A DNA stretch of 64,000 nt from Trichococcus pasteurii (GTDB lineage: Bacteria > Bacillota > Bacilli > Lactobacillales > Aerococcaceae), in contig NZ_FONM01000001.1 of assembly GCF_900112935.1 (NCBI RefSeq), positions 186,001-250,000 of the forward strand, in the 5' to 3' direction. The notes beneath the pieces are model-generated. The model was given only the letters and a program-made list of their open reading frames with translations. It did not search any database and had not been told where the DNA came from. Both the position numbers and the translations under genes were made by a program. Below, piece by piece: positions 1 through 64,000 of the stretch. Numbering within the stretch: position 1 is the stretch's first letter; each line of letters starts with the position of its first letter.

Positions 1-1
1 T

Positions 2-811
2 TTGGGGCCGAACGGAGCCGGCAAGTCAACGACGATCGATATCATCTGCACACTGCTGCAGGCGGACAGCGGGGAAGTCAGGATCAACGGTTATACTTTG
101 GGCAAGGATGACTTTGCGATCCGTTCTGATATAGGCGTGGTCTTCCAAACGAACTTGTTGGACAAACTGTTGACCGTTAAGGAAAATCTTGAGGTCAGAG
201 GGAGTTTTTACGGATTGTCCAAATCTGATTGGGAACCGGCATTCCTCAGAGCGACTCAGGCTGCCGGGGTGACGGAATTTTTGGACAGGCCGTACGGAAA
301 GTTGTCCGGTGGTCAGAAGCGGCGGGCGGATATCGCGCGGGCCTTGATCAACACGCCAAAGATTCTCTTTTTGGATGAGCCGACTACCGGATTGGATCCC
401 CAAACCCGCAAGAATGTTTGGGATACGATCCGGAGACTCCAAGCGGAGCACGGGATGACGATTTTTCTGACGACGCATTACATGGAGGAGGCGGCCAGCG
501 CAGATTATGTTGTCATCATCGATGAAGGGGAAATCATCGCGGAAGGGACCCCGGATGCGCTGCGGGAAAGGTACAGCTCTGACGTATTGAAGCTGCGCAC
601 CGAAGCAGTTTCCGAGGTGAGCCGCATTTTGGATGCCCAACAGGTGGAGTATGAGGTGCAGCAAGATCTTTTCCGTGTGAAATTAGGCAAAACATTGGAT
701 GCACTGCCCATTCTGGAGCAGTGCAAACCTTACCTGACTTATTTTGAAGTGGTGGCGGGTTCAATGGATGATGCCTTCATTGCGATAACAGGAAAGCAGG
801 TGCAGGAATGA
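2..811 (+). CDS. ABC transporter ATP-binding protein (5'-truncated), drug-export type
   Basis: This is the nucleotide-binding subunit of an ABC exporter. The window edge removes the start, so the visible part begins inside the Walker A motif (GPNGAGKST) and roughly 35-45 N-terminal residues are missing. Still visible are the signature LSGGQKRR, Walker B with ILFLDEPTTGLDP, and the H-loop TTHYMEEA. The accessory C-terminal part (about 200-269) resembles the DrrA/CcmA-type multidrug or antibiotic exporter family. Its stop overlaps the permease start (ATGA), so the two are translationally coupled. The substrate cannot be deduced. Confidence 0.93.
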   Translation: MGPNGAGKSTTIDIICTLLQADSGEVRINGYTLGKDDFAIRSDIGVVFQTNLLDKLLTVKENLEVRGSFYGLSKSDWEPAFLRATQAAGVTEFLDRPYGKLSGGQKRRADIARALINTPKILFLDEPTTGLDPQTRKNVWDTIRRLQAEHGMTIFLTTHYMEEAASADYVVIIDEGEIIAEGTPDALRERYSSDVLKLRTEAVSEVSRILDAQQVEYEVQQDLFRVKLGKTLDALPILEQCKPYLTYFEVVAGSMDDAFIAITGKQVQE

Positions 812-1662
812 TACCGATCGTTGGGCGCAACATCAAAATATTTTTCAGGGACAAAGCGAATGTCTTCTTTTCCCTGTTGGCAGTGCTGATCATCATCGGA
901 CTCTACGTCTTTTTCTTGGGTAAAAATTTGACTAGCGCTTTGGGGGACTCGATAGGAGCGCAGTACGTCATGGACAGCTGGATCATGTCCGGTGTCATTT
1001 CGGTTTCCGGAGTCACGACGACCATGGGGGCATTCGCTGTCATGATCGATGACCGGGCCAATAAAATATTGAAGGACTTTACGGTTTCACCGATCCGTTC
1101 GAGCAGATTGGCGGCAGCCTATATCCTGAGTTCCGTGGTGGTGGGCTTCATCATGAGTATCGTAACGTTGGTGCTGGCCGAAGCGTACATCTTCCTCAAC
1201 GGAGGAGAGCTGTTGGCTCCGCTTGCCATGCTGAAGATGCTCGGACTGATCCTTCTCACGGTGTTGACCAGCAGTGCGATGGTCTATTTCCTGACCTCCT
1301 TCTTCCAAAGTCAAAACGCTTTCGCGACAGCCAGCACGATCCTCGGCACCATCATCGGCTTCCTTGCCGGGGTGTATGTGCCGATCGGACAGTTCTCGGA
1401 TAGTGTGCAGACGATCATCAAGCTGTTTCCGATGACCTATTCGGCTTCCCTGATGAGGCAAGTGATGATGGAGGAACCTTTAGGGATCTCGTTCGAAGGG
1501 GCTCCGGTTGAAGTGTTGGATGCCTTCAAACTGATGATGGGCCATACCATCCGCTTCGGGGAATCCGCAGTGACTCCCTTCACCAGCATCCTGATCCTGA
1601 TAGGCACCGCGCTGTTGCTCTACGGCATGTCCATCCTGAACATCTCCAGAAAAGCGAAATAA
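808..1662 (+). CDS. ABC-2 type transporter permease
   Basis: This 284-residue membrane protein is the permease partner of the preceding ATPase. The N-terminus is short and cytosolic, with an amphipathic start (IVGRNIKIFFRDK). Six hydrophobic segments follow, near residues 20-40, 60-80, 105-130, 138-160, 170-195 and 255-278, which is the ABC-2 (DrrB-like) layout. The start overlaps the upstream stop by four bases, and a strong bidirectional hairpin follows directly. The substrate is unknown; a drug, lipid or bacteriocin exporter is typical of the family. Confidence 0.88.
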   Translation: MIPIVGRNIKIFFRDKANVFFSLLAVLIIIGLYVFFLGKNLTSALGDSIGAQYVMDSWIMSGVISVSGVTTTMGAFAVMIDDRANKILKDFTVSPIRSSRLAAAYILSSVVVGFIMSIVTLVLAEAYIFLNGGELLAPLAMLKMLGLILLTVLTSSAMVYFLTSFFQSQNAFATASTILGTIIGFLAGVYVPIGQFSDSVQTIIKLFPMTYSASLMRQVMMEEPLGISFEGAPVEVLDAFKLMMGHTIRFGESAVTPFTSILILIGTALLLYGMSILNISRKAK

Positions 1663-1664
1663 GC

Positions 1665-1704
1665 AAAGAACCGATGGCCTCGCATTGAGTGCCATCGGTT
1701 CTTT
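1665..1704. terminator. Bidirectional terminator between the ABC permease and the nucleoid protein
   Basis: A perfect 14-bp stem (1665-1678 pairs with 1691-1704) has a 12-nt loop and lies between two convergent genes. The arms start with AAAG and end with CTTT, giving short U-runs in both directions. Confidence 0.75.
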
Positions 1705-1709
1705 CGTGA

Positions 1710-2711
1710 TCAGAAAAGATTTTTGATCTTCTCGATGTTTTTGATGATGACGGATGTTGTGCCATCGGGATTATTGATGAATTCCACAACATCCGGATCT
1801 TTGTAAAGCTCCAGAGGAATGCTGATTTCGATGCCGTTATCGAGCCTGAATTTTTGTTTGGAATATTTCGGCCCGGCGACTGCCGCTTCCGCCGGGGCAC
1901 GATCGACATAACCCAGTTCCTCGACCTGTTCGAAATATTTCTGTTTCTTGGCGAAGTTATCACCGAATAAGGCTTCAGCGATCTTTTCGTTATCGATGAG
2001 GTTATCTTCCTGCATGCTCGTGACGATGGCTTCCTTCGTTTCGGCCAAAACCTGGAATTCTTCATCATTGAAGGCCTTGCTTGTCTTTTGAACAGCTTTC
2101 TTGATGATCGAGATATTCTCCTTCAGGCTCGGTTTCGGCGTGTCTTCAAGGAACATTTCCGTGAAGTAGTTCACCTTTTCGCCCAGCTCGGCAATCATGT
2201 GTTTTTTCTCGATGACATGGTATGCCATCTGCTCCAGATTCACCACGAGGCCTTCCTGGATGGCTTGTCTTTGCGAAGGCAGGATGGCACGGTTCAAGAT
2301 GATTTGGTTGGTCAGGACGTCCCCTTCGTAGGAGACAAAGTGCGTATAGCTGTCTGAGTAATTCAGCTTGAACACGCCAAGGCACGGCACTTCATCCAAT
2401 TCAAAATGAGCGATCAGCAGATCCGCAGGCGGGATTTCGGGATTCAATTTGGTCACATTGAAGAATTTTTCCGACAAGGCTTTCGTGCCTTCGACAAAAT
2501 CGCTTTGGCAATTCTTGAACAGGCCAGTCATCGGATTGTCCTCTTCCAAAATCCCGTCCTTCATGCTGTCGGAATCTTCGACCTTTGCGACCATCGCTTC
2601 GATGTATTCGATCATCATGCGCTCTGACGTATCCAGTCCGGCATAGGAAAAAATCGGTTCATTCGTGTTGATGTCCAAAATGTGTAAAATGGCTTCTTTA
2701 ATGCGTATCAA
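1710..2711 (-). CDS. 37-kDa nucleoid-associated protein (NdpA/YejK family)
   Basis: The protein has 333 residues and belongs to the NA37/YejK nucleoid-associated family. Recognisable features are the N-terminal IRIKEAILHILD, the TSERMMIEYIEAMV-like segment and the closing lysine-rich strand. These proteins are cytosolic and nucleoid-bound; their exact role is unclear. I chose TTG at 2711 as the start because ACGGAGG lies 9 nt upstream. A longer reading frame reaches an ATG at 2756 but has no ribosome binding site. It is monocistronic and convergent with the ABC genes. Confidence 0.8.
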   Translation of the reverse strand: MIRIKEAILHILDINTNEPIFSYAGLDTSERMMIEYIEAMVAKVEDSDSMKDGILEEDNPMTGLFKNCQSDFVEGTKALSEKFFNVTKLNPEIPPADLLIAHFELDEVPCLGVFKLNYSDSYTHFVSYEGDVLTNQIILNRAILPSQRQAIQEGLVVNLEQMAYHVIEKKHMIAELGEKVNYFTEMFLEDTPKPSLKENISIIKKAVQKTSKAFNDEEFQVLAETKEAIVTSMQEDNLIDNEKIAEALFGDNFAKKQKYFEQVEELGYVDRAPAEAAVAGPKYSKQKFRLDNGIEISIPLELYKDPDVVEFINNPDGTTSVIIKNIEKIKNLF

Positions 2712-2788
2712 ATTTTTCAACCTCCGTTTTCGTTCACGCTTATCAGTATCCCACAAAATCGCCCTTCGGACAAAGCAAAAATATCAGC

Positions 2789-2817
2789 TTTCCATTTGTC
2801 CGGCCATCGCATATAAT
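2789..2817 (+). promoter_or_regulatory. Promoter of the DMT transporter
   Basis: TTTCCA (2789-2794) and TATAAT (2812-2817) are separated by 17 bp. The start codon lies 38 nt downstream. Confidence 0.55.
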
Positions 2818-2855
2818 GATGTTATTTGAAAAATGTAATGGAATGGAGGGATGAA

Positions 2856-3785
2856 ATGTCTCAATATAAATCCGGCGTGCTGTTTACCGTTGTAGGGGCT
2901 TTGTTGTGGGGGATTTCGGGGACCAGCGGGCAGTTTCTGCTGCAGCATCGCGGGTTGACCTCCGGATGGCTGGTCGCCGTCAGGATGCTGATGGCCGGCT
3001 TGATCTTGTTGGCTTTATGCTACAAAAAGGAAAAGGACGGCATTTTTCGGGTCTGGAAATACAAGCGGGACCGATTGGACATGTTCCTGTTCGCGGCTTT
3101 GGGCCTGTCCTTTTGCCAATATACCTATTTTGCGACCATCAGCCATTCGAATGCGGGAACGGCAACGGTTCTGCAATTTTTGGCCCCGGTCCTGATCATG
3201 ATTTATCTTTCCGTCAAGAACAGAAAATTGCCGCGGACTACTGAAGTAACAGCCATCATTTTTGCCGTCGCCGGCATTTTTCTGTTGGCCACACATGGCC
3301 GATTCGACAGTCTGGCCATATCACAGGAGGCATTGATGTACGGGCTCTTGTCGGCTGTGTCCGTCGTCATCTACAATCTACAGCCTGCCCGTCTGATCAA
3401 AAACTATGGGACGCTGCTGTCATTAGGATGGGGGATGCTGATAGGTGGCGTTCTGCTCTCGATCGTGTACCAGCCTTGGCGGATCATCGGCACTTGGGAC
3501 ATCGCTGCATTTGCTGCCTTGCTGGTCATCATCCTCTTGGGGACGGTCATTTCCTTCAGTCTCTATCTGGAGGGTGTGCATCGCATCGGCGCAACGGTCG
3601 GAAGCTTGCTTTCATCGGCTGAACCGCTTTCTGCAACCTTCCTTTCCGTGTTTTGGCTGGGGACCAGTCTTCACTGGACGGATCTTGTCGGTATCGCCTT
3701 GATCCTGTCGACAGTGTTCTTGTTGACGCTGAAACCAAAACCAATGAAATCAAGCGATATTATCCAAACCGAACCGAACATCTGA
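2856..3785 (+). CDS. EamA/DMT-superfamily transporter
   Basis: This is a ten-helix drug/metabolite transporter of 309 residues made of two EamA repeats. The first begins around GVLFTVVGALLWGISG (residue 7) and the second around ALMYGLLSAVSVVIYN (residue 165). Members export amino acids, amines or other metabolites through the cytoplasmic membrane; the substrate here is not evident. The start at 2856 is preferred over the ATG at 2826 because GGAGGG ends 5 nt before it. A promoter and a terminator flank the gene, so it is monocistronic. Confidence 0.87.
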   Translation: MSQYKSGVLFTVVGALLWGISGTSGQFLLQHRGLTSGWLVAVRMLMAGLILLALCYKKEKDGIFRVWKYKRDRLDMFLFAALGLSFCQYTYFATISHSNAGTATVLQFLAPVLIMIYLSVKNRKLPRTTEVTAIIFAVAGIFLLATHGRFDSLAISQEALMYGLLSAVSVVIYNLQPARLIKNYGTLLSLGWGMLIGGVLLSIVYQPWRIIGTWDIAAFAALLVIILLGTVISFSLYLEGVHRIGATVGSLLSSAEPLSATFLSVFWLGTSLHWTDLVGIALILSTVFLLTLKPKPMKSSDIIQTEPNI

Positions 3786-3790
3786 ACACC

Positions 3791-3826
3791 GCAAAAACGT
3801 GATGCTGAAAAGCATCACGTTTTTGC
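3791..3826. terminator. Terminator after the DMT gene
   Basis: A 16-bp perfect stem with a GAAA tetraloop (GATGCT-GAAA-AGCATC at its tip) is flanked by A and T runs. Confidence 0.85.
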
Positions 3827-3929
3827 ATTCCACAGCGTCTTAATTTCTAAATGCGGGCATTTGTTCTATAATGAAGACAGGTAAATGTCAGTTTATGAGG
3901 ATGGTCAGTTCAGAAATGAGGGGCTAATA

Positions 3930-5360
3930 GTGAAAAAAACGAAGATAGTCTGCACAATCGGACCAGCCAGCGATTCCGGCGATGTGTTGGTGAGGATGAT
4001 GAACAGCGGCATGAATGTGGCGCGGCTGAATTTTTCCCATGGCGAACATGAAACGCATCTGGTCAGCCTGAACAATGTCAGGGAAGCTGCGCGGTTGGCG
4101 AATAAAAATATAGGCATCATGATGGATATCCAAGGCCAGAAAATCCGGACAAACAAAATGACGGATGATGCCGTTACATTGGTTTCCGGGGAATCGGTAA
4201 CCATCAGCATGGAACCCGTGCTGGGAACAAAAGAAAAATTCTCTGTCACTTATCCTGACCTGATCAATGATGTGACGATCGGCATGCATATTTTGATCGA
4301 TGACGGACTGTTGGTTCTGGAGGTTACGGATATCAATTATGAAGCCAAAGAAATCATAGCCATAGTCCAAGTGGATGGCATCCTGAAAAATTCAAAGGGC
4401 ATCAATGTGCCGGAAGCCAAGTTCAGTATGCCTGGGTTGACGGAAAAGGATGCTGCGGATATCCGTTTCGGTGTCCAGCAGGGAGTGGATTTCATTGCCG
4501 CCAGCTTTGTCCGCAGAGCCAGTGATATCCTGGAAATTATCGAAATCCTTGAAGAAATGGATGCCACGCACACGCAGATCATCGCCAAAATCGAAAACCA
4601 GGAAGGCGTTCAGAATGCCGAAGAGATACTTAAGGTGTGCAGCGGCTTGATGGTTGCGCGCGGTGACTTGGGGGTGGAAATCAACGGGGGCGATGTGCCT
4701 ATCGTCCAGAAAGATCTGATCCGGAAATGCAATCTGGCCGGAAAACAAGTCATCACCGCCACTCAGATGTTGGACTCCATGCAATGGAACCCACGGCCGA
4801 CAAGGGCAGAAGCGAGCGACGTTGCGAATGCTATATTTGATGGAACAGATGCAGTCATGCTTTCGGGCGAATCGGCTGTCGGCCAGTACCCCGTCGAAAC
4901 CGTCGCAATGATGGCGCGGATTGCGGAACGGACGGAAGAAGCCCTGGAGGCAAATGGCGGAAACCTGTCCACCATGTCTCTGTTCGATAAGGCATCTGTC
5001 ACCGAAGCCATCAGCCAAGCTGCCGCGCGCACGGTCATGAATCTGAACATCAAGACGATCGTAGCGGCAACCAGCTCCGGGCATACGGCCCGCATGATTT
5101 CCAAATACCGGCCGAAAGCGAATATTTTGGCTGCGACCTACAGCGAAAGGATTCAGCGAGGGCTGACGCTTGTCTGGGGTGTTCAGGCTTTTGTCATCGA
5201 AGAACCGGAAAATGTCGATGATATGCTGAGCAAGGTAACCGCATTGGCGAAAGAAAAGGGCTTCGCGCAACCTGGAGACGCCATTGTCATCACTGCCGGG
5301 ACGCCGATAAAAGAAAGCGGCACAACCAATCTGATGAAGATCGAACGGATACCCGATTGA
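3930..5360 (+). CDS. pyk: Pyruvate kinase, short form, predicted K+-independent
   Basis: It catalyses PEP + ADP to pyruvate + ATP. The protein has 476 residues (barrel, B and C domains) and lacks the PEP-utiliser C-terminal extension found in Bacillus-type enzymes. Visible motifs are TIGPAS, ARLNFSHG (Arg32, Asn34, Ser36), the catalytic lysine in AKIENQEG, ARGDLGVEI, and QMLDSM. The usual DTKGPEIRT loop reads DIQGQKIRT, giving Ile67 and Lys71. In the family this combination marks enzymes that do not need K+. The start is GTG at 3930, 6 nt after GAGGGG. The gene stands alone rather than behind pfkA, so it may be a second pyruvate kinase. Confidence 0.93.
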   Translation: MKKTKIVCTIGPASDSGDVLVRMMNSGMNVARLNFSHGEHETHLVSLNNVREAARLANKNIGIMMDIQGQKIRTNKMTDDAVTLVSGESVTISMEPVLGTKEKFSVTYPDLINDVTIGMHILIDDGLLVLEVTDINYEAKEIIAIVQVDGILKNSKGINVPEAKFSMPGLTEKDAADIRFGVQQGVDFIAASFVRRASDILEIIEILEEMDATHTQIIAKIENQEGVQNAEEILKVCSGLMVARGDLGVEINGGDVPIVQKDLIRKCNLAGKQVITATQMLDSMQWNPRPTRAEASDVANAIFDGTDAVMLSGESAVGQYPVETVAMMARIAERTEEALEANGGNLSTMSLFDKASVTEAISQAAARTVMNLNIKTIVAATSSGHTARMISKYRPKANILAATYSERIQRGLTLVWGVQAFVIEEPENVDDMLSKVTALAKEKGFAQPGDAIVITAGTPIKESGTTNLMKIERIPD

Positions 5361-5448
5361 TTGCAACGCATTGAGTAGAACGGTTTTTTGCATTGGGATT
5401 GGATTTATACTAAGAAATTCCCTGCCAAAACCTATTTGGAGGGGTAAA

Positions 5449-5535
5449 ATGTCCAAGGGCAACACGAGATTGCCCGCCAAACCACAGAAAGAGGCAGCCT
5501 CATTTTCGAGGCTGCCTCTTTCTGTTAATGATTGA
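5449..5535 (+). CDS. Possible 28-residue small protein
   Basis: ATG at 5449 is preceded by GGAGGGG with a 4-nt gap. The frame encodes 28 residues beginning MSKGNTRLPAKP. The 3' half of the frame runs through the terminator hairpin shared by pyk and argH, so the last residues are dictated by that stem. TATACT at 5409-5414 could be a -10. I do not recognise the peptide. It could be a real small protein or chance. Confidence 0.3.
   Translation: MSKGNTRLPAKPQKEAASFSRLPLSVND
5486..5523. terminator. Bidirectional terminator between pyk and argH
   Basis: A perfect 16-bp stem (5486-5501 with 5508-5523) and a 6-nt loop lie between the convergent genes. A-rich and T-rich ends of the arms serve both directions. 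Confidence 0.85.
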
Positions 5536-6927
5536 TTAGGAAATGATCCGGTAGTCTTCCAATTTCGTTTTGACTGCGTCGATGTGCTCTTTCACGCGTT
5601 CTGGTGCCGGCCCACCGGCTACATTTCTGCGGATGACGCATTCTTTCAGGTCAACCTTCTTGTAGATGGTTTCATCAAAAGCAACCGAGTGTTTTTTGTA
5701 CATCTCCAACGGGAAGTTTTCCAGCGTCAGGTTCTGTTCCTCGCACTCCTTCAGGATATTACCGGTGATCTGGTAAGCGTCACGGAAAGGGATTCCTTTT
5801 TCGACAAGGTAATCGGCGCAGTCGGTGGCATTCAGATAGCCTTTTTGTGAAGCCGTCAGCATGGCTTCCTCAATCACGTCCATATCGTTGAGCATCGCAG
5901 GCAGGATCTCCAGACAGAATGTCACTGTGTCGATCGCTTCGAACAGCAATTCTTTTTCTTCCTGCATGTCTTTGTTGTATGCGAGCGGCAAACCTTTCAT
6001 CAAAGTCAATACGCCCATCAAATCGCCGAAGACACGGCCGGATTTTCCGCGCAACAATTCCGCGATGTCCGGATTTTTCTTCTGCGGCATGATGCTGGAG
6101 CCGGAAGAGAACGTATCCCGGATTTTCACAAAACCGAACTCCTGCGATGACCAGATGATGACTTCTTCAGCCAGACGGGAAATGTGGACCATGATGATCG
6201 ACATATCCGCCAGCATTTCCAAGGAATGGTCGCGATCGGATACACCATCCAGGCTATTCCGGGAAAAATCCTTGAACCCGAGTGCTTCAGCAGTGAAGGC
6301 GCGGTCCAACGGCAATGTTGTAGTCGCAAGTGCGGCACTGCCCAGCGGCAAATAATGCAATACCCGTTCTTTGGCATCATCCAAACGGGACTTGTCCCTC
6401 AGGAACATCTCCGTGTAAGCCATCAAGTGATGGGCAAACGTAATCGGTTGTGCACGTTGAAGATGGGTATAGCCAGGCATGATCGTTTCCAAATGCTGTT
6501 CGGCTTTTTCGCTCAATGCGAGGGCAACGTTAGCAGCAAGGCTGGAAAGGTGCTCCAACGCAGAAACAGAATACAACTTCAAAGCAGTCGCTACTTGATC
6601 ATTACGGCTTCGTCCCGTATGGACCTTCTTGCCGATTGCACCAAGGCGACGCGTCAGTTCCGCTTCCAGGAAGCTGTGGATATCTTCCTCCGAAAAATCA
6701 ATGTTGAGATCGCCATCCTGTAATTCATCGTTCATTTTACCCAGTTCATTGACGAGGGCCTCCGCTTCTTCGCGGGGAATAATATTGGTTTTTCCCAACA
6801 TTTTTGCGTGAGCGATACTACCGGCGATATCCGCATAGACCAAGCGGGCATCCGCATCGATGGATGAATTGAATTCAAATGCCTTTTCATTCATGGAACC
6901 GTGATAATTATTTGACCAAATTGCCAT
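5536..6927 (-). CDS. argH: Argininosuccinate lyase
   Basis: This enzyme cleaves argininosuccinate to arginine and fumarate, the last step of arginine synthesis. The protein has 463 residues, the normal length. It carries the fumarase/ASL signature SSIMPQKKNPD with its catalytic serine loop, plus GYTHLQRAQPITFAHH and TGRSRNDQ. ATG at 6927 follows AAGGAGG closely; an upstream frame extension to 6978 has no ribosome site. Unusually, no argG lies upstream, so it is an orphan argH. A candidate promoter on the minus strand is TTGCAT (7142-7137), 17 bp, TAGCAT (7119-7114). Confidence 0.95.
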   Translation of the reverse strand: MAIWSNNYHGSMNEKAFEFNSSIDADARLVYADIAGSIAHAKMLGKTNIIPREEAEALVNELGKMNDELQDGDLNIDFSEEDIHSFLEAELTRRLGAIGKKVHTGRSRNDQVATALKLYSVSALEHLSSLAANVALALSEKAEQHLETIMPGYTHLQRAQPITFAHHLMAYTEMFLRDKSRLDDAKERVLHYLPLGSAALATTTLPLDRAFTAEALGFKDFSRNSLDGVSDRDHSLEMLADMSIIMVHISRLAEEVIIWSSQEFGFVKIRDTFSSGSSIMPQKKNPDIAELLRGKSGRVFGDLMGVLTLMKGLPLAYNKDMQEEKELLFEAIDTVTFCLEILPAMLNDMDVIEEAMLTASQKGYLNATDCADYLVEKGIPFRDAYQITGNILKECEEQNLTLENFPLEMYKKHSVAFDETIYKKVDLKECVIRRNVAGGPAPERVKEHIDAVKTKLEDYRIIS

Positions 6928-7289
6928 AATTTCCTCCTTGGCAGGGTGCTTGTCTTGGTGTGGATGACCACGCTGCAATCCCTGGCTCTTTTTGATAGTG
7001 TTTTAGTACGTTTAAGTGTTGCAGCTTTTTTCGTTTGCTTCTGTCAATTGTACAATTGTTTCGAATGCGAGTTCAATCACTTTTTGCAATTGCGCATAAT
7101 CTGTTCATTCTTAATGCTACTCATTCGCAAAAAATTATGCAAACGCGCGTGTTCTCATTTTTTTTTAATTTTATTTTCTATATTGAATCCTAGAGCAAAA
7201 GCGTCCAAAAAGCAAGGGAAATCAAGGATAATCATGATAAAAGCAGAATAAAAATGAGATGCTGCATTGAAAAACGCCACAACTCGTGA
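6928..7289. other. AT-rich leader/intergenic region upstream of argH
   Basis: There is no convincing gene here. On the minus strand a weak promoter (7142-7114) would give argH a leader of about 180 nt. I looked for a T-box and found none. ArgR boxes are not clear enough to claim. Confidence 0.5.
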
Positions 7290-7318
7290 TTGACAGAGGG
7301 ATGAGAGCACGTTACAAT
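7290..7318 (+). promoter_or_regulatory. Strong sigma-A promoter for the leader ORF and peptidase C26 gene
   Basis: TTGACA (7290-7295) and TACAAT (7313-7318) are exactly 17 bp apart. Transcripts would carry a leader of about 215 nt before the gene at 7541. Confidence 0.75.
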
Positions 7319-7394
7319 AGCATTAATTTATTTTTAAATGTGAATTTGATGAAAAAGTTTATCGAATAGCAATAAAAGGCGCGGAGGGATGGGA

Positions 7395-7466
7395 ATGATG
7401 GACAGCTTTATGGACATGCACATGTGTTGCGGAAAAGATAAGCTTGTGCATTGTGTGCTCATTTGA
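7395..7466 (+). CDS. Possible 23-residue leader peptide, Met/Cys-rich
   Basis: ATG at 7395 lies 6 nt after GGAGGG. The frame encodes MMDSFMDMHMCCGKDKLVHC plus three residues, with five Met in the first ten positions, three Cys and two His. It sits in the long leader between a strong promoter and the peptidase C26 gene. It could be a regulatory uORF or a small metal-binding peptide. I do not recognise it, and no obvious terminator or antiterminator follows. Confidence 0.4.
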   Translation: MMDSFMDMHMCCGKDKLVHCVLI

Positions 7467-7540
7467 ACAGCCTTTTTGGGAAGTGTCTGCAGATCATGAC
7501 CGCACTTCATTAGAGAATAATGTGACGGGAGGAATATTGG

Positions 7541-8290
7541 ATGAAACCGATTATAGGAATTGGAGGCAACCATCTGACTGCTGAACTCGGCAATCAGATG
7601 GAAAAAACATACACGCCGCAAGGGTTTATCGATGGTGTACAAGTAGCAGGAGGGATTCCGCTTGTGATTCCCATCAGCGATCCAATGGATGCAGAGCATT
7701 ACATCAACGCCGTGGACGGATTGATTTTGGCGGGCGGTCAGGACGTATCCCCGATTCTTTATGATGAGGAGCCGACGCACCGGTTGGGTGTCACGCATCC
7801 GGCGAGGGACGCTTTCGAGATTGCTTTGGCCAGAGAGGCGTACAATCAGTGCAAACCGATTTTTGCGGTATGCCGAGGGATGCAGTTGATCAATGTTGCT
7901 TTTGGCGGAAGCCTGCATCAGGATATCAGCCAGCTGGAAGAGTATGATGTCCAACATGACCAAAAAACGAACATCCAGTATGCTTCCCATTCGATTTCGA
8001 TTGCGCCGAATAATTTCTTGCGTTCCTTTTTAGGGGAGAAGCATCTCGTCAACTCTTTCCATCACCAAGGCGTCAAGGAATTGGCGGAACCTTTTGAGGC
8101 TATCGCTTGGAGCTCCGACGGGTTGATCGAAGCTTTCCAGGCAAAAGAAAGAAGCCAAAATATCTTTGCGGTGCAGTGGCATCCGGAATTTATGCTGGCA
8201 TCTTCCCAGAAAATGCAATATTTCTTTGATGAGATCGTCTTCCTGGCGGGGACGGGCATCCATTATCAAGACAACGTGATGCATTATTAA
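7541..8290 (+). CDS. Gamma-glutamyl-gamma-aminobutyrate hydrolase family protein (peptidase C26)
   Basis: The protein has a class-I glutamine-amidotransferase fold and 249 residues. Family members such as PuuD hydrolyse gamma-glutamyl amides in the cytosol. Visible are the oxyanion strand LILAGGQDVSP, the nucleophile elbow FAVCRGMQ (Cys about 111) and the catalytic QWHPE near residue 210. The ribosome site GGGAGG lies 7 nt before ATG. A terminator follows, so the gene is transcribed alone or with the short leader ORF. The natural substrate cannot be told from sequence. Confidence 0.88.
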   Translation: MKPIIGIGGNHLTAELGNQMEKTYTPQGFIDGVQVAGGIPLVIPISDPMDAEHYINAVDGLILAGGQDVSPILYDEEPTHRLGVTHPARDAFEIALAREAYNQCKPIFAVCRGMQLINVAFGGSLHQDISQLEEYDVQHDQKTNIQYASHSISIAPNNFLRSFLGEKHLVNSFHHQGVKELAEPFEAIAWSSDGLIEAFQAKERSQNIFAVQWHPEFMLASSQKMQYFFDEIVFLAGTGIHYQDNVMHY

Positions 8291-8295
8291 GAATC

Positions 8296-8341
8296 GTTCA
8301 GAAACCTGCAGCCATACGATTGCTTGGTTTCTGAACTTTTT
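8296..8341 (+). terminator. Terminator after the peptidase C26 gene
   Basis: An 11-bp stem (8296-8306 with 8326-8336), which is GTTCAGAAACC with its complement, is followed by five T. Confidence 0.8.
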
Positions 8342-8413
8342 GTTTGAAAATAAATAGCTGAAAAATGCGCAAAAAAGCACTCCCATGCTATAATTTAAGT
8401 GGAAAAAATTTTT

Positions 8414-9589
8414 TTAGTTTGCTCTAGCCTGTTGCCGCAGTCCTAGAGCTTTTTTCGTGTCGTAATGCTCGCCTGTGCTCAAGATTTTATAGATTATTCT
8501 AATCATTTTATTAGCACAAGCTATAATTGCCTTCATCTTCGAACTTCTACCAGATATACGAGCGTATAGACTGTGGAAGGCTTCATCTTTTGATCTTCCC
8601 GCAGTGCCTCCGGCCTGGAAGAGGCCAGATTTTAAATATTTATTTCCTTGTGTTGTATGAGAAGATTTTTTTATTCCGGTACTCTCGTAAGATCCTGGGC
8701 ATACGCCAGCCCACGATGCTAAGTTGCCTTGTGATTGGAAGGCCTCTACATTTGGGCCAATTTCACTCAAAATCACGAAGGCAACAATCGAACTGACTCC
8801 AGGAATTTCAATAAGGAGATTATACTCTCGCTCAAATCTCTCTAAAACATATTGCTTTATAACAACCGTGATTTCCTCTACTTGATTTATCAAATGATGG
8901 TAATGTTCCAAGGATTGTCCCAGTAGGAATCGATCCTCAATGGACAGTTTACCGTCCATCGCTTCAACTAGCTGATCCACAGTAGCTTTGAGTCTCCCCT
9001 GAATTTTGGGAAGAACCGTTTCTGCTGTAATGACTTCCCCGTTAATGAACATCTCCAATAAGGCCATTCCAGTAAGACCATAGATATCCGAAAGATAGCT
9101 CGTTAGCTTAATGTTGGCCCGTTGTAAAATATTATGAATTTCATTTTTACATTGGGTGATCCGTTCGGTATAGGATTTACGGCGTCTTGTCAGAAGCCGC
9201 AATTGTTGAACTTCCTCGCAAGGAATGTAGGATGGCTGAATCAGACCACATCTACCAAGTTGGGCGATCCATTCTGCATCATTCATATCCGTTTTCCTGC
9301 CAGGAAGATTTTTAATATGTTGCGGATTCGCCAGAATCAACGTCAGATCGCTGTCATAGAAAATATTAAATATTGGAATCCAATATCGCCCAGTGCTTTC
9401 GAAAAAAACGTGCGTTACATGCTGAGATTGAATCCATGTCAATGCTTCTCGGAGTTTCTTTGTTGTTGTACCAAAGGTACGATATTGTTTTTTTGGTTTG
9501 TTTGTATCTAACGGGCCGTCAAGTATACAACAGACAATGGACTTTTGATGCACATCGATTCCACAACAGGTTTCAACCATAACTTCCAT
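8414..9589 (-). CDS. IS110-family DEDD transposase
   Basis: The protein has 391 residues and appears intact. The N-terminal RuvC-like domain carries GIDVHQ (Asp), FESTGRYW (Glu) and KTDMNDAEW (two Asp). A helical linker spans about 130-250. The C-terminal transposase_20 domain has IPGVSSIVA, SWAGVCPGSYESTG and the downstream serine-rich motif expected to hold the recombining Ser. The start follows GGAGGGATTTCC. Family knowledge says these recombinases are guided by an RNA encoded in the element's non-coding end. No frameshift is seen, so the copy may be active. Confidence 0.95.
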   Translation of the reverse strand: MEVMVETCCGIDVHQKSIVCCILDGPLDTNKPKKQYRTFGTTTKKLREALTWIQSQHVTHVFFESTGRYWIPIFNIFYDSDLTLILANPQHIKNLPGRKTDMNDAEWIAQLGRCGLIQPSYIPCEEVQQLRLLTRRRKSYTERITQCKNEIHNILQRANIKLTSYLSDIYGLTGMALLEMFINGEVITAETVLPKIQGRLKATVDQLVEAMDGKLSIEDRFLLGQSLEHYHHLINQVEEITVVIKQYVLERFEREYNLLIEIPGVSSIVAFVILSEIGPNVEAFQSQGNLASWAGVCPGSYESTGIKKSSHTTQGNKYLKSGLFQAGGTAGRSKDEAFHSLYARISGRSSKMKAIIACANKMIRIIYKILSTGEHYDTKKALGLRQQARAN

Positions 9590-9599
9590 GGAAATCCCT

Positions 9600-9790
9600 C
9601 CTATAAAAAAATGAGAAGATAACGGATTTCATCGAAATAGATCTGTAATTTTGTTTCCATACTCATAGGTATATTCGGTTTTTCTCAGCAAGATGAAATC
9701 ATTCAGTTTTTTGTACGGGTTCGGCAAAACACCGCTAAGCCATTGAATTTGTGTTACCTTCAATTAAATTATAAGGGGTCATTTATTTTC
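9600..9790 (-). ncRNA. Candidate bridge RNA region of the IS110 element
   Basis: This non-coding stretch lies upstream of the transposase, on its strand. An exact 9-bp inverted pair, GATTTCATC (9625-9633) and GATGAAATC (9692-9700), closes a 58-nt loop. A smaller hairpin around CGGTGTTTTGCCG lies further out, and a TATAAT-like box sits at the outer edge. In the IS110 group this position encodes the bridge (seek) RNA with target- and donor-binding loops. The assignment rests on position and foldability only. Confidence 0.45.
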
Positions 9791-9922
9791 TGTCATGGAT
9801 TTGTTCGCGAAGCGAACTTGGAGTTTTTTGTGCGTTCTACTCTGCTAAAAATAGCTAAAGAACGCGCTATAGATTAAAATAAATATAAGAAGAACGCCAA
9901 TGGTAGCTGGGAGGCAAAATTT
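9791..9922 (+). other. Leader of the CDP-alcohol phosphatidyltransferase gene, next to the IS
   Basis: The stretch contains the hairpin GTTCGC-GAA-GCGAAC at about 9807-9821 and a larger imperfect pairing of GCGTTCT with AGAACGC. No strong -35/-10 pair is visible. AT-rich TATAGA/TAAAAT boxes at about 9868-9882 could act as a weak -10. Confidence 0.4.
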
Positions 9923-10468
9923 ATGAAACGTGTACCGAACATCCTGACGCTGATACGCCTTTTTTTGATCCCTTTTTATTTGATGGTTTTCTATTCCGAT
10001 ACGGCTCATCCGGTCCGTTGGGCGATGATCATCTTTCTGGTCGCCAGCCTTACCGACATCATTGATGGCTACATCGCCAGGAAATATGATGCCATCACGA
10101 AATTTGGGCAGGTGGCTGATCCGTTTGCGGATAAAGTGATGCAGATTTCAGTTCTGTACACCTTGATGGACATCGGTTATATCGAAAACTGGTTTTTCCT
10201 GATCGTGTTGATAAAAGACGGTCTGCAGATATTGCTGGGCGTGGCTTTGCTGAATGTAGAGCCGAAAATCATCGTACCGGCGAATGCATTCGGAAAGGCC
10301 ACGACCGTCCTGATTTTTGCCACGATCCTGCTTTCCTTGTTCCGACTGCAGGGACTGATCTATCTGCAGATATTCGTCGGGGGATTGGCTGTCATCACGT
10401 TCTCCCAGTATGCCTATCATGTCTGGCAAGCGTGGAAAAAAAACAAATCCGCCAAAATCGATAGCTAG
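9923..10468 (+). CDS. CDP-alcohol phosphatidyltransferase (PgsA-like)
   Basis: This membrane enzyme moves a phosphatidyl group from CDP-diacylglycerol to an alcohol. It has 181 residues and several helices. The full family signature is present near residues 44-70: D-x2-DG-x2-AR-x8-G-x3-D-x3-D, seen as DIIDGYIARKYD...GQVADPFAD. The region after it (KDGLQILLGV...) differs from the usual PgsA REF segment. It may therefore be a paralogue, for example a cardiolipin-synthase-type enzyme, and I give no symbol. GGGAGG lies about 7 nt before ATG. An IS110 copy sits immediately upstream and may have displaced its promoter. Confidence 0.85.
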   Translation: MKRVPNILTLIRLFLIPFYLMVFYSDTAHPVRWAMIIFLVASLTDIIDGYIARKYDAITKFGQVADPFADKVMQISVLYTLMDIGYIENWFFLIVLIKDGLQILLGVALLNVEPKIIVPANAFGKATTVLIFATILLSLFRLQGLIYLQIFVGGLAVITFSQYAYHVWQAWKKNKSAKIDS

Positions 10469-10476
10469 CAATGAAA

Positions 10477-10509
10477 AAAACGACGAGGAGACTCGTCGTT
10501 TTTTTTTTC
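10477..10509. terminator. Terminator between the phosphatidyltransferase and aminotransferase genes
   Basis: CGACGAG-GAGA-CTCGTCG is flanked by A and T runs, with 11 paired bases in total, and serves two convergent genes. Confidence 0.85.
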
Positions 10510-10544
10510 ATAAATTAGGGATGAACAAACCCGTTCAGCTTTTC

Positions 10545-11714
10545 CTATAAATTCGGATAAGCCTTTATGATATAGGCTTTGATGCGATCCACGGCTTCCT
10601 GAAGGACTTCTTCCGATTCGGCGAACGGAATCCTCAAGTAGCCTTCGCCCATTTTCCCGAAAGCGGAGCCCGGCGTGAGCGCTACGTGGGTTTCAGTCAA
10701 GATTTCCATCGCAAAATCATAGGAGGACTTGCCGAATGCCTTGATGTTCGGGAAGGCATAGAAGGCGCCTTCCGTGCTCAGGCATTTGAAGCCGGGGATC
10801 TGGTTCAGGCCATCGACAATGATATGGCGGCGACGGTCATATTGTTCCAAGAAATAACGGACATCATCCTGCGGTCCGGTGATAGCAGCGATTGCGGCTT
10901 CCTGGATGAATGGAGGTACGCAGAATCCGACGCCTTCCCTGAACTCGGCCATGCGATCGATGGCTTCATGGTTGCCGACGACATAGCCGATCCGCCAACC
11001 CGTCATCGCATAGGTTTTGGACAAGCTGTTCACCACGAAATGATTTTCTTTTGCGCCAAGTATCTGGAACAGGCTGAAATGTTTCTTGCCATCGTAAATA
11101 AGGCTTTCGTAGACTTCATCCGAAAGAATCGCGATCTGATGGCGATCGGCCAAGGCCACGATGGCTTCCATATCGCTTTGATCGAGAATAGACCCCATCG
11201 GATTGTTCGGGGTATTCAGAATGATCAAGCGCGTTTTGTCGGTCAGGACTTGCTCAATATCAGTAGCTTGCATTTTGAATGAATTTTCTTCGTAGACGGG
11301 GACCGGTACGACTTTGGCGCCCAAAAGCATAATCTGGCCGAGATAATTCGGATAGCTCGGATCGGCGATGATCACCTCGTCACCCGGATTCAGAATCGAC
11401 ATCATCACGTGCAGGATGGCTTCCGTTCCGCCGAAAGTCGCCATGACTTCACTCGGCTCGAATGCGATGCCGGTCTGGTCCGTATATTTTTTCGCTACGG
11501 CTTGCTGAAAAGCGTGCTCGCCGACATTCGGGCCATAGTGCGTATGATTGGCGGCGATGGCATCCTGCCCAGCTTTTTTTATGCTTTCCGGCGTTTCGAA
11601 ATTCGGTTCGCCCATCGTCAGCATCAGGGTGTCATCGAATTGGGCAGCCAGTTTCGCCATCTTTCGGATGCTGGATGCCGGATAGTTTTTGGATAGTTCA
11701 GACCAATGGTACAT
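10545..11714 (-). CDS. Class I/II pyridoxal-phosphate aminotransferase
   Basis: The protein has 389 residues and an aspartate-aminotransferase fold type I. The PLP lysine lies in SLSKTYAMTGWRIGY. Other landmarks are NTPNNPMG, DEVYESLIYDG and the C-terminal arginine in GYLRIPFA. The family includes aspartate, aromatic and PatA-like N-acetyl-diaminopimelate aminotransferases; the exact substrate is not decided by sequence alone. GAAGGAG lies 8 nt before ATG. The gene is monocistronic and divergent from the NlpC-like gene. Confidence 0.88.
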   Translation of the reverse strand: MYHWSELSKNYPASSIRKMAKLAAQFDDTLMLTMGEPNFETPESIKKAGQDAIAANHTHYGPNVGEHAFQQAVAKKYTDQTGIAFEPSEVMATFGGTEAILHVMMSILNPGDEVIIADPSYPNYLGQIMLLGAKVVPVPVYEENSFKMQATDIEQVLTDKTRLIILNTPNNPMGSILDQSDMEAIVALADRHQIAILSDEVYESLIYDGKKHFSLFQILGAKENHFVVNSLSKTYAMTGWRIGYVVGNHEAIDRMAEFREGVGFCVPPFIQEAAIAAITGPQDDVRYFLEQYDRRRHIIVDGLNQIPGFKCLSTEGAFYAFPNIKAFGKSSYDFAMEILTETHVALTPGSAFGKMGEGYLRIPFAESEEVLQEAVDRIKAYIIKAYPNL

Positions 11715-11980
11715 ATTTGTTTGCTCCTTCTAATCGACTTTTCTTCCATCTTATCAGATATCCTTCGACTATCCTAGTGTCGTTAATGTGAGCGAATGAG
11801 GCAAAGTAAAGATAATTTTCTGAAAAGTGCCTGCTGTCGGACTGTTTTTGGTATAATGAAAGGATGGGGAAAAACAGAACGACTTTGCATTCGCTGCGAT
11901 GGGATGACCTATCTTATCAGCAACCTGAACAATAGGTGCGGAAGTCCGATTTTGAAATCATATGATATAGGAGCATCAGG
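11715..11980. promoter_or_regulatory. Divergent intergenic region with extended -10 promoter
   Basis: TGGTATAAT (11849-11857) is an extended -10 for the rightward gene and implies a leader of about 115 nt. A 71-residue open frame here has no ribosome site and I do not accept it. Nothing else stands out. Confidence 0.5.
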
Positions 11981-12628
11981 ATGTCAGATCAGAAGATTTA
12001 TTTATTATTGACGGATACAGGGTCTATGTTGACTCGGACCATCAAACTGTTCACGAGGAAAAAATACAATCACGTATCCTTGGCATTTGATGCAGCGTTG
12101 GCGGATACCTTCAGTTTTGGCCGCAAAAAAGCCAATAACCCTTTTATTGGGGGGTTCATACACGAAGATGTGACATCTGATTTCTACAGCCAGGCAAAAT
12201 GCGCGGTGTATGCGTTGACTGTGTCGGAGGAACAGGCGTCAGTGATGAGGGGCTATGTTTCTTCATTCGAGAAGGAAAAAGAAAAGTACCATTATAACCT
12301 GTTGGGGCTATTGCCTGCTCTGTTCAATAAGGAGTGGGACAGGGAAAATTATTATTTTTGTTCACATTTTGTTTCGACTGTATTGGTGGAGGGGGACGTG
12401 CTGCAAGCCGAAAAGCCAGTGACACTGATGAGGCCGACAGACATATTGGAAGCATTGCCGTTTGTGCCTTTGTATGAAGGGAAACTTTTTCATTTCAATG
12501 AGTTGTCCATGAGTGGAGTCGAGCAAGGTTTGGCATATGAATCTGAGAGAGTCATCGAATCGATTATTGATCCGGATAGTGCTGACCTCTGCTTTCCGGA
12601 AAACTTCTCCCCTGTCCCTGTCCTTTAG
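11981..12628 (+). CDS. NlpC/P60-superfamily (permuted, YiiX-like) papain-fold protein
   Basis: The protein has 215 residues and no signal peptide. It has the circularly permuted papain arrangement: a histidine in KKYNHVSLAFD (His31) comes before a cysteine in YYFCSHFVS (about residue 127). Members of this YiiX/YebB-like group are thought to be amidases or acyl hydrolases acting on lipid or peptide amides, and few are characterised. The ribosome site is AGGAG, with about 8 nt to ATG. It appears monocistronic. The function is open. Confidence 0.7.
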   Translation: MSDQKIYLLLTDTGSMLTRTIKLFTRKKYNHVSLAFDAALADTFSFGRKKANNPFIGGFIHEDVTSDFYSQAKCAVYALTVSEEQASVMRGYVSSFEKEKEKYHYNLLGLLPALFNKEWDRENYYFCSHFVSTVLVEGDVLQAEKPVTLMRPTDILEALPFVPLYEGKLFHFNELSMSGVEQGLAYESERVIESIIDPDSADLCFPENFSPVPVL

Positions 12629-12682
12629 TCAACGCGATTCATTTAGGTAAGCGAACGGGACTATGAAAGAAGAATAAAACCA

Positions 12683-12711
12683 TTGACTTATTTCTAATTT
12701 AGATTTAATAT
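12683..12711 (+). promoter_or_regulatory. ilvD promoter
   Basis: TTGACT (12683-12688), 17 bp, TAATAT (12706-12711). The predicted start at about 12718 leaves a 225-nt leader carrying the attenuator. Confidence 0.75.
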
Positions 12712-12741
12712 TTAAGGAAAGATAATGAAAGGAGTTGCAGC

Positions 12742-12819
12742 ATGATGAGAAGAACGGACGCACATAGTATAACAGCTTGCCATGCTGTTAACACTTTATT
12801 AGTCATTATTATGCCCTAG
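12742..12819 (+). CDS. ilv leader peptide (attenuation)
   Basis: This 25-residue peptide ends ...AVNTLLVIIMP. Five consecutive codons (12796-12810) read Leu-Leu-Val-Ile-Ile, the regulatory amino acids of the branched-chain pathway. AAAGGAG lies 7 nt before ATG. The stop codon abuts the first attenuator hairpin. Its role as a ribosome-stalling sensor follows from the known leader-peptide attenuation of branched-chain operons, for example in Lactococcus. Confidence 0.85.
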   Translation: MMRRTDAHSITACHAVNTLLVIIMP

Positions 12820-12911
12820 GATTCAAACTATTCAATTAGTTGAGTCCTATTCTTAGTGAATCAGGGCTCGATGTAAGCTGAAGCCCTATATCACATGAGG
12901 GCTTCTTTTTT
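12818..12911 (+). promoter_or_regulatory. ilvD transcription attenuator with terminator
   Basis: Five segments can be seen: 1 (12818-12829), 2 (12838-12848), 3 (12863-12869), 4 (12881-12887) and 5 (12898-12904). Pairs 1:2 plus 3:4 are mutually exclusive with 2:3 plus 4:5. Pair 4:5 is the terminator AAGCCCT...AGGGCTT followed by six T after one C. A ribosome at the leader stop masks segment 1 and favours termination. A ribosome stalled on Leu/Val/Ile codons leaves segment 1 free and favours read-through. Confidence 0.8.
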
Positions 12912-12942
12912 ATAAATATAAGGAAAAAAAGGGGAGACAGCA

Positions 12943-14640
12943 ATGCGTAGTGATAAAATCAAAAAGGGAATAGATAAAGCGCCACATCGTTCCTTGCTGA
13001 GAGCAACCGGACAAATCAGGGAAGAAGGGGACATGGACAAACCGTTCATAGCTGTCTGCAATTCCTATACAGATATCGTGCCTGGTCACGTACATTTGAG
13101 AGAATTAGGCGATATCGCCAAAGAAGCGATCCGTGAAGCCGGCGGGATTCCTTTTGAATTCAACACTATCGGTGTCGATGACGGGATCGCGATGGGACAC
13201 ATCGGGATGCGCTATTCATTGCCATCACGGGAAATCATTGCTGATGCCGCTGAAACGGTCATCAACGCACACTGGTTCGACGGTGTTTTCTATATCCCGA
13301 ACTGCGATAAAATTACACCGGGTATGCTGCTGGCGGCTGTCCGCACCAATGTTCCGGCCATTTTCTGCTCAGGCGGCCCGATGAAGGCTGGACTTTCCGC
13401 TACTGGACAGGCTCTGACATTGTCATCCATGTTTGAGGCGGTCGGAACTTTCAAAGAGGGCAAAATGACCCAAGAAGAATTTTTCGATATGGAAGCCAAC
13501 GCTTGCCCAACATGCGGTTCTTGTGCGGGTATGTTCACCGCCAACTCCATGAATTGTTTGATGGAAGTATTGGGATTGTCATTGCCATACAACGGGACTG
13601 CTTTGGCAGTAAGTGACGAGAGAAGAGAACTGATCCGCGAAGCAGCCTTCAAACTGATGGACTTGGTCGAAAAAGACATCAAGCCGCGTGATATCATCAC
13701 TGCTGACGCAATCGATGATGCCTTCGCCTTGGATATGGCGATGGGCGGTTCGACGAATACAGTGTTGCATACATTGGCTTTGGCGAAAGAAGCCGGAATC
13801 GACTATGACATGAACCGCATCAATGAAATTGCGGAAACAACCCCATACCTATCAAAAATCGCACCATCTTCTGCTTTCTCCATGCATGATGTGCATGAAG
13901 CCGGCGGCGTTCCGGCGATCATGAATGAATTGATCAAACACGGCAACCTGCACCCGGACCGTATCACGGTCACCAGCAAGACGATCCGTGAAAATGTCGC
14001 AGGACACGAAATCAAGAACGAAGAAGTCATCCATAAATACGAAAATGCCTATTCTCCGGTCGGTGGTTTGTCCATCCTGAACGGGAATATCGCTCCTTTC
14101 GGCGGCGTCATCAAAGTAGGCGGCGTGGATGCCGACATCAAAAAATTTGTCGGAAAAGCGATCTGCTTCAGCAGCCATGATGAGGCAGTGGAAGCAATCG
14201 ATAACCGTACCGTCAAAAAAGGACATGTCGTCGTCATCCGTTATGAAGGCCCTAAAGGCGGACCAGGAATGCCGGAAATGTTGGCACCAACGTCTTCCAT
14301 CGTGGGACGCGGCTTAGGCCGCGATGTTGCCCTGATCACGGACGGCCGATTCTCGGGTGCCACACGCGGTATCGCGATCGGACACATCTCTCCGGAAGCA
14401 GCTTCAGGCGGCCCAATCGGCTTGATCGAAGACGGCGATGAAATCGTCATCGATCTTGAGCACCGTACGATCAACGTATCTGTTGCTGATGAAGTGCTGG
14501 AAGAAAGAAAGAAAAAACAGACACGCTTCATGCCTAAAGTGAAGACAGGCTGGTTGGCACGTTATGCTGCCTTGGTTACCTCAGCCAATACCGGCGGCGT
14601 GCTGAAGACACCGGAAGAACTTTTTGCAGAATTTGAATAG
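12943..14640 (+). CDS. ilvD: Dihydroxy-acid dehydratase, [4Fe-4S] E. coli-like type
   Basis: It dehydrates 2,3-dihydroxy-isovalerate and -methylvalerate to the keto acids of valine and isoleucine. The 565 residues match the family length. Cluster cysteines are visible in NCDKITPGM (Cys121) and [12 protein letters not shown] (Cys188, 191, 194). The loop that reads TPCN in [2Fe-2S] homologues reads VPGH here, as in the oxygen-sensitive E. coli enzyme; the cluster type is therefore an inference. ATG follows GGGGAGA. The gene is alone, with no ilvBNC neighbours, and is controlled by the upstream attenuator. Confidence 0.96.
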
Positions 14641-14648
14641 AGCCAAAA

Positions 14649-14683
14649 AAAATCCACGCCGGTAACGCCGGCGTGGATTTTTT
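14649..14683. terminator. Terminator after ilvD
   Basis: An 11-bp stem (14651-14661 with 14669-14679) is rich in GC and followed by a T-run. A-runs on the other side also serve the convergent symporter gene. Confidence 0.85.
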
Positions 14684-14721
14684 TGTTTTGGAATTCAGTC
14701 CATTCATTTGTTGCGGATGGA

Positions 14722-16143
14722 TTATTCTTCATCGCGGCCCAGCGCAACTTGCATCTCTCGAACGGTCTTTCTGTCCAAGTTGAAGACGAACTTGAAGCAG
14801 ATGAAGATGATGATGTAACCGATCAATGGGAACAGCGCCGCCATATCGCGGATGGCCAGTGAGTTTTCGGCGTTCCAGGTCATAGCGTCCTTAACATCCA
14901 AAGTAGGAATCAAGATGGCAATGGCTGCTGGAATGAATGATTGGCCGAAACCTTGTGCGACTTTACGCAACATAGAATAGGTTGCGTAAACGGAACCTTC
15001 ATTGCGGATTCCGGTCTTCCATTCCTGATAGTCGATCGCGTCAGCAACCATACCCCAAGTGTAGATCGTCAAACCGAAAGCGAAACTGTTTGCGATGATC
15101 TGCATTGTGATCCAAAGAATTGGATTTTTGATTTCGACCAAGTAAAGGAAGGCGTACACAGCGATAGAGCCAATCAAAGGCCAGGTCGACAATTCTTTTT
15201 TGCCCAGTTTTCCGACCAAGGCACCCCCGAGGGCAGTACCAACAAATAGTGGGATAATTTGAGTCAGGATGGAGTATGAACTCAAGGTTCCGTCTCCGAA
15301 GTACATTTGGTAAGTCAATTGATGCAATTGGTTCCCGCCCATGATGAACAGGATTTGTGCGATGGAGGCAAGAGCGATACCCAAAATCGCGCGGTTACGG
15401 AAGAAGTCTTTTAAGGTCTTGAAGTAATTGAATTTTACTTCTTCACCTTCAGTCTCAGCGTGCTGGATGCGTTCTTCCGTATTCAGATACAGAAGAGCAA
15501 AAGCAATGATGGAAACGATACCCAAAATGACTGCAATCGGGAACATTCTTTCGCCACGGAAAATACTTGCTGTTTGGCCATTTTTTGTGACTTGTTCATA
15601 AGCGAACAACGGAATCAGGATGCCTAAAGGAACACCGGCGATGATGTATCCCCAAGAACGTGCATTGGATAAGGCAGCGCGTTGTGAAGGCTTGGAAGTC
15701 ATAACGGAGCTCAGGGCGCCGTAAGGTACGTTAACGACTGTATAGGTGACATCCCATAAGATATATCCGCCGATACATAATGCTAGTTTTGCAGGATAAG
15801 ACCAGTCAGCTGCATCGATGAACATGACAGTCGCAGCTAATGCCAGGAAAGGAGCACCGCGCAGAATCCATTGTTTGAATTTTTCACCTTTTTTGTTTGC
15901 ACCCATACGGTCGACAATCGCGCCGATGATGGGATCGTTGATGCCATCAAGGATTTTTGTGATCAGAATGACGATGGAATAGTGGGCCAATGAAATCCCG
16001 ATGTATTGTGTGTAGAAGATGAACATATAGCTGGAAATTAACGTGAAACTCATGTTGCATCCGAAGTCACCCATGAAATATCCGAGTAAATCACGGAATC
16101 CAAATGGACGCTTTGCCGTGCCTGTTACCTGATTTTGAGCCAT
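14722..16143 (-). CDS. GPH-family (glycoside-pentoside-hexuronide) cation symporter
   Basis: The protein has 473 residues and about 12 membrane helices. It shows the GPH/MelB landmark FYTQYIGISL, the DGINDPIIGAIVDR loop after helix 2 and YGALSSVMTS. It takes up a sugar or glycoside with H+ or Na+. The neighbouring glucuronate genes and the shared operator point to glucuronate or a glucuronide; this is inference. ATG at 16143 follows GGGAGGAAG. It is transcribed away from the IclR gene. Confidence 0.88.
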   Translation of the reverse strand: MAQNQVTGTAKRPFGFRDLLGYFMGDFGCNMSFTLISSYMFIFYTQYIGISLAHYSIVILITKILDGINDPIIGAIVDRMGANKKGEKFKQWILRGAPFLALAATVMFIDAADWSYPAKLALCIGGYILWDVTYTVVNVPYGALSSVMTSKPSQRAALSNARSWGYIIAGVPLGILIPLFAYEQVTKNGQTASIFRGERMFPIAVILGIVSIIAFALLYLNTEERIQHAETEGEEVKFNYFKTLKDFFRNRAILGIALASIAQILFIMGGNQLHQLTYQMYFGDGTLSSYSILTQIIPLFVGTALGGALVGKLGKKELSTWPLIGSIAVYAFLYLVEIKNPILWITMQIIANSFAFGLTIYTWGMVADAIDYQEWKTGIRNEGSVYATYSMLRKVAQGFGQSFIPAAIAILIPTLDVKDAMTWNAENSLAIRDMAALFPLIGYIIIFICFKFVFNLDRKTVREMQVALGRDEE

Positions 16144-16204
16144 TTTAAATCTTCCTCCCATAAAAAAATTTGACTAGAAGAGCGAAAATAATAACGGGAA
16201 TAGA

Positions 16205-16221
16205 ATATCATAATATGAAAT
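16205..16221. promoter_or_regulatory. Predicted IclR operator 1 (symporter promoter)
   Basis: ATATCATAATATGAAAT is an imperfect palindrome. It matches the sites at 16535 and 17661 and lies about 22 bp downstream of the symporter -10. A cre-like stretch (TGAAATCGCTTTTC, 16216-16229, 12 of 14 positions) overlaps it. Confidence 0.55.
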
Positions 16222-16242
16222 CGCTTTTCTTAATCTGATATG

Positions 16243-16271
16243 AGTATAGTAAGAAAACGCATTCAAGTCAA
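16243..16271 (-). promoter_or_regulatory. Promoter of the GPH symporter
   Basis: On the minus strand TTGACT (16271-16266), 17 bp and TATACT (16248-16243). Between it and the IclR promoter, about 230 bp hold no gene I would support; a 61-residue minus-strand frame at 16263-16448 has no ribosome site. Confidence 0.75.
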
Positions 16272-16507
16272 AGAGGATGAGGGGGATTGATCAAAAATTA
16301 AGCCGTACTCGTCAAATTTCTGACATAATCCCGTAGCCACTTTTTTGCGCTTTGGGTCATCTCTTGGGGAAGGATGTTTCAAAAAAGTGATGCCTGAGCT
16401 TGCCATCTTCGGCTTTTGCTTCCATAAGAAGAGACGAAAGCAGTCCATCGTGAATGTGTGGCTCTAGGCATACTCATAAATATTTATGGAAATAACACTA
16501 AAGGGGC

Positions 16508-16551
16508 TTATCATAGTTTATTTTATTTGCTATAATATCACAATGTGAAAC
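16508..16551 (+). promoter_or_regulatory. IclR gene promoter with overlapping operator 2
   Basis: TTATCA (16508-16513), 17 bp, TATAAT (16531-16536). The palindrome ATATCACAATGTGAAAC (16535-16551) overlaps the end of the -10, a placement suited to autorepression. Confidence 0.6.
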
Positions 16552-16667
16552 GGTTTTCCGTTGGATGAATCCAAATGCTGGTTTCTGAGTAAATAAGTAT
16601 GGGAAATGGAATGATATACAAATATTTTAAAAAGATAGAGACTATTCGGAAAAGGATGATCAGAAAA

Positions 16668-17441
16668 ATGGTACAAAAAGAAGAATCAAACGTAAGCACA
16701 AAAGTGCAATCGATAGATCGGGCCTTATCAATCCTGGAAACATTGGCAGACTATCCTAGTCTCAGCTTGATGGAGTTGAGCGAAAAAGTCCATCTGCATA
16801 AAGCAACGACCCATCGCTTAGTGAACTCTCTGATGGAGAACGGCTACATCGACCGCAATCCTGACACCAAGCAATATCGCATTTCCCTGAAGATGTTCCA
16901 TCTCGGGAATAAACGTGTCCACAACATCGACTTTTTGAACGTGGCCAAAAGCATGATCCGACAGTTGTCGGATGATACAAAACAGACGGTGCATCTGGTT
17001 GTGGAAGACAACGATGAAGTGCTCTACATCGATAAGTATGGGGAATCCCGCGGTGTGCGGATGCAATCAAAGATCGGTACGAAAGCGCCGCTGTATTGCA
17101 CTGCCGTCGGGAAAGCGCTCCTGAGCACCCGTCAAAACGCTGCCGTCCGTGAATATTGGGACAGTATCGTTCCGGAGCAAAAGACCGGACGCACAATCAC
17201 TACCTATGAAGAACTCATCAATGAACTGGATGAAATCAGAAGGAATGGTTACGCTCTTGATGATGAAGAGTTTGAAGAGGGCATCGTCTGTATCGCTGCT
17301 GCGTTCTCGAGTGCGAGGGAAGTTGCCGCAGGCGCGATCAGCATCTCCTTGCCATTGTCCGATATGGTCGATAAAGACTTCTATACAGGAAAAATTTTGG
17401 AGTATTCCACAAAAATTTCACAGTTGCTCGGTCACTTTTGA
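16668..17441 (+). CDS. IclR-family regulator (KdgR-like) of hexuronate genes
   Basis: The protein has 257 residues: an N-terminal winged helix (about 10-70, with LMELSEKVHLHKATTHRLVNSL) and a C-terminal effector-binding IclR domain (about 85-255). Relatives bind keto-deoxygluconate or other intermediates and repress catabolic operons. ATG at 16668 is chosen because AAAGGATGATC lies 7 nt before it; an upstream frame to 16599 lacks a ribosome site. The gene sits between the divergent symporter and the kdgA operon, and like operators occur at all three promoters. Confidence 0.88.
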   Translation: MVQKEESNVSTKVQSIDRALSILETLADYPSLSLMELSEKVHLHKATTHRLVNSLMENGYIDRNPDTKQYRISLKMFHLGNKRVHNIDFLNVAKSMIRQLSDDTKQTVHLVVEDNDEVLYIDKYGESRGVRMQSKIGTKAPLYCTAVGKALLSTRQNAAVREYWDSIVPEQKTGRTITTYEELINELDEIRRNGYALDDEEFEEGIVCIAAAFSSAREVAAGAISISLPLSDMVDKDFYTGKILEYSTKISQLLGHF

Positions 17442-17474
17442 TCCTTTCCGATCTGAGGCCGATACAGATGCAGC

Positions 17475-17518
17475 TCCCCACGAAACGCATGATACTTGCG
17501 TTTGTGGGGATTTTTTTT
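17475..17518 (+). terminator. Terminator after the IclR gene
   Basis: A 14-bp stem (TCCCCACGAAACGCA with TGCGTTTGTGGGGA, one wobble pair) is followed by eight T. Confidence 0.88.
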
Positions 17519-17610
17519 GTATATCCTTTTGTTTTTATCGGGCCATTCAAGGGTATGCCACAAAATTTTCACAATTGGCCACTCATTTTTATATTTCTGA
17601 TGGAATTTCG

Positions 17611-17677
17611 TTGACATAAAAGATGGTAAATTCTATAATGAACTCGAGTTATGATACTGAGTTCCACAATGCGAAAC
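17611..17677 (+). promoter_or_regulatory. Promoter and operator 3 of the hexuronate operon
   Basis: A consensus promoter: TTGACA (17611-17616), exactly 17 bp, TATAAT (17634-17639). Operator-like GTTCCACAATGCGAAAC (17661-17677) lies about 22 bp downstream. A second inverted pair, GAACTC...GAGTTC (17640-17645, 17659-17664), and the palindrome AACTCGAGTT (17641-17650) add possible binding sites. Confidence 0.75.
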
Positions 17678-17696
17678 CATGAATGGAGGATGACAA

Positions 17697-18344
17697 ATGA
17701 GCGTCAAAAGAGATACCCTGGCTCAATTACAAGAGAATTACCTGTTTGCAGTAGTGCGCGGAGCTTCCGAAGAGGCAGGTTATGAGATTTCAAAAGCAGC
17801 TTATCAAGGAGGCATCAAGAACATCGAGGTGACATTTTCGACACCAGGTGCTGAAAATGTTATGCGTAAGCTGTCTGATGAATTCGCAGGTACGGATATG
17901 GTGGTAGGTGCAGGTACGGTATTGGATGATGTCGCTGCGAGAATTTCAATCATGAATGGAGCAAAATTTATCGTAAGCCCTTCCTTCAATGAGAAAATTT
18001 CGAGAATGTGCAACCTATACACTGTTCCATACTTGCCTGGATGCGGATCTGTTACAGAGATTCAAATGGCTCTGGAAACCGGCTGTGAAGTAGTGAAGCT
18101 TTTCCCGGGTGGTTTGTTGGGTCCTGGATTCATCAAAGACGTTCATGGTCCTATTCCTTGGGTTGACGTGATGCCATCAGGTGGCGTAAGCATTGAAAAC
18201 ATGGATAAATGGATCGCAAACGGAGCATGGTCAGTCGGTGTCGGCAGTGCCTTGACAAGAAACCTTAAAGAAGGCGGCTACGCTAGTGTAACAGCTGCAG
18301 CTAAAGAATTTGCCGATCGTTTGGCAGAAATCAAAGTGCAATAA
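17697..18344 (+). CDS. kdgA: 2-dehydro-3-deoxyphosphogluconate (KDPG) aldolase
   Basis: This class-I aldolase splits KDPG into pyruvate and glyceraldehyde-3-phosphate, the last step of hexuronate breakdown. It has 215 residues. The Schiff-base lysine lies in CEVVKLFPGG, and the phosphate loop is near MPSGGVSIEN. Other family motifs are GGIKNIEVTF and VGAGTVLD. ATG follows TGGAGGATGAC. It is first in the operon; the genes for the preceding isomerase, dehydratase and reductase follow with short gaps. Confidence 0.93.
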   Translation: MSVKRDTLAQLQENYLFAVVRGASEEAGYEISKAAYQGGIKNIEVTFSTPGAENVMRKLSDEFAGTDMVVGAGTVLDDVAARISIMNGAKFIVSPSFNEKISRMCNLYTVPYLPGCGSVTEIQMALETGCEVVKLFPGGLLGPGFIKDVHGPIPWVDVMPSGGVSIENMDKWIANGAWSVGVGSALTRNLKEGGYASVTAAAKEFADRLAEIKVQ

Positions 18345-18387
18345 TCAATAATAGTTCAAAATAAAGCTCGGAAGGGGATTTCTTCAC

Positions 18388-19803
18388 ATGTCATTTATTC
18401 ATGACGACTTTATGTTACAGTCCGAAACGGCCAAAAAACTTTACCACGAATATGCGGAAAACATGCCCATCTTCGATTACCACTGCCATTTGGTCCCGCA
18501 ACAGATTGCTGAAGACTATGAGTTCGAAAACATTACGGAATTATGGTTGGGCGGAGATCATTACAAATGGCGCGCGATGCGTGCGATGGGAATTCCGGAA
18601 GAAAAAATTACCGGCAATGCTTCTCCAGAAGAAAAATTTGAAGCCTGGGCCTACACTGCTGAAAATGCAGTAGGGAATCCGTTGTTCCACTGGACAGCCT
18701 TGGAATTGAAAAAGTATTTCCATATAGAAGAAACACTCACCAGCGCAAACTGGAAGGAAATCTATGCGGAATGCAACCGTGTGTTGAAGGAAGAAAAGCT
18801 TACAGCGCGTAAATTGATCAAAAATTCCAACGTCACCTTCATTTGCACGACAGACAATCCAACGGATACGTTGGAATGGCACAAAGCAATCGCTGAAGAT
18901 GAGACATTCGATGTGGCCGTCCTGCCTGGTTTCCGTCCGGATGAAGCTTTCGCGATCCAGGATGCAGCCAAGTTTGCTGGGTTCATCGGAAAAATGCAGG
19001 AGGCGACCGGCAAGGAAATGAAGACATTCGCTGAGTTGCTGGAAGGAATGGAAGAACGGATCCAATATTTTGCGGATCATGGTTCGAACGTTTCCGACCA
19101 CGGTCTGTCCCAAATCTATTATGCTGAAGGCACGGATGAAGAAATTGAAGCCATCTACGCCAAAGCGATTGCTGGGGACAGTGTTTCTGAAGCGGAGTAC
19201 GCAAAATACCAAACACGCTTGTTGGTGGAACTCGGCAAAATCTATGCTGCCAAAGACTTCGTGATGCAATTGCACTTCGGCGCCATCCGCAACAACAATA
19301 AACGCATGTTTGCCGCATTAGGAGCGGATGCCGGCTTCGACTCCATACAGGATCAACCGAACGTCTCCTATGCTTTGAACAATCTCCTTGGTGCAATGGA
19401 CCTGACAAATGAATTGCCTAAATTCATCGCCTATAATCTTGACCCTACTTATTTTGATCTGGTGGGAACGGCAATCACGAACTTCCAAGTGAACGATAAA
19501 GGCATCAAGAGCAAAGTTCAGATGGGTTCTGGTTGGTGGTTCAACGACACGAAGTACGGCATGCTGAAACAATTGAAATCATTATCCGAAGCAGGTTTGT
19601 TGATGAATTTTGTCGGCATGCTGACAGATTCAAGAAGTTTCATCTCCTATACGCGTCATGAGTATTTCCGCCGCATCTTGTGTGATTTCATCGGTGATCT
19701 CGTGGAACGTGGAGAAATCCCGAATGATGCCAAGTTATTGGAAAAGCTGATCACGAACATCAGCTACAACAACACTGTAGAATACTTTGATTTTAAAAAA
19801 TAA
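18388..19803 (+). CDS. uxaC: Glucuronate isomerase
   Basis: It converts D-glucuronate to D-fructuronate (and galacturonate to tagaturonate) in the cytosol. The 471 residues are the family length. The amidohydrolase-like barrel shows FDYHCHLVPQ (metal histidines), LWLGGDHYKWRAMRAMG, and the later MQLHFGAIRNNN motif. GAAGGGG lies about 10 nt before ATG. The next gene follows after 34 nt. Confidence 0.96.
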   Translation: MSFIHDDFMLQSETAKKLYHEYAENMPIFDYHCHLVPQQIAEDYEFENITELWLGGDHYKWRAMRAMGIPEEKITGNASPEEKFEAWAYTAENAVGNPLFHWTALELKKYFHIEETLTSANWKEIYAECNRVLKEEKLTARKLIKNSNVTFICTTDNPTDTLEWHKAIAEDETFDVAVLPGFRPDEAFAIQDAAKFAGFIGKMQEATGKEMKTFAELLEGMEERIQYFADHGSNVSDHGLSQIYYAEGTDEEIEAIYAKAIAGDSVSEAEYAKYQTRLLVELGKIYAAKDFVMQLHFGAIRNNNKRMFAALGADAGFDSIQDQPNVSYALNNLLGAMDLTNELPKFIAYNLDPTYFDLVGTAITNFQVNDKGIKSKVQMGSGWWFNDTKYGMLKQLKSLSEAGLLMNFVGMLTDSRSFISYTRHEYFRRILCDFIGDLVERGEIPNDAKLLEKLITNISYNNTVEYFDFKK

Positions 19804-19837
19804 AAAAATATAAAAAAAGAATAGGAAGTGTATTGCA

Positions 19838-20890
19838 ATGGAAATGTCATTCAGATGGTACGGTCACGATGATCCTGTTACATTGAAAAATATCCGTCAA
19901 ATCCCTGGTATGAAAGGAATCGTTACTGCAGTTTACGATATCCCGGTTGGTCAGCCTTGGCCATTGGAAAGAATCGAAAAATTGAAAGCAGACGTTGAAG
20001 CAGAAGGTATGTACATCTCTGTTATTGAATCTGTTCCGGTTCACGAATCCATTAAATTGGGTCGTCCGGATCGTGATCAATACATCAGTGCCTACAAAGA
20101 AACCTTGCGTAACTTGGGTAAAGCAGGGATTCCTGTTGTATGTTACAACTTTATGCCAATCTTTGACTGGACTCGTTCCAACTTGGCATACGAATTGCCG
20201 GATGGTTCAAATGCGTTGATCTTCGATGAAGAAGAAGTGAACAAAATGGACCCACGTACGCTTTCTCTTCCAGGTTGGGACGAAAGCTACACTGCTGAAG
20301 AAATGAACGCTTTAATGGATGAATACAAAGAAGTTGACGAAGAAAAACTATGGGAAAACCTGGAATACTTCATTAAAGAAATCATCCCGGTTGCTGAGGC
20401 AGCTGGCGTGAAGATGGCGATTCACCCTGATGATCCTCCATACAGCATCTTCGGATTGCCTCGTATCATCACAGGCGGAGAAGCATTGAACCGTTTCATC
20501 AAATTGTACGACAGCGAATATAACGGCGTTACATTATGCGTAGGTTCATTCGCTTCAGATCCTAAAAACGATGCAGTAGCAATCTTGAAAGATATGCTTG
20601 CTAAAAAACGTGTAAACTTCGTGCATGCACGTAACGTGAAATTGGTCGGCGGACGTTCATTTGAAGAATCTGCTCACTTGTCCGAAATGGGATCCATTGA
20701 TATGTATGAAGTAGTAAAAGCATGTGTGGAAGGCGGCTTTGAAGGTGCAATCCGTCCAGACCATGGCCGTATGATTTGGGGAGAAACTGGTAAACCAGGG
20801 TATGGTTTGTATGACCGTGCGTTGGGTGCCACTTACCTGAATGGTTTGGAAGAAGCAGTGAAGAAAAACTTGAAAGCTCAAAAACAATAA
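19838..20890 (+). CDS. uxuA: Mannonate dehydratase
   Basis: It dehydrates D-mannonate to 2-keto-3-deoxygluconate. The 350 residues form a TIM-barrel enzyme of normal length. Visible are SFRWYG at the N-terminus, the metal region MAIHPDDPPYSIFGLPRI, and the C-terminal IRPDHGRMIWGE. Codon use is strongly biased, as in highly expressed genes. The start follows AGGAAGTG. The SDR gene follows after 18 nt. Confidence 0.96.
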   Translation: MEMSFRWYGHDDPVTLKNIRQIPGMKGIVTAVYDIPVGQPWPLERIEKLKADVEAEGMYISVIESVPVHESIKLGRPDRDQYISAYKETLRNLGKAGIPVVCYNFMPIFDWTRSNLAYELPDGSNALIFDEEEVNKMDPRTLSLPGWDESYTAEEMNALMDEYKEVDEEKLWENLEYFIKEIIPVAEAAGVKMAIHPDDPPYSIFGLPRIITGGEALNRFIKLYDSEYNGVTLCVGSFASDPKNDAVAILKDMLAKKRVNFVHARNVKLVGGRSFEESAHLSEMGSIDMYEVVKACVEGGFEGAIRPDHGRMIWGETGKPGYGLYDRALGATYLNGLEEAVKKNLKAQKQ

Positions 20891-20908
20891 GAAAGAAGGA
20901 AAATCACC

Positions 20909-21754
20909 ATGACAAGCCCATTCGTTCATGATTTTACCGATAAAGTAGTAGTAGTAACAGGTGCTGGCGGCGTTTTATGCTCTTATTTCGCGAAAGAATT
21001 CGCTAGAGCAGGCGCAAAAGTAGCCCTTTTGGACTTAAACTTGGATAATGCACAAGGATACGCTGACGAAATCGTAGCTGAAGGCGGAATCGCTAAAGCA
21101 TTCAAAGCCAACGTATTGGAATTGCCAAGTCTGCAAGCAGCTAAGGAAGCTGTCGTAGCTGAATTAGGCGAAGTGGATATCTTGGTCAACGGTGCAGGCG
21201 GCAATAACCCGCGCGCAACAACCGACAACGAATACCATGAAACTGATCTTCCGGAAGGAACAAAAACATTCTTTGACTTGGAACAAAGCGGCATCGAATT
21301 CGTCTTCAACTTGAACTTCTTGGGTACAGTATTGCCTACACAAGTTTTTGCTAAAGACATGGTTGGCCGTCCAGGCGCTAACATCATCAACATCTCAAGC
21401 ATGAACGGTTTCACACCATTGACCAAAATCGTTGCTTACTCAGGCGCGAAAGCTGCTATTTCCAACTTGACTGAATGGCTGGCTGTACACTTCTCGCACG
21501 TAGGCATCCGTGTCAATGCGATCGCTCCAGGTTTCTTGGTTTCAAAACAAAACCAAGCGTTGTTGTTCAACGAAGATGGCACACCGACTCCTCGTACAGG
21601 CAAAATCCTGAATGGCACGCCAATGGGCCGTTTCGGCGAACCGCATGAATTGATCGGCGGCTTGCTGTTCTTGGCAGACGAAAAAGCTGCAAGCTTTGTG
21701 AATGGCGTAGTATTGCCGATCGATGGCGGCTTCAATGCGTATTCAGGCGTATAA
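20909..21754 (+). CDS. uxuB: SDR oxidoreductase, probable fructuronate/mannonate reductase (YjmF-like)
   Basis: A short-chain dehydrogenase of 281 residues with a Rossmann nucleotide site (TGAGGVLCSYFA), NAG-type motif LVNGAGGNNP, and the Ser...Tyr-x3-Lys triad (SSMNGF, AYSGAK). It is close in context and length to B. subtilis YjmF, which replaces the long-chain UxuB. By position it should reduce D-fructuronate to D-mannonate with NAD(P)H, between UxaC and UxuA. The function is inferred from context; the symbol is used in that sense. Confidence 0.85.
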   Translation: MTSPFVHDFTDKVVVVTGAGGVLCSYFAKEFARAGAKVALLDLNLDNAQGYADEIVAEGGIAKAFKANVLELPSLQAAKEAVVAELGEVDILVNGAGGNNPRATTDNEYHETDLPEGTKTFFDLEQSGIEFVFNLNFLGTVLPTQVFAKDMVGRPGANIINISSMNGFTPLTKIVAYSGAKAAISNLTEWLAVHFSHVGIRVNAIAPGFLVSKQNQALLFNEDGTPTPRTGKILNGTPMGRFGEPHELIGGLLFLADEKAASFVNGVVLPIDGGFNAYSGV

Positions 21755-21771
21755 GTTTAGGTAATTGAATA

Positions 21772-21825
21772 GGGCAGATAGAACGAAATGTGTTGCACAG
21801 TTCTTCTCTATCTGCCCTTTTTTTG
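21772..21825 (+). terminator. Terminator inside the hexuronate gene run
   Basis: GGGCAGATAG (21772-21781) pairs with CTATCTGCCC (21808-21817), with further pairing inside the loop, and is followed by T7. It separates kdgA-uxuB from the HAD and GH3 genes, probably as a partial terminator. Confidence 0.75.
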
Positions 21826-21849
21826 ATATCAAGTTAGGAGAGAAAAATT

Positions 21850-22698
21850 ATGTCTACACACCCAACACAATTTACGAAACAAAAACAATTCTTAGTATGC
21901 GTCGATTCCGACGGCTGCGGAATGGATACGATGAACGTGAAACATGAACGTTTCTTCGGACCTTTGGCAGCTGACGAGTACGGCATCAAAAATCGCGAAA
22001 CATTCTTGGCTGACTGGAACCGCATCAACCTGTTCTCCAGCACACGCGGCATCAATCGCTTTAAAGCATTGGTCTTGACATTGATTGAAGCACAGGAAAA
22101 AGGCGAAGACATCGGGGACATCACTGCTTTGACCGATTGGGCAAACAATGCGCCATCGTTATCGAATGCGTCCCTGGAAGCGGAGGTTGCGAAAGCGTCT
22201 TCCGAAGATTTAGAAAAAGCTTTGGTATGGAGCAAAAAAGTCAACGAAGGCATCGAAACGGAATTGGCGGGAGAAGATAAGCCGTTCCCTGGCGTTCTCG
22301 AAGGACTGACAAAAATCCACAGCCTGACGGATGTCGCAATCGTGAGCTCAGCCAACAGCGAAGCTTTGAACAGCGAATGGAACAGACACAATCTGATGCC
22401 GCAAGTTGACGTAGTCTATGGACAAGAAGTCGGCAGCAAAGCGGACGCTATTGCTGATTTGTTGACGAAAGGTTATGCAGCGGACGAAATTTTGATGGTC
22501 GGCGACGCACCTGGCGATGAACAAGCGGCAACCGTAAATGGCGTATTCTATTATCCGATTCTTTTCGGAAAAGAAGAATTCTCTTGGGAACGTCTAAGCA
22601 ATGAAGCAATCGAGAAATTCTTGAACAAAGAATATGCAGGAGCTTATCAGGAAAAAGTGCTTGGGGAATTCCATGCCTTATTGGCTCAATTCGATTAA
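21850..22698 (+). CDS. HAD-superfamily hydrolase, unknown substrate
   Basis: The protein has 282 residues. HAD motif I is CVDSDGCGMD (Asp nucleophile and general acid), motif II is IVSSAN (Ser), motif III is GSKADAI (Lys) and motif IV is MVGDAPGD. A helical cap of about 150 residues lies between I and II. It is probably a sugar-phosphate phosphatase or phosphonatase-like enzyme. The TTAGGAG site precedes ATG. It follows the glucuronate genes and precedes a GH3 gene, so it probably serves the same substrate; this is inference. Confidence 0.75.
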   Translation: MSTHPTQFTKQKQFLVCVDSDGCGMDTMNVKHERFFGPLAADEYGIKNRETFLADWNRINLFSSTRGINRFKALVLTLIEAQEKGEDIGDITALTDWANNAPSLSNASLEAEVAKASSEDLEKALVWSKKVNEGIETELAGEDKPFPGVLEGLTKIHSLTDVAIVSSANSEALNSEWNRHNLMPQVDVVYGQEVGSKADAIADLLTKGYAADEILMVGDAPGDEQAATVNGVFYYPILFGKEEFSWERLSNEAIEKFLNKEYAGAYQEKVLGEFHALLAQFD

Positions 22699-22751
22699 TT
22701 TCATTTTCAATAGTTGCAAGTTGGAAACATTACGTTATCAGGAGGAAAAAA

Positions 22752-24494
22752 GTGCCAAAATTAGTTGATTTAAAAGCAAAACCGTACAATCTTGACGACA
22801 AACAGATCGCTTGGGTAAACGAAACGATCGCGGGTATGACGGATGAGGAAAAAGTAGGACAACTGTTCACGAACCTTTTCTTCTTCGGAAATGATGCCTT
22901 CTCAGGAAACGACTTCACAAACCAAGAAATCATCGAAAAATTCCACATCGGTGGCGCACGCTATCACGGCAATTCAAAAGAAGATATCCAGGATTTGTTG
23001 AACGAATTGCAATCCATGTCCAAAATTCCTCTATTGGTGGCTGCCAACTGCGATGCAGGCGGAAACGGCGCATGCGGCGAAGGCACGTACATCGCTTCCG
23101 GTGCACAGTGTGAAGCTGCTGGCGATCCACAAGTTTCTTACCATGCCGGGCTGGTTTCTGCCCGTGAAGAAAAAGCTTTGGGCGTCAACGTCAACTTCGA
23201 CCCATGTGTGGACATCCTTTACAACTGGAGAAACACAATCGTCAATACGCGTGCTTACGGTACGGATGCAGAAACTGTCATCAAATATACGAATGCTTAT
23301 TTGGATGGCTTGACTGCTGAAAACGGCGAAAACATGGAAGACGGCGTTATCCAATGCATCAAGCACTTCCCTGGAGACGGAACGGAAGAACGCGACCAGC
23401 ATCTGGTCTTGGGCATCAATGAATTGAGCCCTGCAGAATGGCGCGCTTCATTCGGTAAAGTTTACCAAAACCACATCGATCGCGGTGTTGAAATGATCAT
23501 GGCAGGCCACATTGCAGTCCCTGCTTTGCAAAAAGAATTGAACCCTGCTTTGGAAGACAAAGACATCATGCCGGCAACGTTGGCGGAAGAATTGATCCAA
23601 GATGAATTGAAGGGCGAACTGAATTTCAATGGTCTTGTCATTACCGATGCAACACACATGCTGGGAATGACATCGGCTATGCGCCGCGAAGATTATGTTC
23701 CAAAAGCAATCGCGGCTGGTTGCGATATGTTCCTTTTCTTCAATAACATCGAAGAGGACTTCGGTTTCATGCTGAAAGGCTACCAAAACGGCGTCATCAC
23801 TGAAGAACGTTTGACTGATGCTTTGCGTCGTATTTTGGGCTTGAAAGCTAAATTGCACTTGCCGGAAAAACAAGCAAACGGCACGTTGTTGCGCACACGC
23901 GAAGACTTGAACATCATCGGCTGTGAGGAACACTTGCAATGGAGAGCGGAAGCTGCTGATAAAGGAATCTCTTTGATCAAAGATACCCAAAACAACTTGC
24001 CGATCAACCCTGTTGATCACAAACGCATCCGTCTGTACATTTTGGAAGGCGAAAAAGGCGGAATCAACGATGCCGGTTCAGCAACGCAACAACTGTTCAT
24101 TGATGAATTGACAAGCCGCGGCTATGAAGTGACTGTAAACGAACGCGGCTCACGCGTCAAAGGCGCTACTTTGAAATACCGTGATGAAGTGGACTTCGCT
24201 TTGGAAGTTTCTGATATCGTCGGCTACGGTGCTCAAAACAACTACCGTATCCAATGGAGCACTGCTATGGCAAACGAAGTTCCTTGGTTTGTTTGGGAAG
24301 TTCCGCATGCGTTCGTATCATTGAACTTCACGACGCATCTGCATGATGCGACAATGGTGAAAACATTCATCAATGCTTACCACAACAACAAAGAAACAAT
24401 CAAACAAGTCGTCGACAAACTGGAAGGCAAATCCGAATTCAAAGGCGGCCACAACGACCTGGTCTGGACCGACAAATGGCAAGCAAAACTATAG
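22752..24494 (+). CDS. Glycoside hydrolase family 3 protein, NagZ-like
   Basis: The 580-residue protein is cytosolic, with no signal peptide. The GH3 barrel carries KHFPGDG-x4-DQH (Lys204, His205, Asp215, His217), the Asp-His dyad of NagZ-type enzymes. The nucleophile is probably Asp299 in LVITDATHML. The usual NagZ PGHG is PGDG here. A second alpha/beta domain covers about 390-580. NagZ relatives remove terminal beta-N-acetylglucosamine; in this locus a beta-glucuronide or other glycoside is possible. The start is GTG after GGAGG. Confidence 0.82.
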   Translation: MPKLVDLKAKPYNLDDKQIAWVNETIAGMTDEEKVGQLFTNLFFFGNDAFSGNDFTNQEIIEKFHIGGARYHGNSKEDIQDLLNELQSMSKIPLLVAANCDAGGNGACGEGTYIASGAQCEAAGDPQVSYHAGLVSAREEKALGVNVNFDPCVDILYNWRNTIVNTRAYGTDAETVIKYTNAYLDGLTAENGENMEDGVIQCIKHFPGDGTEERDQHLVLGINELSPAEWRASFGKVYQNHIDRGVEMIMAGHIAVPALQKELNPALEDKDIMPATLAEELIQDELKGELNFNGLVITDATHMLGMTSAMRREDYVPKAIAAGCDMFLFFNNIEEDFGFMLKGYQNGVITEERLTDALRRILGLKAKLHLPEKQANGTLLRTREDLNIIGCEEHLQWRAEAADKGISLIKDTQNNLPINPVDHKRIRLYILEGEKGGINDAGSATQQLFIDELTSRGYEVTVNERGSRVKGATLKYRDEVDFALEVSDIVGYGAQNNYRIQWSTAMANEVPWFVWEVPHAFVSLNFTTHLHDATMVKTFINAYHNNKETIKQVVDKLEGKSEFKGGHNDLVWTDKWQAKL

Positions 24495-24614
24495 GATGTG
24501 ATGATTCGCGTTTAGATACCCGGACGTTGGAGCACCCAGCGTAGTGAACCTCTTTTGTTCACTACGCTGGGTGTGAAACGGGAGCGGTATCTGCGAATCA
24601 GAACTCAACTACTA
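24494..24614 (+). repeat. Structured intergenic motif, copy 1
   Basis: An outer helix GATTCGC (24503-24509) with GCGAATC (24593-24599) is followed by a conserved GTTT bulge and a second helix AGATACC (24514-24520) with GGTATCT (24586-24592). Inside is a perfect 17-bp hairpin (24533-24549 with 24557-24573). The flanks TAGGAT..GATGA and AGAACTCAACTA recur in copy 2. No coding frame and no U-run follow. Confidence 0.8.
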
Positions 24615-24735
24615 GGATACGATGAATTGCGTTTAGAGGGTGAGCACTAAGGGGACATTACGAGAACGGCCGCTTTTTGGCCGTGACGTAATGTCAACTT
24701 AGGCGGAACCCTCTGCAATTCAGAGTTCAACTAAA
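24615..24735 (+). repeat. Structured intergenic motif, copy 2
   Basis: It has the same architecture as copy 1 with different but compensated pairs: GAATTGC (24624-24630) with GCAATTC (24715-24721), the GTTT bulge, then AGAGGGT (24635-24641) with ACCCTCT (24708-24714). The inner hairpin is unrelated in sequence (GACATTACG with CGTAATGTC, ACGGCC with GGCCGT). A degenerate third piece may follow at 24736-24795. Confidence 0.8.
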
Positions 24736-24841
24736 AAGTGTGTGATGAATCCTGAGCTCAGAGTTTGAGCATCTGAATCGTGACCATTGAAGCAATGTAC
24801 CATTTTGTTCACATATCACCCAAAACACTGTTGTACCAAGT

Positions 24842-24876
24842 AAAGTCGAGAAGCATTATTCTCGACTTTGTTTTTT
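24842..24876 (+). terminator. Terminator upstream of the AraC gene
   Basis: A perfect 11-bp stem (24842-24852 with 24859-24869) is followed by G and six T. Confidence 0.88.
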
Positions 24877-24933
24877 CGAACAACGAAAAGCACTCTCGGT
24901 CAATTATTTGAAAAATGTAAGCATTTCAGGGCA

Positions 24934-24962
24934 TTGAATTGTAACCGCTATTATTTTATACT
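24934..24962 (+). promoter_or_regulatory. Promoter of the AraC/oxidoreductase operon
   Basis: TTGAAT (24934-24939), 17 bp, TATACT (24957-24962). The predicted transcript start near 24969 excludes the upstream part of the open frame from translation. Confidence 0.6.
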
Positions 24963-24984
24963 TTTAAGTGTCAAAGAGAGGGAG

Positions 24985-25848
24985 GTGACACGTATCATTG
25001 AAAAATTGTTGATCGGATATCACGTCAAAGGACAAGCATATGCCCTTGACTTCCATACACATCCGCAATATGAAATATTCCTGTTCCACGGCGGAAATTG
25101 TCGATTCCTGGTCGGTAATAAAATCTATTATCTTCAGCCCGGTGACTTGCTGATGATGGATGGGATGACGGTTCACCGTGCCTACGTCATCGGAAATAAG
25201 GATGCGTACGAACGCAGCATCGTCCATTTCGATGCCGACTGGATCGCACCTTTACTGAAGGATCTGAACATTGACTATCTGTTGCGATTGTTTACTGAAA
25301 ATCGTAATGGCCTCATTCGGACTTTTCGAAAGAAGGATGAACTCCTTTTGGAAGATGCTATCCGGGAAATGAATCATTTGCAGCAGTTGGACCAATCCTA
25401 TGCAAATGAAGCGAAACGCAAACTGTCTTTAATCCAGTTGCTTCTGAAGATAGATTCTTCAACCGATAAGATCGTAGAAAAAGGCCAGGCTTACGTCGAT
25501 GAAAAAACGCAGATAGCGGAGAAGGTTTCGGAATACATTTTCAGGCATTACCGGGACTCGTTCAATATCGATGATATCGCCTCTGCCCTTAATTTGAGCA
25601 AATCCTATTTGTCCCATGCTTTCAAAGAAATCACAGGAAACACCATCATGGCTTATGCGATGGGATATCGGCTATCACAAGCATGCACGGCGTTATTGAT
25701 GGAACCATCCAAATCCATCAAAACGATTTCCGGCGAATGCGGTTTTGAAAGCGATGCCCATTTCAGCAGGTATTTCAAACAGAACATCGGCAGTACACCC
25801 AGTAACTACAGAAAAAACAATAGAATCAGCATACAAAAAGGAGAATGA
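24985..25848 (+). CDS. AraC-family transcriptional regulator
   Basis: The protein has about 287 residues. The N-terminal cupin sensor (about 10-110) contains DFHTHPQYEIFLFHGG. The C-terminal double helix-turn-helix (about 185-285) has FNIDDIASALNLSKSYLSHAFKEITG and the AraC signature SDAHFSRYFKQNIGSTPSNYR. The start is uncertain: the perfect ribosome site GGAGGTGA (24981-24988) has no ATG at proper distance. GTG at 24985 overlaps it, while ATC/ATT at 24994/24997 are ideally spaced. It presumably controls the oxidoreductase genes that follow with a 4-nt overlap. Confidence 0.85.
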   Translation: MTRIIEKLLIGYHVKGQAYALDFHTHPQYEIFLFHGGNCRFLVGNKIYYLQPGDLLMMDGMTVHRAYVIGNKDAYERSIVHFDADWIAPLLKDLNIDYLLRLFTENRNGLIRTFRKKDELLLEDAIREMNHLQQLDQSYANEAKRKLSLIQLLLKIDSSTDKIVEKGQAYVDEKTQIAEKVSEYIFRHYRDSFNIDDIASALNLSKSYLSHAFKEITGNTIMAYAMGYRLSQACTALLMEPSKSIKTISGECGFESDAHFSRYFKQNIGSTPSNYRKNNRISIQKGE

Positions 25849-25853
25849 TGAGA

Positions 25854-27029
25854 ATGACAGATAAAGTGAAATTAGGAATTATTGGTTATGGTGCAGAAGG
25901 CGGAATGTACGCAGGGTTCTTCAAGAACAACGATGAGCGCCTGAACGACAACATCGAGTTGGCGGCAATCTGCGACAACGATCCGGCTAAAAAAGCGAAA
26001 GTCGCTGAAGACTTTCCTGGACTGCCTTTCTTCGACAACTACCTGGATCTTTTGGAATCCGGTATTGTAAACGCAATCGTAACGACTGTTCCGCACTATG
26101 ACCACTGCGTGATGGGGATCGCTGCACTTGAACGCGGCATCCACTTGTTGGGCGAAAAGCCGGCTGGTGTTTATACAAAAGATGTTGAGCGTTTGATCGA
26201 AACATCGAAGAAACACCCAGAGACAACTTTTGCGATCTTCTTCAACCAACGCACTAATCCACTTTACCGCAGAGTAAAACAATTGATGGATGAAAAAGCG
26301 ATCGGCGACTTGCAGCGTGCTACCTGGATCATCACAACTTGGTGGAGACCGCAAGGCTACTACAACCAAAGCGCATGGCGTGCGACTTGGGGCGGAGAAG
26401 GCGGCGGCGTGCTGGTGAACCAAGCTCCTCACCAATTGGACCTGCTGCAATGGATCTGCGGAAAGCCTGAAAAAGTATACGCGAAACTGCAATATGGTGC
26501 AGGCCGCAACATCGTAGTGGAAAATGAAGTGAACGCACTCTTGGACTTCGGCAACGGTGCTACCGGTTCATTCATCACTTGCACAAACGACATTGTCGGG
26601 ACGGACCGCTTCGAAATCTTTGGCACGAAAGGCAAAATCATTGTCGAAGATTCGAAAAAACTGATTGTGAAACAATTGACGGCTCCTGAAGCTGAACTAT
26701 CCGAAAACATGGATATGCAGGACGTCATGAGACTCTTCATGGGACAGGTCAATATGGAAGATTACGTAAAAATCACCGAAGAAGAGTTTGTGACACCACA
26801 AGGTCTGCAGCACATTTCTGTGCTGAATAATTTTGCCGACCATATCGTAAACGGTGAGCCTTTATTGGCCAACGGTGAAGAAGGCATCAATGGTGTTACT
26901 TTGGCGAATGCGATGCACTTGTCCTCTTGGTTGGATAAAGAAGTGGACTACAATGTGGATGGCGACCTGTATTTGGCTGAACTGAACAAACGCATCGCTG
27001 AAGAAGGAAAATTCGAACAAAAAAAATAA
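25854..27029 (+). CDS. Gfo/Idh/MocA-family oxidoreductase 1
   Basis: An NAD(P)-dependent sugar oxidoreductase of 391 residues. It has a Rossmann start LGIIGYGAEGG, the family lysine motif LLGEKPAGV and the substrate-domain motif VNQAPHQLDLLQW with its catalytic histidine. Start choice: ATG 25854 lies 10 nt after AAAAAGGAG; ATG 25848 is also possible. It is first in a run of four metabolic genes behind the AraC regulator. The substrate is unknown; oxidation at C3 of a sugar or glycoside is a common role in such clusters. Confidence 0.88.
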   Translation: MTDKVKLGIIGYGAEGGMYAGFFKNNDERLNDNIELAAICDNDPAKKAKVAEDFPGLPFFDNYLDLLESGIVNAIVTTVPHYDHCVMGIAALERGIHLLGEKPAGVYTKDVERLIETSKKHPETTFAIFFNQRTNPLYRRVKQLMDEKAIGDLQRATWIITTWWRPQGYYNQSAWRATWGGEGGGVLVNQAPHQLDLLQWICGKPEKVYAKLQYGAGRNIVVENEVNALLDFGNGATGSFITCTNDIVGTDRFEIFGTKGKIIVEDSKKLIVKQLTAPEAELSENMDMQDVMRLFMGQVNMEDYVKITEEEFVTPQGLQHISVLNNFADHIVNGEPLLANGEEGINGVTLANAMHLSSWLDKEVDYNVDGDLYLAELNKRIAEEGKFEQKK

Positions 27030-27048
27030 GAAAGTGACGTGATCAGGG

Positions 27049-28062
27049 ATGTTAAGAGCGGCAATAATTGGATTAGGAGATGTATCGCCTGTCCACAAAT
27101 ATGCTATCGACGCCAGCGACAACGGTGAATTGGTTGCGGTCTGCGACGTAAATGAAGCGTTGAAGGCCAAATATCCTGATGTGCCTTTTTATACAGACGT
27201 TGAAACGATGTTGGAAAAAGAGGATTTGGATGTTGTGCATATCTGCTTGCCGCACTATCTGCATTATCCGATCACGAAACTTTGTGTTGAAAAAGGCGTG
27301 CACGTTTTCCAGGAAAAACCCTTGGCTTTGGATTATGACGAAGGGTTGAGGACGCTCGCATTAGCGGAGGAAAACAGCAAGAAGATCGGCGTGTGTTTCC
27401 AGAATCGCTACAATGAAACTTTTCTGGAGCTCAAAAGATTGCTTGCGGACGAGGACGTCGGGGCTGTTACGGGGGTAAAAGGATTGGTGGCATGGCACAG
27501 GCCTGAGACCTATTACACCACCAAACCATGGCGCGGCCAGATGGAATTTGCCGGTGGTGGATCCATCATCAACCAAGCCATACATACGCTTGATCTGATG
27601 CAAGTATTGGGCGGGGAAATAGACCGGTGCAAAGCTAGCCTGTCGAACATCACAGACTATGACATCGAAGTCGAGGACACTGCCGTCGCGAATTTCACAT
27701 TCAAGAACGGTGCGCGCGGATTTTATATGTCGACCAATGCCTATGTCGAGAATTCCAGCGTAGAATTGCAGGTCATCACCGAAAAGGCAAAATTCACGAT
27801 CAAGGATAACTGTCTCTACCGCTCGAACAGTTCCGGCGAAAAAGAACTGCATCTGCAGGACACACCGATGGAGGGGACGAAATTTTATTACGGGCCAAGC
27901 CATTCTGCCCTCATCCAGCGTTTCTACAACGCGATTGAAGCAGATACCGAGGATTATGTGACGGTACGGGATGCCTTGCCGGCGATGCTGATGATCGATG
28001 CAATGAAATTATCGTCAAAAGAAAAACGTACAATCGAAATGGAGGAAATCATACATGGCTAA
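27049..28062 (+). CDS. Gfo/Idh/MocA-family oxidoreductase 2
   Basis: The protein has 337 residues. It shows the Rossmann motif AAIIGLGDVSPVH, the lysine motif FQEKPLALDYDEG and the catalytic histidine in IINQAIHTLDLMQ. It follows the first paralogue after 19 nt and overlaps the next gene by 8 nt (ATGG...TAA), so the genes are one operon. Two such enzymes side by side often catalyse oxidation and later re-reduction of one substrate; this is inference. Confidence 0.88.
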   Translation: MLRAAIIGLGDVSPVHKYAIDASDNGELVAVCDVNEALKAKYPDVPFYTDVETMLEKEDLDVVHICLPHYLHYPITKLCVEKGVHVFQEKPLALDYDEGLRTLALAEENSKKIGVCFQNRYNETFLELKRLLADEDVGAVTGVKGLVAWHRPETYYTTKPWRGQMEFAGGGSIINQAIHTLDLMQVLGGEIDRCKASLSNITDYDIEVEDTAVANFTFKNGARGFYMSTNAYVENSSVELQVITEKAKFTIKDNCLYRSNSSGEKELHLQDTPMEGTKFYYGPSHSALIQRFYNAIEADTEDYVTVRDALPAMLMIDAMKLSSKEKRTIEMEEIIHG

Positions 28063-28918
28063 AGTTAAGATAGGTGTACAAGCGTCAACTGTCAAAAAAA
28101 GCTTTGAAGAAGTAGGGCCTTATGAAACACTGAAGAAATTGCACGAAATCGGCTACAATTCAATCGAAATTTCGCAAGTAGCGACAACGCCTGAGAACAT
28201 TGCCGAAATTCAAAAAGCGACCGCTGATTTCGGCATGGAAGTGGCTTCAATGAGCGCTTCCTTGAAACCGCAAGTAAAAGACGGCGAATCTTTGACGACA
28301 CACTATGATAAAATCGTAGCGGACTGCAAAGCCGTGGGAACGGATCTGTTGCGCATCGGTATGTTGCCGATCGACGCGATGGCCAGTCTGGATAAAGTGC
28401 TGGAATTCTGCCATGATGTCAATGAAGTGACGCAAAAACTGAAAGAAGACGGCATCACCTTGTATTATCATAACCACCACATCGAATTCCGCAAATACGA
28501 CGGTAAATTTCTGCTGGACATCATCCGCGAAAAAGCGCCATTGTTGGGCTTTGAGCTTGATGTTCACTGGGTGCAGCGCGGGGGCGCAAACCCACTTGAA
28601 GTCATCAAAGACTACAAAGGCAAAGTGGAATTGATCCACTTGAAGGACTACCGTATCGCTGAAATCCCACAAGATGGCTTTGATGCTTTATACAGTGGGG
28701 ATGTTGCCAAATTTATGGACTACTTCACAAACACAATTCAATTCGCTGAATTGGGAACAGGCAGCCTGCCTTTGAAAGAAATCATCGAGGAAAGCATCTC
28801 ATCAGGCGTTCGCTACCTATTGGTGGAGCAGGATGATACGTATGGAGTGGATCCGTTCGAAAGCTTGAAGATTTCTCGCGATCACTTACTGGAATTGGGT
28901 TACGGAAACCTGTTCTGA
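28055..28918 (+). CDS. Sugar phosphate isomerase/epimerase-like TIM barrel (AP-endonuclease family 2 fold)
   Basis: The protein has 287 residues and a xylose-isomerase-like TIM barrel. Likely metal ligands lie in LYYHNHHIEF (His), LGFELDVHWVQRGG (Asp, His), VELIHLKDYR (His, Asp) and LVEQDD (Glu, Asp). Family members are isomerases, epimerases, dehydratases or 3-keto-glycoside-cleaving enzymes. GGAGG lies 10 nt before ATG within the preceding gene. Its partnership with the Gfo/Idh/MocA enzymes is typical of inositol or 3-keto-sugar catabolism. Confidence 0.85.
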   Translation: MAKVKIGVQASTVKKSFEEVGPYETLKKLHEIGYNSIEISQVATTPENIAEIQKATADFGMEVASMSASLKPQVKDGESLTTHYDKIVADCKAVGTDLLRIGMLPIDAMASLDKVLEFCHDVNEVTQKLKEDGITLYYHNHHIEFRKYDGKFLLDIIREKAPLLGFELDVHWVQRGGANPLEVIKDYKGKVELIHLKDYRIAEIPQDGFDALYSGDVAKFMDYFTNTIQFAELGTGSLPLKEIIEESISSGVRYLLVEQDDTYGVDPFESLKISRDHLLELGYGNLF

Positions 28919-28928
28919 TCAATCGGAT

Positions 28929-28967
28929 GAAGAAGTTCGGAGAAAATTCTCTTCGGGCTTCTTCCTA
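28929..28967 (+). repeat. Intra-operon hairpin
   Basis: GAAGAAG...CTTCTTC encloses an inner CGGAGAA/TTCTCTTCGG pairing. No T-run follows, so it is more likely an mRNA stability or processing element than a terminator. Confidence 0.45.
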
Positions 28968-28996
28968 TATTAATGAAAACGATGGAGGTTCTACGA

Positions 28997-30079
28997 GTGG
29001 GAAATAAAGATGGAATGAATTATGCCCCGAAAGGGAAAATCAATAGGGTTGTGGAGCCGGGAGCATTCAATGTCGGCGTAACGGCACTGGACCACGGGCA
29101 CATCAACGGCATGACGAACGGTTTGATCGAAGCCGGCGCTACGATCAAATATGTGTACGATCCGGATGCGGAAAAGGTAGCAAATTATCTGGAATCATTC
29201 CCGGATGTTACCGTTGCTGAGTCCTTGGAGCAGATCCTGGAAGATCCAGAGATCCAATTGGTTGCGGCTGCGGCCGTTCCGAATTTGCGCAGCGCTTTGG
29301 GCAACCGCGTCATGCGGGCAGGGAAAGACTACTTCACCGACAAGACCGGCTTCACGACACTTGAGCAACTGGAAGAGACCAAAAAAGTAGTGGCCGAGAC
29401 CGGCAAAAAATATTGGGTCTATTTCAGCGAAAGGCTGCATGTGGAAGGCGCTGTGTTTGCCGGCCAGCTGATCGAAGAGGGACGGATCGGCCGCGTCATC
29501 CAAGTGACGGGTTTTGGACCGCATCGCCTGGATAAAGAGAAACGTCCGGATTGGTTCTTCAAGAAAGAACAATACGGCGGTATTTTGGCCGACATCGGCA
29601 GCCATCAGATCGAGCAGTTCCTCTACTATACGGGAAATACCGATGCCGACGTGCTGCACAGTAAGGTCGGAAACTACAACAATCCGGCTACGCCTGAATT
29701 GGAGGATTACGGCGATGCCACGCTGGTCGGAGACAATGGCGCGACCTTCATCTTCAAAGTTGATTGGTTCACGCCGGACGGGCTTGGAACGTGGGGCGAT
29801 GGCCGCACGTTCATCACCGGAACGGAAGGGACAATCGAAATCCGCAAATACATCAACGTGGCGACGGAGCAGACCGGCGATCACCTCTTCCTGGTGACGA
29901 AGGATGGCGAGGAGCACTATTCCTTGACAGGTGAAGTCGGGTTCCCGTTCTTCGGCGAAATGATCTTGGATTGCGTCAACCGCACCGAAAATGCGATGAC
30001 ACAGGAACATATCTTCAAGGCGCAGGAATTATGCCTGAAGGCGCAAGAACAAGCGCTTAACATCACCGCAAACCTATAA
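28997..30079 (+). CDS. Gfo/Idh/MocA-family oxidoreductase 3, divergent
   Basis: The protein has 360 residues. It belongs to the superfamily by overall layout and ADIGSHQIEQFLYYTG (catalytic His). It departs from it in two places: the dinucleotide loop reads VTALDHGHINGM instead of a GxGxxG, and EKP is replaced by FTDKTGFT. GTG at 28997 is the start, 8 nt after GGAGG; an upstream in-frame ATG at 28973 has no ribosome site. It ends the operon. The cofactor may still be NAD(P), but the altered loop leaves doubt. Confidence 0.8.
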   Translation: MGNKDGMNYAPKGKINRVVEPGAFNVGVTALDHGHINGMTNGLIEAGATIKYVYDPDAEKVANYLESFPDVTVAESLEQILEDPEIQLVAAAAVPNLRSALGNRVMRAGKDYFTDKTGFTTLEQLEETKKVVAETGKKYWVYFSERLHVEGAVFAGQLIEEGRIGRVIQVTGFGPHRLDKEKRPDWFFKKEQYGGILADIGSHQIEQFLYYTGNTDADVLHSKVGNYNNPATPELEDYGDATLVGDNGATFIFKVDWFTPDGLGTWGDGRTFITGTEGTIEIRKYINVATEQTGDHLFLVTKDGEEHYSLTGEVGFPFFGEMILDCVNRTENAMTQEHIFKAQELCLKAQEQALNITANL

Positions 30080-30088
30080 GAAAATATG

Positions 30089-30137
30089 TCCCTTTCTTTG
30101 CTTCCGGATCATCCGGGTGGCGAAGGAAGGGATTTTT
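30089..30137 (+). terminator. Terminator after the oxidoreductase operon
   Basis: TCCCTTTCTTTGC pairs, with two G-U pairs, with GCGAAGGAAGGGA; a smaller CCGGAT/ATCCGG hairpin lies inside. ATTTTTGTTT follows. Confidence 0.75.
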
Positions 30138-30232
30138 GTTTGTTTCGGGAGGGGTTGAGCATGCAACTTGAACTCTGGCCGGCAGCTTGTTATGATGCGG
30201 AGGAAGAACTATTGAGAGAATGAGGTGAAAGG

Positions 30233-30937
30233 ATGCAGACATTGATCATAGTCAGCCACCCGACGCTGGCTGATTCGAATGCGCAAAGGTTTCTGTGGGA
30301 AAGCCTTCCGGCTGAAGGGGTAACTTGGCATCATCTCGAATCGGTTTATCCGGATGGACAGATCGATCGGGAAGCCGAACAACAACAATTGCTCCAGTAT
30401 GACCGCATCATCTTCCAATTCCCGTTCTATTGGTACAGCTCGCCTGCTTTATTGAAGCAATGGCAGGATGTCGTCCTGACGGAAGGGTTAGCCTACGGGA
30501 CTGACGGAGGCAGGTTGTCGGGGAAAGAATTCGGCCTCGTTTTGGCACTCGGTGTGAATGAACGGGAATACCAAGCAGGGGGGAGGGAAGGCTTCACGAT
30601 TTCGGAACTGACCCGGCCTTACCAGGCGATGGCGAAAAAATGCGGCATGGTGTACTTGCAGACGTTGGTTGTTTCTAAATTCGATTATCTGAACGACAGT
30701 AAGAGGAAAGAGTTGCTGATCACTTACCAGCAATACCTGACCAAAGACAATGACGCCAGTCTCAAGACTTCAGAAAACTGGTTCAGAATCCAGTTGCAGT
30801 CGCTCGGGAAAGCTGGACTTTCCGAAGAAAATCAGCAACTGGTGGAGCATCTGCTTGCCGTTTTGGATGACAACCGCGAGCAGCTGGATGACCTGGCGTG
30901 GACGTTGGCGCAAATGGAAGGAAATCAGCTGGGGTAA
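30233..30937 (+). CDS. NAD(P)H-dependent oxidoreductase, flavodoxin fold
   Basis: The protein has 234 residues. The N-terminal flavodoxin-like quinone-reductase domain (1-180) has the FMN loop SHPTLADSNAQ, the FQFPFYWYSSPALLKQW motif and the GVNEREYQAGGREGFT region shared with KefF/MdaB-type enzymes. About 50 C-terminal residues form an added helical tail. It probably transfers two electrons from NAD(P)H to quinones or similar acceptors. GAGGTG lies 6 nt before ATG. A 60-residue gene follows in the same transcript. Confidence 0.88.
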   Translation: MQTLIIVSHPTLADSNAQRFLWESLPAEGVTWHHLESVYPDGQIDREAEQQQLLQYDRIIFQFPFYWYSSPALLKQWQDVVLTEGLAYGTDGGRLSGKEFGLVLALGVNEREYQAGGREGFTISELTRPYQAMAKKCGMVYLQTLVVSKFDYLNDSKRKELLITYQQYLTKDNDASLKTSENWFRIQLQSLGKAGLSEENQQLVEHLLAVLDDNREQLDDLAWTLAQMEGNQLG

Positions 30938-30957
30938 GGATAAAGCGAGGGATGACA

Positions 30958-31140
30958 ATGGAGACCGAAAATTGGGTTCAGGAACAACTGGACCATTTAG
31001 TGGAAGCAAGCAAAGACTACCGGCAAAAAGCACTCTTCCAGGAGACGAAGAAGCTTTTCCAGGAGCAGTACCAACGGATGGAACAAATGGAAGGCGAACT
31101 GGACGGGCGGATGTGGAGCCCGAAAGAGTGGTCGAATTAG
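30958..31140 (+). CDS. Small hypothetical protein, 60 residues
   Basis: METENWVQEQLDHLVEASKD begins a highly charged, mainly helical 60-residue protein without cysteine or a membrane segment. ATG 30958 is preferred (7 nt after GCGAGGG); ATG 30952 is nearer than a ribosome allows. It follows the oxidoreductase by 20 nt and is followed by a terminator, so both probably share a transcript. I do not recognise the family. Confidence 0.6.
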   Translation: METENWVQEQLDHLVEASKDYRQKALFQETKKLFQEQYQRMEQMEGELDGRMWSPKEWSN

Positions 31141-31151
31141 CTAATGCAAAA

Positions 31152-31195
31152 AAATAGAGGACAGCTGAGCGTTTGCTTGGCTGTCCTCTATTTAG
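31152..31195. terminator. Bidirectional terminator
   Basis: A perfect 14-bp stem (31152-31165 with 31180-31193) lies between convergent genes, with A and T ends. Confidence 0.85.
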
Positions 31196-31200
31196 GTTGT

Positions 31201-31740
31201 TTATTGTTCCGGTGTGAGCGGGAATTGGTAGACGTAATCGTCCATCACGAAGCCGCCTCCAATGGGGGAGACGATGGATTCCGTGCGGACAAAACCGTAT
31301 TTTTCGTAGAATGCGATGGAACCTTCATTATATTTGTTGACGGTAAGCTCCAGAACTTTTTTCCGTTCTTGCTTTGCCAAATCGACCATTTTTTGCATAA
31401 TCTGATAGGCGTAGCCTTGCCCACGGGCCTCCTTCAGCAGGTAAAGTTTGCTGATGAACAGCTTGTCGTCCTGCAGTTGGATAGCCAGGTAACCGGCGGA
31501 TTGGCCCTCGCTTTTGATGAGGAAATAATCCAATTTGCCTGTTTCGATATCCTCTTCCAGATTCGCTCTGGACTGGATATTCTCCAACATATAGGTGACC
31601 TGGTCCGGACCGAGGATCGGCAGATAGTATTCATGCCAGATGATGTCAGCTAAGCGGGACAGCTCGTTGATCTGCTCCATGCTTTCAACAGGTTCCAGCC
31701 GGAGTGACGTTTCGCGCGAAAACAGCTGCGGGGTCGTCAT
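31201..31740 (-). CDS. GNAT-family N-acetyltransferase
   Basis: The protein has 179 residues. The acetyl-CoA motif A is ISKLYLLKEARGQGYA, followed by ELTVNKYNEGSIAFYEKYGF (motif B). The acceptor is unknown. Its ATG follows the tyrS stop by one base (TGA-T-ATG), so translation is coupled to tyrS and the gene falls under the same T-box control. Confidence 0.88.
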   Translation of the reverse strand: MTTPQLFSRETSLRLEPVESMEQINELSRLADIIWHEYYLPILGPDQVTYMLENIQSRANLEEDIETGKLDYFLIKSEGQSAGYLAIQLQDDKLFISKLYLLKEARGQGYAYQIMQKMVDLAKQERKKVLELTVNKYNEGSIAFYEKYGFVRTESIVSPIGGGFVMDDYVYQFPLTPEQ

Positions 31741-31741
31741 A

Positions 31742-33004
31742 TCAAGACACCAACTTTACCAGGAAATATTTCTTTTTGCCGCGGCGCACGAGGATGAAGC
31801 GGCCTTCGAAAGAGTTTTCGGCAGTGATGACGAATTCCAAATCCGTGACTTTATCGCCGTTGATGGAAATGGCGCCGTTTTGGATGTCTTCGCGTGACTG
31901 GCGGCGTGACGGTTCAATGCCCAAGTCGACCAGCCAAGTGACCAATTCCTGTTCCTTCAGGTCGGACTCAAAAGTCGGCATATTTTTGAAGCCTTCAGCG
32001 ATTTCATCGGCAGTCAATTCCTTCACTTCGCCGGTAAACAGAGCTTCAGTGATCTTCAACGCATCCGCCAAGGTTTGTTCGCTGTGGACGAAGCGCGTCA
32101 TTTCAGCTGCCAATACTTTTTGGGCTTCGCGTTTGTGCGGCTCAGTTTCCACTTTTTCGGCCAAAGCATCGATTTCTTCCTTTGAAAGGAAAGTGAAGTA
32201 TTTCAAGTATTTGATGACATCGCGGTCGTCCTGGTTCACCCAGAATTGGTAGAACTCGTAAGGAGTTGTTTTTTTCGGATCCAACCAGACCGCACCGCCG
32301 GCAGTCTTGCCGAATTTTGTGCCGTCCGCTTTCAGCATCAATGGAATCGTTAACCCGAAAGCTTTTGCTTCTGTACCTTCTTTTTTGCGGATCAGGTCCA
32401 AACCGGCAGTGATGTTGCCCCATTGATCCTGACCGCCGATCTGCAGGTTGACTCCCTCATTTTGGAAAAGGTGCAGGAAGTCCATCGACTGCAGAATTTG
32501 GTAAGTGAATTCCGTGAAGGAAATACCGGTGTCCAAGCGGCTGGCTACGATATCTTTAGCCAGCATCGTGTTGATGTTGAAATTTTTGCCGAAGTCGCGC
32601 AGGAAATCCAACAGTGTCAAATCTTTGGTCCAGTCATAGTTGTTGACGAGGCGGATGTCGGCCGAGCTGTCGGACAGGAACAGTTTCTTCATTTGAGCAG
32701 TCAGAGCATTTGCATTCTCGACGACTTGATCCATCGATTGCAGAACCCGTTCCTCGCTCTTTCCGCTTGGGTCGCCGATCGATCCGGTCGCGCCGCCGAT
32801 CAGGATGACGGGTCTGTGTCCGGCCAATTGGAATCTCTTCAATACGATGAAAGGGATCAGATGTCCGATATGCAGGCTGTCGCCGGTCGGATCGACGCCG
32901 CAGTAAAGGCCGATCTGCTCCTCCTCCGTTAATTTGCGTAAGCCTTCCGCGTCTGTTTGTTGATTGATGGCACCGCGCCATTCTAACTCGTCGATGATAT
33001 TCAT
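31742..33004 (-). CDS. tyrS: Tyrosyl-tRNA synthetase
   Basis: It charges tRNA-Tyr. The 420 residues match the bacterial TyrRS length. The class-I motif is DPTGDSLHIGHL, KMSKS is represented by KFGKTAGG, and an S4 RNA-binding domain ends the protein (about 355-420, RRQSREDIQNGAISING). ATG 33004 lies 9 nt after AAAAGGA; an in-frame ATG at 33025 is less well placed. A T-box leader precedes it and a GNAT gene follows. Confidence 0.97.
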   Translation of the reverse strand: MNIIDELEWRGAINQQTDAEGLRKLTEEEQIGLYCGVDPTGDSLHIGHLIPFIVLKRFQLAGHRPVILIGGATGSIGDPSGKSEERVLQSMDQVVENANALTAQMKKLFLSDSSADIRLVNNYDWTKDLTLLDFLRDFGKNFNINTMLAKDIVASRLDTGISFTEFTYQILQSMDFLHLFQNEGVNLQIGGQDQWGNITAGLDLIRKKEGTEAKAFGLTIPLMLKADGTKFGKTAGGAVWLDPKKTTPYEFYQFWVNQDDRDVIKYLKYFTFLSKEEIDALAEKVETEPHKREAQKVLAAEMTRFVHSEQTLADALKITEALFTGEVKELTADEIAEGFKNMPTFESDLKEQELVTWLVDLGIEPSRRQSREDIQNGAISINGDKVTDLEFVITAENSFEGRFILVRRGKKKYFLVKLVS

Positions 33005-33037
33005 GTGCTTCATTCCTTTTCTCATAAATTTATATGC

Positions 33038-33303
33038 AAAAAAATCCCTGTCCAGACAAGAAAATTCTTGTTTGAACAGGGACGATAGTTACCGTGTTAC
33101 CACCCAGCTTGCAAAGTCATCCGAATCGGAAAGACTTTGCCACTCTGACATGTATCGTATGCCGGACGCTTATGCGCATAAGAAAGCTCCAAAGTGTAAT
33201 TCGAATCCAGGCTTGCATCAGCTTCCACCAACCGCTGACTCTCTATAGGACAAAATCCCGATTCTACTGTCTTTTTCATCGCTTTTTATTGTATTGGTTA
33301 ATT
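33038..33303 (-). promoter_or_regulatory. Tyrosine T-box riboswitch of tyrS
   Basis: On the minus strand the leader contains the T-box sequence GGGTGGTAACACGG (33105-33092). Then comes a terminator (GTCCCTG...CAGGGA, 33083-33045) with seven T. A TAC tyrosine specifier lies in GAATTACAC (33198-33196). Uncharged tRNA-Tyr binding should prevent termination and switch on tyrS and the GNAT gene. Confidence 0.92.
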
Positions 33304-33309
33304 GCCGTA

Positions 33310-33339
33310 AGTATAGCGCAGCAAAACTTCAGATGTCAA
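33310..33339 (-). promoter_or_regulatory. tyrS promoter
   Basis: On the minus strand TTGACA (33339-33334), 18 bp and TATACT (33315-33310), directly upstream of the T-box leader. Confidence 0.75.
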
Positions 33340-33360
33340 CCGTGACAATAAAAAAAGCAA

Positions 33361-33466
33361 TGTTACATAAATGTTACGAAGTGGGGAAAGGCAGGAAATA
33401 TTACTGATTACGCGGATTCAGATACATTAGGCCCGCCGTTTTACAGAAATGTTACAGTTAGGATAC
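33361..33466 (+). promoter_or_regulatory. WalR-like direct-repeat boxes upstream of the NlpC/P60 gene
   Basis: TGTTAC-ATAAA-TGTTAC (33361-33377) fits the WalR (YycF) consensus TGTWAH-N5-TGTWAH exactly. A second cluster, TTTTAC-N5-TGTTAC-N5-GGATAC (33439-33466), has the same 11-bp spacing. TATGAT at 33505-33510 is a possible -10. Confidence 0.6.
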
Positions 33467-33607
33467 AACTTGTCGAAACCGGGTTAAACGAAAAAAAACT
33501 ATGTTATGATTCATTATGTTGATGAATCTTAAGAAAAACTATAAAAAGTTAAAAGATATATAAGAATTATAACTAACGACAATCGAATGTAAGTGGAGGA
33601 ATTAGAC

Positions 33608-34930
33608 TTGAAGAAGAAATTAGTGGCTATCGCATTAGCAGGTACGATCCTTGCAACAAGTATAGTAACGCCTTTTACAGCTCAAGCAGATGAAATCTTA
33701 ACAAAAATCCAACAGCAAGAAACTAAAATTTCTGAATTGGACAGCAAACAAAGCACGGCAGAAGAAAACTTGTCTGCAATCACTGCAGAAGTTGATGCAG
33801 CCGAAAAAAGAGCGGAGACTCTTTTGGCAAACCGCGTAAAGACACAAGATGAGATTGTTGCTTTACAAGAAGATATTGCCGAATTGCAAGTTGTCATCGC
33901 ACAACGCGAAGAACAACTGGATGAGCAAGCAAGATCTGTTCAAGTGAACGGTTCAAACGAAAACTACTTGAACTTTATCGTAGCATCCGAATCTTTCACA
34001 GATTTGGTATCCCGCATCGATGTTGTTTCAAAAATGGTTTCAGCCAATAAAGAATTGGTAGAACAGCAAGTTGCGGATCAAAAGGCTGTTGAAGACAAGA
34101 AAAATAAAACTGAAGAAAATTTGAACGAAATCAATGCAATGGCCATGGAGTTGGAACAACTTAAAGGCGATCTGCAAGTGAAGAAAATCGAACAAGAAAG
34201 CGCAGTTGCCGCTTTGGCTGCTGAAAAAGCAACGGCTGAATCCGACCGCCAAATGTTCTTAGCGCAAAAAGAAGAAGCTGACCAAAGAGCCGCCGCAGAA
34301 GCTGCTGCCATTGCCGCTGCTGAAGCTGCCGCAGCAACTGTAGCTGCAACAGTCGCACAAGCAAGCTCAGAAGAATCTTCAACCGCTGCTTCATCCGTTG
34401 ATGTTGCATCAAGCACAGTTGCAAGTTCCGAGTCAGCTGCTCCTGCTCAAACGGTTGCCGCTGCACCAGTTGTTGAAAGTGCACCAGTTGTGTCTGCTCC
34501 TGCAGCAGCTGCACCAGTCGTCAGCGCACCAGTTGTGTCTGCGCCAGTCGTTACTGCACCAGCATTATCGGCACCAACAGGCGATGTTGTTTCCATTGCC
34601 GCAAAATACATCGGCGTTCCTTATGTATGGGGCGGAAAAACACCGTCAGGCTTTGACTGCTCTGGCTTCACGTCTTATGTCTTCAGAGAAGCATACGGCA
34701 TCGAAATCGGTGGCTACACAGTTCCTCAAGAAAACTCAGGTACACAGATTGCTGTATCAGCTGCACAAGCGGGAGATTTGATCTTCTGGGGTTCGAGAGG
34801 CGCGACTTATCACGTTGCGATCTACGTAGGCGGCGGACAATACATCCACGCTCCAGCACCAGGCCAAACAGTTACTTACTCTTCTTACAACCTTTCCGGC
34901 GCATCATTTGCCGTTCGTGTTGCAAGATAA
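33608..34930 (+). CDS. Secreted NlpC/P60 peptidoglycan endopeptidase with coiled coil
   Basis: The protein has 440 residues. A signal peptide (about 1-27) ends TAQA. A coiled coil (about 28-235) resembles CwlO/PcsB-type hydrolases. A low-complexity Ala/Val/Ser/Pro linker (about 236-330, repeats of SAPV) follows, then a C-terminal NlpC/P60 domain with FDCSGFTSYVF (Cys nucleophile) and the histidine in ATYHVAIYVGG. It should cut D-gamma-Glu-containing stem peptides during wall growth. TTG start, 8 nt after GGAGG. WalR-like boxes lie upstream, as expected for such wall hydrolases. Confidence 0.9.
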   Translation: MKKKLVAIALAGTILATSIVTPFTAQADEILTKIQQQETKISELDSKQSTAEENLSAITAEVDAAEKRAETLLANRVKTQDEIVALQEDIAELQVVIAQREEQLDEQARSVQVNGSNENYLNFIVASESFTDLVSRIDVVSKMVSANKELVEQQVADQKAVEDKKNKTEENLNEINAMAMELEQLKGDLQVKKIEQESAVAALAAEKATAESDRQMFLAQKEEADQRAAAEAAAIAAAEAAAATVAATVAQASSEESSTAASSVDVASSTVASSESAAPAQTVAAAPVVESAPVVSAPAAAAPVVSAPVVSAPVVTAPALSAPTGDVVSIAAKYIGVPYVWGGKTPSGFDCSGFTSYVFREAYGIEIGGYTVPQENSGTQIAVSAAQAGDLIFWGSRGATYHVAIYVGGGQYIHAPAPGQTVTYSSYNLSGASFAVRVAR

Positions 34931-34944
34931 TCCGAAAAACCTAC

Positions 34945-34971
34945 GACAGTCCTCCGGGGCTGTCTTTTTTT
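34945..34971 (+). terminator. Terminator after the NlpC/P60 gene
   Basis: GACAGTCC-TCCG-GGGCTGTC (one wobble pair) is followed by seven T. Confidence 0.85.
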
Positions 34972-35000
34972 GATTTTTGCGTAGATATGAAGAGAAGCTG

Positions 35001-35031
35001 TTGACCTTAACGCAGCGTCAAGGTGTAAGAT
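35001..35031 (+). promoter_or_regulatory. MerR-type operator-promoter
   Basis: TTGACC (35001-35006) and TAAGAT (35026-35031) are 19 bp apart, the over-long spacer of MerR-controlled promoters. The spacer holds the inverted repeat ACCTTAACGC-A-GCGTCAAGGT (35004-35024, 9 of 10 pairs). Confidence 0.8.
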
Positions 35032-35052
35032 AGGATTATCGGAGGGGATAGA

Positions 35053-35814
35053 ATGGAATATACAATCCAAAAATTGAGCCGATTGGCCGGCATCAGCACG
35101 AGGACGCTGCGCTTCTATGACGAAATCGGCCTGCTGAAGCCCAAACGTACCAGTTCCTCTGGCTACCGCATCTATGGTGAGACAGAGGTGGACAGGCTGC
35201 AGCAGATTCTGTTCTTCAAACAGTTGTCTTTTTCGCTTGATAAGATCAAAGCCGCGATGGATGATCCGGCATATGATGCGGAACAATCATTGGTCGCACA
35301 TAAACAGGCGCTGTTGGAGAAAAAGAAAGAAATCGAATTGCTGATCAAAACGGTGGATGCTACGCTTGAAGAAAAAAGAGGAGGCGGAAGGATGAGCGAC
35401 AAAGAAAAATTCGAAGGCTTGAAGAAGGAACTGCTCGACGAGAACGAAATCCGCTACGGGCAGGAAATTCGCAAAAAATTCGGAGAAAAGACCGTTGCGG
35501 CATCAAATAAGAAGTTCGCAGGAATGAGCGAAGCGGATTTTGACGCAATGCAGGAGATGGCCGCACGCTTGCAGGAGATGCTGACGGAAGCGATGGCTAC
35601 GGGGGATGCCGGCGGAGAGGCTGCCTTGGCGGTTGCTGCGTTGCATAAACAATGGCTGAGCTATACTTGGCCGAGCTACTCTCCGGAAGCGCATCGTGGA
35701 CTGGCCCAGATGTATGTCGACGACGAAAGGTTCACCGCTTACTACGATAAAGCATCAGGCAAAGGGGCCGCTGCATTTTTGCGGGATGCGATCCACAACT
35801 ATACGGATAAGTGA
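35053..35814 (+). CDS. MerR-family regulator with TipAS ligand-binding domain
   Basis: The protein has 253 residues. The N-terminal MerR winged helix (YTIQKLSRLAGISTRTLRFYDEIGLL) is followed by a dimerising coiled coil (about 75-115) and a C-terminal TipAS domain (about 130-250), as in Mta and TipAL multidrug regulators. GGAGGGG lies 7 nt before ATG. The operator-promoter just upstream suggests autoactivation on ligand binding. No efflux gene is adjacent, so other targets are presumably elsewhere. Confidence 0.9.
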   Translation: MEYTIQKLSRLAGISTRTLRFYDEIGLLKPKRTSSSGYRIYGETEVDRLQQILFFKQLSFSLDKIKAAMDDPAYDAEQSLVAHKQALLEKKKEIELLIKTVDATLEEKRGGGRMSDKEKFEGLKKELLDENEIRYGQEIRKKFGEKTVAASNKKFAGMSEADFDAMQEMAARLQEMLTEAMATGDAGGEAALAVAALHKQWLSYTWPSYSPEAHRGLAQMYVDDERFTAYYDKASGKGAAAFLRDAIHNYTDK

Positions 35815-38037
<2,223 letters not shown>

Positions 38038-38052
38038 GGGTTTTTGTGATTC

Positions 38053-38088
38053 AAGGAGCCTGGGACAGTTGTCCCGGACTCCTTTGTC
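38053..38088 (+). terminator. Hairpin after metG
   Basis: AAGGAGCCTGGGAC (38053-38066) pairs with GTCCCGGACTCCTT (38071-38084) with two internal mismatches; the T-run after it is short. Confidence 0.65.
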
Positions 38089-38150
38089 CATTTTAAATGC
38101 AGAAGAGTCAGTGGGGCAAAGGCCTCCCCACAGGAACCGGAAAGGAATCT

Positions 38151-38933
38151 ATGGATAAACTATTATTTGATACACACACGCATCTGAATGTGGATGCTTT
38201 TGCGGATGATGCTGACGCGGCCATCGTAAGGGCTCACGAAGCCGGTGTCGGAAGATTTGCGGTAGTGGGCTTCGATGCGGACACGATAAAAAGGTCGCTT
38301 GAATTGAGCGCGAAATATCCTGAAATCTACAGCATCATCGGTTGGCACCCTACGGAAGCAGCGACCTATACTGCGGCAGTGGAGGACAGCCTGATGGCGT
38401 TGCTCGAAGAAAAAAAGGTTGTTGCCATGGGCGAGATGGGTCTGGACTATCACTGGGACACAGCGCCGCATGATGTTCAGGCGAAAGTATTCAGAAGGCA
38501 AATCGCGATCGCCAAAGAATTGGAACTGCCGATCAGCATCCATATGCGTGACGCTATCGAAGACACGTACCGCATTCTGAAGGAAGAGGATGTGCGCGAT
38601 ATAGGCGGCATCATGCACAGCTTCAGCGGTGATGTGAACTACATGAAGAAGTTTTTGGATTTGGGCATGCACATTTCGATCAGCGGCGTCGTCACTTTCA
38701 AAAAAGCGACGGAAGTGCATGAAGTGGCCAAAGCTGCACCGATCGAGAAGCTTCTGGTCGAAACCGATGCGCCGTATCTGGCGCCCGTCCCTTTCCGTGG
38801 AAAGAGAAACGAGCCGGCTTATGTACGCTATGTAGCCGAAAAGATTGCTGAATTACGCGGCCAGACCTTCGAACAGATTGCGCTGCAGACAACCGAAAAT
38901 GCAAATAAATTATTTGGGTTGGATGACAAATGA
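38151..38933 (+). CDS. tatD: TatD-family metal-dependent hydrolase
   Basis: The protein has 260 residues. The amidohydrolase-type barrel has FDTHTHLN (two metal His), [10 protein letters not shown] (Glu), SIHMRDA, MHSFSG and [11 protein letters not shown]. Relatives are 3'-5' DNA exonucleases or D-aminoacyl-tRNA deacylases in the cytosol. ATG 38151 follows AAAGGAATCT; an upstream frame to 38097 lacks a ribosome site. It overlaps rnmV by 4 nt. Confidence 0.93.
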
Positions 38934-39529
38934 AAATAGAAGAAATCATAGTGGTTGAGGGGAAAGACGATACCAAACGGATCAAGGAAGCGGTGGAGGC
39001 TGATACGATTGAAACGAACGGATCGGCAATCAACGAAGAAACGCTGCGGTTGATTGCCCATGCGCAAGCAACGCGGGGCGTCATCGTCTTCACCGATCCG
39101 GATTATCCGGGCGGGAAGATCCGGGCAACGATCGTGGAACGGATCCCCGATGTCAAGCATGCGTTTTTGCGTAAGGATGACGCGCAATCCCCGAAAGGCG
39201 GAAGCCTCGGAATTGAGCATGCCTCCCCCGAGATCATAAGGGAAGCGCTGAAGAATGTCTACACGCAAAGGCAAGCTGAAACGAGCGACATCGACAGGAA
39301 ATTCCTTGATGAATGGCATTTGGTCGGACATGCCGATTCAGGGCGCTATCGGGAATTGCTGGGGGATGTGCTCGGAATCGGCCATACCAACGGCAAACAG
39401 TTATTGAAACGCCTGCGCATGTTCCAACTGGAAAAAGAAGATGTTGATGCAGCGATGACAGTCATTTTGAAAGAACTGGATGAAAAGGATAGCCTGACCG
39501 CTCAGCGGCAGGAGGAGGAAAACAGATGA
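38930..39529 (+). CDS. rnmV: Ribonuclease M5
   Basis: It matures 5S rRNA precursors. The 199 residues carry a Toprim domain at the N-terminus: IIVVEGKDD (Glu) and [13 protein letters not shown] (Asp-x-Asp). The M5 C-terminal domain follows (about 115-199). It overlaps the genes on both sides by 4 nt (ATGA), so the three genes form one operon. Confidence 0.94.
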
Positions 39530-40425
39530 GTGGATTAGAACACGATAAGGATATAGCAACACCAAGCAGAACGAACGCCATCTTAAAGAAATACCATCTG
39601 ACCATGAAGAAGAGCCTGGGGCAAAACTTTTTGGTGGAACCGAATATATTGACGAAGATGGTGGCTGCAGCCGGCATAGACAAAAACACCAATGCGATCG
39701 AAATCGGGCCCGGTATTGGAGCATTGACGGAGCGTCTTGCCAGAGAAGCCAAAAAAGTAGTAGCGTTTGAAGTGGACAGACGATTGGCGCCTATTTTGAA
39801 GACAGAACTTGCGGAATACGATAATATCGAAATCATTTTTCAGGATATTCTGCAGGCGAATGTTCCGCAGGTCATCGAGGAGCATTTTGAACCGGCTGAC
39901 CGATTAGTGGTAGCCGCGAATCTGCCTTACTACATCACGACGCCAATCATCATGAATTTCATCGAGACGGATTTGCCGATCGATACGTTTGTGATGATGA
40001 TGCAAAAGGAAGTCGCACAGCGTATGACGGCCAAGCCCGGAACGAAAGCCTTCGGTTCATTGACGATTGCGATCGACTACTATACGGAAGCCGAGATTGC
40101 CTTCATCGTTCCGAAGACCGTTTTTGTGCCGCAACCGAATGTCGATTCGGCAATCCTGAAGCTGCAGCGCAGAGCGGAACCCAAAGTGAAGGTTACGGAT
40201 GAGAAGTTCTTTTTTGATCTGGTCCGTGCCGGTTTCAATCAGCGCAGAAAAACGCTCTGGAACAATCTGCAGTCCCGCTACGGCAAAACGGAAGAGGTCA
40301 AGGCGGCTTTGACAGCCGGACTTGAAGAAGCTGGCATTGAGCCTTCAAAACGGGCAGAAGCCCTGAGCATTGAACAATTTGCGGCCCTTGCGAACGCCTT
40401 GGTCAAATATTTGGACGTTCAATAA
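39526..40425 (+). CDS. rsmA: 16S rRNA dimethyladenosine transferase
   Basis: It dimethylates two adjacent adenosines near the 3' end of 16S rRNA (also known as KsgA). The 299 residues show the SAM motif [11 protein letters not shown], the acidic VAFEVDR and the catalytic NLPYY motif in [12 protein letters not shown]. The small C-terminal helical domain is complete. It ends the tatD-rnmV-rsmA operon. Confidence 0.96.
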
Positions 40426-40637
40426 ACCGTTGAAAGATTGCCTGATATTTCAGTGTCCGGAGGCACCGTCGAGCAGGATGACCCACCTTCCGGATCCCGT
40501 ATCAAAGCGAAGGGGAGGCATCCGCGGTGCAATTTTTCATTCAGCTGTTTTACTAAAAAAAAGTAAAAAAAGTTGATAAGATTTCTTTAAAAATTTATTC
40601 GTTTCATAGTTGCGTGCATACGTCCTCTGTGATATAC
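40426..40637. other. Intergenic region between rsmA and veg
   Basis: It holds a pairing of GCACCG (near 40463) with CGGTGC (near 40526) around a GC-rich stretch, then AT-rich DNA. A short frame from 40481 lacks adequate coding evidence. No gene is called. Confidence 0.4.
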
Positions 40638-40666
40638 TTGTTAATTTAATTTATCTGTGTTATAAT
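40638..40666 (+). promoter_or_regulatory. veg promoter
   Basis: TTGTTA (40638-40643), 17 bp, TATAAT (40661-40666). The start codon lies 24 nt downstream of the -10. Confidence 0.75.
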
Positions 40667-40689
40667 GGGACTCAGTGAGGTGAAACAGA

Positions 40690-40947
40690 ATGCCGGATAA
40701 TTTGAGTCAGATTAAGGAACAACTGGAATGTCACTTAGGGCAGAAAGTTATGCTGACTGCGCAAGCAGGACGCAAACGCAAGACGGAACGAAAAGGTATT
40801 TTACGGGAAACGTATCATGCTGTATTTGTAGTTGATCTAGACCAAAACGAAAATGCATTTGAACGTGTATCATACAGTTATGCAGATGTTTTAACCGAAG
40901 CTGTAGAGATCTTATTTTACGATGAAGAAAAATGCCAGTACGCTTAA
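40690..40947 (+). CDS. veg: Veg protein
   Basis: This 85-residue protein of the conserved Veg family starts PDNLSQIKEQLECHLG and contains GRKRKTERKGIL and SYSYADVLT. In Bacillus it influences biofilm-matrix gene expression; the molecular role is not settled. GTGAGGTG lies before ATG. It is monocistronic between its own promoter and a terminator, in the conserved place between rsmA and ispE. Confidence 0.92.
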   Translation: MPDNLSQIKEQLECHLGQKVMLTAQAGRKRKTERKGILRETYHAVFVVDLDQNENAFERVSYSYADVLTEAVEILFYDEEKCQYA

Positions 40948-40976
40948 ATTATGTAAGAACTTATTCCAAATAAATC

Positions 40977-41007
40977 AAACAGACATCGAAATGTCTGTTT
41001 TTTTTTA
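40977..41007 (+). terminator. Terminator after veg
   Basis: AAACAGACAT-CGAA-ATGTCTGTTT is followed by T6. Confidence 0.88.
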
Positions 41008-41185
41008 TCGAAAAATCGCTTGATGCAGGCGGAAGCGTGTGAGGAACAAACCGGTTCCGGGCACTGAGCCATGAGATATTGTGCATTCAGAAACTAATTC
41101 TTGTTTGTTGACATATATTTCTTTTAAAAAGGGCACGCTTACGCTAGTATTGTATTATAAGAACAGTGGAGAGGAGCGTGGAGCG

Positions 41186-42046
41186 ATGGAATGGATTGAA
41201 CGTGCGCCGGCAAAAATAAATTTGGCGTTAGATGTACTGTATAAGCGGGATGACTATTATCATGAACTCGAAATGGTGATGGCTTCAGTCGACCTCGCGG
41301 ACCATCTTACTTTTACTCCTCTCGAAGAAGATGAAATCAGGATCTACACAAATAAAGTGTTTCTGCCCGTGGATACGCGTAATCATGTCTATCAAGCAGT
41401 GAAGCTTCTTAAAGACCGTTGTGGGATAAAGAAGGGAATCAAAATTGAAATCGACAAGAAAATCCCTGTTGCAGCCGGATTGGGCGGCGGCAGCACGGAT
41501 GCCGCCGCAGCTCTGCGCGCGCTGAACAAGATCTGGGATCTGCAGCTTTCTGTTGAAGAACTCATTGCGATCGGCAACCAAGTAGGTTCGGATGTTCCCT
41601 ACAGCATAGTGGGCGGCACTGCTTTCGTATCGGGCCGGGGGGAAATCGTCCGGAAATTGCGGCCGATGCCATCCTGTTGGGTGATTTTGGCGAAACCGCG
41701 CCTGAGCGTCTCGACGAAGACGATTTTCCGTCTGCTGGCTGTCGAGGAACTGCAACACAAGCCGACTTCCCGCATCGTAGCGCAAGCCATCGAAGAGGGC
41801 GATTACGAACGGATGTGCCAGAACGTAGGGAATGCTTTGGAACAAGTGACCTTCAATAAACACCCGGAACTGCGCAAATTGAAGGACCGGATGGAGAAGT
41901 ACGGCCTCGACGGCGTGACGATGAGCGGCAGTGGCCCTACCATCATCGGATTCAGCAGGAACACATCGCGCATCAAAAGAGTCTACAACAGTTTGCGCGG
42001 ATTCTGCGAAGAAGTATACATGGTCCGACTGCTGAATGAAGAATGA
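41186..42046 (+). CDS. ispE: 4-diphosphocytidyl-2-C-methyl-D-erythritol kinase
   Basis: A GHMP-type kinase of the MEP isoprenoid pathway with 286 residues. Motifs are APAKINLALDV, the phosphate loop PVAAGLGGGSTDAAA and the C-terminal GVTMSGSGPTIIGF. ATG 41186 follows GGAGCG closely, with GAGAGGAG further out; the frame runs upstream to 41081 without a ribosome site. Its presence indicates the MEP route. Confidence 0.95.
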   Translation: MEWIERAPAKINLALDVLYKRDDYYHELEMVMASVDLADHLTFTPLEEDEIRIYTNKVFLPVDTRNHVYQAVKLLKDRCGIKKGIKIEIDKKIPVAAGLGGGSTDAAAALRALNKIWDLQLSVEELIAIGNQVGSDVPYSIVGGTAFVSGRGEIVRKLRPMPSCWVILAKPRLSVSTKTIFRLLAVEELQHKPTSRIVAQAIEEGDYERMCQNVGNALEQVTFNKHPELRKLKDRMEKYGLDGVTMSGSGPTIIGFSRNTSRIKRVYNSLRGFCEEVYMVRLLNEE

Positions 42047-42054
42047 GTAGAAAA

Positions 42055-42233
42055 GCGGGACAAGCCCGCTCTGCCTCGAAAGAAATTTAGGAAATCTGGC
42101 CTCGCAACGTTCCCTATGGTCACCTTATACTGGGACTCTAAGGGATAAACCCCTAAGAGTCCCATGCAAATGAGCATCGCAGAGCGCAATGGGTCAGATT
42201 TATCTAATTTCCGAGAGGCAGGCTTGGACCGCT
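42055..42233. repeat. 180-bp element with long imperfect inverted repeats
   Basis: The left arm (42055-42097) and right arm (42194-42233) are complementary over about 40 bases with a few bulges; for example TGCCTC pairs with GAGGCA and AAATCTG with CAGATTT. The middle carries a perfect 14-bp hairpin (TGGGACTCTAAGGG with CCCCTAAGAGTCCCA, 42131-42164). It could be a MITE-like repeat or a structured RNA. No coding frame is seen. Confidence 0.65.
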
Positions 42234-42264
42234 AGCCATCTTTTTGGAATGTAGAATATTTTGA

Positions 42265-42300
42265 AATTGTGTGAACACCTATGGTGATGCACAACCGAAT
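42265..42300 (+). repeat. Hairpin between the inverted-repeat element and znuA
   Basis: TTGTG..CACC-TAT-GGTG..GCACAA forms a bulged stem (about 42265-42293). No role can be assigned. Confidence 0.4.
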
Positions 42301-42329
42301 TTTTAATACACTAATGTCTAGGCTTAACC

Positions 42330-42367
42330 AAAACCGCGAAACTCCTTTGGATGTTCGCGGTTTTTGC
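42330..42367 (+). terminator. Terminator upstream of the znu operon
   Basis: AAACCGCGAA (42331-42340) pairs with TTCGCGGTTT (42354-42363), followed by TT. Confidence 0.8.
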
Positions 42368-42390
42368 TTGTGAAACGGAAGCGAAATGGT

Positions 42391-42454
42391 TGACGCGTTG
42401 CATCCGGTTGTGATAAAGTGTCTATCGGGACTTAAACAGGAATCATTACGTTTT
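42391..42454 (+). promoter_or_regulatory. znu promoter with Zur-like box
   Basis: TTGACG and a GATAAA-type -10 at about 42391-42417 precede a 21-bp site at 42434-42454. AAACAGGAAT-C-ATTACGTTTT matches the B. subtilis Zur box (AAATCGTAATNATTACGATTT) except at four positions and is an imperfect palindrome. It lies just before the ribosome site, where a bound repressor would block transcription. Confidence 0.5.
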
Positions 42455-42470
42455 GGAGGAATAATAAATT

Positions 42471-43433
42471 ATGCTAAATAGACTGAAAATGACAGGCATT
42501 TTGTCTGCGGCAGCCCTTGTTCTGGTTGGTTGCGGAACAAGTGGAAACAGCGAATCAGGCATTTCTGAGGATGGCATAAAGGTTGTCACAACCTTTTATC
42601 CGATGTATGATTTTGCGAAAAATGTAGTAGGTGACAATGGCGAAGTATCCGTTTTGTTGGATGCCGGACAAGAATCGCATGGCTATGAGCCGACACCGCA
42701 GGATATCGCGGCGATTGCTGACGCTGATGTGTTCGTCTACAACAGCGATGAAATGGAAACGTGGGTGCCAAGCGTATTGGAGTCCATTGAATCGAGCGAT
42801 GTGATCGTTGTCGAAGCTGCCGAGGAAATCGCGCTATTTGAAATGCAAGAAGATGAAGCTGCCGAAGAAGAGCACAGCGATGAAGCCGGAGAAGAAGGCG
42901 AAGATGCCCACAGCGTCGATCCACATGTCTGGTTGGATCCTGTGTACGCACAAGAGGAAGTCGACGCCATTTTGGCCGGAGTGCTTGAGGCGGATGAAGC
43001 GAATAAAGAGAGTTATGAAGCGAATGCCGCTGCCTTCAAGGAGAAATTGGCGGAACTGGACTTGGCATATCAGACTTCCTTTGAGACTGCCGAAAACCGC
43101 ACGTTCGTCGTGCAGCACGCAGCTTTTGGCTACATCGCCCGTCGCTACGATCTGACTGAAGTGGCTGTCTCCGATGTGTCATCCGATGCGGAACCGAATC
43201 CTGCCAAACTGGCTGAACTGCAGCAATTTATGATCGATAATCAGATCACTACCGTTTATTACTCGGACAGCGCATCTTCGAAAACAGCAGAAACGCTTGC
43301 CGAAGAAGCAGGGGCCTCGCTGGAAGTGTTGAGTCCGCTTGAAGGGATAACGGATGAAGACCAAGAAGCGGGCAAAGATTACTTGAGTGTGATGGAAGAA
43401 AATTTGGAAGCTTTGAAAAAAGTGATCCAGTAA
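42471..43433 (+). CDS. znuA: Zinc ABC transporter substrate-binding lipoprotein
   Basis: The protein has 320 residues. The lipoprotein signal ends LVLVGC (Cys21). Metal ligands are expected in GQESHGYEPTP (His), DPHVWLDP (His), VVQHAAFGYIARRY (His) and YYSDSASS (acidic). A short Glu/Asp/His-rich insert (about 125-145) replaces the usual His loop. It delivers Zn2+ to the permease at the outer membrane face. GGAGG lies 9 nt before ATG. It heads znuA-znuC-znuB. Confidence 0.9.
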   Translation: MLNRLKMTGILSAAALVLVGCGTSGNSESGISEDGIKVVTTFYPMYDFAKNVVGDNGEVSVLLDAGQESHGYEPTPQDIAAIADADVFVYNSDEMETWVPSVLESIESSDVIVVEAAEEIALFEMQEDEAAEEEHSDEAGEEGEDAHSVDPHVWLDPVYAQEEVDAILAGVLEADEANKESYEANAAAFKEKLAELDLAYQTSFETAENRTFVVQHAAFGYIARRYDLTEVAVSDVSSDAEPNPAKLAELQQFMIDNQITTVYYSDSASSKTAETLAEEAGASLEVLSPLEGITDEDQEAGKDYLSVMEENLEALKKVIQ

Positions 43434-43451
43434 CAGAAGAGAGGGATTCAA

Positions 43452-44159
43452 TTGGAATATATCGATGTACAGCATCTGTCGTTCTATTACGATGATGAAC
43501 CTGTCCTGCAGGATATCACATTCCAAGTGCACGAAGGGGAATTCGTCATTCTTACAGGCGAAAATGGCGCTGCGAAATCCACTTTATTGAAAAGCATCCT
43601 GGGCCTGTTGAATCCCCGGGAGGGCAGCGCGACAATTTCGAAGGTGAACTATCGTGGGGAAAAGCTCACGATTGGTTATGCACCGCAGCAAATTTCGTCG
43701 TTCAATATCGGTTTTCCGAGCAGGGTACTTGAGTTTGTGGAGTCCGGCAGATACCAAAAAGGCAAATGGTTCAAAAAATTGGATGAGGAAGATAATATCC
43801 ATGTAAAAAAAGCCTTGGAATCAGTCGGCATGTGGGAGATGCGCAACAAAAAAATCGGGGAACTTTCCGGTGGACAAAAACAACGCATCGCTTTGGCCCG
43901 CATTTTCGCAACCGATCCGGACTTGTTCGTGCTCGATGAGCCGACAACCGGCATGGACAAGGAATCGCGCGAGCGTTTCTATCGTTTGCTGAAACACAAT
44001 TCACAAGTCCACAATAAAGCGATCATCATGGTTACGCATGAGCATGAAGATATCAAAGAATTTGTGGATACCCATATCCAGTTGGTCAGAAAGGAGGATT
44101 CGCCGTGGAGATGTTTCTCTATGGATTTATGCAAAGAGCCTTCCAAGCATCAACATTGA
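43452..44159 (+). CDS. znuC: Zinc ABC transporter ATP-binding protein
   Basis: The protein has 235 residues. Walker A reads GENGAAKST; alanine in place of the third glycine is common in this metal-transporter group. The signature is LSGGQKQR and Walker B LFVLDEPTTGMD. The start is TTG 43452, 6 nt after GAGAGGG. The last 18 codons overlap the permease gene by 55 nt. Confidence 0.9.
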   Translation: MEYIDVQHLSFYYDDEPVLQDITFQVHEGEFVILTGENGAAKSTLLKSILGLLNPREGSATISKVNYRGEKLTIGYAPQQISSFNIGFPSRVLEFVESGRYQKGKWFKKLDEEDNIHVKKALESVGMWEMRNKKIGELSGGQKQRIALARIFATDPDLFVLDEPTTGMDKESRERFYRLLKHNSQVHNKAIIMVTHEHEDIKEFVDTHIQLVRKEDSPWRCFSMDLCKEPSKHQH

Positions 44160-44914
44160 TTGCGATCATGGCGCCCGTTTTGGGCTTGCTGCTGATTTTG
44201 CGCCGGCAGTCCTTGATGTCGGACACATTATCCCATGTATCCTTAGCAGGAGTTGCTTTAGGGATGCTTCTCAACATTAATCCTACGCTTACCACATTAG
44301 GCATCGTCATTTTGGCGGCGGTCGGAATCGAGTACTTGCGCGTCATCTTCAAAGGTTATTCGGAAATATCCGTCGCGATTTTGATGGCTACAGGGATGGC
44401 AGTAGCTTTGGTGTTGATGAGCTTCGTGTCGGGGAAACAGAACGCAAGTGTGGAACAGTTCCTGTTCGGCTCGATCATCACGATAAATGATGAGCAAATC
44501 GTTATCTTGTTGGCGTTGGCAATCATAGTCGTTTTGTTGTATCTGATCTTCCGCAAGCCTTTGTATGTGTTGACGTTTGATGAAGACACAGCCCATACGG
44601 CGGGCTTGCCGGTCCGCATGATGTCGTTGTTGGTGTCTGTGATCACCGGGGTAGCCATCAGTGTGGTGATGCCGATTACTGGTTCCTTGCTGGTTTCTTC
44701 GATAATGATACTGCCGGCAGCCATCTCGATGAGGTTGGTGCATACCTTCAATGGTGTGATCCTGCTTGGGATCGGCATCGGCTTGACGGGGATGTACGGA
44801 GGATTGTTTGCTTCCTATCAGTACGGGACGCCTCCCGGGGCCACAATCACCTTAGTTTTCGTGGCGATGTTCGTTCTGACGAGCCTCTATAAGGTCATCG
44901 TCGAAAAGAAGTAG
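44105..44914 (+). CDS. znuB: Zinc ABC transporter permease
   Basis: The 269-residue membrane protein has about eight helices and belongs to the ABC-3 family. It has the conserved LSDTLSHVSLAGVALG-type segment after helix 1 (seen as RRQSLMSDTLSH) and a late SSIMILPAAISM helix. GTG 44105 follows AAAGGAGG by 6 nt; ATG 44111 is the alternative. A terminator follows. Confidence 0.9.
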   Translation: MEMFLYGFMQRAFQASTLIAIMAPVLGLLLILRRQSLMSDTLSHVSLAGVALGMLLNINPTLTTLGIVILAAVGIEYLRVIFKGYSEISVAILMATGMAVALVLMSFVSGKQNASVEQFLFGSIITINDEQIVILLALAIIVVLLYLIFRKPLYVLTFDEDTAHTAGLPVRMMSLLVSVITGVAISVVMPITGSLLVSSIMILPAAISMRLVHTFNGVILLGIGIGLTGMYGGLFASYQYGTPPGATITLVFVAMFVLTSLYKVIVEKK

Positions 44915-44937
44915 AATCTTAACAATAAGATATATGG

Positions 44938-44969
44938 ACAAGAGCAGAACATTGCTCTTGTTTTTTTTG
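44938..44969 (+). terminator. Terminator after znuB
   Basis: ACAAGAGCA-GAACAT-TGCTCTTGT is followed by T7. Confidence 0.88.
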
Positions 44970-44982
44970 TTGAAATTCGATT

Positions 44983-45038
44983 AAAAACGAACAATAGACA
45001 ATTAAAAGCTTCCATTTTTCAGGAATCAACTATATAAT
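44983..45038 (+). promoter_or_regulatory. purR promoter region with PurBox-like site
   Basis: AAAAACGAACAAT (44983-44995) matches the PurBox (AWWWCCGAACWWT) at all but one position. TATAAT lies at 45033-45038. It suggests autoregulation by PurR. Confidence 0.35.
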
Positions 45039-45072
45039 AGGGAAAAGAACGCAATATGAGGAGAGATTTGGA

Positions 45073-45900
45073 TTGAAAATAAAGCGCAGTGAACGGTTAG
45101 TCGACATGACCCGTTACTTATTAGAAAGACCGCATCGGTTGATTTCATTGACCTATTTCGCTAAACGTTATGAATCAGCGAAATCATCCATCAGTGAGGA
45201 CTTATCCATCATCAAAAAAACATTTGAAGATCGGGGAACAGGGATTGTCGAAACGTTGCCTGGCGCAGCCGGAGGCGTCAAATATATTCCGACAATCACC
45301 AAAGAAAATGCCCGCGAAATTATAGAAGAAATGTGCGAAATCATGAACAGCAAAGATCGTCTGTTGCCAGGGGGATACGTCTATCTTTCCGACATGTTGG
45401 GCAATCCGGAATTGTTGCAAAAAATTGGGCGTGTCATCGCGGCTCAATACGTCGACAAAAAAGTGGATGCAGTCATGACGGTCGCCACCAAAGGGGTTCC
45501 GATCGCGCAAGCAGTCGCCACTTATCTGAATGTGCCGTTCGTCATCGTACGCCGTGATTCGAAAATTACCGAAGGCTCCACAGTGAGCATCAATTACGTT
45601 TCAGGCTCATCCGATCGGGTCGAAAAAATGGAACTATCCAAGCGCAGTTTACCGCGCGGTTCCAAAGTTCTGATTGTCGATGATTTCCTGAAAGGCGGCG
45701 GTACCATCAACGGTATGCGCAGCATGATTTCTGAATTTGAATCGGAAACAGTCGGCGTGACCGTATTCGCGGAAGCTGGCTACAATTCCAAGCGTGAAGT
45801 ATTCGATTATACTTCGCTTATCCGCGTAAATAATATTGATTTGAAAGATCATTCCATCAGTGTGGGCTTGGGCAATTATTTCGATTCAAGCGCCGATTGA
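45073..45900 (+). CDS. purR: Pur operon repressor
   Basis: The protein has 275 residues: an N-terminal winged helix (about 1-75) and a phosphoribosyltransferase-fold domain with the PRPP motif VLIVDDFLKGGGTINGM. PRPP binding releases or activates purine promoters depending on species. The start is TTG 45073 after AGGAGAG. It sits in the conserved ispE-purR-glmU-prs neighbourhood, here with the znu genes inserted before it. Confidence 0.95.
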   Translation: MKIKRSERLVDMTRYLLERPHRLISLTYFAKRYESAKSSISEDLSIIKKTFEDRGTGIVETLPGAAGGVKYIPTITKENAREIIEEMCEIMNSKDRLLPGGYVYLSDMLGNPELLQKIGRVIAAQYVDKKVDAVMTVATKGVPIAQAVATYLNVPFVIVRRDSKITEGSTVSINYVSGSSDRVEKMELSKRSLPRGSKVLIVDDFLKGGGTINGMRSMISEFESETVGVTVFAEAGYNSKREVFDYTSLIRVNNIDLKDHSISVGLGNYFDSSAD

Positions 45901-45913
45901 GAATAAGCATAAA

Positions 45914-45949
45914 AAAGAGCTGGACCTTAAAATTAAGGGCCGGCTCTTT
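45914..45949. terminator. Terminator after purR
   Basis: AAAGAGCTGG pairs with CCGGCTCTTT, and the loop adds CTTAA/TTAAG pairing. It is shared with the convergent cupin gene. Confidence 0.75.
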
Positions 45950-46000
45950 GGTGTGCGTTCAGGAAAAAGCGGGCTTCACCAAGTGGAATTTCTGAGGAAT

Positions 46001-46534
46001 TCACACGTGATCTTTACTGAAGGAAGCCTCCGGCAGTTTTTTGTAGGCCAATTTTTCCAAAATGCTCCCGTAATCAGGATAGACTTTGATTAATGCGTCA
46101 TAAGGCAACAATTCAAAATCACGGTAATCGAATCCTGGGGAAACCATGCAACTAACGAGAGCATAGTCTCCGGATGATCCTTCGATGCTGCTTCCAAAGA
46201 TGACCCCCTTCGGAACCGTAAATTGGAAAAGCTCTCCTTTTTCGGGATGGCGCCCCATCTTGACTGCCTCATAACGGCCATCGGGATGCAACAGATGGAT
46301 CGTCAACGTACTGCCTTCATGGAAGTACCAAGCCTCATCGGACTTCAAACGGTGAAAATGCGAAGGGTTATCTGCAGTCAACAAAAAAAGGATATTGCTG
46401 TAGAGGTAGCGTTCCCGCCGGTCTTCGGTAACAATCAGTTCGGGAGAATGGCCGGTTTCGCGAAAATAGCCGCCTTCCGCATGTGGTTGAAGCAACAGTT
46501 CGTGTATCCAAAATGATGCAGTTGGTTTTGTCAT
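46001..46534 (-). CDS. DUF985-type cupin protein
   Basis: The protein has 177 residues and a single-domain cupin of the DUF985/YML079-like family. It shows LLLQPHAEGGYFRET at the start of the fold, HFHRLKSDEAWYFHEGSTLTI with possible metal or ligand residues, and VSCMVSPGFDYRDFEL near the end. No enzyme activity is firmly known for the family. ATG 46534 lies about 9 nt after AAAGGA; an upstream extension to 46666 has no ribosome site. It is monocistronic and divergent from glmU. Confidence 0.88.
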   Translation of the reverse strand: MTKPTASFWIHELLLQPHAEGGYFRETGHSPELIVTEDRRERYLYSNILFLLTADNPSHFHRLKSDEAWYFHEGSTLTIHLLHPDGRYEAVKMGRHPEKGELFQFTVPKGVIFGSSIEGSSGDYALVSCMVSPGFDYRDFELLPYDALIKVYPDYGSILEKLAYKKLPEASFSKDHV

Positions 46535-46740
46535 TGGAACCAATCCTTTCGATGTGTCTTCCTGTCTACAAGTATAACCAAAAAACCGGTCAATAAGAAA
46601 CAATGTATCCGCATTCTTCGTATTTCCATTAGAAAATGAAAAGAAGTCTGTATTTATGTACGACATTATATTGAAAAAAGCAAGTTTTTAGGCTAAGATA
46701 ATTTAGTTGAAGGAATAAAATGAAAAGATAGGAGTTGCTT

Positions 46741-48117
46741 ATGGCTAATCGTTTTGCAATCATACTTGCTGCTGGTCAAGGAACGCGCATGAAAAGTAAG
46801 CTTTATAAAGTACTGCATGCAGTTTGCGGAAAACCAATGGTAGAGCACGTCGTGGATCAAGTTGAGGCTGCTAGCATTAAGAAGGTAGTGACAATTGTAG
46901 GTCATGGAGCGGATACTGTTAAAGGATGCTTGGGGGATCGTTCGGAATATGTATTGCAGGCGCAACAATTGGGAACAGGGCACGCTGTCCTGCAAGCGCA
47001 AGCTGTGCTGGAGAACGAAGAGGGCACTACGTTGGTCATCTGCGGAGATACACCGCTCCTGACGGCTGAGACGTTGGAAGCCTTGTTGCAATACCATGAA
47101 GAGAAAAAAGCGAAAGCAACTATCCTGACTGCGCATGCTGACGATCCGACCGGTTATGGCCGCATCATCAGAAATGCTTCAGATAACGTAGAAAAAATTG
47201 TGGAACAAAAAGATGCTTCTCCGGAAGAAGTGCTCGTGCAGGAAATCAATACCGGAACCTATGCTTTCGATAACAAGTTTTTGTTTGCCGCGCTGCAATC
47301 AGTAGGCAACAACAATGCGCAAGGTGAATACTATTTGCCGGATGTCATCGAAATCCTGAAGAATCAAGGTGAAATCGTGACGGCTTACCAGATGAGCGAT
47401 ATGGGAGAAGCCTTAGGTGTGAACGATCGTGTGGCGTTGGCAGAAGCTTCCGTCTACATGAAAAGACGCATCAATGAAAAACATATGCGCAATGGCGTTA
47501 CTTTGATCGATCCGGATAACACCTACATCGAATCAGCTGTGATCATCGGAAGCGACACAGTCATTGAACCGAATGTATTCCTGAAAGGGAAAACGGTCAT
47601 CGGGGAAGATTGCTTCATCGGATCAGGCTCAGAACTGAGCAACACAACGATCGGTGATCGCGTCCAGATCAGAAGTTCAAACTTGGAAGACTCCGTGATG
47701 GAATCGGACAGCAATATCGGTCCGTTCAGCCACTTGAGACCGAACAGCCACATCGGAAAACGCGTCCACATCGGAAATTTTGTGGAAGTGAAGAATGCTG
47801 TATTGAACGAAGATACAAAAGTCGGACATTTGACTTATGTGGGAGATGCGGATCTCGGTAAAAACATCAACGTCGGTTGCGGCACTGTATTCGTGAATTA
47901 TGACGGCAAGCACAAACACCGTTCCAGCATCGGTGACAATACATTCATCGGCTGCAACGTGAACATTGTGGCGCCAGTCAATGTCGAGGCCAATACATTC
48001 CTTGCTGCAGGCTCGACCATCACAAAAGATGTGCCTGAAGGCGCGATGGGCATCGCCCGCAGCCGCCAGGAGAACAAGCCAGGCTACTGGGAGAAATTAC
48101 CACCAGCCAAAAAATAA
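46741..48117 (+). CDS. glmU: Bifunctional UDP-GlcNAc pyrophosphorylase / glucosamine-1-P acetyltransferase
   Basis: It makes UDP-N-acetylglucosamine for the cell wall. The 458 residues comprise the N-terminal nucleotidyltransferase ([19 protein letters not shown]) and a C-terminal left-handed beta-helix acetyltransferase (about 250-458, with [21 protein letters not shown]). ATG 46741 is 6 nt after AGGAG. prs follows after 96 nt, the classic order. Confidence 0.97.
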
Positions 48118-48213
48118 AACAAAACCTTATACATGTATGGTAGAATGATTTTGAAATTACAATATCAGCATGTGTTAAATTTGGTAAAAACAAAAGATTA
48201 ACGGAGGATTATC

Positions 48214-49194
48214 ATGACAGAACATTACAAAGATCCAAAACTTAAGATTTTTTCCTTAAGTTCAAATCGCCCTTTGGCTGAGAAAATTGCGGCTGACGTT
48301 GGTGTGGAGTTAGGGACCCTATCTTCATCGCAATTCAGCGACGGTGAAATCAAGATCAACATCGACGAAAGTATCCGAGGTTGCCACGTTTACGTCATCC
48401 AATCGACAAGTTCTCCGGTAAACGACCACTTGATGGAACTTTTGATCATGATCGATGCTTTGAAGCGCGCGAGTGCCAAAACAATCAACATCGTGTTGCC
48501 TTATTATGGCTATGCACGCCAAGACCGCAAAGCACAATCACGTGAGCCGATCACAGCAAAATTAGTGGCGAACATGATCACGCAGGCCGGCGCTGACAGA
48601 TTGTTGACACTTGATATGCATGCTCCTCAAATCCAAGGTTTCTTCGATATCCCGGTTGATCATCTGTTGGGAGCTCCGTTATTGGCAAGCTACTTCTTGG
48701 ATCATGAAGTTCTGCACGATGACGTAGTTGTTGTTTCACCTGATCACGGTGGCGTGACAAGAGCCCGCAAATTGGCTGAATTCATCAAAGCTCCGATTGC
48801 CATCATCGACAAGAGAAGACCGAAAGCCAACGTTGCCGAAGTCATGAACATCATCGGCAATGTCGAAGGCAAAAAATGTATCCTGATCGACGACATGATC
48901 GATACTGCAGGTACAATCACATTGGCTGCCCAAGCATTGCAGGATGCAGGCGCGTTGGATGTCTATGCTTGCTGCACACATGCTGTATTGTCAGGTCCAG
49001 CGATGGACCGCATCAACAACTCCGTAATCAAAGAATTGATTGTTACTGATTCGATCAATATCCCTGCTGAAAAAGTCAGCGACAAGATCGTACAGGTATC
49101 CGTGTCACAATTGATCGCTGAAGCAATCAAACGTATCCACGAAAACCGCTCAGTAAGCCCGTTGTTCCAAGAAAAATTCGTAATCATCGACTAA
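48214..49194 (+). CDS. prs: Ribose-phosphate pyrophosphokinase
   Basis: It makes PRPP from ribose-5-phosphate and ATP, feeding purine synthesis and the PurR effector pool. The 326 residues have class-I PRS features: [28 protein letters not shown], the DLHA-like [12 protein letters not shown], and the PRPP loop [17 protein letters not shown] lies 7 nt before ATG. A terminator follows. Confidence 0.97.
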
Positions 49195-49209
49195 GACTTC
49201 GTTAATCAA

Positions 49210-49239
49210 AAAAGTCCTCCTTTGGGAGGACTTTTTTTT
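49210..49239 (+). terminator. Terminator after prs
   Basis: AAGTCCTCC-TTTG-GGAGGACTT is followed by T6. Confidence 0.88.
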
Positions 49240-49287
49240 GCGGTACGGGCCCTCATGCCCACAACCCCAAATCACCGAAAACCACAA

Positions 49288-49327
49288 AAAAACACCCGGC
49301 ATCCCTAAAAGGGACCAACGGGTGTTT
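49288..49327 (-). terminator. Terminator after ldh
   Basis: AAACACCCG (49290-49298) pairs with CGGGTGTTT (49319-49327), with TCCC-TAAAA-GGGA inside. On the minus strand a T-run follows. Confidence 0.82.
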
Positions 49328-49341
49328 GAGATCGGATACGA

Positions 49342-50557
<1,216 letters not shown>

Positions 50558-50586
50558 TTACGATTATCCGAGGAGTGTGGTATACT
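50558..50586 (+). promoter_or_regulatory. pth promoter
   Basis: TTACGA (50558-50563), 17 bp, TATACT (50581-50586). It leaves a leader of about 110 nt before pth. Confidence 0.6.
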
Positions 50587-50705
50587 GGTCAAAAGCAAAC
50601 TGTGCGGATGAAATTCGTGCGGCCTTTTTTGGCGTAAAGGGAAAGAAAGCCTGCGCTTGATCCTTTGCGGACATAAATACGACTGGAAAATATAGGGGAA
50701 TTCAA

Positions 50706-51275
50706 ATGAAAATGATTGTTGGATTGGGGAACCCAGGTCCTAAGTATACCGATACGAAGCACAATGTCGGCTTTATTACTTTAGACGAGTGGGCCTTTCA
50801 GAATAAAGAGAAATACAATAAAAATAAATTTGAAGCGTTATACATAGAGACCACCGTAAACGGAGAAAAAGTTTTATTCGTCAAACCGCTGACATTCATG
50901 AATGATTCGGGAAGATCGGTAAGGCCACTGATGGACTACTACAACATCGCGATCGAAGATCTGGTTGTCGTATACGATGATATGGATATGCCGGTAGGAA
51001 AAATAAGGCTTCGCCAAAAAGGTGGAGCTGGCGGGCATAATGGCATCAAAAGTTTGATTCAACACTTAGGGACGCAAGATTTCAACCGGATCCGCATCGG
51101 GGTCGGAAGGCCACAACACAACATGACGGTCATTCAGCACGTGTTGAGCCCTTTTCCGAAAGACGAACACGCCGAAATGCTGCACTCCGTAAAAGAAAGT
51201 GTCGAAGCGATCGACCATTTCATCAAAGGGAACAATTTTTTGGAGACAATGAATCAATTCAATAAAAAAGGTTAG
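50706..51275 (+). CDS. pth: Peptidyl-tRNA hydrolase
   Basis: It recycles peptidyl-tRNA dropped from ribosomes. The 189 residues show GLGNPGPKYTDTKHNVGF (catalytic His), KPLTFMNDSG and VVYDDMDMPVGKIRLRQKGGAGGHNGIKSL, broken here only by normal variation. AGGGGAA lies before ATG. mfd follows after 113 nt. Confidence 0.96.
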   Translation: MKMIVGLGNPGPKYTDTKHNVGFITLDEWAFQNKEKYNKNKFEALYIETTVNGEKVLFVKPLTFMNDSGRSVRPLMDYYNIAIEDLVVVYDDMDMPVGKIRLRQKGGAGGHNGIKSLIQHLGTQDFNRIRIGVGRPQHNMTVIQHVLSPFPKDEHAEMLHSVKESVEAIDHFIKGNNFLETMNQFNKKG

Positions 51276-51388
51276 GTTCAGCTTTAGCTGGACCTCTTTT
51301 GTGTCTGCCGCACAGCCTGCACAGGTGAATCGAGATGAAAGCGATAACCTTTTTTCTGCAGAACATACGATGAACGAGGAGAATATTC

Positions 51389-54300
51389 ATGAAAGATATA
51401 GAAAAATATTTGAAGAGCACGAAAAATATACAGACATTGTTGTCTGAAATAAAAGCAGAGCTGCCGCAGTTGGTGGCAGGGCTCTCCGGGTCAGGCCGCA
51501 ATCTGCTGACGAATATCCTGTTCGAAGAATTGCAGAAGCCAATCATCGTCTTGACCCCGAATTTGCTCCAAGCGACCCAAGTGTATGAAGACATCAGCCA
51601 ACTGGCGCCGGATGTTCCACTGCATATCTTCCCAGTGGAGGAATCAGTCGCAGCGGAACTGGCCTTTTCATCACCCGAATACCGCAGCCAACGGGTTGAA
51701 ACCTTGGATTTTCTGAAGAGCGGCAAAAAAGGGATCATCGTGATTCCGGCCGCCGGATTCAAAAAAATCCTCTCTCCAGCTTCGATCTGGGAAACGCATT
51801 GCCTTGATTTTTCCATTGGCATGGAGTTGGATCTGGACAGCCTGCCTGAGAAATTGGTCGCAATGGGCTATTCCCGTGAACGGATGGTTGCCAGCCCAGG
51901 CGAGTTCAGCATTCGCGGAGGGATCATCGACATTTATGCCCTGAACGAGGAGAACCCCTTGCGAATGGAACTGTTCGATACCGAAATCGATACATTGCGC
52001 TATTTCGACGCCTACACCCAAAAGTCCGTCGACTCTATCGAAACTGTCCGGATTTTACCGGCGCATGACACGATCTTCACGAAAGAGGAAATTGCGAAGC
52101 AGGCGGGCGCGGTGGAAAAAAAGGCTGAAAAGGCCATCAAAGGCATCAAGAATCAAGAGGTCAAAGAAAGCATGGCACGTGTATTCTCCGAGCTGACAGA
52201 TAATATGAAGCGCGGTGAACTGTCCAGGGACCCGCAACTCTACACAAGTTTGGTCTATCCGGAACAGCCTACGGTTTTGGACTATATCGCTGAAGACGCG
52301 CTGCTGATCGTGGACGACTATAGCCGGATACTTGAGGTGGAAAGGACAATCGAAAGTGAATCATCGGAATGGAAAATGGCCAAGGTGTCGGAAGGCGTGT
52401 GTCTGCCTTCGCAGGATTTCAGCGCTGATATCCGCGAAGTGATCAAAAAATCGAAACAGCATCGCATCTATTACGCACTGTTCCACAGAGGCTTCGGAAA
52501 TATGCGGTTCCACGGAGTCTATCCTTTCCAATACCGCACACTGAACAACTTCTTCAGTCAGATGCCGCAAGTCAAATTGGAAATGGAGCGCTGGCTCAAG
52601 CAGCATATGACGGTTTTCGTCATGGTCCCGTCTGTCGAACGTGCTGAAAAGGTGCAGCGGATATTCGCGGATTTCGGCATCCATAGTTACATCAAAGGGA
52701 ACGCCCCCATTATTGAGAACAAGGTGAATATCCTGGTCGGCGGAATGGCGAACGGATTTGAACTGCCGCAGGAAAAAGTGGTGTTCGTCACCGAAAAGGA
52801 GCTTTTCAACAAAGTTACGAAGAAGCAGCCGCGTCGCCAGAAAATGACGAATGCTGAGAGATTGAAGAGTTACACAGAACTGAATCCTGGTGATTATGTC
52901 GTTCACGTAAATCACGGGATAGGTCTCTACACTGGCATGGAAACCATCGAAGTCGGAGGCGTCCACCAAGACTACATGTCGATTGCTTACCAGGAAGGCG
53001 CCAAATTATTCATTCCTGTGACGCAGATCCATTTGATTCAAAAATATGTGTCCTCCGATGCCAAAACGCCTAAAATGCACAAATTGGGCGGAACGGAATG
53101 GGCGAAAACGAAAAAGAAAGTCGCCTCAAAAATCGAAGATATTGCTGATGAACTGATCGAACTGTACGCCAATCGGGAATCAGAAAAAGGATACGCCTAT
53201 CAACCGGATACGCCGGAGCAACTCGAATTCGAAAACGCCTTCCCTTACACCGAAACCGATGACCAACTGCGCAGTGCCGCTGAAATCAAGGCGGACATGG
53301 AGAGCGTCAAACCGATGGATCGTTTGCTGGTCGGTGATGTCGGTTACGGAAAAACGGAAGTTGCGATGCGTGCCATCTTCAAGGCGGTGCAGGAAGGAAA
53401 GCAAGCCGCCTTCCTTGTCCCTACTACCATCTTGGCGCAACAGCACTATGAATCGTTGACGCAACGGTTTGAAGAGTACCCGTTTGAAATCGGTTTGTTG
53501 AGCCGCTTCCGCACGAAGAAACAGCAAGAGGAAACATTGGCCGGCATCCGGAAAGGCACGGTCGATATCGTCATCGGCACGCACCGGATCTTATCGAAGG
53601 ACGTCGTTTTCGCTGATTTGGGATTATTGGTGGTCGACGAAGAGCAACGTTTCGGTGTGAAGCACAAAGAGCGCTTAAAACAATTGAAAGCTTCTGTGGA
53701 TGTCTTGACGTTGACGGCAACCCCGATTCCGCGTACCTTGCATATGTCGATGCTGGGGGTCAGAGATCTCTCTGTCATCGAAACGCCGCCGGCAAACCGC
53801 TATCCGGTTCAGACATATGTCATGGAACAGAATAACGGAGCCGTCCGGGATGCAATCGAAAGGGAAATGGCCCGCGGAGGTCAAGCCTTCTACCTCTACA
53901 ATCGGGTGGAAACAATCGAGAAGAAAGCCGAAGAGATACGCGAACTCGTGCCGGATGTCCGCGTCGCAGTGGCGCATGGCCAGATGACGGAGGTCCAGCT
54001 CGAGAATGTCATCATGGATTTTATCGAAGGCCGCTACGATGTTCTGGTGACCACAACCATCATTGAAACGGGTGTGGACATCCCGAACGTCAACACGCTC
54101 TTCATCGAAAATGCCGATCGGATGGGCTTGTCACAGCTGTACCAACTGCGCGGGCGTGTCGGCAGGACGAATCGGATTGCCTATGCCTATTTGATGTATC
54201 AGCCGAATAAAATGCTGACTGAAGTCAGCGAGAAAAGGCTGCAGTCCATCAAGGAATTCACTGAACTGGGCGCGGGATTCAAAATTGCCATGCGTGACTT

Positions 54301-54925
54301 GTCGATCCGAGGCGCAGGGAACCTTTTGGGTGCGCAACAACATGGCTTCATCGACTCGGTCGGATTCGATCTCTACTCCGAGATGCTGGGAGAGGCAGTT
54401 GCGGCCAAGCGAGGCCTGAAAGCGAAAACGAAGCGTTCCATTGTCGAAATCGACTTGAGCATAGACGCTTACATACCTGCTGATTATATAGAGGATGAGC
54501 GCCAGAAAATCGACTTCTACAAGCGGATCCAACGTATCGACAGCGTGGCTGATCATGATGAAATCGATGCGGATCTGATCGACCGCTTCGGTGATTATCC
54601 GCAAGAGGTTTCCGATTTGCTGGAGGTCGGTCTGATCAAAAATTACGCCGAGAAGAGCCAGATTGAAACAATCAAACGCCAAGGCGAGACGGTCGTCATC
54701 ACTTTTTCACAGGAAGCGACTGTCCGCTTGCAGGGGCCGGCAGTGTTCGAAGCCCTCAGCAAAATGCCGTTGAAGGCGCAGATCAATCTGAATAATGCCA
54801 AATTGGTGGTCAGCCTGGTCATCGGGAAATTACCGAACCGGCAATGGCTGAACCATCTCAATGCATTCGTCAAAGCCTGCGTAGCCGAAACAGACGAAAC
54901 AGTGGGAGAAACAGATGGAAAATAA
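51389..54925 (+). CDS. mfd: Transcription-repair coupling factor
   Basis: It removes RNA polymerase stalled at DNA lesions and recruits UvrA. The 1178 residues are full length: a UvrB-like N-terminus (FSIRGGIIDIY), an RNA-polymerase-interacting CarD-like domain (about 500-560, LNPGDYVVHVNHGIGLY), and the RecG-like motor with GDVGYGKTEVAMRA (Walker A, about 650), VVDEEQRFG and the TRG-like end QLRGRVGRT. The C-terminal autoinhibitory domain is present. The stop overlaps the next gene by 11 nt. Confidence 0.97.
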   Translation: MKDIEKYLKSTKNIQTLLSEIKAELPQLVAGLSGSGRNLLTNILFEELQKPIIVLTPNLLQATQVYEDISQLAPDVPLHIFPVEESVAAELAFSSPEYRSQRVETLDFLKSGKKGIIVIPAAGFKKILSPASIWETHCLDFSIGMELDLDSLPEKLVAMGYSRERMVASPGEFSIRGGIIDIYALNEENPLRMELFDTEIDTLRYFDAYTQKSVDSIETVRILPAHDTIFTKEEIAKQAGAVEKKAEKAIKGIKNQEVKESMARVFSELTDNMKRGELSRDPQLYTSLVYPEQPTVLDYIAEDALLIVDDYSRILEVERTIESESSEWKMAKVSEGVCLPSQDFSADIREVIKKSKQHRIYYALFHRGFGNMRFHGVYPFQYRTLNNFFSQMPQVKLEMERWLKQHMTVFVMVPSVERAEKVQRIFADFGIHSYIKGNAPIIENKVNILVGGMANGFELPQEKVVFVTEKELFNKVTKKQPRRQKMTNAERLKSYTELNPGDYVVHVNHGIGLYTGMETIEVGGVHQDYMSIAYQEGAKLFIPVTQIHLIQKYVSSDAKTPKMHKLGGTEWAKTKKKVASKIEDIADELIELYANRESEKGYAYQPDTPEQLEFENAFPYTETDDQLRSAAEIKADMESVKPMDRLLVGDVGYGKTEVAMRAIFKAVQEGKQAAFLVPTTILAQQHYESLTQRFEEYPFEIGLLSRFRTKKQQEETLAGIRKGTVDIVIGTHRILSKDVVFADLGLLVVDEEQRFGVKHKERLKQLKASVDVLTLTATPIPRTLHMSMLGVRDLSVIETPPANRYPVQTYVMEQNNGAVRDAIEREMARGGQAFYLYNRVETIEKKAEEIRELVPDVRVAVAHGQMTEVQLENVIMDFIEGRYDVLVTTTIIETGVDIPNVNTLFIENADRMGLSQLYQLRGRVGRTNRIAYAYLMYQPNKMLTEVSEKRLQSIKEFTELGAGFKIAMRDLSIRGAGNLLGAQQHGFIDSVGFDLYSEMLGEAVAAKRGLKAKTKRSIVEIDLSIDAYIPADYIEDERQKIDFYKRIQRIDSVADHDEIDADLIDRFGDYPQEVSDLLEVGLIKNYAEKSQIETIKRQGETVVITFSQEATVRLQGPAVFEALSKMPLKAQINLNNAKLVVSLVIGKLPNRQWLNHLNAFVKACVAETDETVGETDGK

Positions 54926-56537
54926 TCGCTTGAAGCAGATGATGAAGGGTGCACTGTTGCTGTCTTTGGCTGCTTTCATCAGCAAGATACTCAGCGCGGT
55001 GTATCGTGTGCCATTCCAGAATATGGTGGGGAACACGGGCTTTTACGTCTATCAGCAAGTTTATCCAATCTATGGCATCGGTATGACGTTCGCTTTATCA
55101 GGCTTTCCGGTATTTCTTTCCAAGATGATTGCGGAAACGCCGGATAACGGGACCCGCAGAATGCTGTTGAAGCGCAGCCTGGTCATACTTGGGATCTTCG
55201 GCTTCATCCTGTTCATGGGCATCTATGGTTTTTCCGGTCAACTGGCACTGCTGATGGGGGACCCGGACTTGAAACCGATTTTGCAGTCGGTATCCTGGAT
55301 GTTTCTGTGGATGCCGATACTGGCAACCTTGCGGGGATATTTCCAAGGCAACTACCGCATGGAACCGACCGCGGTTTCGCAAGTATCGGAGCAACTCGTG
55401 CGTGTCGGTGCGATCCTTTTTGCGGCTTATCTGTACACGAAAACAAAAGGAGACCTCTATGCGATGGGCGCTCAGGCCATGAGCGGAGCGACTGTTGGTG
55501 CAGTCTTGGGCAGCCTGATCCTGTTGGCGGCCTATTTCAAAGAAAGGCGGAAGCATGATGCGCCCTTACTTGATGGGGGACACCCAAAACAGGAAAGTCC
55601 CGCCGCACAATGGGGACGCCTGATCCGCCGCTATGCGACTGAAGGGGCGACGATTTGCCTTTTGAGCGCTATCTTGGTCCTGTTCCAGCTCATCGATTCG
55701 TTCACGCTCTACAATGGCCTGCTGGATGGCGGTACAGCCAGCGAGTTGGCAAAAAACGTCAAGGGGATCTATGACCGTGGCCAACCGCTTGTGCAGTTGG
55801 GCATGGTGGTGGGGACCGGGTTTTCGGCCAGCTTCATTCCGATGATGAGCCAAGCGCATGCACAAGATCGCCAAAGCGAATTCACCCGATCCGCCGTGTC
55901 GTTGCTGCGGATGACAAGTGTCTTTTCAGCAGCCGCGGTGACGGGGTTGCTGGCTATTTTGCCGAATGTCGACAACATGCTCTTCGGAGACCGGGAAGGC
56001 ATCGCGGTTCTGTCCGTATATATTTTGGCCATTTTTGCGGCTTCGATCATGACCGCCTATCATTCCATCCTGCAAAGCCTGGGCCAGTACAAGATTTCCT
56101 TGGTTGCCCTGGCAGCGGGTCTTGCGGTCAAATTCTTCGGCAATCTGCTGTTGGTGGAACCGTTTGGGACGATGGGGGCAAGCTTAGCTTTGATAGCCGG
56201 TTTGGCTGCGATGCTGTGGGTGCTTTTGCTCAACAGCGAGCGCGCTCTGCGGGATGTCTGGTTCACGGATCGCTTCCTCATGAAACTTGTGGCCGGCTGC
56301 GCTGTCCTGTATGTCACGGTGGGGTCGCTCCGGATCGGCTTGGAAAGGTATATTTTTACGGATGGAGACCGGCTGACGGATTCCGTTATAGCCTCTGTGA
56401 CAGTTTGTGCTGGTGTGGCCGTATTCTTATGGTATATTCTAAAAGTGAAACTCTTTACATTACGGGAGTGGGTAAGTATTCCGTTCGGGAAAAAACTGCT
56501 GCGCAAATTGCCGGACAAAACGAACGACATAAAATAG
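54915..56537 (+). CDS. MOP-superfamily polysaccharide/lipid flippase (YabM/SpoVB-like)
   Basis: The integral membrane protein has 540 residues and about 14 helices. The N-terminal GALLLSLAAFISKILSAVYRVPFQNMVG is typical of the MATE/MVF branch that includes SpoVB, MurJ and YabM. It probably flips lipid-linked wall precursors. It starts inside the mfd end and precedes the mazG-like gene, as in Bacillus. Confidence 0.9.
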   Translation: MENNRLKQMMKGALLLSLAAFISKILSAVYRVPFQNMVGNTGFYVYQQVYPIYGIGMTFALSGFPVFLSKMIAETPDNGTRRMLLKRSLVILGIFGFILFMGIYGFSGQLALLMGDPDLKPILQSVSWMFLWMPILATLRGYFQGNYRMEPTAVSQVSEQLVRVGAILFAAYLYTKTKGDLYAMGAQAMSGATVGAVLGSLILLAAYFKERRKHDAPLLDGGHPKQESPAAQWGRLIRRYATEGATICLLSAILVLFQLIDSFTLYNGLLDGGTASELAKNVKGIYDRGQPLVQLGMVVGTGFSASFIPMMSQAHAQDRQSEFTRSAVSLLRMTSVFSAAAVTGLLAILPNVDNMLFGDREGIAVLSVYILAIFAASIMTAYHSILQSLGQYKISLVALAAGLAVKFFGNLLLVEPFGTMGASLALIAGLAAMLWVLLLNSERALRDVWFTDRFLMKLVAGCAVLYVTVGSLRIGLERYIFTDGDRLTDSVIASVTVCAGVAVFLWYILKVKLFTLREWVSIPFGKKLLRKLPDKTNDIK

Positions 56538-56562
56538 AAAAGCGTTACAGAAGGAGAAATGT

Positions 56563-57621
56563 ATGGGTAAAATTCAAATAATGGGCCTAGGAGCCGGCGA
56601 CTTGGAACAATTGCCGTACGGCGTATACAGTCGATTGCTGGCAGCCGAATTCGTCCATCTGCGGACCAAGGAGCATCCGGTCGTTGAAAATCTGAAGGCT
56701 GCAGGTGTGCAGTTCGAAAGCTTTGATGCAGTGTATGAATCGAAGGATAATTTTGATGACGTATACCGTCAGATCGCAGACTATTTATTGGAAAAGGCAA
56801 AGACACAGGATCTGATTTATGCAGTGCCGGGACACCCGTTGGTTGCGGAGGATTCCGTCAAGCATTTGCTGCAGAACCAAGCGGGAATCGAAGTGGAAAT
56901 CGTCGGGGGGAAGAGTTTCATCGATGATTTCTTTCAGGCGGTAGCCATCGATCCGATCGAAGGCTTCCAATTGTTGGATGGCTTGTCCTTCCACCAGGAC
57001 CAGCTGAGTTTGGGCAGTCACCTGATCATCATGCAGGTTTTCAATGAATTTGTGGCCAGCGATGTGAAATTGAAGCTGATGGAGAAATATCCGGATGAAC
57101 ATCAGGTGGCCTTGGTCGATGCGGCAGGAACCAAGCTGCAGAAAGTGACCTGGTGCCCTTTGTATGAGATGGACCGGCTTGAGGGTGTGCATAACTTGCT
57201 TTCCTTGTACGTTCCGCCATTGCAGCTGGATGAACGCACCAAAAGCTTTGAACTGACCCAAGCCTACATGGATGCCATCGTAGATAAAGATGTTTGGGTG
57301 CAATCACAGACGCACGAAAGCCTGTTGCCTTATCTGAAGGAAGAATGCGAAGAAGTGGCCGAAGCAATCCAGAACGATGATACCGACAACCTGATCGAAG
57401 AGTTGGGTGATATTCTGCTCCAGGTTCTCTATCACGCCTCCTTTGGCGAACGGGAAGGCTTCTTCACGATGGAGGATGTCCTGGAAACATTGAACAGGAA
57501 ATTGCGCAGACGCCATCCGCATGTTTTTGACGGAGTGAAAGCCGATACGATCGAAGAAATCGATAAGATGTGGCAAGCGATAAAAGCAAAAGAAAAGGGG
57601 AATTCCGATGAGACTAGATAA
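56563..57621 (+). CDS. Fusion of tetrapyrrole-methylase-like and MazG domains (YabN-like, short form)
   Basis: The protein has 352 residues. The N-terminal SAM-dependent methylase-like domain (1-225) shows [15 protein letters not shown] and [13 protein letters not shown]. One MazG nucleotide pyrophosphohydrolase domain follows (about 240-345), with [10 protein letters not shown] and [14 protein letters not shown] (metal Glu/Asp). B. subtilis YabN is about 490 residues, so part of the MazG portion appears absent here. Family enzymes hydrolyse NTPs. The end overlaps rqcP by 14 nt. Confidence 0.88.
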
Positions 57622-57886
57622 ATTTTTGAAAGTATCCCGCTTGATCAAACGCAGATCGGTCGCCAAAGAAGTGGCGGACAAAGGGCGCATCCTGATCAAC
57701 GGAAAGCAAGCAAAATCGAGTTCGACTGTCAAAGCCGGAGATGAAATGACGCTGCAGTTCGGGAACAAAACCGTCGTCGTGCGCGTCGATAAAATTGTGG
57801 AAACGACCAAAAAGGATGAGGCTCAGGAAATGTATACCCTCATCAGCGAAACGGTTGCACCCAGAACGGAAGAAAATCGCTTCTGA
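57608..57886 (+). CDS. rqcP: S4-domain ribosome quality-control factor
   Basis: This 92-residue RNA-binding protein consists mostly of an S4 domain ([20 protein letters not shown]...[11 protein letters not shown]). It corresponds in place and sequence to YabO/RqcP of Bacillus, which helps RqcH add alanine tails on stalled 50S subunits. AGGGGAA lies before ATG within the preceding gene. Confidence 0.9.
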
Positions 57887-57993
57887 TGCTGCGAAAGGCC
57901 ATGGACAATCCGTGCCGTTTCTTCTATACTTTTACATGAGCAAAACTATTCAGAGATAACGGGATTGTGGAAGTTTTCAAGGAGGCGATCAGG

Positions 57994-58428
57994 GTGAAGG
58001 AAAAGACGGAAAAAAAGACAGCTGACAACGTAACCGTGATGCAAAATGATTTTACTAAGGCGCAGCACAGTCAGAAACGTATATTTCAGAGGGAAAAGAA
58101 AGCCCATATGAGAAGATTATCCCTGATTTTTGTCGTCGGCGTTGCCCTGATTGTGCCTTGCCTGTGGAAAACAGTCGGAAACTGGCTGGAAATCCGTAAG
58201 TTGGACGCTGCCATCGCAGTGGCCAAAACGGAGAAAAAGCAAGCTGAGGACGAAAACACGCAATTGACCTATGAAGTCAAATTGTTGCAGGATGATGAAT
58301 ACATCGCCAAATTGGCGCGAGGTAAATATTATTTAAGCAAAGATGGCGAAATCATCTTCAGCCTGCCTGAAGATAATCAGACAAAAATGGCCGAAAAACA
58401 AGAGAACGCAGCAGATTCGGATTCATGA
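57994..58428 (+). CDS. divIC: Septum formation initiator (DivIC/FtsB-like)
   Basis: The protein has 144 residues: a cytosolic basic tail, one membrane helix (about 42-62, LSLIFVVGVALIVPCLW), an extracytoplasmic coiled coil (about 65-100) and a DivIC motif LARGKYYLSKDGEIIFSLP. It acts with DivIB and FtsL at the division septum. GTG 57994 follows AAGGAGG by 8 nt; a GTG at 57967 in the same frame has no ribosome site. Confidence 0.9.
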   Translation: MKEKTEKKTADNVTVMQNDFTKAQHSQKRIFQREKKAHMRRLSLIFVVGVALIVPCLWKTVGNWLEIRKLDAAIAVAKTEKKQAEDENTQLTYEVKLLQDDEYIAKLARGKYYLSKDGEIIFSLPEDNQTKMAEKQENAADSDS

Positions 58429-58515
58429 ATACGGCGATGAATAAAGATTCTATTTTTTTCTGCATAATCCGTGGTATAATTAGTTGAGCAAAAATGAAGG
58501 AGGAACTTTTTTTTT

Positions 58516-58995
58516 ATGTCAATAGAAGTTGGGAACAAAGTATCAGGAAAAGTTACAGGGATTACAAATTTTGGTGCATTCATTGATTTAGGTGGCGGTA
58601 AGACAGGACTAGTTCATATTAGTGAAATTTCTGATACTTTCGTAAAGGAAATAAAGGACGTTTTGAAGGTTGGCGATGAAGTGACCGTTAAGGTAATGTC
58701 CATTGCAGATGATGGGAAGATCGGCTTATCCATCCGTAAAGCTGTGGACAAGCCAGCAGGGGAAGTTTCCAGACCTCAACGAGAAAGCAGACCTTATCAA
58801 AAAAGTACAACTCCTCGTCCGGAAGGCTCTTTTTCTAAAGGCAGAAAAGATTTCTCAGCACATCAGGATAAAGGTCTTAAAAATGACTTCGACTCGTTGA
58901 TGAGCAGCTTCTTGAAGGACAGCGAAGATCGTTTGACTTCCATCAAGCGCAATACGGAAGGCAAACGCGGCGGCCGTGGCGGCAGACGTGGATAG
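58516..58995 (+). CDS. S1-domain RNA-binding protein (YabR-like)
   Basis: The protein has 159 residues: an N-terminal S1 domain (about 1-72, VSGKVTGITNFGAFIDLGGGKTGLVHISEIS), then a basic disordered tail ending RGGRGGRRG. It corresponds to YabR/GSP13-type proteins, presumed to bind RNA or ribosomes. AAGGAGG lies 9-12 nt before ATG. It sits between divIC and tilS as in Bacillus. Confidence 0.9.
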   Translation: MSIEVGNKVSGKVTGITNFGAFIDLGGGKTGLVHISEISDTFVKEIKDVLKVGDEVTVKVMSIADDGKIGLSIRKAVDKPAGEVSRPQRESRPYQKSTTPRPEGSFSKGRKDFSAHQDKGLKNDFDSLMSSFLKDSEDRLTSIKRNTEGKRGGRGGRRG

Positions 58996-59083
58996 AAAAC
59001 AGTAATTTCTAGAGGATGGGCAAAAGGGAAACCGATTGTCACACCCTCTTTTTTGCTTTACGAAGAAAGAGAGCAGGGATGTT

Positions 59084-60481
59084 ATGCAAGAATATATTCT
59101 GCGTCTATGCAAAGAGGTGGAACGCCACCGGCTATGGGAAAAAGAAAGCCGCTTGCTTTTGGCGGTTTCCGGCGGCGCGGATTCCATGGCGTTGCTGGGG
59201 CTTATCCAACAGCTGCCGCCGGAATGGCAACCGCAGTTCGCTGTGGTGCATGTCCACCATCATCTCAGGGAAGAGTCAGATGAGGAACTCCGGATGATCC
59301 AGGACTACTGCTGGAGCCAAGGGATAGCTTTTTTTGCCGAACACTGGTCAGAAGAAAACCACCCGAAGTCAAACCTGGAAATGGCAGCAAGGGAATTTCG
59401 CTATGCCTTCTTTGCCGATATGATGGAGAAATGGCCAGCGACCCATCTAGCGACCGCACATCATGCGGATGATCAGCTGGAGACGATTCTGATGCGTTTG
59501 GTGAGGGGGAGCACGCTGAAGGGTATCTCCGGAATCGCTTTTTCACGCGCTTTTGGTCGTGGACAACTCGTTCGACCATTGCTGGCGTTCCAAAAGGACG
59601 AGCTCTATCGGATTTGCGAAATGGCTAGAATCCCTTATCGGGAAGACAGCACCAATTCAGAGCTGACGTTCACGCGGAACAGATACCGGAACAGCATCAT
59701 TCCGCTGCTGAAGGCGGAAAATAAGCAAGCATCCAGGCATTTTGGTGATTTTTCGGAAGATCTGCAGGATGCAATGGAAGTCGTTCAACCGATAGTAGCA
59801 CAGTCGTTCCGATCGCTGTTCACCAAGGTTGACCCGGACTGGGTATTGGATCTGGTCGCATGGCAAGCCTGTGATGTTTCCTTGCAACGACTCGTGCTCA
59901 GTCATTTTGTGACGGAGCAGATGATACCGGCAGGTCATGACTTCCGCAGGAGCCAACTGACGGCTGTGATGGATCTTACCGAAAACCCCTCCCCCCAAAA
60001 GCAAATATCTTTGGTGGGAGGGTGGCAGGCCAGAAAAAGGTATGATAAACTTATTTTCTTATCCCCTGATTCGGCCAAGGCCGATTTTTCTGATTTTTCT
60101 GAAGAATTGGAGCTAAATAAATGGGTAACCTTGCCATCTCATGGTAGAATAGGATTATTTCATAGCGATAATGCGTTTTCAAAAGAACTGCCGCTGGATG
60201 CCCAAAGCGTTGGAATCAAGGACGAATCGGCACTAATGCCTTTTACGGTGCGTTCCCGGCGTTCGGGCGACAAGATCGTTTTGAACAAAGATCAGCCATT
60301 TACAAAAAAAGTGAGCCGGCTTTTTGTGGATAAAAAAATTCCGGATGAAGAAAGACGAAAAGCCTGTATCGTCACTGATGGCGAGGGACGTATTTTATGG
60401 GTGCCGGGCTATGCCCAGTCCGTCTGGTTGTCCGAGAATGACAAGGAACAAACGCGTTACAGATTGATTTACATAAAATAA
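59084..60481 (+). CDS. tilS: tRNA(Ile)-lysidine synthetase
   Basis: It changes C34 of tRNA-Ile(CAU) to lysidine, which gives isoleucine identity. The 465 residues have the PP-loop LLLAVSGGADSMALLGL, the HVHHHLREESDEE region, the HHADDQLET motif and a C-terminal TilS domain (about 370-465). ATG 59084 follows AGGGATGTT; an upstream frame to 59036 lacks a ribosome site. hpt follows after 18 nt. Confidence 0.95.
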   Translation: MQEYILRLCKEVERHRLWEKESRLLLAVSGGADSMALLGLIQQLPPEWQPQFAVVHVHHHLREESDEELRMIQDYCWSQGIAFFAEHWSEENHPKSNLEMAAREFRYAFFADMMEKWPATHLATAHHADDQLETILMRLVRGSTLKGISGIAFSRAFGRGQLVRPLLAFQKDELYRICEMARIPYREDSTNSELTFTRNRYRNSIIPLLKAENKQASRHFGDFSEDLQDAMEVVQPIVAQSFRSLFTKVDPDWVLDLVAWQACDVSLQRLVLSHFVTEQMIPAGHDFRRSQLTAVMDLTENPSPQKQISLVGGWQARKRYDKLIFLSPDSAKADFSDFSEELELNKWVTLPSHGRIGLFHSDNAFSKELPLDAQSVGIKDESALMPFTVRSRRSGDKIVLNKDQPFTKKVSRLFVDKKIPDEERRKACIVTDGEGRILWVPGYAQSVWLSENDKEQTRYRLIYIK

Positions 60482-60499
60482 ATTTTTGAGGTGAAAGAA

Positions 60500-61039
60500 A
60501 TGTTGCATCCTGATATCAAGGAAGTATTATACAGTGAAGAAGAAATCAGCGCAGTAGTCAAAGACTTGGGCGCGCAATTGACGAAAGAATATGAAGGGAA
60601 AAATCCATTAGTGATCGGCGTACTGAAAGGTGCCGTCATGTTCATGACCGACTTGTCGCGTGCGATGAACTGCGATCTGGAACTGGATTTCATGGATGTT
60701 TCCAGCTACGGAGCCGGAATGGAATCAAGCGGCGATGTGAAGATCCTGAAAGATTTGGATACGACCGTGGACGGACGCGACCTGTTGATCGTGGAGGACA
60801 TCATCGACACCGGACGGACGTTAAGCTACTTGATCGAAATATTCAAATACCGTAAAGCCAAATCCATAAAAGTGGTCACATTGATGGACAAAAAAGAACG
60901 CCGCGTCGTGGATTTGGAAGCGGATTACATTGGTATCAACGTTCCGAACGAGTTCGTTGTCGGATACGGATTGGACTTCAACGAAAAGTACCGAAATCTC
61001 CCTTATATCGGGATTTTAAAAACCGAAGTTTATGAGTAA
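60500..61039 (+). CDS. hpt: Hypoxanthine phosphoribosyltransferase
   Basis: It salvages hypoxanthine and guanine with PRPP. The 179 residues carry the PRPP loop [17 protein letters not shown], the [12 protein letters not shown] flexible loop and [22 protein letters not shown] 60500 is 6 nt after GAGGTG; the in-frame GTG 60491 is inside that site. tilS, hpt and ftsH keep their conserved order. Confidence 0.96.
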
Positions 61040-61161
61040 AATCATTCGTTAAAATTGGTCAGATATGATATGATTAGTGAGATACCAGTATATTGAGCAA
61101 ACAAAAAAGATGAGACGTAAGATAAAGTCTGCGAAGAACGATATCTGACGAGGAGGTTCTA

Positions 61162-63285
61162 ATGAAAAAAAATAATTTTCTTAAAAGCAGCGGCTTTTAT
61201 GTGCTGATCTTCCTTGCGATCATTGCAGTGGTTTCGATGATTACAGGCGGCATGGAGACAGAGACGAGCCAAGAAATTTCATCAAGCGAATTTATGGATG
61301 CCTTGAACTCGGAAGAGGTGGATAATTTTACGATCCAACCGGGTGCAGGCGTTTATGAAATCAGCGGTGAATACCGCACCGAACAAGAACTGGAAGTGGC
61401 TGATTCATCCAGCGATCTGCTGTTGTTTGATGATACGACCAGTACAACAACGAAGAATTTCACAACCAGAGTTTTACCGAATGACGAAACTCTGAAACAG
61501 ATCACGGATATCGCTGAAACGACGGATACACAGATGGTGCCGTTGGAAGAAGACCAGTCCGGCGCATGGATAAGCATCCTGTTCAGCGTATTGCCGATCG
61601 TCATCTTCATCTTCTTCATGTACATGATGATGGGGCAAGCTGGAGGCGGACAAGGCGGTAACCGCAATGTCATGAACTTCGGCAAAACGAAGTCTGAAGA
61701 TGCCACCAAAAAACCGATCAAAGTACGTTTTTCTGACGTTGCTGGTGCAGAGGAAGAAAAACAAGAGCTTGTCGAAGTGGTGGAATTCCTGAAGGACCCA
61801 CGTCGTTTCACTGCACTTGGAGCAAGGATTCCGGCTGGCGTTTTGCTTGAAGGACCTCCAGGTACAGGTAAGACCTTATTGGCCAAAGCTGTCGCTGGTG
61901 AGGCCGGTGTGCCTTTCTTCTCGATTTCCGGTTCGGAATTCGTAGAAATGTTCGTCGGTGTCGGTGCCAGCCGTGTGCGTGATTTGTTCGATCAAGCCAA
62001 AAAAGCTGCCCCTGCAATCATCTTCATCGATGAAATCGATGCAGTTGGACGTCAACGTGGCGCCGGTATGGGTGGCGGACATGATGAACGCGAACAGACA
62101 CTGAACCAATTATTGGTTGAGATGGACGGTTTCTCCGGCAATGAAGGCATCATCGTAATTGCCGCTACCAACCGTTCCGACGTACTCGATCCGGCATTGC
62201 TTCGTCCAGGCCGTTTTGACCGCCAAATTTTGGTCGGCAGACCGGATGTAAAAGGCCGCGAAGCGATACTGAAAGTACATTCCCGCAATAAACCGTTGGC
62301 AAGCAACGTCGATCTTAAAGTCGTAGCGCAACAGACACCAGGTTTCTCTGGAGCAGACTTGGAAAACTTGTTGAACGAAGCTGCCCTGGTCGCTGCCAGA
62401 CGGAACAAAACAAAAATCGATGCCCTTGATGTGGATGAAGCGCATGACCGTGTCATCGCCGGCCCTGCCAAGAGAGATCGTGTCATCAGCAAGCGCGAAC
62501 GCGAAATGGTCGCTTACCATGAAGCCGGCCACACAATTGTCGGTATGGTCCTGAGCGATGCGCGCATTGTCCACAAAGTTACGATCGTTCCACGCGGTCG
62601 CGCTGGAGGGTATGCAATCATGCTTCCGAAAGAGGATCGATTCCTTATGACGAAGGATGAGTTGTTGGAACAAGTTGTCGGCTTGCTTGGTGGACGTGTG
62701 GCGGAGGAAGTTGTCTTCAACGTCCAAACTACGGGCGCCAGCAACGACTTCGAACAAGCTACCGGCTTGATCAGAAGCATGGTTACCGAGTACGGCATGA
62801 GCGAAAAATTGGGCACTGTGCAGTATGAAGGAAATCATCAAGTATTTGTCGGACGTGACTACGGCCAAACCAAAGCTTACTCTGAAGATATTGCTTACCA
62901 AATTGACTCGGAAGTCCGTCGTATGATGAGTGAAGCGCATATCAGAGCGCGTCAAATCATCGAAGAACACCGTGAACAACTGAATTTGATCGCTGAGAAA
63001 TTGTTGGAACTGGAAACATTGGATGAGAAAACAATCCGCAGCCTGTTCGAAACCGGCCAAATGCCTTCGGACTCAAATACAGAAGAATATCCAAGCGAAA
63101 AAGCACAGTCTTTTGAAGAAGCCAAACGGGCTCTTGAAAAGAAAGAGGCTGAAAAAATCCGTCAAGAAGATCAGATGCTTGTTAATGACGAAGCCGAAGC
63201 TTCATCTGACGTTTCATTACCTACTGCTGATGAAAAAGCGGAAAATGATGCAGAAAAAGAAGCAAAAGATACTGAAGAAAAATAA
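61162..63285 (+). CDS. ftsH: ATP-dependent zinc metalloprotease FtsH
   Basis: A membrane-anchored AAA+ protease of 707 residues. Two membrane helices (about 9-27 and 134-156) frame an extracytoplasmic domain. The AAA module has [19 protein letters not shown] and [15 protein letters not shown] with arginine fingers in RPGRFDRQ. The zinc site is HEAGH (about 453). The acidic, low-complexity tail (about 640-707) is longer than average. GGAGG lies 8 nt before ATG. A terminator follows. Confidence 0.98.
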
Positions 63286-63301
63286 AAAAATAGAATTTTG
63301 C

Positions 63302-63334
63302 AAAAAGTCTGGGACGACAATCCCAGACTTTTTG
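63302..63334 (+). terminator. Terminator after ftsH
   Basis: A 13-bp perfect stem, AAAAAGTCTGGGA-CGACAA-TCCCAGACTTTTT. Confidence 0.88.
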
Positions 63335-63444
63335 TCATCACCGGCCGGCTGCGCAAAAGCAAGTGAGCAAAGTGTGGTTGCTTTCGTCCCGACCTATAGT
63401 AGAATGATAGAGAAACAATTTAAGAATGCGATGGAGGATTATAT

Positions 63445-64000
63445 ATGACTGACTATTTACTTAAGGCATTAGCCTACGAAGGACAATTCCGTGCCTATGC
63501 GATTGACGCAACCGAAGCGGTTGCGGAGGCTCAAAGAAGGCATGATACATGGAGCGCCTCATCTGCAGCTTTAGGCCGCACGATGGTAGGGACCTTATTG
63601 CTGGCTGCCGCCGGGTTGAAGAATGAAGAAAAAATGACCGTCATTGTGAATGGGGATGGCCTGGGAGGCCGCATACTCGCTGATGCGAACGGCAAAGGCG
63701 ACATCAAGGCCTACATTTCAAACCCGAATGTCAACCTTGCCTTGAACGACCATGGCAAACTTGACGTTCGTGCAGTTGTGGGGACGGAAGGCACTTTGAC
63801 CGTCATCAAAGATTTAGGGATGAAAGAACCGTTCACCGGGCAAGTTTCTCTGGTCAGCGGTGAATTGGGCGAGGACTTCACTTACTATATGGCAAATTCT
63901 GAGCAGATACCTTCAGCTATCGGTTTGAGCGTGCTTGTGGACACCGATGATTCGATCAAAGCGGCTGGTGGCTTCATGATCCAGGTGATGCCTGACGCCA
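63445..64000 (+). CDS. hslO: 33-kDa redox-regulated chaperone Hsp33 (3'-truncated)
   Basis: The frame is open from ATG 63445 to the window edge, about 185 codons of a normal 290 or so. GGAGG lies 7 nt before the ATG. It shows the Hsp33 N-terminus [50 protein letters not shown] and [22 protein letters not shown]. The C-terminal zinc-binding cysteines that sense oxidation lie beyond the window. It follows ftsH as in Bacillus, but coaX is missing between them. Confidence 0.94.

Follow-up and report, generated by a model that had tools for sequence, protein, structure and literature searches.

Behind the GH3 gene of Trichococcus pasteurii, two adjacent units of about 120 nt share their flanks and a two-helix frame, while the sequences of their helices differ. 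The locus raises the question of what these units are and why their helices stay paired. An original prediction had offered three answers, a novel RNA class, an mRNA 3'-end element or a mobile palindromic repeat. The locus was analyzed within a stretch of 64,000 nt (contig NZ_FONM01000001.1, positions 186,001 to 250,000), which is referred to as the window. All positions given below are those of the window, and all features described for it lie on its forward strand.

The two units behind the GH3 gene

The GH3 gene, assigned by Pfam PF00933, corresponds to the open reading frame at positions 22752-24494. Its TAG stop codon (24492-24494) forms the first three bases of unit 1 and can pair with CTA at 24609-24611. 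In the 47 rows of alignment A6, the outermost of these pairs is unformed in 23, and the two inner ones are present in 47 and 46 rows. Unit 1 is a complete repeat with a type A core (24492-24611) and unit 2 a complete repeat with a type B core (24613-24733). The paired units had originally been placed at 24494-24735, which is right within 2 nt. With R1, a covariance model built from six copies, unit 1 scored 133 bits and unit 2 130.8 bits. R2, built from 54 matches (47 distinct) from six genera, gave 111.7 bits for unit 1 and 104.2 bits for unit 2, the latter value being 90.3 bits with filters off.

In unit 1, a GA at 24500-24501 lies opposite a second GA at 24601-24602, the two forming a tandem G·A loop. 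It is followed by helix 1, formed by the 5' arm TGATTCGC (24502-24509) and the partner arm GCGAATCA (24593-24600), the latter running directly into the GA at 24601-24602. A one-sided GTTT bulge (24510-24513), read from the sequence, separates helix 1 from helix 2, in which AGATACC (24514-24520) pairs with GGTATCT (24586-24592). Unit 2 repeats this arrangement with different stems. Its helix 1 consists of TGAATTGC (24623-24630) and GCAATTCA (24715-24722, then GA at 24723-24724), the GTTT bulge, again read from the sequence, occupies 24631-24634, and helix 2 is formed by AGAGGGT (24635-24641) and ACCCTCT (24708-24714).

The shared flanks and the GTTT bulge were thereby confirmed on the sequence, and the two helices exist as described, except that helix 1 has eight pairs, with a U-A pair preceding GATTCGC. 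Two elements of the frame had been missed, the tandem G·A and a covarying 2-bp step that reads GT/AC in unit 1 and AC/GT in unit 2. The view that the inner hairpins are unrelated did not hold, as each represents a core type (A or B) also encountered at other loci. Pairing between GAACTC of unit 1 and GAGTTC of unit 2 is indeed possible, but it is not kept in other arrays viewed by eye; it arises because the two units carry two different end types.

A truncated remnant of a third unit, recognized by eye, comprises the left core and the start of a type-B-like core (about 24736-24771). It was compared with full units of its type at loci L067 and L072 and reached only 6.3 bits with R2. Apart from the units, sequence reading and folds revealed a hairpin with T6 at 24842-24876 that resembles an intrinsic terminator; the window units thus sit between the stop codon and a terminator. 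In agreement with the original prediction, the window sequence contains no U-run directly after unit 1 or unit 2, and with the terminator-like site lying separately, the units themselves were rejected as intrinsic terminators. Both unit stretches fold as single compound hairpins, with z-scores of -8.4 (24494-24615) and -9.6 (24613-24738), and none of 200 dinucleotide shuffles was as good in either case. Helix 1 of the window starts 8 nt 3' of the GH3 stop codon. A mini-ORF behind the stop codon (ATG ATT CGC GTT TAG) was dropped as a candidate feature, being absent by eye from other copies.

Architecture of the repeat family

Units of the family are about 120-130 nt long, fold as one long compound hairpin and occur either alone or head to tail in arrays. 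From the outside inward, a loose TAG...CTA closing element is followed by AGGAT-type and TCAACTA-type strands, the covarying 2-bp step, the tandem G·A with GA opposite GA, and helix 1 with 8 bp. The one-sided bulge between helices 1 and 2 reads GTTT, with the variants GGTT, GGGT and GTTC. Helix 2 has 7 bp and mostly starts with A-U and G-C. It encloses one of the recurrent cores, which has a short stem and in many cases a GGA/GA loop; the apex is a hypervariable hairpin. The type A core reads CGTTGGAGC...GYGAAACG and the type B core GAGCACTAAG...CTTAGGCGGA; both recur at other loci.

The degree of conservation was read from the 48 distinct rows of alignment A7. The outer ends (AGGAT... and ...TCAACTA, plus variants) start with A in 43 and continue with G in 37 of the rows on the left, and carry T in 44 on the right. 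TAG is common at the left end, but GTAG is not constant. In the tandem G·A, the left strand has G in 43 and A in 42 rows, the right strand G in 38 and A in 47. The first letter of the bulge is G and the third T in 47 of 48 rows each, and the inner closing pair of helix 1 is C-G in 43. Comparison of the copies shows that the unpaired motifs and outer ends are conserved, whereas the stems are almost free in sequence yet kept paired.

Covariation and strand

Pairing was assessed in A6 (47 distinct rows) and in A7, whose 48 distinct rows come from other loci, partly of the same genera. In A6, 90.9% of the cells were paired compared to 32.8-39.6% with the partner slid by 1-3 columns, and in A7 91.2% compared to 34.7-45.2%; because of the common descent of the copies, neither cells nor arrays represent independent observations. 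Double changes occurred at 32 of 34 pairs in A6 (539 cells) and at all 34 pairs in A7 (544 cells). The compensation seen between the two window units thus extends to paired positions elsewhere. Further pair types were no more numerous than in shuffles in A6 (98 versus 98.1) and exceeded the shuffles in A7, which was fitted to the model and therefore leans to that model's structure. RNAalifold, applied to the model-fitted A7, recovered helices 2-5, and all 33 of the 33 pairs it predicted showed double changes. It did not return the outermost TAG/CTA helix.

Mismatches within the stems are biased with respect to the strand. G·T outnumbers A·C weakly in A6 (31 versus 26) and more clearly in A7 (47 versus 19), and G·A outnumbers C·T in both (55 versus 11 and 47 versus 6, respectively). 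Misplacement of tandem G·A positions into pair columns may account for some of this G·A surplus. With the family model, the opposite strand of unit 1 scored 17.5 bits, compared to 111.6 bits for the sense strand. The strand-biased mismatches and the low opposite-strand score fit folding of the sense strand, as RNA and as single-stranded DNA alike.

Copies and taxonomic distribution

A pattern search of the own genome hinted at further copies, and a pattern search of genome contigs yielded 67 loci. The covariance-model search, which had been suggested as a check, found further members. R1 gave 27 matches in the own genome at E<=1. Of these, 25 cover the model from end to end with E<=3e-8, including L032 and L033, which have a different 3' half. 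Among 60 relatives, 18 were matched by R1, including all 13 genomes of the genus Trichococcus. R2 likewise found the family in 13 of the 13 genomes searched within the genus, and in 46 of 76 genomes and 12 of 21 genera of the family. Within the order it is present in at least 124 of 395 genomes and at least 43 of 80 genera, with 83 of the 124 genomes lying outside the family of the window, and within the class in at least 18 of 398 genomes, 14 of these outside the order. The counts for order and class are lower bounds, obtained with strict filters and at most nine candidates scored per genome. Rescoring of 14 chosen carriers yielded 3 to 91 copies per genome. In an R2 scan of 1.26 Mb, E-values below 0.2 were obtained solely at the two known sites. 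The second unit was missing from the output for three tandem arrays, among them the array of the window with its unit 2, which indicates that tandem copies are under-counted.

The absence of a match to a known riboswitch or repeat was borne out. None of the 4227 Rfam models reached its gathering threshold at the window units (best E-value 0.93), and the same was true for the units in four further sets of 9, 7, 17 and 9 loci; for the units tested, membership in a known Rfam class was accordingly rejected. Away from the units, the same loci yielded Rfam matches to a tRNA (L114) and a TPP riboswitch (L303). A pattern search of IMG/VR gave no match, and no account of this repeat family appeared among the entries listed by the literature searches. 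Strong covariation outside Rfam in at least 124 of 395 genomes of the order means that a widespread class of structured RNA or DNA has escaped annotation, probably because the stems share so little sequence.

Position relative to genes

Position was counted for 155 arrays with enough flank, considering sense open frames of 100 codons or more. Some of these arrays represent orthologous sites, so that their independence is incomplete. A sense stop codon lay 8 nt or less from the left end in 40 of 80 arrays from Trichococcus and in 31 of 75 from other genera, whereas the mirror control, from the right end to an antisense stop codon, gave 6 of 80 and 0 of 75. The remaining 40 and 44 arrays lack a sense stop codon within 8 nt. 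Ten of these in Trichococcus and 11 in other genera have one 100-149 nt upstream; this distance is close to the length of a single unit and suggests that a first unit escaped detection.

Ten upstream genes were scanned against Pfam. They encode GH3, a class I (R) tRNA synthetase, Cpn60, HisIE-type domains, AICARFT/IMPCHase, YchF, a 2-hydroxyacid dehydrogenase, GatB, a CBS domain and, in a genome of another family, a solute-binding protein. A shared function of the upstream genes was rejected on the basis of this mixture. Outside Trichococcus, units were located behind a PNPase gene (L275), a solute-binding protein gene (L288) and an nrdD-like gene (L280), in the last case with another unit coming first. 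A terminator-like hairpin with a T-run followed 35 of 78 arrays at a distance of up to 300 nt, compared to 17 of 78 in the mirror control. Thus many arrays, though not all, lie between a stop codon and a terminator.

Other positions also occur. The longest neighboring frame is antisense in 19 of 89 arrays, and one locus common to several species is antisense to both neighbors. In genome G036 (L050), a unit is part of a 223-nt insertion inside a T-box leader, which is a 5' UTR; this leader scored 93.5 bits in Rfam and barely reached the cut-off of 93.

Turnover and dispersal

The GH3 gene was present in 12 genomes, and a whole-model match followed it in 11 of them and a partial match in one (G009). 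The order of units at this site is A-B in the species of the window and C-A-B in G011, and B or C types are found elsewhere. Behind the stop codon of the CBS-domain gene a whole-model match was present in 8 of 12 genomes and missing in 4, and behind that of a 158-codon frame it was present in 7 of 13 and missing in 6; genomes without it have nothing, a fragment or collapsed remnants at these sites. A fourth site harbors one unit in G000, two tandem units in G001 and none in G006. The same gene in sister species with zero, one or more units of differing types represents a natural experiment.

Units at unrelated genes can be identical. The unit of L013, behind a YchF-like gene, matches that of L122 in 119 of 119 nt, and L122 lies behind a 463-codon frame, at the same place as L042, whose gene is unrelated to that of L013. 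Among full-length pairs with unmatched upstream flanks, 12 of 812 reach 97%; eight of these remain after removal of three that represent a unit under two locus names and one from a single array. Conversely, 114 of 188 pairs with the same upstream gene lack a full-length unit match, a count that includes same-locus duplicates and is only indicative. Given that units appear, vanish and are replaced, and that unrelated genes can carry identical ones, the family spreads or converts.

Several losses look, by eye, like a deletion between direct repeats of the bulge motif plus right end (G005), and the loss of units seems to proceed at least partly through deletions between short direct repeats. Neither a target-site duplication nor a clean empty site was observed; the site in G006, which is the emptiest, and the zero-unit sites are too altered to fix an insertion boundary. 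At site 1 of G001 each unit is flanked by TA, and no clean pre-insertion site was found. A candidate 13-bp target duplication at site 1 was discarded, as the sequence occurring twice there is part of the unit itself, namely its left core, and proves nothing. The pattern of n+1 cores for n units was considered as a sign of site-specific recombination. This is doubtful, since the two outer base pairs show covariation over the entire unit, which indicates that units move as wholes, and since collapsed units look by eye like direct-repeat deletions.

These observations could point to selfish, non-autonomous mobile DNA of the MITE or REP type, whose hairpin is recognized as single-stranded DNA by a transposase or recombinase and has no function for the host. 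According to this reading, which is possible but rather unlikely, covariation reflects the requirement for a DNA hairpin, and the position at stop codons marks where insertions are harmless. Dispersal, turnover, conserved ends and head-to-tail arrays agree with it, and the unit in the loop of the T-box leader looks like a tolerated insertion. REP sequences provide a precedent, as GTAG REPs are described as often providing the TAG stop codon and as palindromes near stop codons (PMC3733652). However, the IS200/IS605-type Y1 transposase family PF01797 was not matched at E<=0.001 in five genomes that all carry copies (G009, G018, G021, G030 and G036). This indicates that no such enzyme is needed today and is compatible with its action in the past; as a required mover, the Y1 transposase, the only mover family searched, was thus rejected for present-day carriers. 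Searches by blastn for homologues on plasmids and phages also remained without a match, although this method is nearly blind to diverged stems. Moreover, harmless insertion alone explains neither the clustering of unit starts at stop codons, as opposed to other intergenic positions, nor the sense orientation.

Comparison with known repeat families

By analogy, dispersed intergenic hairpins of about 125 nt without a known mover are of the ERIC/NEMIS/RUP/bcr1 kind. ERIC sequences, also termed IRU or RU-1, are 127-bp repeats of enterobacteria for which co-transcription and a link to mRNA stability are reported (PMC2229807). They resemble the present family in size, in forming one long stem-loop and in their intergenic dispersal without a known transposase, and are described with 7-bp terminal repeats, a terminal TA and a target duplication (PMC2229807). 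The present family differs by widely varying stems, by spanning Bacilli and by the lack of a visible target duplication. Within the same bacterial class, bcr1-bcr18 of the Bacillus cereus group are dispersed elements of 100-400 bp, of which bcr1-3 are considered MITE-like; they are often located in UTRs or intergenic parts of operons, and mobility of BCR elements is tied to a TTTAT motif (PMC3446304, PMC6542083). A longer mRNA half-life is reported for bcr3, with the authors being cautious over small numbers (PMC3446304). Unlike the present family, bcr1 is reported as restricted to the B. cereus group.

REPs are described as 20-40 bp long. Ribosome stalling has been reported for REPs located no more than 15 nt from a stop codon (PMC12306157). 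In comparison to REP/RAYT systems, the present units are longer (about 125 nt), contain several conserved loops and occur in several carriers without a Y1 transposase. Identity with REP palindromes was ruled out by size, about 120-130 nt versus 20-40 bp with a GTAG/CGTC tag. Efa-1 of Enterococcus faecalis, another intergenic stem-loop family of a Firmicute found computationally (PMC2267715), is set apart by its description as 163 bp with two adjacent stem-loops rather than one compound hairpin (PMC2267715). RUP and BOX are small dispersed repeats known from Streptococcus pneumoniae, a relative within Lactobacillales. RUP is tied to IS630-Spn1 and TA targets (PMC2229807), and the features described for RUP and BOX in the accounts consulted do not include anchoring at stop codons. 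A survey of stem-loops reported that intergenic stem-loops of low-GC Firmicutes are often located near the upstream stop codon, and explained most of them as terminators and not as large repeat families (PMC1590033).

On the published descriptions, the family is assigned to neither ERIC nor bcr1. It is distinguished by its spread across the class, by loops that stay fixed while the stems vary freely, and by the anchoring at stop codons. Integron attC sites were also considered as candidates. They carry the core boxes RYYYAAC and GTTRRRY at their two ends. The right ends of the window units read GTTGARY on the bottom strand, but by eye the left end lacks an RYYYAAC partner, and ends such as ACGCGTTTA have no box, so that attC sites were rejected.

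Putative role at gene 3' ends

The three options of the original prediction are all supported and mutually compatible. Since the units are structured, lie at gene 3' ends in about half of the arrays and are dispersed, an RNA class, an mRNA 3'-end element and a mobile palindromic repeat are not exclusive. We regard it as rather likely that the units represent a previously undescribed family of dispersed hairpin repeats of Bacilli that acts as a structured 3'-end module of the upstream gene. The repeat is best described as a hairpin of the ERIC/bcr1 kind that is mobile and probably co-transcribed, but new, class-wide and anchored at stop codons. Units would be transcribed as the start of a 3' UTR or as an intercistronic spacer, and the sense-strand RNA would fold directly ahead of the terminating ribosome. 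Such a module might alter how the mRNA of the upstream gene decays or how ribosomes are released there. As helix 1 of the window begins just 8 nt past the stop codon, a ribosome-proximal role in the 3' UTR appears the most natural reading. We propose that a unit inserted precisely at a stop codon can leave the gene with a stop, so that the insertion is harmless and is retained. Effects of such stop-anchored units on mRNA decay, ribosome release and operon balance are directly measurable.

A pure 3'-UTR function does not predict the arrays with antisense neighbors, the antisense intergenic arrays or the unit in the T-box leader, and the conserved structure could serve the mobility of single-stranded DNA instead. 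A further reading regards the family as a class-wide mobile element that targets stop codons, namely an RNA or single-stranded DNA module that inserts in sense orientation at the site of translation termination. This is conceivable, though we consider it unlikely at present. The stems would be free to vary, and the fixed tandem G·A and GUUU-bulge motifs would be recognized by a protein of the host or of the element. If this were true, many unrelated mRNAs would have been given the same 3'-end device. The anchoring at stop codons in itself raises the question of what kind of mobility is able to aim at them.

A trans-acting RNA class, with arrays processed from 3' UTRs into stable small RNAs that are bound by a protein via the conserved loops, is improbable. 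The near-fixed helix lengths and fixed unpaired motifs do look like a protein-binding rod, and many genomes contain tens of copies, but copy number and position vary freely between species.

DNA-level processing of palindromes, by which template switching rewrites one arm from the other, would generate compensation without selection on structure; we consider this explanation very improbable. Template switching is expected in long imperfect palindromes, and the instability of the units by deletion is in line with it. However, this process would erase mismatches too. The tandem G·A and the bulge have nevertheless remained unpaired and conserved, with the bulge G and the 3' A of the GA each retained in 47 of 48 rows despite widely differing stems, and the mismatches are strand-biased. 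Because an arm-copying process would not keep such mismatches, the fixed unpaired motifs speak against it. Taken alone, the two copies of the window are compatible with chance or with palindrome processes at the DNA level, but the larger samples speak against both, and chance is ruled out by the fold z-scores and the covariation in A6 and A7.

T-box leaders and unit-less sites

A unit was found inside a known RNA, the T-box leader at locus L050 (positions 1332-1769, forward strand) of genome G036. Between its specifier part and its antiterminator part, this leader has a variable hairpin with a 223-nt insertion, which contains the unit (positions 1501-1629). The T-box represents a natural filled site, which could be compared with empty relatives. 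The window harbors a T-box leader of its own at 33075-33288 on the reverse strand, which scored 115.7 bits against a gathering score of 93. At a site on the reverse strand of G006:C1 that is orthologous to position 185379 of contig C26 in genome G000, the unit is absent and the stop codon is followed by hairpins of another type arranged in tandem (TTTATCGGACAACC...GGTTGTCCGATA).

A gene with the C-terminus ...KMYRK is present at both L007 and L288, and the L288 copy was identified as a solute-binding protein based on Pfam. Its stop codon carries a unit remnant at L007, which belongs to Trichococcus, and a full unit at L288, which is located in a genome of another family. This correspondence may be a chance coincidence.

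Composite units

In several Trichococcus arrays a small palindrome of the type ATGGCTCT...AGAGCCAT, with GCGATTGAAATCGC in between, abuts the units immediately 5' of GACAAATCC. It was located at or just before the left end of the unit at L028, L069, L106, L115, L116, L136, L146 and L151, and appears to be another repeat that is nested in this end. At L032, L033, L034, L074 and L315 the right arms of the units are replaced by a recurrent alternative 3' half, CTTAGGCACTCA(A/G)ACGTCAC(A/G)GTGCGACGTTTGAGGTCTTT, and the resulting element is chimeric.

Seven loci (L100, L105, L112, L129, L133, L143 and L148) originate from MUZD records deposited as Sedimentibacter sp. SX930. This name is probably wrong, as some contigs in these records agree in length (709087, 126601 and 197256) with contigs of G012, a genome of Trichococcus.
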